A stretch of 35,112 nt of DNA from Saccoglossus kowalevskii (taxonomy: Eukaryota > Hemichordata > Enteropneusta > Harrimaniidae), in contig NW_003106594.1 in NCBI RefSeq assembly GCF_000003605.2, positions 166,027-201,138 on the forward strand. Reading direction: 5' to 3'. Below are positions 1-35,112 of the stretch, piece by piece (within the stretch, counting starts at the first letter, position 1; each line of letters starts with the position of its first letter). The notes below the pieces were generated by a model. It was not told the origin of the DNA and did no database searches. It saw only the letters and a program-made list of their open reading frames with translations. The translations under genes were made by a program, and so were the position numbers.

Positions 1-55
1 CTAAGCTACGCAAAACGTATTAATAATCGAATTAACTATTAATATAAATTATGTT

Positions 56-137
56 TTCCGAGGACTATGAAAAAGGTCCTCGGAAGGTGTGTATGTCCTC
101 GGAAGTAGGTATATATCTGTATTTTTGTCCTCGCAAC
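56..137. repeat. GTCCTCGGAAG repeat with a perfect 10 bp hairpin
   Basis: TTCCGAGGAC (56-65) and GTCCTCGGAA (76-85) are perfect inverted copies around a 10-base loop. GTCCTCGGAAG occurs again at 95-105, and GTCCTCGCAA at 128-137, directly before the CA microsatellite. It is probably the 5' module of the repeat whose tail follows at 152-274. Confidence 0.7.
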
Positions 138-148
138 ATATAGCAATC

Positions 149-151
<3 letters not shown>

Positions 152-218
<67 letters not shown>

Positions 219-274
219 TACATACAGACACACTATTAAACTGCAAAGCCTCCCATTTCCATGGGAGTCAAAAA
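152..274 (+). repeat. CA/CATA microsatellite plus 3' hairpin tail, solo end of the repeat family at 21210-24173
   Basis: An uninterrupted CA run (152-214) passes into CATA units and then CAGACACACTA, an ACTGCAAAG box and the hairpin CTCCCAT-TTCC-ATGGGAG (250-267), ending GTCAAAAA. The same order and words end the large element at 24049-24173. The inner GTGC/GCAC part of that hairpin is missing here. The short open frames on both strands are dinucleotide artefacts. Confidence 0.8.
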
Positions 275-285
275 TTGTGCTGAAT

Positions 286-1074
286 ATTTTGGTTGTGAGA
301 TAAATATTATAATACGTTTATAGAAGAAGAAAAGACTGCAGAATATTTAGATTTACTGGTTTGTATAAAAGTGAATTTTTAGTGGATTTCCCATCTACTA
401 TCCTCATTGGGCCGTGTGGCTCAAAAGGTTGCAAGGTTCACTCTCCAGTGTACCATGTCTTTGGCAATTAGCTAGTCTGTATTTCAAGATGTCCATTCCA
501 ATAACTTTCTCTCCCTCTCTATTGTTCGCCTCCATTTGTTTTAGGGTGACCTACTTTTCTTTCCCTTCTGCTGTTTATGCAATGACAGTTATCCTCCACT
601 TTTACCCAATCCATATGGAGATGGAAATGGATAGGATTTTCTCATAATGCATACTACCGGTAAATCATTTTTAAATTTTACAACAAACTTCTTGATCGAT
701 AAACACATCATTTTAAACAAAAGAGCGAGGTAGGACAACATCTGTTTAATACTGATAAAATAAAAAACACTTTATGTGAGTTGTGTACTGAAAGAAAATA
801 TTCGTTATTTTTAATAACCTATTGCAATAAGAGACCAGTTATGTGCACGTAGTGATGACGATCGTTAATAACATTGTTTTTGAACAATGTCGGTAGCATG
901 ATAAATGTGGTTAATTAGTAATGAAAAAAGAAAACCCCAATTCACAAATTTGTTCTCATTCACAACTAATTCAATTATTAAGTGGAGAATCAAAATGATT
1001 CTGACTTTTGCTACCGTATTTGCTCTATTAACGCACTAGAAATGACAAAAGAGACTGATATGCGAGAAAAAGTA
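286..1074. other. Gene-free AT-rich DNA
   Basis: No coding exon or repeat recognised. The open frame at 414-647 lacks domain-like composition. Confidence 0.5.
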
Positions 1075-1303
1075 GGGGGATCGAGAGCCTCAGCGTACAA
1101 GCGTCTTAGCCGTCTATTCCATGATATTGGTCGCCTTTGACCAACATCATGGCAAGGACGACGTGGTACTTGAGTGAGGGCGCCACCTAAGGGTACTCTG
1201 TGTGTAGGCGGCGAGTTGTAACTTTCAACTCATCTCTGGGCAAGCGCGATGTGTTGCCCAAACAGAGTATGGATTCCCTGTGTGAAAATCCACCCCCCCC
1301 CCC
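1075..1303. other. GC-rich block with three successive hairpins and an 11-C run
   Basis: The block contrasts with its AT-rich flanks. CCATGATATTGGTC (1119-1132) pairs with GACCAACATCATGG (1139-1152), 13 of 14 positions, with a 6-base loop. AGTTG/CAACT (1214-1230) and GGGCAA/TTGCCC (1238-1259) follow. A run of 11 C ends the block at 1293-1303. It could be an old foldback transposon or a structured RNA. No RNA family was recognised. Confidence 0.55.
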
Positions 1304-1927
1304 AGCTGTATTTATTGATAAATAACCAAAACATGAGATAAACACAGAGGGGGGAGGGAAGAATTACAAAATGATGAAGCAAACTGTAATGATGGGAGGG
1401 TGGGAGGAAACTCACTGTATGAAAGCAGGAACTGAATGATGCGATGAGAGTAGCCAAGACTAAGGGACGCCGTGGATGCACTAACGTGATTGGCTAAGAT
1501 GGCAAAATGTAAACGAATCATGGTTCATGGGATACTAACCAAAATAGCACAAACTGGGGAATGATCTATAAAGTAAATAAAAGTTACATAATCAAGGGTG
1601 GAAGTGAGCTAGCTGACTGATAAAGGTCAAAGGAGTGGGAGACAAAGAGTGCACATTTCAGTGCGTTAACATACAATTACAAAGGTTTTGTAATACCCGG
1701 TAGTCACATTAGAAATGTATTTCCGCAACAAAAAAACAAATTATTAAAACATTCTTAATCATTTAAAATATTACTTAGTTTCAGATCATAGAAACACCTC
1801 TGTAATCTAAAGTATATACACTACTAATAGAAGAAATATGGTATTTTAAAATTTCTGCAATAGTTGAACATTGTAAATGGAACTTGAGCACACTGTCTAA
1901 AATGTAGGCTTTTTTTGTGTTGCCGCA
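1304..1927. other. Gene-free DNA
   Basis: Contains overlapping minus-strand open frames (1230-1521) rich in Ser, Leu, His and Pro with no recognisable domain. An NF-Y-like TGATTGGCT lies near 1488. Nothing else supported. Confidence 0.4.
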
Positions 1928-2131
1928 TACTGTAAAATTTTCACTGGGTTTAATTAAATTTCACTGATTCAGCATTCAGGCATATTCAGTGGGTTTTAAA
2001 TTCACGGTTTTATCATTTAGATGATGTGTTTTCAATTTTACATATTCACTGGGTTTTGATTTTAGTGCATTTTCCAGTCAGCGAAATAAACAAAATTAAA
2101 ACACAGTGAATAATTAAGACCTTTTACAGTA
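1928..2131. mobile_element. MITE, TACTGTAAAA family, Tc1/mariner-like TA flanks
   Basis: Begins TACTGTAAAATTTTCACTG and ends CAGTGAA...CCTTTTACAGTA, so the ends are inverted copies with a shared subterminal TCACTG.GTTT box. The outer TA on each side fits a TA target duplication. The interior repeats TTCACTGGGTTTT-like words and has no coding capacity. Confidence 0.75.
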
Positions 2132-2230
2132 TTCACCATATTCTATACAAAATGTAGTGGCCCATTCTTAGTGAATTTTTACCAATTTTTCCAGTCACCT
2201 TTTTTTAAATAGGCCTCAAAGTAGTCAATA

Positions 2231-2513
2231 GACATGTTGGCGAGTATTAAATTAAAATATTTCTCCCGTGATACGAGGAAATAGAACCATTTTGAATAAT
2301 ATTCATGAGTTGCGATATAATTACAGGATTGCAATTGATACAGACTACAAATGTACATAATAGCAAACCGTGATGGGTATACATAATAGCGTGCACACTG
2401 CTTTTAATGAAGACTAAATCATTCAATAACAAAATTATTGAAAATTTGTTGAATAAGGTATTCAATGTTTTTGATTACGATAAACTGAAAAGAAATTGAA
2501 GTTGTGGACATGG
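2231..2513. repeat. Interspersed repeat, copy 1 of a closely matching pair
   Basis: The core 2285-2488 matches 5291-5496 with about 13 differences by eye, in the same orientation. Weaker similarity extends left to a shared GACATGTT and right to TGGACATGG. A minus-strand open frame is shared by both copies but has no recognisable domain and diverges at its C-terminal end. No terminal inverted repeat or retrotransposon coding is visible. Confidence 0.85.
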
Positions 2514-3410
2514 CAACGCATGTATCAGTTGCACCCACTCCCTGAGATTATGTATGTATATATAGGCCTATAAGTTATGGACAAAGTAGTGTAAACAACA
2601 AAACAAATTTTTAGCTATATTCACAGTAATTACTCTCCCACTTTAATTTCATAAGAAACAAATTTGTATGAATCGCAATTATTTTTTAGCAGCAAGTATT
2701 CAGTTTTCATCTGTTATTTAGCATTTAAAATTATTTGGTCAAAATTTTGCTGGAGCAATTTTATAATTTTGTTTATATTGTTTTCAATAATTTTTTAATT
2801 AATTTTGAACCAAATGGACATAATCTACACTTGGCTCCAGGAATTGATCAAAATTTCACAAAAAAGTTTGGAAAATAATACATGCAGGTTTGTGACAAAA
2901 GTTAACTAAATAAAAGTACTTTACAGGATTCTATCATCTTTGGATTGTGCATTAAATCACACGTTAATCTATGTACAAAAAATATATACATGTATAATTT
3001 TTCATTTCGCAAATTCACATTGAAAACTAAATTAATATTTTAATAAGAAATACTTTCACTAATTATAACACAATTTCGAGAAAGAATACTAATCCAAAAC
3101 TTATTTACATGTATTTCAATATTAACTTATGTATTACTAGTATTATACATGTACATCTATCACCACAACACCACAAGTTCAGCGTGGCACAATTTTGCGG
3201 TATTTTACGGGGTATTTTCATCTTACCATATAAGGAAACGTGAATTCCAAATATGGAATGATTACGCGCACAAGCGTCCTCTAATAATAAAAACAAACAT
3301 GGCTGCCACCAGGGTTTGACCAAACTCCACACAAAGAAATTCGCTGATTCTGTTCTAAACTTTTTGGATTTTGGCATTCCCATGATGTATCCTTGGGGAA
3401 AAAAAGATGC

Positions 3411-3441
<31 letters not shown>

Positions 3442-4283
3442 GGTTATTACGAAGATACCTCAAAGTATGCATGAAGACAGTACAGCGGAAGTATTGATGC
3501 GATGGCGTACTGTCTGAGCAATAACCTCCTCGTATTAACCTCATATTCTTCTATAAAAATAAAATAATATTTGTTATGACATTGAGTCTGCACCATGACA
3601 ACAAAACATCCATTTTAATTTGAATCATTTCATGCTGCTAACAGGCGCATATCTCATTTCAGTTAATTGTCAGTTGATACTCAGTCAGACCAGCAGGTAC
3701 TTCACAAATCAACTACAAGTACGATACGTGTATCAAGACTGTAATTTGTATTCAATAGTTGAGATTCATTTAGAGAGAGGTACTTAAAGGCATAGTTGCA
3801 ATGAAATGAAATCTGTATCGTACAAAACAAATAAATTTATGCTCTATATGGATGTTAATTCACTAGTGTGTGGATACAATTACTGAAACCCACACTATCG
3901 ACACAAGTGTACTTTTTCCCAGGAGATCAACTTGTATATATATTGGGGTATGTAACATACTTTACATGTGTGGCATTAGATACGATTACAGAGTAATCCA
4001 AGTACGCTACTTATCCTTGAGACATACAATGTAGTCAAATAAATCATGGCCAAAGACTAAAATACACATATTCAAGTGTCCTCACTTACCAAAAAAACAA
4101 CCAAAAAAAACTCAACAACATTATATCGCCGAGGCATTTGAAACGAGCTAAATCTGTCACATACATTTACACATTTGTTGTTTTCATGTTGCCTATTTGT
4201 CACATATACTTGTTACCAATTTATCACATATTTTCATTCCATTTTTCAATGCAGCAGTCACACTACAGATTGAATCGACTGGC
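2514..4283. other. Gene-free AT-rich DNA between the two repeat copies
   Basis: Contains a TAA microsatellite (listed separately). Short open frames around 3105-3544 on the minus strand run into the microsatellite and show no domain. If the repeat pair were LTRs this would be part of the internal region, but no gag or pol sequence was seen. Confidence 0.45.
3411..3441 (+). repeat. (TAA)n microsatellite
   Basis: About ten uninterrupted TAA units. Confidence 0.95.
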
Positions 4284-4453
4284 TTAAAGTGGGGGGGTCG
4301 TCATCACATGCGCATACGACGAACAACTATAGAGTGGTGTTGTTGTTGACAAACAAACATCTACCCATGAGCCTTTGCATTTTTAGTATGCGTTGTTATT
4401 GTCGCTTGGGACTCGAATCCAGCGCATGTGCTATTGATGACCCCTTCGCTTGA
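4284..4453. mobile_element. MITE with TTAA flank and GC-rich inverted ends
   Basis: TTAA at 4284 is followed by AGTGGGGGGGTCGTCATCAC then ATGCGC. The right end GCGCATGTGC...GATGACCCC is its inverted copy and is followed by TTGA, one change from TTAA. Related copies occur at 26926-27059 and 32618-32745. TTAA duplications are typical of piggyBac and Kolobok transposons. Confidence 0.6.
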
Positions 4454-5196
4454 AACCATGGTAATTTTATTTATAATTATTTTTTCCCCCCTCTTTTGTA
4501 GTTATTAGTTATTTTTATTAATGTTTGTATTGTTATTTTTTTAATTTTCGTTTATTGTCATGTATCGATTTTCACCCATTCCAATGGATGTTAAGTAATT
4601 AAACATTATTATTACTGGTAGATCATTTCTTTAAAGAAAAGTTATAATCGCTTAAGTTTAGGTAAGTGTAGATTAAGTGTTACTACGTATGGTAATTAAT
4701 GAGCAGTGATGGTCACACTGGTATTCAGTACATATTGTGGCCCAATCAAAACTCGCATTCATGCTGGCCACTGTGTTATTTGAAAATCACTGTTGAAAAT
4801 CTCACACATGTATGGCACAATTGACCACCGCTCTTTAACACATGCAAAGTTTAATAGAAAGGTGATAAATGCGATCATTTGGCAATGCAAAAGCCATAAA
4901 CCTAATCGAATGCGATGACCCTTAAATGCAATAAAATACGCACACAAGTCAATCAATTACTAGTTTCCTAAAAAAACAACCTAAAACCATTCTGTGGGTA
5001 TCTTGACTATTACAGAAATGGGCTTATTACAACTTGTTGTTTTATATAACCTGTATGTGCTGGCTTAGAAAAAAAAATTTATTGTGAAATAATTTAAATA
5101 TAGCAAGTTGTCACTAAACCATACATGTTCACAGTGACTCCATATATGGTGTAATTTGCTGTCAAATCATCCAAGAAAAATCCTTAAGGTTACATT
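4454..5196. other. Gene-free AT-rich DNA
   Basis: No coding exon or repeat recognised. The minus-strand frame 4759-4956 has no domain. Confidence 0.45.
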
Positions 5197-5510
5197 GGAC
5201 ATGTTTCTTATAGTTCATTTTTTTCATAAATTCTTCCCCATTACGATAGATAAATGGTTATATTTCTGAGTAATTTGGAATGCTATAATAAACCATTTTG
5301 AATGATATTCATGGGTGAGCGGTATAATTACAGGATTGCAATTGATACAGACTACAAATGTACATAATAGCAAACCGTGATGGGCATACATAATAGCGTG
5401 CACACTGCTTTTAATGAAGACTAAATCATTCAATAACAAAATTTGTTGAAAATTTGTTGAATAAAATATTTAATGTTTTTGAATACGATAAACTGAGTTT
5501 ATGGACATGG
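5197..5510. repeat. Interspersed repeat, copy 2 of a closely matching pair
   Basis: Same-orientation partner of 2231-2513. It carries about 28 extra bases before the shared AACCATTTTGAAT start of the core. The core is 5291-5496. Confidence 0.85.
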
Positions 5511-7719
5511 GAATACTCTAGAAAGTATGCTACTTGTGGATTGTTTTTATATGTGTTGATATTTCACCATATAAGGCAGTGACAACATTTCTAGTAAATA
5601 TCTATAATTATTTTAGGAGAAGTGAAAAGTATCTGCTGATGCTGTTAACCTTTTCACCACCACTTTCTTGCTCAAATTTTTCTGAACTTTTTTTTTTTAT
5701 ATTTCTCAATATTTCCTATTTCCGGAAATGAACCTTATTTTGAAGCCAAAAGACAAAATTTAGATCAAATGTCGATGTTTACTCAAAACATGTGGCTATT
5801 TTTGTACCACTTTTCTGAAGCAAAGTGCAGATTATAAATGGGACTATTTTGTTAATTTGGGATAAAAAGAGGAAACTCGAACCTTAGCCATACAAATTAC
5901 TTTAAATACCGCTCGATTGTGATGATTTTTGCCGTACTTACATTCACAACTTTTACCAAACGTGTAAATTAATTACAGGGACTTTCAGCATCCCAAAACT
6001 GGCCACTAAAACATGATATGCATTTCTTTGGGATTACATATGTGTCACTCTTAAAATGAATAAAAGACGATTTTTAAAATTTGGTTCCAGTATTACAATT
6101 CATTAAGCATTGATTCATGCAAAAATAATTGTTTTCGTTTGAGTAGTTTTCGAGTAAGAGCCTACAGAATGGCAAGTGTCGCCATAGACAACTGCTAAAT
6201 CCACATTGATTCGGTAATGAATGTGACTTTGGGAACACCATGGTTGAAGTATTACATTTGACAGATGGTCACACAGCCCTGTCATTTAGTCATAAACATG
6301 ATGTGGTGTCTGTGGCAAAATATAGTGCTTGTAATTTGTAATAGAGTAATAGAGCGCATTGCATCTCAAGTGAGACTGTCTAGCCTGTGAACAAAACATA
6401 GAACAGTACAGTTTGTGCAATAGTAAACAGATTAAAATCAGTCAGCCTTGCAATCAGAACTTGCATGATGTATAACTGATATGTCTGATCGAAAATGGTT
6501 TTGTGAAATTGTTTTATTTGATGATTTTTAGCTTTATAATGAACTCCATTTGACTATTAAAATTGAAATTGATCATGAAACAAATGCACATGTGAAATTG
6601 AACATGGTTGGTCAAGACTTATCAGGGATACATGTATGTATGGCTATGGAACTGCATTCATTAAAAACCAAATGGCCAAATAACAAAAGTTTTTTTTTTT
6701 ACTTAAAAACAATCACAAACATTCTTCCCCTCTGCAAAAAAATACAGAAACAGTTGTCTTACTGATAATGAACATCCAAATAGAAAAGAATCCAGTCGCC
6801 AGGAGTAATTGCACTATTTTTATCCCTCAAAATGCACATTTTTTTCAGCTAAACATCCAATAAATCACCTGTCTTGTCTATTAGATATACGACTCCTGTA
6901 CACAATAGATATTACGCTAAAACGGCTGACCGCAAATTAATGAAATACGTGGCGTCTGATTTAAATTAAATTGCTCATAAGAAGATAAATATGTATTCAA
7001 TCTTGTTTTGTTTTTTTCCTTTTAAAAGCCAGCTAACTTTTATTTTGTCAGTTTGCAAATGACGATTTATAGACACAATTCTACTCAAGGTGATATATAA
7101 ACACTTACTCAAACTGAAATATGCTTTTCTGTGTCGTACGGCTTAAAACTTCAACCCTACTTGAAAAGCAAACCGGCTCAAATAATAAATCACTCGATGA
7201 AAGTCTCTGCGGAAAATCTTCTCTTTCATCTTTAATTGTAATCTTTAATTTATTCATTTAAAAAAACTTCATACATAATTTAACTTTATGCATGGATACA
7301 TTACATACCAAGACATAGTCACAAAATCTAAATTTTAATTCAGCAAAGCAAAACGATAAGTATATTTCAATTTGCAGAGGTAGCTGAATGACTGTGAAAA
7401 ACAAGTGTATTAGCTTCGGTAACACGCACATCCATTGACACATGACGATTCGCAAAATACTGCAAATTGTTTTCCAAGCTAGAGTTTGTAACACCTGTTT
7501 TTTTTTTCCTCCACAGCTCTACCCCAGCTGGTAATGTGTCATGAGGAGAAAATAAAACATATAGAAAATTTTTCTACGAGTTTCAGGGTAATCAGATTAC
7601 TGGTAATATAAATAAATTATACAGAAATCCTACACCTATTTTCGAGAAAGTTGTTCAGGTATCACATTGTTTATGACACGAGATCTCATATACATTAAAG
7701 CTTATTTATTGGCAAAAAA
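5511..7719. other. Gene-free AT-rich DNA
   Basis: No exon, RNA gene or transposon end recognised. Short open frames at 5534-5731, 6550-6765 and 7258-7494 have random composition. Confidence 0.45.
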
Positions 7720-7789
7720 GGGGGGCTCGACCAAAACCACAGAGCTGTTTGCTAATACAATATTAACCTATGGTCCTGGTGCGGCCCCC
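7720..7789. repeat. Small GC-rich foldback
   Basis: GGGGGGCTCGACCAAAACCA (from 7720) is an imperfect inverted copy of TGGTCCTGGTGCGGCCCCC (ending 7789). The about 70 bp hairpin is isolated in AT-rich DNA. Possibly a remnant of a foldback or MITE element. Confidence 0.5.
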
Positions 7790-10700
7790 ATAATGCGACT
7801 GCAAAGATATAGAAAAATACACGACTGATTAGGAATAAATTCAAAACAACAGAATTAGTACAAAGAACGTATAAAAGTTATAGCAGATACAATTATTATG
7901 TACAATCATGCAATCATGATATACTTGTCATGTAGTTTCCCAACCTCATTGAGGTAAGGTAAAATATCTCCATCATAGAAACCCATGAACAAAATGGTCG
8001 CCATTCACTAAAATAATTTTTTTGAAAAGAAAAACAAATCTTACCGGTATACATGTATTAAGCAAGAGCACAAACTATTGCAATCACAAGCAGATTTCTG
8101 TCCCAAGATGTAAACATAGATAATGTCGTAAAACATCACTGATAAATTATGACGAAAAATTTAATGGTTTAGATGATTTTAAGTCATGTGAAATGACAAA
8201 ATAAAATGAAAAGATGGGATGTCCAACTTCTTTCCATGGAAACAAGAATTTTGTGATTTTCACGTTGTTAATACGAGATTATCAGTAATTAAAGTAGATT
8301 GTATACTGTAATCATAGAGGCTACGACTGTGGTTATAACTTTACTGATAGCGAAAATTGCGTAATTTATTTTCGAGAAATTGCTAATTCATACAGTACAG
8401 TTTGAATGTGTAATCTAATTGAATAGGATTAAGTTTCACTGACAGTTAATTTTGCTTCCTTTTCAGAGTACTGTCTTGGCAGTTCAATGGAATTTTATAC
8501 ATGTTGCAACTATCATACAAAGCAATGATGGTGATGATGTATTTATAGGTCGCCATTCCAAGTTACGAATACAGTAATCGTCTAGGAATGTTTAAAAATA
8601 ACGACTTTAAACACAGATATTTAATAGATTTTGCACATTTTTATGTTAATTTGGGACCAAATGAACAGCGACTGCAGAGATTGGGCAAAAACTCCACAGA
8701 TTGATTTTTTGAAAGGCGAATTAGAGACTTTGGCATTTAAAAGTTACAATACTGGTACATGCAGTTTATGTTAATTATTTTGGGAGAGACAAATTTGATC
8801 AATTGCGAAATTTTGTGGCATTGAAATTTTAACTGGACAGAATGTCAGCTTTCACAAAACTTTGGTTTGTTGTATGCCTTAAAATTATCCATTCGTTAAA
8901 AAATCTGAGAATTACGGCGTTTGCAGTATCTGCAAGAAGCCACAACCCTAATAGAAGTCACACCAATTTTTGGTGATCAATTGAGAACCTTAAATTCACC
9001 ATTTCTCACATGTGTAGATGCAAAGCCCCATCACCCTCTGTTGCATTGTACCATTTTAACAAGTCATTGTTAATTACCTAGTCCTCATTGCAAGTGAGGG
9101 AAATGTTATTCATAATGACTGCCAGTCGGCCATTTTTGTTCCGGTTGTCATGAAATTGCATCATCTTAGATTGGATCACTAATAAAACCACTTCATGTGT
9201 GTACGGTATGTCCCACATAACATACTAGGCACATGCAAAGAATGAACAGATTCTGTCAAGGGAGGTCTGAAATATGACTCCAGAAAAATAGACTGTAAGT
9301 ACACGTTTTGAACTTTGTTTAAACGGGAACTAATAAAAGACGCAGCTTCTAATAAAGATTTTACAACACATGGATACAATACTGGCAATGAATGTAAATG
9401 TGAACACTTAACTGGCATTATCTAAATCTGATGAATGAGTGTTTTTATGTTTGTCAGTATATCATTTAAGCATCTATATAATCCAAAGGTTCTTTTAACC
9501 ACATGTCGATATAAAATTAACTCCCACACTTTGAATTATGCGGCCTTCGTGATCAACATTTAACAAAGACAGGTGTTCTAAAGGAATGAAGGGAACATAT
9601 TGAAATCAATGAAATATCCCAAAAAATATACTTTTTCACCAAATACAACTAAAATTGCCTTTACTTACATGGCACGGAATGGGAATATATGAAGTATTTT
9701 GTGGTCCAGCTAATTGAAGCCATGAATATTGAAGATGGCAGCAATTAATCGTCAATTGACAGGACTTCTTGGATTGTTTACGATTTTTATACTTTTTCAA
9801 GTAGTAGTGTAAATGCATATGAAACTGACATGTTTATACATGGGCAAAAAAAGTCAAACAGTAATTTTCTGTGCATTTCTATTCAAATAGAGCAGATACG
9901 GCGTTCAGTTATATTAGTTTTTGTAAATAATAAAAGATTTACTATAAAATAATTATTATATAAACAGGACATTGTATGTAGGTTTTATTTTTGTACTATA
10001 GAAGTAATGAACTGTAACAATTAAGGCATGTATGAAAAGTCAAGCGGCTTATACACGGCTCATAAAATTGCATGTCAAATCTGGAAACGTATTTCCGTCA
10101 ATGACGACTTGTTCTAAATACATAAGAGTCATACAGTACATTGACTACCGTATTTACCAGTACACCACATAGCTTAGTCCTATTGAAGCTTATTGAATGT
10201 TCTCAAAGTGTACGCACAAATCATGGAGAAATTATTGGTTTATTATATAAAAACATAACACACACAAAATTTTTTTTTTAAGAGTGCATAAAATTCCATT
10301 GTTGGTGGCTTTTGACTAATTCAATAAGACTAATGGCTCAGAATGAAAGCTTGCAATGTTATGGTGTTTGTAATAAAGATATTTTTACAAGATTAATATA
10401 GATCTAATAATGTCAAATAAGATGCCATTACACATGAAATTTGAATAATTAATAATGCAAATTGTATGCCATGAGAAAGAGCGAGTGCTCATCTTGTAGC
10501 CACTTTCAAGTATGATTATAAAAAGGTTTTTAAATCAGATCAAAAATCTAATTAATAAAAAAAAATAGCAGAGAGCGCAAATTAGAGACAAGTTTACATT
10601 ATTGATCTAATCACTTATAGGCCAGAGTCTGATGATAATGCATGTGCACTTTGAAATTTTCTTGTTTTCGATCGAATCTTAAATCCGAAAAAATCTATAT

Positions 10701-10900
10701 TTAGAAAATAAAAAGTAATGGCATTTTTAATTGTTTACCCTAGAACACAATTTTCCCTCAGCCCAATTTTATGAGAAATCTATAATTCAATTATCACATA
10801 TCTCCCCTTAACATTGGAAAGACCGACACAACATAAATGCATGTATGTATTTTATGGAGCCATGCATGGTCATCACCAATCCTTTTTATTTGCATTTCGA
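7790..10900. other. Gene-free AT-rich DNA with one doubtful MITE remnant
   Basis: Apart from 8304-8397 nothing was recognised. The minus-strand frames 9179-9418 and 9636-9818 show no domain. Confidence 0.45.
8304..8397. mobile_element. Possible degraded TACTGTA-family MITE
   Basis: TACTGTA (8304-8310) and TACAGTA (8391-8397) form short inverted ends. Inside lies GCGAAAAT...ATTTTCG, the same kind of subterminal word seen in the copy at 31579-31798. The ends are too short to be sure. Confidence 0.35.
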
Positions 10901-11236
10901 TCAAAGTGTGCCCTCTATGGCAACTCAATCAAAGTGTGCCCTCTATGGCAACTCAATCAAAGTGTGCCCTCTATGGCAACTCAATCAAAGTGTGCCCTCT
11001 ATGGCAACTCAATCAAAGTGTGCCCTCTATGGCAACTCAATCAAAGTGTGCCCTCTATGGCAACTCAATCAAAGTGTGCCCTCTATGGCAACTCAATAAA
11101 AGTGTGCCCTCTATGGCAACTCAATAAAAGTGTGCCCTCTATGGCAACTCAATAAAAGTGTGCCCTCTATGGCAACTCAATAAAAATATGCCCTCTGTGC
11201 CAACACAATGAATTTTTGTCCTCTAAAACAAAAAAC
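10901..11236 (+). repeat. 28 bp minisatellite, about 12 units
   Basis: The unit TCAAAGTGTGCCCTCTATGG plus CAACTCAA recurs every 28 bases from 10901. Units 1-7 are essentially identical, units 8-10 begin TAAAAG (creating AATAAA at each junction), unit 11 is clearly changed and unit 12 (11209 on) is barely recognisable. The unit has no stop in any forward frame, so it produces long artefact frames that rotate every 28 codons. Confidence 0.97.
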
Positions 11237-12150
11237 CAAACAGCTGTATATCGTAAAATGTAATATTTTGTAGTCCCTGATGCAAGAACTAACAATTTCT
11301 CATTGAAATAAGTAAACACTAAAGTCGTTATGCAGCATATCATTCATTCCACATGAATAAAAATAGAATGTGTCGAAACATCAATTCCGGAAGACAAATT
11401 GAAGCGAAGAATTATTATTTTATATGCACAACCATCTGTAATATCAGGTAATGCATTCTATGAGAGAATAATAATAATATATCATTCGTCATGGTGATGT
11501 GATCCTTTTAATAGTATAAATAAATACCTAATATGATACTGACATGATTGTAACCGACCTACTGGAGAATTACAGTATTAATACCATGTACATCATGATG
11601 GCTATTTTTAGTTACAATTTGCATATACATGACAGGAATGTGGATTTCGAAAAACACGTACAAATGTACGCAAGGATGTCAAGATGTTTTTTAGTTCAAT
11701 TACAAAATTTAAACCCCAGAGAATGTTCTGAATAATCAATGATTCTCATCACTCGGCTGTAGAAATCTGAAGCATATAAAGTGAAAAAGTTTTGTTGTTT
11801 TCACTTTTGTGAAATTTAGGATGATGTGAAAAATTTACTTTGTTTTAAGACGATGGTATATACATGTACATGTAGTTCTAGAAAAAATGTCATAAATCGT
11901 TTGAATGTCAAAGTCAAGTTTTTATATTTGACATTTGTCAGATTTTACCTTGAACACAACTTGACACTGTCCACATATAACAGCCAAAATGCACACAAAC
12001 CCAAAAAATTCATTCATTTGATTATAAGTATATGACTTATTTAGTACAACCAAAGTTACCCATCATTTATGTAAAACTGTATGTGCTACTAATAGAGCTA
12101 ATACGGTACTTGGAATAAAACTTTTTCAAACATTAATCTAAACAAGCAGC
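11237..12150. other. Gene-free AT-rich DNA
   Basis: No exon recognised. The forward frames 11544-11735 and 11826-12035 look random. A hairpin AAAGTGAAAA...TTTTCACTTT lies near 11779-11809. Confidence 0.45.
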
Positions 12151-12152
12151 CT

Positions 12153-12671
12153 CTCAGCTGAGATAGCTCCGCTGTTAGCAAGGCACATTTCAATTAAAGA
12201 ACTGACGATATCATTAGAAAATGAACAATATGTATAGTATGTATAGCAATCGGACTTGCTGTTTTCAACAAGAATTCAAAAATATCACTTTTTACCAAAA
12301 ATGACAAAGATATTCACCAAAATTATGGAATTTAAGATATCATCACGAAATGAACAAATCTGAGAAAAGGACACATGTAGCATCTATATATGCAATATCA
12401 AAGCAATTGGACTTGCGGGTTTTAACAAGAAGTCAAAAATATCACTTTTTACCAAAAATTACAAAAATATTCACCGAAATTAGAGAATTGAAGATATCAT
12501 GAAATGAACAAATCTAAGAGAGGTATACCCCAGGTATATACACACCAAGTATCCAAAGCATTCAGGCTTGTAGTTTTCAAGAAGAAGTCGAAAGAGTAAA
12601 ACATTGAGACGGACGACGACGGACAATCACTCGTATGATAAGCTCCGCTCGACAAAGTCGACAGTGGAGCT
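12153..12671 (+). mobile_element. Non-autonomous element with ~156 bp tandem units and 3' hairpin (Helentron/HINE-like architecture)
   Basis: The left end holds the palindrome CTCAGCTGAG and AGCTCCGCTGTTAGC. Then come units starting CAATCGGACTTG (12247), CAATTGGACTTG (12404) and a partial CATTCAGGCTTG (12559), each with AATATCACTTTTTACC and GATATCAT words. GACGGACGACGACGGACAA follows, then a terminal hairpin AGCTCCGCTCGAC...GTCGACAGTGGAGCT (12641-12671) whose arms repeat the left-end AGCTCC word. No coding capacity. The assignment to Helentron-like elements rests on layout only. Confidence 0.7.
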
Positions 12672-15103
12672 AAACATGTAAGACAGTCAATGAAAGCTGG
12701 AAATCTGACAGCCAACTTGTTCAAAAAACAAGAATTGAACTGACAGAATTTAAATGTCTACTACAAAACACAACACTATTATTAAATCTGGCAGATTGGA
12801 CCTCCCACTGGTGTGTGAAGCGCCACTCAGAAAAAAATCAATTCCTGAGCACTTTGGTTATCATACAAGTCCAGCACATGTATGAGACTCAATTTACTTG
12901 TACGTGACAAGGCTGCGTATGGAATTTCACTCAGCCATAAATATTCACATTCAGCTACAGGAAATGATTTTTTTTTTTGAGACAGACTACATTAATACAT
13001 TGTGGTAATTTTTTTAATTCCGCTGTTACTTTAAGCAACTTTCTGGCTCTGGTATAAATATTCAAATTCTGCTGCAAGGGCGGTTGAGTTCACCATGTGA
13101 ACCAGGAAACCAGTGAACAAAATGAGAGCTTGATATCAACTCCCCATTCTCACATGTAAACCACCAGATAACATTATAACTTGAAACTGGTATATTGAAA
13201 ACCCACAAGCTCACCTAAACGAGGCAAATATTCTAACAAAGTTTTTTAGAACATGCATAATTTAATACTGAAAAATGTTATAATACTTGAAAACAGCGTC
13301 TAAACTTATTTCAGAAAACAAGTTTAAATTTTTGTCATTTATCTCATGTAAGGGCATGTACAAATCCTTTTATGTTGCTGCGAAACATCAACAGGAGGTT
13401 GTAGAATTCTCCCTCCTGCCTAAATTACATGTAATGTGTACACTTCAACATCCCACAGTCAATATTGGAACATTGTACATTATTATTTCATAGATTATTC
13501 AATTTTTTTTTACTTTCGTCATAAAAAAAAAAGTAACATGTAAATACTGCCTAACCTATTATGTTATTTTGGAGTACATTATGAAAATATTGATTATATT
13601 AAGAGAAATAAATAGTCTAGAATAAAAAATTCAATAATAATGGTTTATTATAGCTGTATAGCATAATAAATGATCACAGCAGTGGAAGTAAACGCTTCCC
13701 CGTACCGAGTTATAATCATGTACGTTTCTACAAGTCATATAATCACCATTTGCAAAAAGGATCAGACCTGTCAAGTGTCAGATTAACCTTCCAAATATAT
13801 TAGTTAAATCAGTTAATACTAATTTGAAGTTAATACATACATGATACGTCTGGAGATTACGCTATTCTATATATATATATATACATGTACATCTGTACAA
13901 CAGGTAAAACATAAATAATGTATATTTAATTTTTTTTAATTATCATATTCACACAGGAGATAAAAAAACAATCCACATAATTCAACTGTAATTTTTTTGT
14001 ACACCAATTATTGTCCTATCTTCTACATAGTGTTTAATTTTTTATATAATTTTTTATATAATTTTATATAATTTTTTATATAATTTTTTATAATTTTTAG
14101 CTGCATTTTTGACACTAATTACATACTTTTTATTCCACAAGATACTGAGCCTCCATGTACCAAATGTGTAAATACAGACTGAAATGCAAGAATACATGCA
14201 TTTAGTGCACATTTATTTTAATTTCCTTAATGGATGGAAATAAAATACCAGTATCTTGTGTCTATGTGGTGTTGAAATGCATAGCATGATTATTCTATCA
14301 CTTTGCCCAGCGTGGATTCATTTAACAAAGGTTATTTGGGCTCTGTCGGTAAATGCATCAAATCGTTAAAAAAAATATGAGCAAAAGACATTGCATTTAT
14401 TTCTCACTCTAGGAAAAAAAAGAATCATTTATCGATATATAATTTGTGTGTAGTTTGTATTTTTTAGTTTTTTTTTAGTTTTCTTGTGGTGACATCCAAA
14501 TATAACATAAATGGTATACGAGTTTCAGGTACAATACACACAGTTGTGTAAATGTCAGTCATACAAAGTACACAATATAAAGACTATTGAAGAGTGATGC
14601 TGTTATTAATATCAACAGAACAAAGTCAATACAAATATAACAAAATCAAATTACAATTCTATAATTATGTGAATTTATGATACACGAGACACTTTTTTAA
14701 ACACAGATTTCAATGCATTGATATTTAAATTTAATCCTATTTAGATAATTTTGGATTTCGTGTATCTAATCCAATCTAATCTAATTCCAGCGGCGCGGCA
14801 TTACATGTAGCAAGCTCACCGGGCAATAACCGATCATGACAATCTCACAATCAAAACCCTAGTCACATCGACTACCAATATTTGCATGTACGTTAATTTC
14901 CTTCTCTGTTTGCCCAACAATGCATGCTCAGCATGTGAAAATCAAATAATACAAGTTGCTGTTATTAAGTGATGCTTAATGAAATTGATGAAAGTGTTCA
15001 TAAGGGAAATAGATGTAAGTGATTCTGAACCACTGCTCGGGGTATTAATATTGTGTACAGTATAACCACAATGGATTACCTTGTGATATAGGCTGATTTG
15101 TAA
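12672..15103. other. Gene-free AT-rich DNA
   Basis: Holds a low-complexity ATAATTTTTTAT array (separate entry). The forward frame 13287-13493 shows no domain. Nothing else recognised. Confidence 0.45.
14034..14099. repeat. AT-only minisatellite, ATAATTTTTTAT-like units
   Basis: About five units of 11-14 bases with slippage variants. Confidence 0.85.
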
Positions 15104-15458
15104 TACTGTAAAACATGTTGATAAAGCGACATACTAGTTTAGAGAATTGTGGTAAAATGACGTAATAGCGAAATGTTGATTTAGTGAATCTCTCGTCTTT
15201 GTTGATTTCCTGTTTTCACAATACTTGTCTGTCGCCTGCCAAAACAAATGCGCAGTTATCACCTCCATAAAAACAAAGAAAAATTTAAGTGTAATTAGGA
15301 AGCGCTCCAGATATTATGTTGTGTGGAGAATAAGACATTGTTTGGCCGCCATTTTGAATTTATAATGAAGTCATTGGCGACATCTTAAATTAGCGAATTA
15401 GTTCTCTCACTATATTCGCTAAAAAGACATGCTTGTGAAAAAGACATGTTTTACAGTA
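15104..15458. mobile_element. MITE, TACTGTAAAA family, 355 bp with perfect 15 bp inverted ends
   Basis: TACTGTAAAACATGT (15104-15118) and ACATGTTTTACAGTA (15444-15458) are exact inverted copies. Counting the outer TA as target duplication gives a 13 bp terminal repeat CTGTAAAACATGT, as in Tc1/mariner-derived MITEs. The interior has TAGCGAA and TTCGCTAA words on opposite strands and no coding frame. Confidence 0.88.
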
Positions 15459-18214
15459 TTTGGCAGTGTGTGAAACAACTTTCATTTTTGTATAATTTTA
15501 CAACGTAAATTCCGATAGAATGTAATGTGCATATTTTTTGTGATCATTTCTCTTTCATCATTGTAAAATTGTTGTAGAACTCAATGACTATCCAACTCAT
15601 TTTACAATTTAAATCTACCAAAAAAGAAGTACTATATCCCCGGCCCTAATCTGGCACATGGTATACCCAAATTGTCATTGCCAAAAATTTAACCAGGAAT
15701 GGATTGTGTGGTACTCAAGAATGGGTTTCGAGGTAACCAATGATGGGTCATGTCGAAAACCAGGAATTGTTGTTATAGACAAGCTTGTTATAGTTTCGCT
15801 TCAAACACCAAAATTCTTTCATAAATCTGCGTAATTTGTTTCCATATTCCTTTCAAATTCTTTTATCAAATTCAATACATGCATCTAGTCAGAAGTAAAA
15901 TTACAGAAAAATTGGAAAAGTACCTTTGTGGTTTTAATAATTGATCGACTACTCAGTCTTTTTTTTCATTAAAATCTCAAATACCAATTTCTACATTGCC
16001 AGAACAAAATGGAAACTAAAACAATATCGATTTTATGAGCTCATTTGCATACAGAGATTTACTCATGACATTTATTGTCGAGTTCAAAGTGAATTTATAA
16101 GATTAAGTTATTAATTTAAGGTGGTTCTAGTTCATCTAATATACTCTGAACTGAAGGAAAAATATGCGTGAATATATTGAAACCATTTACATTTCTGAGC
16201 ATGATTGTGGCGATCAACTCGCATAATATTCTAGCTTTGTTACTACATGACAGAAGTACAGTGGAGGGCAGAAAACTGTACCTAACAATTTGTAAATACC
16301 AACCATCAGCTTTTACATGCTTTCACGTGACAAAGTGCCTACTTATTATTAAACTTGTTTATGAACTTAAACTTACTAATACTAACTCACGAAGATGTTA
16401 CAATGCCATTTCTGGAATGAATAATTTGAAATTTTTGATTTATAAAAAATTATTTAGGATTTATTACACTCAAGTTACAGTTTAAAATATTTTATTGGCA
16501 TAAGGGACGCTCACCGTGTCCCACCAAAGCTGCACTACCCAAGAAAAAACAGTGAACATAACAATAGGCGATTCACACTCTGCATGGTGACATGACATGA
16601 AACAGTAGAATAAACACAAAGAGAAATAAAACCTTGATAACGTCCCAAGCTTTATGCCCCACACTGTGTACGAGGGCAGTTGACTAAATATAAATCCTCT
16701 ATAGATTACAATACATGACTTAATTAGTGAGTTTCCAAAAATAGACTTCCGGGGAATACAGGTGACAGGGACGAAGCAGGAAACTCTAGAATTAATTACA
16801 TTTTCATAAACCCAATAAAACATGTTTTTATGACTTATTCTGTTCAGGTTGTCAGACATCTCCACATATGGAAGCCCGACTGGGAGTTGAAATGATGTGC
16901 AGCGGATCATCATCATTCATCTAAACTGCATCCGAAGAGGATCAAATCTCTCAAGTGACATTGACTTGACACTGAGCCATCGTGATATTAATAGCCAAAC
17001 TATATTATCATACGATAGAGTTGTTCTCACAAAAGCCTGCTCTCCGGCAAAATAAGACTTGATATAATTTAACAGGGTTGTCATTTATTTTCATTCTGCA
17101 TCATAACTGGAACACAGCTAAACACAGAATAGTGAAGAACTTCTAGTCTACATATGACAATAAAAGCAAGGATTTATATTTATAATTATTTGTTTTATGG
17201 ACATTTATAAAATATTATAAACATATTATAAAAATATTTGAGCTTCATTGAAAATCCGGAAAATGTCGTCCATTGGCTATAGAAGCCAACTGGTAATTGA
17301 GTCTTTGTAGGTTGCCTTCAGTCATTGGCCGAATTACAGCCATTCATCTTAAACGCATTGTCATTGGTCTAGTGATTTACAACCACCATTTAAATTTTAT
17401 AAATATTTATATAAAACAAATTCATGCCATCATGAAATGCACAGTAACTACAGTGTATAATATGAATGTCAAAAACTTTTCTGCCAAATTTTGGTGCAAA
17501 TGGGTTTATGTTCTTCTGAAATTTTTTCGGGGAAGGGCCACTCGAGTAAAAGTTGGGAAACAACCTTTGAAAATGAGGTTTTCCCTCGTAAAAAATGTTG
17601 ATAAAGACCATTTTCATGCACAAGTTGGACGCAAATTCGAAATTTACACCCTAAATCTCACTTTATATGTAAATCTTTGAAGAGTTTGTTTTTAGTAAAC
17701 ATTTTATTTTTTGCAATTTATATTTGTTGATGTGTTAATTGGTTGAAAATTAACCTTAATAAATACACAAATAGTGTGATACGCCAAACCAAAAATATTT
17801 ACCTTCAATTAAGATTATTTACTGTCAAGCTTACATAGTCAATTTTTGCCCCTCCCCCTCAAACTAACAAACTGAATTTAAAATTATTATATGATGGTAT
17901 TAAATAATATTTTCAATATAAGTTTAGATTGTGAGCTATATTAAAATCAGGGAGTGATTGATAAGAGAGGAAATAATATGAACACTCTGCATTAATGCTC
18001 CTATTCATTTCAAGAAATATACTCTATCAATGCCATTAATAGAATAAAACTTCAGATATGAAATATCTTTTACTGAAATCTCAGGAAATGGAAAGTAGTC
18101 ATCAATCATATAAGTGCTTTGCCTTTTTTTTTTTTGTCTCCATTTTCAGTGCTCAAAAAAATAATATATGCATCATATTTAAATGAGCTAGTATTAATAA
18201 GTAAAATTAGTTTG
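15459..18214. other. Gene-free DNA with the longest chance open frames
   Basis: Open frames of 105 codons (16168-16485, plus), 144 codons (16482-16916, minus) and 127 codons (17297-17680, plus) occur. None shows a domain, signal, repeat or family motif, and flanking splice signals were not convincing. Treated as non-coding. Confidence 0.4.
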
Positions 18215-18305
18215 CTTCTATAAGAGATGTGCTTTGAATAGAACTAAAGTCTGTAGTATTATAACAAACCAGCACACAATAAATGCAATTTTAGCATTAG
18301 TGATT

Positions 18306-18975
18306 ATATTAGAGAAGTGTTTATAATATTCATGACAGTCAAGGAAATTTGCGTGTACATGTAGACTCATAGTTTATATTTCAACTGTTTAAGGAACACC
18401 CCGTACAAAATCTGTGAAATTCATGACATTTCATAGCGGAGTATAATATTTGAAATCCAACACCACGTTGTAATGGCAACTTTTGCAAACATTTTATTAA
18501 CCAAATTCTACAAAATGCCAAATTCAGTTGCAAAAAATTAAACAGTTTTCAGTACAAATTTATGGTCATGTGTTTGCATGGTCTAGCAGATGACGTTGAA
18601 TTAACATATTTCCTAAAGGAGGTTTATGTGCAAATTCTATTAGAGAAGTGTTTTGAATATTCATGAGTTTTATTGTTACGACAGTCAATGAAATTTACGT
18701 GTATGTCGGCTATCTCATAGATTGCATTTCAATTGTGCATAGCACATGCAATGAAAGACCATGTAGTCCTAGTTATTACATAGCAGTGTTTAATCTCTGA
18801 AATCCAACACCACAGAGTGTTGTCGACATTTGCAAAATTTTTTATTCACAAAATGCCATAAAATCCTAAAATTTTAGCTGTGAAAAATTAAATGATTTTC
18901 AGTGCCAATAGATGATTGTGTGTGTGCATGGTCCTTCAGATGATGTCTAGGATTTCGTAAACAAAGTTTATTAAT
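18306..18975 (+). repeat. Tandem duplication, two ~331 bp units
   Basis: ATTAGAGAAGTG recurs at 18308 and 18639. Both units then share CAGTCAAGGAAATTTGCGTGT / CAGTCAATGAAATTTACGTGT, GAAATCCAACACCAC, AAATGCCA and TTTTCAGT.C words in the same order, with roughly 70 percent identity by eye. A fragment of another unit start (TAAGAGATGTGCTTTGAATA) lies near 18220. Confidence 0.8.
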
Positions 18976-21209
18976 ATTTTAAGCATACAGTATTTTTACT
19001 ACTTTGTTGGTATTTCTCAAAAATGATATAGACTTTGCGTATGCTGGTTTCTATTTTAATCTCTATTCGTTTCAAAATGTCACGATTGAATGTAATCCAA
19101 TGACTGAGTATACTTCTGCAGAGCTATTTGCATTAATAGTAAATTTTCAAATGCTCAAGTTGGATTAATACATCATATTTCACAAAACATGAGGAGAATT
19201 TACTATTACATGTTTTTTGACAAAATGATGTAGATTTGTGTAAACAAACTATATAATTTACATGAATAGTACAAATTGAATGGGACCAACAACAAACTTT
19301 GTAAGATGCTGAAATAAAATAATTAATTGTTATGCTTTGGAGATATTATTCATGTGATACACACTAAAAAGAACTTTAACATGAGAAACAGTGTCCACTT
19401 CAAGCAACATAGTCCTTTATAACATCAATAATACAATTTCAACAGTTAATAATACAAGAATTATTATGTTACCGTATAAAGTAAGAGCGCAATTACAGTA
19501 ATATCAGCTAGCTTTCTTTCCTGTCACTAATAATTTCATGTTTTGTTGTATTTTGCAATATTACTCTATTTTGACATCTTAGTGCGTAATATTCATTTGC
19601 AAACAGGAATTCCATTCTCAGAACTTACATCACAGCCAGGTTGTTGGCTACGCTAGAATAAAGAAATAACTCATATTTGGACCCATCAGTGTATTTATAG
19701 TTACAGAGACACTTTGGCAACATTTTAACTAAATTTTGGGTTTATAGTTTTCAGCAGTTTTCGTGCATCATAACAATAAATAGGCAAGCAGTGTGGCAGT
19801 TCAGTGCAGAATATGAATTCATTGCTTGGTCCCTGTAAGTTTTTGGAGAATATTAGAAACTGCGAAATCCTCAAATGTGGTGAAATCCTCAAAAATGGTG
19901 AAAATCTCAAATTAGTGATGAATGAATAAAACTATGGAGAAGAACGTCATTATTCAAACTATTTTTTTGTTGGAATTTATCACTCTGCTGAGGTCAAATG
20001 TCAACAAAAAGTATTACAGGTCTTAATGTCACTGCAACTGCATGATACATGTGATAAAAATATATATCATGTCTGGTTTCTTCACAAATATGAGAAAAAG
20101 TATTAAACACATTGTAGGGTGAATAAAAACATAAATGTATGCAATATTTACTCTGCTGACATTTAAATAACAGCTAATATAATCAAGAGTTTGCATATTT
20201 GTACACATCAATGGAATTACTTTTCTGAGTAAAACACAAAAATAACTTTAATTATTTTTTTAGAATGGGATTTTAGTGACTGGCAGAGTGGATGATCAGG
20301 TGTTAAAATATTATCTACGAATCCGCTCAGGAAGTGAAATTATATACTATTAAAATAAACTATATAATATGATACAAGTTTTGAATGTATTAGATCATGA
20401 TTCAGGTGTATTAGATAATAATTTAATTGACAGAACATATGACAATATACACACTACATATAACTCACTATACAGGATATACATGAGTATATTACTGCAC
20501 CAGATGACAGTTTCCAATAGTGAAACTATTATATCTCCTAAATATACATTATTGTAATGTCAGTTACCACATGTGACAGAGCCATTGTGACCATGCTATT
20601 CCAGTGTTCATCAGACACAGACCTTTCTAACACAAGCACAAGTTAAACGCCATATTCTATAATTCCCCAACAACGTACCGTATGGGATGAATTAGGCCAG
20701 TGGCTGAATTCAGTGGAATTGCCATTAAATCCGTGGCACAACCTTAAACAGACCATTTTCATTTACAACGAATACCTCTAATATCATCCTAGAAGCCAAA
20801 CCAATTCACAATATTTAGTGCTCTCATTATTTTTACGCATACCATGAACAGACCTTGAGCACCAAAGATAAAATACATTTAATATTTCATACGAAAATTT
20901 AACTCACAGATAGATCATTAATTAACAATTTAATCCATTACCCATTTTTGACAACACAACATCTACTCTTGAAAGCCATTTATGAAGTTCCTGAAAATTC
21001 TTTCCTTCATTTCAAATATACTTTCCTAATTTGCATAGTACAAATTCCAGACAACCAAATATTTTTTTTCTCGAATCAAATTTTTTACATTTATAAAATT
21101 TTGAGACCACAGAATTTGTTTTATTCCTCTATCTTAATAGCTCACAAACCATGATTATAGAACAAGAGAAATCAAAGAAAGCTTAGAAAGAACTCCCATG
21201 TGCTGAGAG
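18976..21209. other. Gene-free AT-rich DNA
   Basis: Contains a small tandem repeat (19861-19910). The open frames at 19725-19910, 20029-20211, 20369-20557 and 20948-21154 look random. Confidence 0.45.
19861..19910 (+). repeat. Short tandem repeat, ~19 bp units
   Basis: GGTGAAATCCTCAAA-like units occur about three times with small changes. Confidence 0.7.
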
Positions 21210-21500
21210 TATTGGAGACACATTAAATATAATTCGAAATTACTTAGCTGAAAACTAATTATGCAAATCAGAAAATTAATATGACCAGATTTGAGTGTAA
21301 AACTAATGAGGTCTGCGCAATGTAACAGAAAATCTATGTCTCCAAGTTTAATTGAAATGTGATTAGAACCAAAAAATTATGAATTATTATGCTTATTAGG
21401 GAATTAATATGAACAGATTTTTACCCCAAACTAATTAGGTTTGTACATTTTCCTAGAGCATCTTTGTACTAAGTTTCATTGAAATGGAATAATTAGTGCC
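21210..21500 (+). repeat. Left part of an octamer-bearing tandem repeat array
   Basis: Two diverged units share AATTATGCAAAT, AATTAATATG, CAAGTTT.ATTGAAATG and TCTATG boxes in the same order as the array at 23181-24045. They are older-looking than the right-hand units. Confidence 0.75.
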
Positions 21501-22248
21501 GAGAAAACTTCAAAACTTCGACCCCTCTAAAAATTCGAACGCCTGTTTATTTGCCGGGTTTCGGTGTTTTATTTACCTACAAATTTTCGACTCCACTAAA
21601 AATTGCCGACTCATTCTTATTCGAAAATTGCGACCAGTTTTAGTTTTCCCCCAAACGAAAAAAAAAAAACGATGTGAGCGTTCAAACGGGACCTTCCTTG
21701 AAGGCATGAATCCGGGTTTCTGATTGACTGAGAGATTTTTATTTTATTGGTAACGAAAATATATTCTAAATAAACGAAGTTTCAAATAAAAACGAACACA
21801 AAAATCTCGGCATGCTGCGTTTCTGAATTACACCTTAAAAGTCCCATTTTATTTTCTTAAATCCCATTTTATTTTTTAATCCAAGGGCGAATTTACGGCA
21901 GAATTTGGTCCCTCAAATAAGGGACACGTGAGCTTTGATTCTAACCGGATACATTGCACTGGGTCGGGGAGATAGTTTGCTAAACTTCCATGCATCTTTT
22001 GTCCAATGGGTACCTGTACTTCGAACATTCGCAAGTTTTTCTAGGTAGTGCAAGACAGCTTTGTCTTTTGACCTATTAGTTTTGTGCTGACCTCTTCTCC
22101 GCGTCTTGGTGTTTTGTTTTGCTTGTCATAATACTCACTGATTGATGACTTTGTTTAGATTTTGAGTTACAACTCGGCCACGACCTTTGCTTTTACCGTG
22201 AAACATGAGGAAGTTTACGTCAATTGACGGACATTGCATTTTTTAAAA
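21501..22248. other. Unclassified sequence abutting the gap, possible nested insertion
   Basis: Sits between the two parts of the tandem array but does not resemble it. Two related words, TTCGACCCCTCTAAAAATT and TTTTCGACTCCACTAAAAATT, lie near 21516 and 21585. TCCCATTTTATTTT occurs twice near 21842-21873. The right end runs into the N gap, so its limit is unknown. No coding frame supported. Confidence 0.5.
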
Positions 22249-23180
22249 NNNNNNNNNNNNNNNNNNNNNNNNNNNNNNNNNNNNNNNNNNNNNNNNNNNN
22301 NNNNNNNNNNNNNNNNNNNNNNNNNNNNNNNNNNNNNNNNNNNNNNNNNNNNNNNNNNNNNNNNNNNNNNNNNNNNNNNNNNNNNNNNNNNNNNNNNNNN
22401 NNNNNNNNNNNNNNNNNNNNNNNNNNNNNNNNNNNNNNNNNNNNNNNNNNNNNNNNNNNNNNNNNNNNNNNNNNNNNNNNNNNNNNNNNNNNNNNNNNNN
22501 NNNNNNNNNNNNNNNNNNNNNNNNNNNNNNNNNNNNNNNNNNNNNNNNNNNNNNNNNNNNNNNNNNNNNNNNNNNNNNNNNNNNNNNNNNNNNNNNNNNN
22601 NNNNNNNNNNNNNNNNNNNNNNNNNNNNNNNNNNNNNNNNNNNNNNNNNNNNNNNNNNNNNNNNNNNNNNNNNNNNNNNNNNNNNNNNNNNNNNNNNNNN
22701 NNNNNNNNNNNNNNNNNNNNNNNNNNNNNNNNNNNNNNNNNNNNNNNNNNNNNNNNNNNNNNNNNNNNNNNNNNNNNNNNNNNNNNNNNNNNNNNNNNNN
22801 NNNNNNNNNNNNNNNNNNNNNNNNNNNNNNNNNNNNNNNNNNNNNNNNNNNNNNNNNNNNNNNNNNNNNNNNNNNNNNNNNNNNNNNNNNNNNNNNNNNN
22901 NNNNNNNNNNNNNNNNNNNNNNNNNNNNNNNNNNNNNNNNNNNNNNNNNNNNNNNNNNNNNNNNNNNNNNNNNNNNNNNNNNNNNNNNNNNNNNNNNNNN
23001 NNNNNNNNNNNNNNNNNNNNNNNNNNNNNNNNNNNNNNNNNNNNNNNNNNNNNNNNNNNNNNNNNNNNNNNNNNNNNNNNNNNNNNNNNNNNNNNNNNNN
23101 NNNNNNNNNNNNNNNNNNNNNNNNNNNNNNNNNNNNNNNNNNNNNNNNNNNNNNNNNNNNNNNNNNNNNNNNNNNNNNNN
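22249..23180. other. Assembly gap (932 N)
   Basis: All bases are N. The two long forward frames crossing it exist only because N contains no stop codon. It may hide more repeat units. Confidence 0.99.
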
Positions 23181-24173
23181 ATTATTTACCCTAAAACTAA
23201 TCAGGTCTCTGCATAGTCCTAAAGGATCTATGTACCAAGTTTCATTGAAATGCGATCATTAGTACTTGAGATACCCGTGGAAAAGCTGAAAATTAACTAA
23301 TTATGCAAATTAGGTGATTAATATGCACAAATATTTATCGAAAACAATCAATCTCTGCATAGTCCTTGAGTATGTAAGTACCAAGTTTCATTGAAATGTA
23401 ATGCTAACTACTTATATCAAATGCTGAAAATTAATTAATTATGCAAATTAGGTAATTAATATGTACTGATATTACCATAAAAACTATCAGGTCTGTGCAG
23501 TGTCGTATGACATCTATGTACCAAGTTTCATGAAATGTGATGATTAGTACTTGAGATATCAGTGGAAAAACCGAAAATTGACTAATCATTATGCAAATTA
23601 GGTAATTAGTATCCACGGATTATTACCAAAAACTAATCAAAACCTAGCATTAGTTCAGAGCATCTATGTACCAAGTTTCATCAAAATCCAATGAGTGGTT
23701 GTTTAGATATCAGTGGAACAGTCATGGAACCACTAAAAAATAGCTAATTATCATGCAAATTAGGTAATTAATATGCACGGATTTTTACCAAAAATTAATC
23801 AAATCTGCACATATGTTCAGAGCATCTATGTACCAAGTTTCATCAAAATCCAATGAGTGGTTCTTTAGATATCAGTGGAACAGTCATAGAACAGCTAAAA
23901 ATTAGCTAATTATCATGCAAATTAGGTAATTAACGAGCATGGATTTTTACCAAAACCTAATCAAATCTGCGCATTGGCCCAGAGCATCTATGCACCAAGT
24001 TTCATCAAAAACCGATGTATGGTTCTTGAGATAGCAGTGGAACAGTCGGACACACATACACACACACACACACATACATACACACATACATACACACACA
24101 CATACACACACACATACAGACACACTAACTGCAAAGACTCCCATTTTGTGCTTCGCACATGGGAGTCAAAAAA
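23181..24173 (+). mobile_element. Non-autonomous element: ~140-162 bp tandem units, CA microsatellite and 3' hairpin (Helentron/pearl-like architecture)
   Basis: ACCAAGTTTCAT recurs at 23234, 23380, 23520, 23670, 23832 and 23994, giving spacings of 146, 140, 150, 162 and 162. Between these boxes lie ATGCAAATTAGGTAATTAATA and ACGGATTTTTACCAAAA-type words. The three rightmost units resemble one another most. The array ends CAGTCGGACACACA, then a CA/CATA microsatellite (24049-24125), ACTGCAAAG and a hairpin GACTCCCAT-TTT-GTGC-TTC-GCAC-ATGGGAGTC (24136-24167) followed by AAAAAACTAA. The tail also occurs alone at 152-274. No coding capacity. Confidence 0.8.
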
Positions 24174-25017
24174 CTAATTTTTGTTTCAGTAAGACAACCC
24201 TACCTATTTACATGTTAACCAATAACAGCTTTGTTTGAAAGGTAATGTTTTACAGCCACTGTTATTGAATTCAGAAAATAAACAGTTGTCATTATCAATT
24301 TCTGTAAAGCGAAAAATTCTTCATCACATCAAAAATAATATTTCTTCAAGGAGGGAAGGGGCCTTAGGTTTCTGCATTGAACTAGAACTATAAGTTCCAC
24401 TCACAAAGATTATGGAGGTTATCGACACCATCTTCAAAAGTCATGTCATGTACATCTTGATAAGGAGCCTTTTAGTAAAAATGGATAAAGATCCAAAAAC
24501 ACTCACTTGAGAGCAAAAATGAACTTAAACAAACTAAATCGCATCAACTTCGCATGACCCAAAGAAAAAAGGTTTGTTTGTTTGTTGAGTCTTATACTAG
24601 TAGGCAACAAGGTGGGTTCTCATTAAAATAAATATTCCCCGTAGTCGTCAGGTGGGTATGTATTATTGAAAGTGTTGTGGTCTCGTTGTGAGAATAATTA
24701 CCATTTTGGTTTGGTATTATAAAGACTACATAAATGGCTCCAGTGGGGGTAGCCATTTTGGAATATTTTACGAATAAATTAGGAATTTAGATTCCAAATT
24801 AGATTTTACGAGTTTGTGAAAGTACAGAGGTTAAATAACCATAATAAATAATGATGGCGAGTGACAGTATTGTGAAAACACATAAAAATTCAATTACGGA
24901 ATAGATACATGTACAAGCTGTGTTTAATAAAACAAATGTAAGAGTAGGATGTGAATGTGTAGTGTGTTCGCACACTGTATTAAGTAGGGTAAAAGATGTT
25001 TATATGCAATATTCATG
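24174..25017. other. Gene-free DNA
   Basis: No exon or repeat recognised. Confidence 0.45.
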
Positions 25018-25548
25018 AACATGTGCAGGGTGTTCACACAGTGTTCACCCATGTGTAGTGTTTATCCATGCACATGTGCAGGGTGTTCACACAGTGTTCA
25101 CCCATGTGTAGTGTTTATCCATGCATATGTGCAGGGTGTTTGCACATGGTGTTCACCCATGCATATGTGCAGGGTGTTTGCACATAGTGTTCACTCATGT
25201 GCAGTGTTTATCCATGCATATGTGCAGGGTGTTCACACAGTGTTCACCCATGTGCAGTGTTTATCTCCATGCACATGTGCAGGGTGTTTGCACATAGTGT
25301 TCACCATGTGCAGTTTTTATCCATGCATATGTGCAGGGTGTTCACACAGTGTTCACCCATGTGCAGTGTTTATCCATGCACATGTGCAGGGTGTTTGCAC
25401 ATCGTGTGCAGGGTGTTCACACAGTGTTCACCCATGTGCAGTGTTTATCCATGCACATGTGCAGGGTGTTTGCACATCGTGTGCAGGGTGTGTTCACACA
25501 TAGTGTTCACCCATGTGCAGTGTTTATCCATGCACATGTGCAGGGTAT
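25018..25548 (+). repeat. 53 bp minisatellite with shortened variant units
   Basis: ATGTGCAGGGTGTTCACACA starts at 25021, 25074 and 25127, a 53-base period. Later units alternate a TTCACACAGTG form with a TTTGCACAT(A/C)GTG form and some drop the middle part. CATGTGCA recurs inside each unit, making a nested sub-repeat. Two long forward frames rich in Cys, His and Val result from the repeat having no forward stops. Confidence 0.95.
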
Positions 25549-26925
25549 TTTTAAAGAATGACAAGACGAATGGAGATTTACTGGAAAAATGGTCATTTCG
25601 TGTGTGGCAAAATGTGTGGCAGATTACACAAAGATGAATTTGATAAATCATTCTTTAGCAATATTTGCTTGTAATTCCAACACTGCCAACACCCAAACTA
25701 CAATAATTTAATGTATGTTAAATATTACAGTAAAGAAAATACGATAGGCACATGATTGAAAACCACTTCCAAATTAATCATCAACGCAGGATATGAAATA
25801 TGACTAATTAATTATAGAGACAATTAAGGTACTGTTGATAATCAGGCATGCATGATACAATTTTAATGGGTTTTTAAAAATGAAAATCATAATAGATGTA
25901 CAGTGAAGAAAATTTGACACTTTTAATTCTGGCATCAACGTTAATTAGCGAACACTTGTCATTAGCAAATATTCAATAAAATCCCATTTTGTAGCACTGT
26001 GCGGTTAGTGGATAGATCAAATTTAACTTACATTATAACGACAAAAGTGAAAAAAACAAAACAATCATTTTGTTTTTTTATTTGGAATCAGTAAATTAAG
26101 CCCATGTAAATTGAGTAACTGTCCCATTGTGAACTATTCAGATCATAAAAACCTCAAAAGCTAATAAAATACTCACTACTGTATTTCATTTATTAAAAGT
26201 ACTGGGAACTCCTTAATCTTATTCACATAAATGCATTTTCAATAGACGAAGTACGAGACCAGTTTGAGTGGCTTGAATCAGTTTTTAAATAGTACAGTAT
26301 ATAGTGTATAGAAAATAGCATTATTAAACACAATTCACTGAGTGTGGTGTACCACATCCCATCATTAAAAGCAGCTTTTTGAGGGATTTCATTCAAATCT
26401 ATTACAGTTGATATGCTACTTGTAATCTGGATGAACTTTGATTACATTCAGGATACAGTGATGAATTATATTTAGAAGACTTCATATTCATCATTTTTCA
26501 GAAACAAAAAAATTAAAAATTACACCCTTATAAAATCCAATAAATTATAATACGGATATTGAGGCCATATCAAACCCAGCGGAAAGTGTCATCTGAAAGC
26601 ATGGAAATACTTACAATTCTCTACAACCACCTGCAATAAGAAGACCCTTGGGCTTTGCGTAGATCAAACATGGCTTACTTAAAATAAAAGATAAATTATT
26701 GCGTAAAATTAATTGCAAACTAATAAGTCTTTGATAGCTGATGGATATTTGCCCGAATACCAAATACTTTTTTTATGCAAATGTATTGATCTATAACGCA
26801 GCTAGAAAAACGCTCAATATCTCAGAGTATACTTAACCCACCAAACACTAAGCCTTTAACCAAATTATGACAGTCTTTATGCAACACAAACTACAGTGAA
26901 GCAATTTGAGAATTTATTATGATCC
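25549..26925. other. Probable Sytl intron sequence, nothing recognised
   Basis: No repeat or coding exon recognised. One acceptor-donor pair at 26630-26615 (minus) is discussed as a finding. Confidence 0.4.
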
Positions 26926-27059
26926 TTAAAGGGCGGCAGTCATCGTGCCGCGTCCTGTTCGATATGGGACTCATAGCGACGTATACAATGCGTGTAAACT
27001 ACATTGTTTATTTACATGAAATTCGAACACGCACTGCGCGACGACCATCACGCTTTTAA
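26926..27059. mobile_element. MITE flanked by TTAA on both sides
   Basis: TTAA (26926-26929) and TTAA (27056-27059) flank about 126 bases. The left end AGGGCGGCAGTCATCGTGCC is an imperfect inverted copy of the right end GCGCGACGACCATCACGCTT. About 70 percent similar to 32618-32745, including ATAGCGA and ATGAAATTCGAACA. Fits a piggyBac- or Kolobok-derived MITE. Confidence 0.75.
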
Positions 27060-27803
27060 CTTTTAAATTCTATTTTTTCCCTGCCCCGAATTTTGATGTA
27101 ACATTTTTTATGTATTTTTCTATAATTTCTTCATCAATTTTGAACCAGAGGAATGTAATTTTCCATTAGCTATCAGTCTCAATCTAAATTATGACAAAAA
27201 TCTGAAACAAAGTGTGTAGTTTTATCCTTTGAATGTAAGCTGCAAAAGCTGAATGGTTTTCAAAATACTTATAGACACTACATGTATGTCACAGTGACAC
27301 TGGAATTTTTTTGTTCTCGCGAATTTGCCAAATCCTGAAAATAGTTAGCAAAACTATTATTAAATTATTTACAGAATGTTGTATTTTACTTCACTGTTTT
27401 TGGAAATCTTCAATGACTATACATCTCACGGTATATAAAAGTAGTTATTAAACACATGCTACAAAGTACAGGAAACACAATACTAAGAAAAAGTAATAAA
27501 CAGTAGTATTCATTGCCACCAAAATACATTATTGAAATAAACAAATTTTTGATTCACTGAAATAGAAAGTAACAGTAAACACAGCTTTAATTTCACACAA
27601 GAAAGATTTTTTCCATTTTTGTGAGTAAAAAAAAATTCTGTAGCCTATCATTTTCTAGGGTCCTCAAGACAAGGAGTCACAGTGACTTCAGCAAAAAATT
27701 CTGTTCGAAAAGATCCTTGAGAGAAAATGTTAACCATGCATGCATATAAGCCTGTAATGAGAAATTTAAGCAAATGTAAAATTGCATAATAAACATCTCT
27801 CAC
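27060..27803 (-). other. Start of the intron following the Sytl first coding exon
   Basis: Begins at the donor GTGAGA (27803 downward on the minus strand). No repeat or further exon recognised. Confidence 0.55.
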
Positions 27804-27913
27804 CTTACTCGTCTGTCTTCCTCTTTTTTCAATCTTTCGTCCCGTTTCAGGACATCAAGGATCTTCCGCTGCTCTTCCTCGGTGAGAAAACTCAAGTCCA
27901 TTATCCCGGACAT
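27804..27913 (-). CDS. Sytl: First coding exon of a synaptotagmin-like protein (Slp/Sytl), N-terminal Rab-binding helix; partial gene
   Basis: The minus strand encodes 36 codons plus two bases of a split codon. It starts MSGIMDLSFLTEEEQ and ends with DERLKKEEDRRV plus AG, probably Arg. Family knowledge: Slp/granuphilin proteins begin with a Slp homology domain whose long first helix carries the signature DLSFLTEEEQ...VLxRDxxLKKxED+R(I/V)R. It binds Rab27 on secretory vesicles, and C-terminal C2 domains bind membrane lipids. Seen here: hydrophobic LSFL, an acidic cluster, then a highly charged amphipathic helix, matching Slp1/2 (LSFLTEEEQ) and Slp5 (LKRDE.LKK.ED). Two in-frame Met codons occur; the second (codon 5) has the better context, with A at -3 and G at +4. 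The exon ends at AAG|GTGAGA (27803 is the first intron base); an alternative donor CGA|GTAAGG lies 5 bases earlier. The zinc finger (if present), the SGxWF-type segment and the C2 domains are not visible here. Paralogue assignment is uncertain. Confidence 0.88.
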
Positions 27914-27962
27914 TCCGAATGCGATTGGGATCGGGAAAATAAACCACTAGGCACCTCTTGCT
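27914..27962 (-). other. 5' UTR part of the Sytl first coding exon with splice acceptor
   Basis: Reading the minus strand, a pyrimidine-rich tract (TTCTGTTCTATGCAG) ends in AG at 27961. The exon would then start at 27960 and give 47 bases of 5' UTR before the first ATG. A TAG in the same frame (12 codons upstream of the ATG) closes the frame, so the Met at 27913 or the one at 27901 must be the start. This implies at least one non-coding exon further upstream, at higher coordinates. If transcription instead starts locally, the acceptor would be coincidental. Confidence 0.55.
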
Positions 27963-28661
27963 GCATAGAACAGAATTAAAAAATACCTCCGCAACGACGT
28001 GTTATTATTTTCTTTTTTTGTTTGTTCAAATTAACAAAATTAATGAACTATAGACAAAAACTAATTAGCTTTGGGGTGTTCCATTGTTGATGAAATGCAG
28101 GCACGTCTGACTTTGGCAGTGTTTGATTACTAAGGCCGCTCTCAGTCCATAAAATGTACACAGATGCATAGATGTGCAAGACGTTGCATAGATTTATCGC
28201 TTTAATATGACAGCTGAGTTATCTGTCAATATCACCTTAGTACAACGAAAGCTGAAAGTACTTTCTCGATAACAGATCTCTCGCTAATGCTTTCAATTCC
28301 ACAGCTGATTACAAGTGTTCCAGGATTTTCAAAATCCCCTGACGTTCAATACATTCTGGCTAGAATCCTCTAACAGCAGAGTTGGAAAACATCTATGATC
28401 CAGGATAGATAATACACTTTCCAATTGATAGACTCAATATGCGATGACCTCGTCAATTACAATGACAACGGGTTGGTTATAATACTGCTGGCACTAAGCA
28501 CTGTGGTTCAGCGCATCGGGGTAATTTCAACATGCAATTTAGCTAACAGCTAATCCACTTGTGAAAGCTTCAAGGTAATTTCCGATTAATCCAAATGATA
28601 GAATTGAAGGTGTTCCGTGATCAGTCACAGTGAGGACCGTTCACTTCATGTGACGGGATAC
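27961..28661 (-). other. Probable 5' UTR intron or promoter-proximal DNA of the Sytl gene
   Basis: No coding frame or repeat recognised. It lies between the acceptor of the first coding exon and the candidate upstream exon. Base composition is closer to balanced from about 28280 onward. Confidence 0.3.
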
Positions 28662-28841
28662 CTTTCAAGCACTATTACCGACGGTGACAGTCAACAATGC
28701 GTGCGGCGCAAACCAGTTTTCTGCTTTGACAGTTCCTCCCTGATCTGCTAACTGAGTACTAACAGGATAGGCTAGAGATAGATCCACTCAAGTCACATAG
28801 CTGTCCCATCGCTTGCCGTGTTGTCCTCGCAGCCTGCACTT
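28662..28841 (-). other. Candidate non-coding 5' UTR exon or promoter-proximal block of the Sytl gene
   Basis: This stretch is visibly less AT-rich than its surroundings. On the minus strand it is preceded by a strong acceptor-like tract (CTATTTGTCCTCATTTCAG, AG at 28843-28842) and ends at AAAG|GTATCC (28662/28661); another possible donor is TCG|GTAATA near 28679. It holds no long open frame. Its place about 0.7 kb upstream of the first coding exon, which itself appears to have an acceptor, fits an untranslated exon. The evidence is splice-like motifs and base composition only. Confidence 0.25.
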
Positions 28842-30670
28842 CTGAAATGAGGACAAATAGAGTGTTTCAACTACGTGATGACAATAGAAACTATGCAAGC
28901 CTATTGTTATGCTAATTAACCTGCATATAGAAAGCCCCACAACACATGGGTGGGGAGAATGCAAATAGCTGGTAATTCATCAAAAGCCTCTTCAATAAAG
29001 AATAAAGCCATGAAACACTGTTTACAAACAATACCCACGTCTACCTACACCTGATAACACAATAGCAGTACGTTTACTACTAAACACAACCACATGCACT
29101 GCCTACCTGTAAAAAGTGCAAAAGTCAGCTAGTATTCACGGAGGCCCAATTATAACTAAAACCTGATATGGCTGAATTTGGCCTCGTTTCATAAACAGAC
29201 ACAGGAATTTCTGCCCAGTTCATGAATTGCAAATTTCAGCCACAAAGGACATTGCACAGTTCAGGTAATAAACTGAGACATACACTAAATACCTATGTGA
29301 GTCACCACGGACCACTGAGAAGGAGATACAGTTTTGTAGGGTGTTTTTTCCCCAGAAGGCATAAAAGTGTCCATTGCAATTAAGTCACAGCAACTTATTT
29401 CTGAACTAAATATTAAATATTTTTTCCTCAATCCAGTTTATTCATTTGTTGATTTTTTTATAATTCTGAAATTTATATTTAAAAGAACAAAGTTTAAATA
29501 TTGCTGAATTATATTTTATACAAATTGAAGGTATATTCATAATAGGGGTTGACCATCTGACACTGAGGGTGGAGATGCCAGAGAGCACCTCTGCAAAATA
29601 CTCTTTTCCTATTAGAAGTATTTCTGATGGGAGCGGGAAGGATAAAGTACCCCTAACGAGAGATTCAATTGGATGATATCATGCAACATGTCTGGAGTTA
29701 TGAATTGTAAACCAATAGGAAATGACTTCACTCACTATATTTTGAGAGAGCTTAGGGGAGGGAGGAAAGGACAATAAACAGAATGGCGAGATTTGTAGCA
29801 TAATTCAAGACTTGTCAAATTAGGGCTAAGTACTTGCGGAATGTACATCACTTGTTAGAAAACTCAGTCACGCATAACGAACATTTGTCAAGCCAAACCT
29901 TTTTTGTAAATGTTGAAATGAAATCTTGAGAGGTCAGGTTATCCACACTGTTGCAACTCACTGAGAAATCAGAAAGTCAGTGATGGGAAATCATACAAAT
30001 AACTGCTTAATTTTATACAAATTAAAAGATAGTTTGTTAGTTTTTGTTATGATATAACATTTCCTGGATTATTCTCATTAACCACAACCACTCTAAATAA
30101 GCATTGGCAGAGTAAAATTTGCAGCAATCTACTGTATACTCTAATGCTGTACAAAAAGCCAATGTCAACTTTTGGCAATGTTCCCAACTTTTTTCAGATA
30201 TTTTCAACAATTTTGATTAACATCTGTAGGAAATGAGCAATTATATCCATTTAATTCAAAATTAACAAAATATTTATAAAAAAATCTGTAAAAAAATGTG
30301 CAAAATGTTGAATGAAAATTGTGGCGGGAAAACAATTTTGCACTCAAAAAGGTTAGACATTATATATCGATACCATATAAAAATCTGAAGAGTTTTATTT
30401 ATGAATTTGAGTAATATCTATAAAGCATCATAAATTTTTTTATTTTATACAATCCTGAAGCTTATCGATCAATACAGATGAAATTGCTATGAATAAAAGT
30501 TTAATTTCTCACAAAAAGTTAACCTCATATTTAGCTATATATTTTGTAAAGTAATCTATTTCAAGGTGTCACAAAAAATCCAATCATGAGCATGATTTAA
30601 CTGATCTTAATCATATTCATTATTATGGTAATTAAGGAAATGAAAGTACCCTCCAGTGATGCGAAAAAAA

Positions 30671-30686
30671 CAGCGCCCTCAGGTGG
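30671..30686 (-). promoter_or_regulatory. CTCF-like motif
   Basis: CAGCGCCCTCAGGTGG agrees at 13 of 16 positions with TAGCGCCCCCTGGTGG, the reverse of the vertebrate CTCF core, whose binding is conserved across bilaterians. One motif match alone is weak evidence. Confidence 0.35.
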
Positions 30687-30830
30687 TCTGAATCAACAGC
30701 CAGTCGCAAGTGTAAAAAGCATCCTGCTTATAAGATATATTGCTGGCTGAGGTTCATTTTATATAGTCACTGACTGAGAAACAAGCTACATGGTACAGCA
30801 AAATGGTTTTACAAAAGTTATTAGAATAGG

Positions 30831-30846
30831 GCTCCCTCTAGTGACC
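30831..30846 (-). promoter_or_regulatory. Weaker CTCF-like motif
   Basis: GCTCCCTCTAGTGACC agrees at 12 of 16 positions with GCGCCCCCTGGTGGCC, in the same orientation as the motif about 160 bases away. Confidence 0.25.
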
Positions 30847-31327
30847 AATATATAAATCAACAGGTGTCTGTCATGGCATTTAAATTTAACAGACAGAGAA
30901 ATTATCACAACTGCTCTAATTTTTTTCAGTTTTTTTAAAATTTTTTTAATTAATTTTAAAGATGATGAAGAAAGCAATGTAACCCATGAGAGGAACAAAT
31001 TAAATAAATTTTATAACACAAGATACTTTTTATTTTTTTTTATTTTTATTTTTTTTATAAATTAATAATAATCAGCCTTTCATTGAATAGTTTCCATAGC
31101 AATACATTTGTCTCTGATTTTAGTATTATGCAAAATCGAAATGCAGAACAATAATGACAATTATCACAATCATGCTATTTTTAACAGTAACGGGAGCGGC
31201 CATATGTTTGTTTGTACGAGTACAATGCACACTGAACCCAACACGTTTCAAATTACTTTTCAATATACATCTAAGTATATATGGTTTTTATAGAAGGGAA
31301 GCAATCACTTATGTGTTATGTAGGTTT

Positions 31328-31372
31328 GGGGAGGGTGGGGTTGGGTTAGGCTGGTGTGTGGGTGAGGGTGGA
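31328..31372 (+). other. G-quadruplex-prone G-rich run
   Basis: GGGG-A-GGG-T-GGGG-TT-GGG (31328-31345) satisfies the canonical four-tract G4 pattern with loops of 1-2 bases, and further G tracts follow to 31372. The flanks are AT-rich. A forward open frame across it (31154-31396) has no domain. Confidence 0.75.
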
Positions 31373-31578
31373 GACAATATTCTAATGATATTTTAGCAAT
31401 GCAATTTTTATATCAGTTTTCGTGTTTCTGTACCACACTGCATATTACTCTATAATGGTTTGCTTAGATTAATGCTAACACAGAAAACAATATTATTTTT
31501 GATCCACTGAGAAGGAACATTATACTTCTATTCTACTTGTGTATCTATATATCTCTGGTTATAGTGTGCAACCAAACA

Positions 31579-31798
31579 ATACTTAGATGTCTAAAAAAGC
31601 AATTTTAGCTGGAATTAATTTTCGCTGAAAAGACTTTTTGGGTGTTTTGAATGGAATTTATTTTCATTGATTTTTAATGAGTTGAATGTTAAATATAGGA
31701 AAAAAAGGTATATTCGCTGGATTTTATTTTCACTGAATCATTTCTTCAGCGAAAATGGCAAAAATTAATTCCAAGCAAAAATTAAGTATTTTACAGTA
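31579..31798. mobile_element. MITE, TACTGTAAAA family, left tip lost
   Basis: The right end is AAGTATTTTACAGTA. GGAATTAATTTTCGCTGAA (31611-31629) is inverted in TTCAGCGAAAAT...ATTAATTCC (31745-31772), and ATACTTA at the left matches the inverted right subterminus. The outermost TACTGTAAA is missing on the left. Confidence 0.7.
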
Positions 31799-32617
31799 TG
31801 TCATAAAATTGTATGAAAATAGAGACACGCATTTTATAACCAACTAAACAATTGACCTATGAAAGAAATTCTATTCTACAATCTCAAAATAGTCGTCAAA
31901 ATCATTCTTGCAACTATTAAAATTTTGAAAAAGAAATAATGACTTTTAGCTTTTAGGAGACCTTTTTTCTTCCAAAATAATGATTTTTTTTATTCAACGT
32001 ATATCTATTCAGATGATTGATCTTTCTCTTGCGGGAAGTTGCCATTTGTGACACAATCCAACCATGAAGCCCCATATTTGTAACAGACACACATCGCGGA
32101 GCGCATGTTAATACATCATATGTAACCATGCATGTTGCGATTATATCTTATATGAATAATTCATCTGACGCAACAAGAGAATTTTTATGAGTGCTTTTTA
32201 ATAAAACATTTCCATGAAACACCACATAATTTAACAAAGATGACCAATTAAGTTCCTGGCTTATTTTACCCATAGTTCAATGCAGTAAAACCAGCATGAA
32301 AATATAGTCATATATAATGGATAAGTCGATGCAGTTAAGCTGAGTTTTAATTATAAAGTGGATTATTTAAATGGTGGATTATAAGACAGATGTTTCATGA
32401 CATGGTGTTCAGACAATACACGCTTTTATTAGACACCTCTTCAAATCATAAAAATTTCAAAAGAAATATATTCCTACACATTTTGCGAGTCAAGGAAAAT
32501 GTGCCTTGGATGTAAATGGCTGCCGATTTCCCATTGTGATTAAAAGTGCAGCGATGAGACTCGTTTTTTCGCCGTCAAATAGATTGGCTTGAAATACATG
32601 GAGGCATCAAAAGCAAT
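31799..32617. other. Gene-free DNA
   Basis: No exon or transposon end recognised. Confidence 0.4.
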
Positions 32618-32745
32618 TTAAGGGTGGTGGTCGTCGCACCGCATTTTTTTCATTATGGAATTTATAGCGATATAATAGCACTTGTAAAATATTGTTTGTT
32701 TTCATGAATTTCGAACATGCCACTGCGTGTCGACCACTTCCCTTT
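32618..32745. mobile_element. MITE of the TTAA family
   Basis: TTAA (32618-32621) precedes GGGTGGTGGTCGTCGCACCG. The right end CACTGCGTGTCGACCACTTC is its imperfect inverted copy, followed by CCCTTTC and TTGA. It aligns along its length with 26926-27059. Confidence 0.65.
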
Positions 32746-33558
32746 CTTGATGCCGAACAAGTTTGCCATGCGCCCTTCAATATTCCCTATATAGTTTTTC
32801 AATGTGCAATTTTATTAATTTTGACATTGACAGTGGTGCCCTCTAAAGCCCTGAAAAACTGAACCCTCTTTGAGTGGTGAAAACAAGTCGCGCGGCTCGC
32901 AACAAGATCTCCACATCCATTTTGTAGCTGTAAACATTGTAGCAATACATTTCATCTCTGTGAATTTATCAGACTGGACAGATATGCTTTAAAAGTATTT
33001 TGTTAGTCCAGTCAAATTGAAACATTTTAATATACCCTTTCTGACTGTTCCCCATCCTGACTTATTTTGCATGCACCTTAACAGTCATCAGAACTTAAGT
33101 CCCTGGGCAGTAATACACATATACATGCATGTATGTCTGCTACCATGGTGATATGGGAAACTAAAAACGTTAATTGCCAACAACATAGCTTCAAATTACC
33201 GGAATTAATTGGCAGGCCTTAGAAGATAAGAGTATACAGAGAAATGGAACGAGCAGAGGTTTCCAAGCAGTAAAAGACAAATTGAAACTGAGCAACTGGA
33301 AGATGCACATTCAGTGGCTTATAGAACAGTACTCAAAAGTAAAAATAATCAAATTTATTTTTTTTGCAAGCTAAATCAAGTTCCATAGTCAGATGAGGAA
33401 TGACCCAATAGCTAGTCAACATCTTAGCAACAGAAGAAAAACTTTCAGATGATGTACACATTGTTATAGAAACATGCTCAGTAACTTTTATAGAATATCT
33501 GAGTCATTGATCAAATTTAACTCGTATTTCCAATTGTTCTCCACTGTACTGTTGCAAA
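32746..33558. other. Gene-free DNA
   Basis: Nothing recognised beyond short AT-rich runs. Confidence 0.4.
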
Positions 33559-33879
33559 CAGGGTCCATAGCACCAAGAGCTAAATGATTTCCAAGACTTT
33601 TCCAGACCTTTTCCCAAACTTTCTTGCATTTTTCCAAGACATTTTGACTCTTAATTCAGGCCAACATCATCACCAAAGCTCATCAAAGTTTTGAGGATAT
33701 GGTAGTTTCCTGGAGAAAACGGGCCTTTCTAAAATGAATTAATAACTATGAAGAAATTTAAAGACTTTTCAAAAATTTTTTTTATTTTTCTTGTAATTTA
33801 AAGACAACCCAAAAGACTTTCCAGACCTTGAAAAAAATCCAAAGACTTTCAAAAGATTTTCCCAACGCTATGGACACTG
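33559..33879. mobile_element. hAT-like MITE
   Basis: CAGGGTCCATAGC (33559-33571) and GCTATGGACACTG (33867-33879) are inverted copies with one mismatch. Subterminal TTTCCAAGACTTTTCCAGAC and GACTTTCCAGACCTTGAAAA words resemble those in hAT-derived elements of animals, and CAG.G termini fit hAT. A clear 8 bp target duplication was not seen, so the flanks have decayed or the boundaries are off by a few bases. The minus-strand frame 33782-33991 overlaps the right end and is not a gene. Confidence 0.75.
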
Positions 33880-35112
33880 GCAAGATTCTCACAGGATGAA
33901 GTTGGATTTTATTAGATGTCAGACAATTTGTTTGCGAGACAGTCTTTAACTCATTCTCCCATGTATATGTAATAACGCACCACAAATACATGTACTGACT
34001 TTAATATTTAGTTTACAGTGAAACAGATTTAACCCACAGTGATGCATAACAGAATATCCTTTTTTGAAGGAAAACATTCAAATAATTATCACATTTTTAT
34101 GGGAAATTATTAATATAAAAAGCAGAAATAAAATGAGAACTTTTATTTTGAAAACGAACTAACAGTCACAAAATGAATATCCACATTTGATATCAGGAGA
34201 ACCCTGTATAAATGTGTAAAGATTAGTTGGCTGGAAGTCCATACCTGCAAATCACAAGAGAATTTTATGCATGAAAATCAAAGAGAGCAATGACTATTTG
34301 GAGAACCCAGGGCCACCCCAGAGTGTGCAACCGCTGGTCACAGATGATTCTGTACCACAGATCATACTGCCATGGGAAACATGTGTTTCATTATCTCTGA
34401 CACGTTTTCATAATAAAAAAAAAAAAATCAACACGAGACAATAAAAAGAACTTATTTATTTTTAAACTCTGACAAAAAATCAACCATTTTGAAAAATATA
34501 TGCCAAGTGAGTGCATGTGCTGTGCATATGCATATAAAATAAAAACTCGGCAAAGAATGCTGGGAACACACACAAAAATGAAGCATGAAATTCCCCAACA
34601 TTCTGAGAAAGAAAGAAGGAAAGCAAGACAAAATGTTAGAAACTAAGCAGAACTAACAGTTCTAGAGCTGCACTCATGATGGGTAACCATGCATGTATAT
34701 TTTATGGCATCTTATGCCATATAGGCTGGAAGAATGATATAAAGTGTTTCACAGTAAGTTTCTGTTGATGCCAAGAATTAATTACAATTTTTCCAGCATA
34801 TTGAGTTTAGTATTAACAGACTTTGTTTTTTTCGCACTGTGTTCCTAAAGAAAATGACACTAAAAAGACATGTATTATTTTGAACAATTTCACAAACTGT
34901 TGATGTATAATAACCTTTTAATCTCTTCTTTTCATCACAAATTCACAAAATAGTCCTGTATATAGTCTGCACTTTCCTTCAGAAGATTGAGATAAAAATA
35001 GCAAAATTTTTGGAGTAAAACCGACTCAAATTTTGCCTGTTGGGTTCATTTCCAAAAATATTGTAGAATATAGAAAAAAAAAATGTGCAGAATAGTTTGG
35101 GCAAGAAAGTCT
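33880..35112. other. Gene-free DNA at the window end
   Basis: One short less AT-rich patch (34290-34385) is open in a frame on each strand but lacks convincing splice sites. Nothing else recognised. Confidence 0.4.

What the first reader, a model, noticed from the sequence alone, without database searches (positions are those of the whole stretch)
27804..27960. A short Slp/Sytl coding exon hidden in 35 kb of repeat-rich DNA
The only clear protein-coding signal is a 110-base minus-strand exon. It has the Rab27-binding signature DLSFLTEEEQ, a VLKRDE/LKKEED helix, an upstream in-frame stop, an acceptor and a good donor. A gene finder using long open frames would miss it. Its sequence mixes Slp1/2-like (LSFLTEEEQ) and Slp5-like (LKRDE.LKK) features, as expected of an invertebrate pre-duplication Slp.
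Basis: partly seen in the sequence, partly recalled or inferred. Interest (0 to 1): 0.7.

Follow-up and report, generated by a model that had tools for sequence, protein, structure and literature searches.

The report
First coding exon of Slp gene
A short stretch of what looks like animal DNA encodes the start of an ordinary secretory-vesicle protein, the helix by which synaptotagmin-like proteins grip the small GTPase Rab27; the rest of the gene was not found in this piece of DNA.

Summary
Minus strand 27960-27804 reads as a 157-base exon: acceptor AG at 27962-27961, in-frame TAG at 27949-27947, ATG at 27913, 110 coding bases, donor GTGAGA at 27803. The peptide MSGIMDLSFLTEEEQRKILDVLKRDERLKKEEDRRV(R/S) matches Rab27-bound Slp2 constructs in the PDB (E about 0.001) and the first helix of Pfam FYVE_2 (E 1.4e-4, below the curated cut-off). 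Its profile score, 86.6, exceeds the largest of 200 simulated windows, 28.9. Against recalled references Slp1, 2, 4 and 5 score 100-107, exophilin-5 and Slac2 75-85, Slp3 68, rabphilin 48. Most likely this is the first coding exon of an Slp (SYTL) gene. No zinc-finger, SHD2 or C2 exon was found downstream in the window, apart from an unreadable 932-base gap, so the next exon lies in that gap, beyond the window, or is missing. 'Invertebrate, pre-duplication' fits but is not shown: the host was not identified and 37 residues cannot place a paralogue. A correct catch of an ordinary exon.

The parts
27804..27960 (-). Exon of 157 bases: 47 bases of 5' untranslated sequence and 110 coding bases
   Evidence: sequence and frames; splice-site ranks
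27804..27913 (-). Coding part: MSGIMDLSFLTEEEQRKILDVLKRDERLKKEEDRRV + AG (phase-2 end); Rab27-binding SHD1 helix of an Slp-type protein
   Evidence: PDB phmmer; Pfam FYVE_2; tblastn with recalled references; profile null; helix 12-35 in AlphaFold model
27947..27949 (-). In-frame stop TAG upstream of the start codon, inside the exon
   Evidence: third frame
27961..27980 (-). Splice acceptor with T-rich tract, TTTAATTCTGTTCTATGCAG
   Evidence: sequence: top 2.3% of 3,247 AG sites, no other AG in the 13 bases before its CAG
27798..27803 (-). Splice donor GTGAGA
   Evidence: sequence: rank 4 of 3,807 GT sites

Best explanation
This is the first coding exon of a synaptotagmin-like protein (Slp/SYTL) gene in an animal genome, transcribed on the minus strand. 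The mRNA would join at least one untranslated exon at higher coordinates to this exon. Translation starts at the first in-frame ATG (MSGIMDLSFL...). The exon then splices, in phase 2, to exons that lie beyond the window (more than 27.8 kb away) or, for one of them, in the 932-base gap; these should encode the rest of the Slp homology domain and two C2 domains. The encoded helix should bind the switch region of GTP-Rab27 on secretory vesicles, so that the C2 domains can tether the vesicle to the plasma membrane. Shown here: exon anatomy and resemblance of the helix. Inferred: splicing, the remaining exons, Rab27 binding, tethering.
For: PDB sequence search: the five best of 8 distinct sequences are all Slp2-Rab27A constructs (E 0.001-0.0014; 0.0006-0.0009 for the 33-residue version), followed by the Slp2 chain 3bc1_B (0.1) and melanophilin 2zet_C (0.14). 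Pfam FYVE_2 profile positions 2-29 of 118, E 1.4e-4, 22.5 bits, curated cut-off 27.2. tblastn with recalled human SHDs against the window: SYTL2 7e-10, SYTL4 5e-9, SYTL5 3e-8, each best at this exon. Profile null. Good donor and acceptor and an in-frame upstream stop. GC 0.46 in 27800-27999 against 0.33 for the window, third-position GC of the coding part 0.58. Single helix, mean pLDDT 90.3. PMC11231147 (passages) names the SHD1 helix as a major contact with Rab27B switch 2 in the melanophilin complex.
Against: No remainder of the domain and no C2 exon in the 27.8 kb downstream on the minus strand: 0 of 135 frames of 36 aa or more match a C2 or FYVE_2 model at E 0.05 or better, and no convincing tblastn piece. 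Slp membership therefore rests on 37 residues. The Pfam score is below the curated cut-off, and three unrelated families also match weakly (E 0.041-0.13). Splice weights and most references are recalled. A helix from a short charged peptide is weak evidence. CpG o/e at the exon (1.20) is above the window's 0.58 but a nearby bin without the exon is higher (27000-27199, 1.63). No transcript evidence.
Confidence: 0.85

Rival explanations
1. First coding exon of a C2-less Rab27 effector of the Slac2/exophilin type (melanophilin, MYRIP or exophilin-5 like), with the same Rab27-binding helix but a different C-terminal half.
For: Same SHD1 family; EXPH5 85, MLPH 76, MYRIP 75 in local BLOSUM62 score, all above Slp3 at 68; melanophilin 2zet_C found at E 0.14; no C2 exon seen in the window.
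Against: Slp4, Slp2, Slp1 and Slp5 all score higher (107, 104, 102, 100, recalled references). SFLTEEEQ is exact in the Slp2 constructs.
Confidence: 0.1
2. An orphaned exon: a fragment of an Slp gene left by duplication or rearrangement, with no downstream gene.
For: No further exon found in 27.8 kb downstream.
Against: Open frame, intact start, good donor and acceptor, no disabling change visible; a long first intron, or an exon in the gap, explains the distance as well.
Confidence: 0.04
3. Chance resemblance in non-coding DNA.
For: Pfam score lies below the curated cut-off (22.5 against 27.2 bits); the peptide is charged and helix-prone, a type that collects spurious matches; a degenerate DLSFLTEEEQ pattern also turns up once, in an unrelated protein, in the prokaryote collection.
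Against: 86.6 against a largest value of 28.9 in 200 simulated windows; the same pattern occurs once in the window and in 0 of 100 shuffles; fitting splice sites and start.
Confidence: 0.01

Closest known systems
Slp2-a / SYTL2 (Rab27A complexes 3BC1, 7OPP-7OPR, 8P3G-8P3K)
   Same: SFLTEEEQ identical; the helix aligns without gaps over 29 residues
   Different: Middle of the helix (RDE) and its K/R-rich end resemble recalled Slp4/Slp5 more; only the first 37 residues are known here
Slp4 / granuphilin and Slp5 (SYTL4, SYTL5; sequences recalled)
   Same: 20 of 37 and 21 of 36 aligned residues identical; in recalled Slp4 the DLSFL stretch lies at the same distance from the first Met
   Different: TEEEQ instead of SEEER or DHEK; the zinc finger of Slp4/5 was not found in the window
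Melanophilin / Slac2-a (2ZET) and MYRIP
   Same: Same kind of SHD1 helix (PMC11231147 passages)
   Different: Lower score (76 and 75 against 100-107); they lack C2 domains (PMC10153138 passages, for Slac2)
Drosophila Bitesize (Btsz)
   Same: An invertebrate Slp; [quoted passage not shown]
   Different: No Btsz sequence was compared here

Membership tests
Synaptotagmin-like proteins (Slp/SYTL) | N-terminal SHD1 Rab27-binding helix | tested here: met
   By sequence; helix model. Pfam score below the curated cut-off, only the first helix being present
Synaptotagmin-like proteins (Slp/SYTL) | SHD2 (SGxWF/Y region), with or without an intervening zinc finger | tested here: inconclusive
   Not found in the window: no minus-strand match to the SHD2 or zinc-finger patterns, no second FYVE_2 frame; expected in exons outside it
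Synaptotagmin-like proteins (Slp/SYTL) | Two C-terminal C2 domains (C2A, C2B) | tested here: inconclusive
   Not found in the window; scaffold beyond the window could not be read
Synaptotagmin-like proteins (Slp/SYTL) | Binding to GTP-Rab27 | not testable with these tools
   Needs a binding assay
Slac2 (melanophilin, MYRIP) / exophilin-5 | SHD1 helix closer to Slac2 or exophilin-5 than to Slp | tested here: not met
   75-85 against 100-107 for Slp1, 2, 4, 5, but Slp3 is lower (68); references recalled, short peptide, so weak
Rabphilin / Noc2 | RabBD of rabphilin type | tested here: not met
   rabphilin 48, lowest of nine recalled references; Noc2 not compared

The most novel reading that the evidence does not exclude
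Without splicing at 27803 the frame stops at once (AGG TGA; the stop-free frame 27803-27946 ends there), so an intron-retained or prematurely ended transcript would encode a complete 37-residue stand-alone Rab27-binding helix, MSGIM...RRVR. Such a micropeptide could compete with full Slp proteins for Rab27. The sequence permits this; nothing here shows that such a transcript exists.
Probability: 0.02. Interest if true: 0.45.

Novelty: new member of a known kind. Interest (0 to 1): 0.12.

Why it matters
It looks like an ordinary gene of animal secretion. Its practical value is as a reminder that a 110-base coding exon far from its neighbours is easily missed by gene finders based on long frames. 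If the host is an invertebrate, the peptide adds one more data point on the Rab27-binding helix outside the vertebrate Slp1-5 set.

Tried and rejected
Downstream exons were sought three ways on the minus strand: tblastn with recalled Slp domains, motif scan, and Pfam on the 135 stop-free frames of 36 aa or more that end at or below 27803 and hold no N. None convinced. Shorter frames were covered only, and the 932-base gap at 22249-23180 cannot be searched. Results looked at and rejected: SYTL4 zinc finger against 25380-25493 (E 0.002) is on the plus strand, has two gaps, and is the Cys-rich translation of a tandem repeat array; the zinc-finger pattern hits the same array. The best C2 piece has E 0.87, plus strand (7691-7738). 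Minus-strand SHD pieces at 9005-8967 (E 0.47) and 18656-18567 (E 0.50, with a stop inside) and C2 piece 18506-18426 (E 2.6) are at chance level. A loose linker pattern matches once on the minus strand (14980) and the SHD2 pattern once on the plus strand (15650), neither with supporting context. Weak Pfam matches: 8 families, one frame each, best 0.0052 (PRT_C), among them a zinc knuckle (0.0087); 14 families, best 0.0019, among them a B-box model (0.0076); besides this exon: 2 families (0.031, 0.044). I took these as chance.

Relatives: a degenerate DLSFLTEEEQ DNA pattern gave 0 matches in viral contigs and 1 in genome contigs, a bacterial protein with unrelated context. A repeat motif from the window gave 0 matches in viral contigs. 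The host could not be named. CpG o/e 0.58 with TpG o/e 1.32 fits many invertebrates (recalled) but decides nothing. No Rfam family at gathering threshold, no tRNA found (bacterial settings).

Literature: five searches. Judged by title and start of abstract, none of the listed rows (20 of 160, 4 of 4, 10 of 14, 15 of 8,280, 8 of 9) is about the exon structure or early evolution of Slp genes. I saw passages of five papers and the whole text of none. For PMC9988257 the search listing counted E14A twice but the main text as held gave none. PMC2823689 collects related genes but had 0 mentions of Slp or Sytl.

Full report
What is there. On the minus strand, positions 27960 to 27804 form a 157-base exon. 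It follows a TTCTATGCAG acceptor and ends at AAG|GTGAGA. In the coding frame there is a TAG at 27949-27947, then eleven sense codons, then ATG at 27913. The coding part, 110 bases, gives MSGIMDLSFLTEEEQRKILDVLKRDERLKKEEDRRV and two bases (AG) of a codon completed by the next exon. The donor ranks 4 of 3,807 GT sites and the acceptor lies in the top 2.3% of 3,247 AG sites under recalled consensus weights. GC at third positions is 0.58 against 0.33 for the window. CpG o/e is 1.20 in 27800-27999 against 0.58 for the window, but this is no clean marker: the bin 27000-27199 reaches 1.63.

Is it more than chance? Yes. A profile from eight recalled mammalian RabBD helices scores the site 86.6; the next best place in six frames scores 9.25, and the best score in any of 200 simulated windows is 28.9. 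A degenerate DNA pattern for DLSFLTEEEQ occurs once in the window and in none of 100 shuffles. The same pattern occurs once in the prokaryote genome collection, in an unrelated protein, so the pattern alone is not proof; the whole helix together with the exon anatomy is the argument.

What it is. The PDB search returns 8 distinct sequences up to E 10: five Slp2-Rab27A constructs at 0.001-0.0014, the Slp2 chain 3bc1_B at 0.1, melanophilin at 0.14 and an unrelated amylase at 0.6. The best alignment runs without gaps over 29 residues. Pfam gives FYVE_2 positions 2-29 of 118, E 1.4e-4, 22.5 bits against a curated cut-off of 27.2, as might be expected when only the first helix is present; three unrelated families follow at E 0.041-0.13. 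Against nine recalled references the scores are SYTL4 107, SYTL2 104, SYTL1 102, SYTL5 100, EXPH5 85, MLPH 76, MYRIP 75, SYTL3 68, RPH3A 48. So Slp fits best, with no single paralogue preferred and with Slp3 an exception to a clean Slp-above-Slac2 order. AlphaFold without an alignment gives one helix, residues 12-35, mean pLDDT 90.3, as expected for SHD1; a short charged peptide would often give a helix, so this adds little.

Where is the rest? Nothing found downstream in the window continues the gene: 0 of 135 minus-strand frames of 36 aa or more match FYVE_2 or C2 models at E 0.05 or better, and tblastn and motif scans gave nothing convincing. The 932-base gap (22249-23180) and very short exons are not excluded. 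Elsewhere, 134 plus-strand frames and 31 further minus-strand frames of 43 aa or more gave only weak, unrelated matches besides this exon. If the gene is whole and no exon hides in the gap, its first coding intron exceeds 27.8 kb. The in-frame stop and the acceptor imply that exons further upstream are untranslated; I did not identify one.

How it most likely works. PMC11231147 (passages) describes the SHD1 helix of melanophilin as a major contact with Rab27B switch 2, and PMC10153138 (passages) describes vertebrate Slps as an N-terminal SHD plus two C2 domains, the SHD binding Rab27 and the C2 domains binding membrane. By that analogy this exon encodes the Rab27-gripping helix of a vesicle tether. 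Binding and tethering are inferred, not shown.

The invertebrate claim. Near-equal distance to Slp1, 2, 4 and 5 is what an unduplicated Slp would show, and also what 37 residues would show by lack of signal. The host was not identified: the own-genome search did not complete. I therefore leave that part open.

Verdict. A sound first-stage catch of an ordinary animal exon: new member of a known kind, low interest.

Noticed in passing
10900-11209: Minisatellite of 28-base units, about 11 copies, 97% alike; all three plus-strand frames stay open for 95-126 aa across it, which makes false ORFs.
   Followed up: no
24996-25550: Tandem array with units of 38 to 109 bases and a Cys-rich open plus-strand translation (171 and 149 aa) that mimics a zinc finger in tblastn.
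   Followed up: partly
21253-24048: Diverged repeat with ATTATGCAAATTAGGTAATTAATATG and CTATGTACCAAGTTTCATCAAA, copies on both sides of the N gap, including three 162-base copies at 23563-24048. One motif of it had 0 matches in viral contigs.
   Followed up: partly
2312-2447 and 5319-5454: Two 136-base copies, 95% identical, 3 kb apart: a dispersed repeat.
   Followed up: no
28400-28999: GC-richer stretch (0.395-0.47 in 200-base bins) upstream of the exon on the minus strand, with an acceptor-like TTTCAG at 28847-28842; a possible 5' untranslated exon or promoter region.
   Followed up: no
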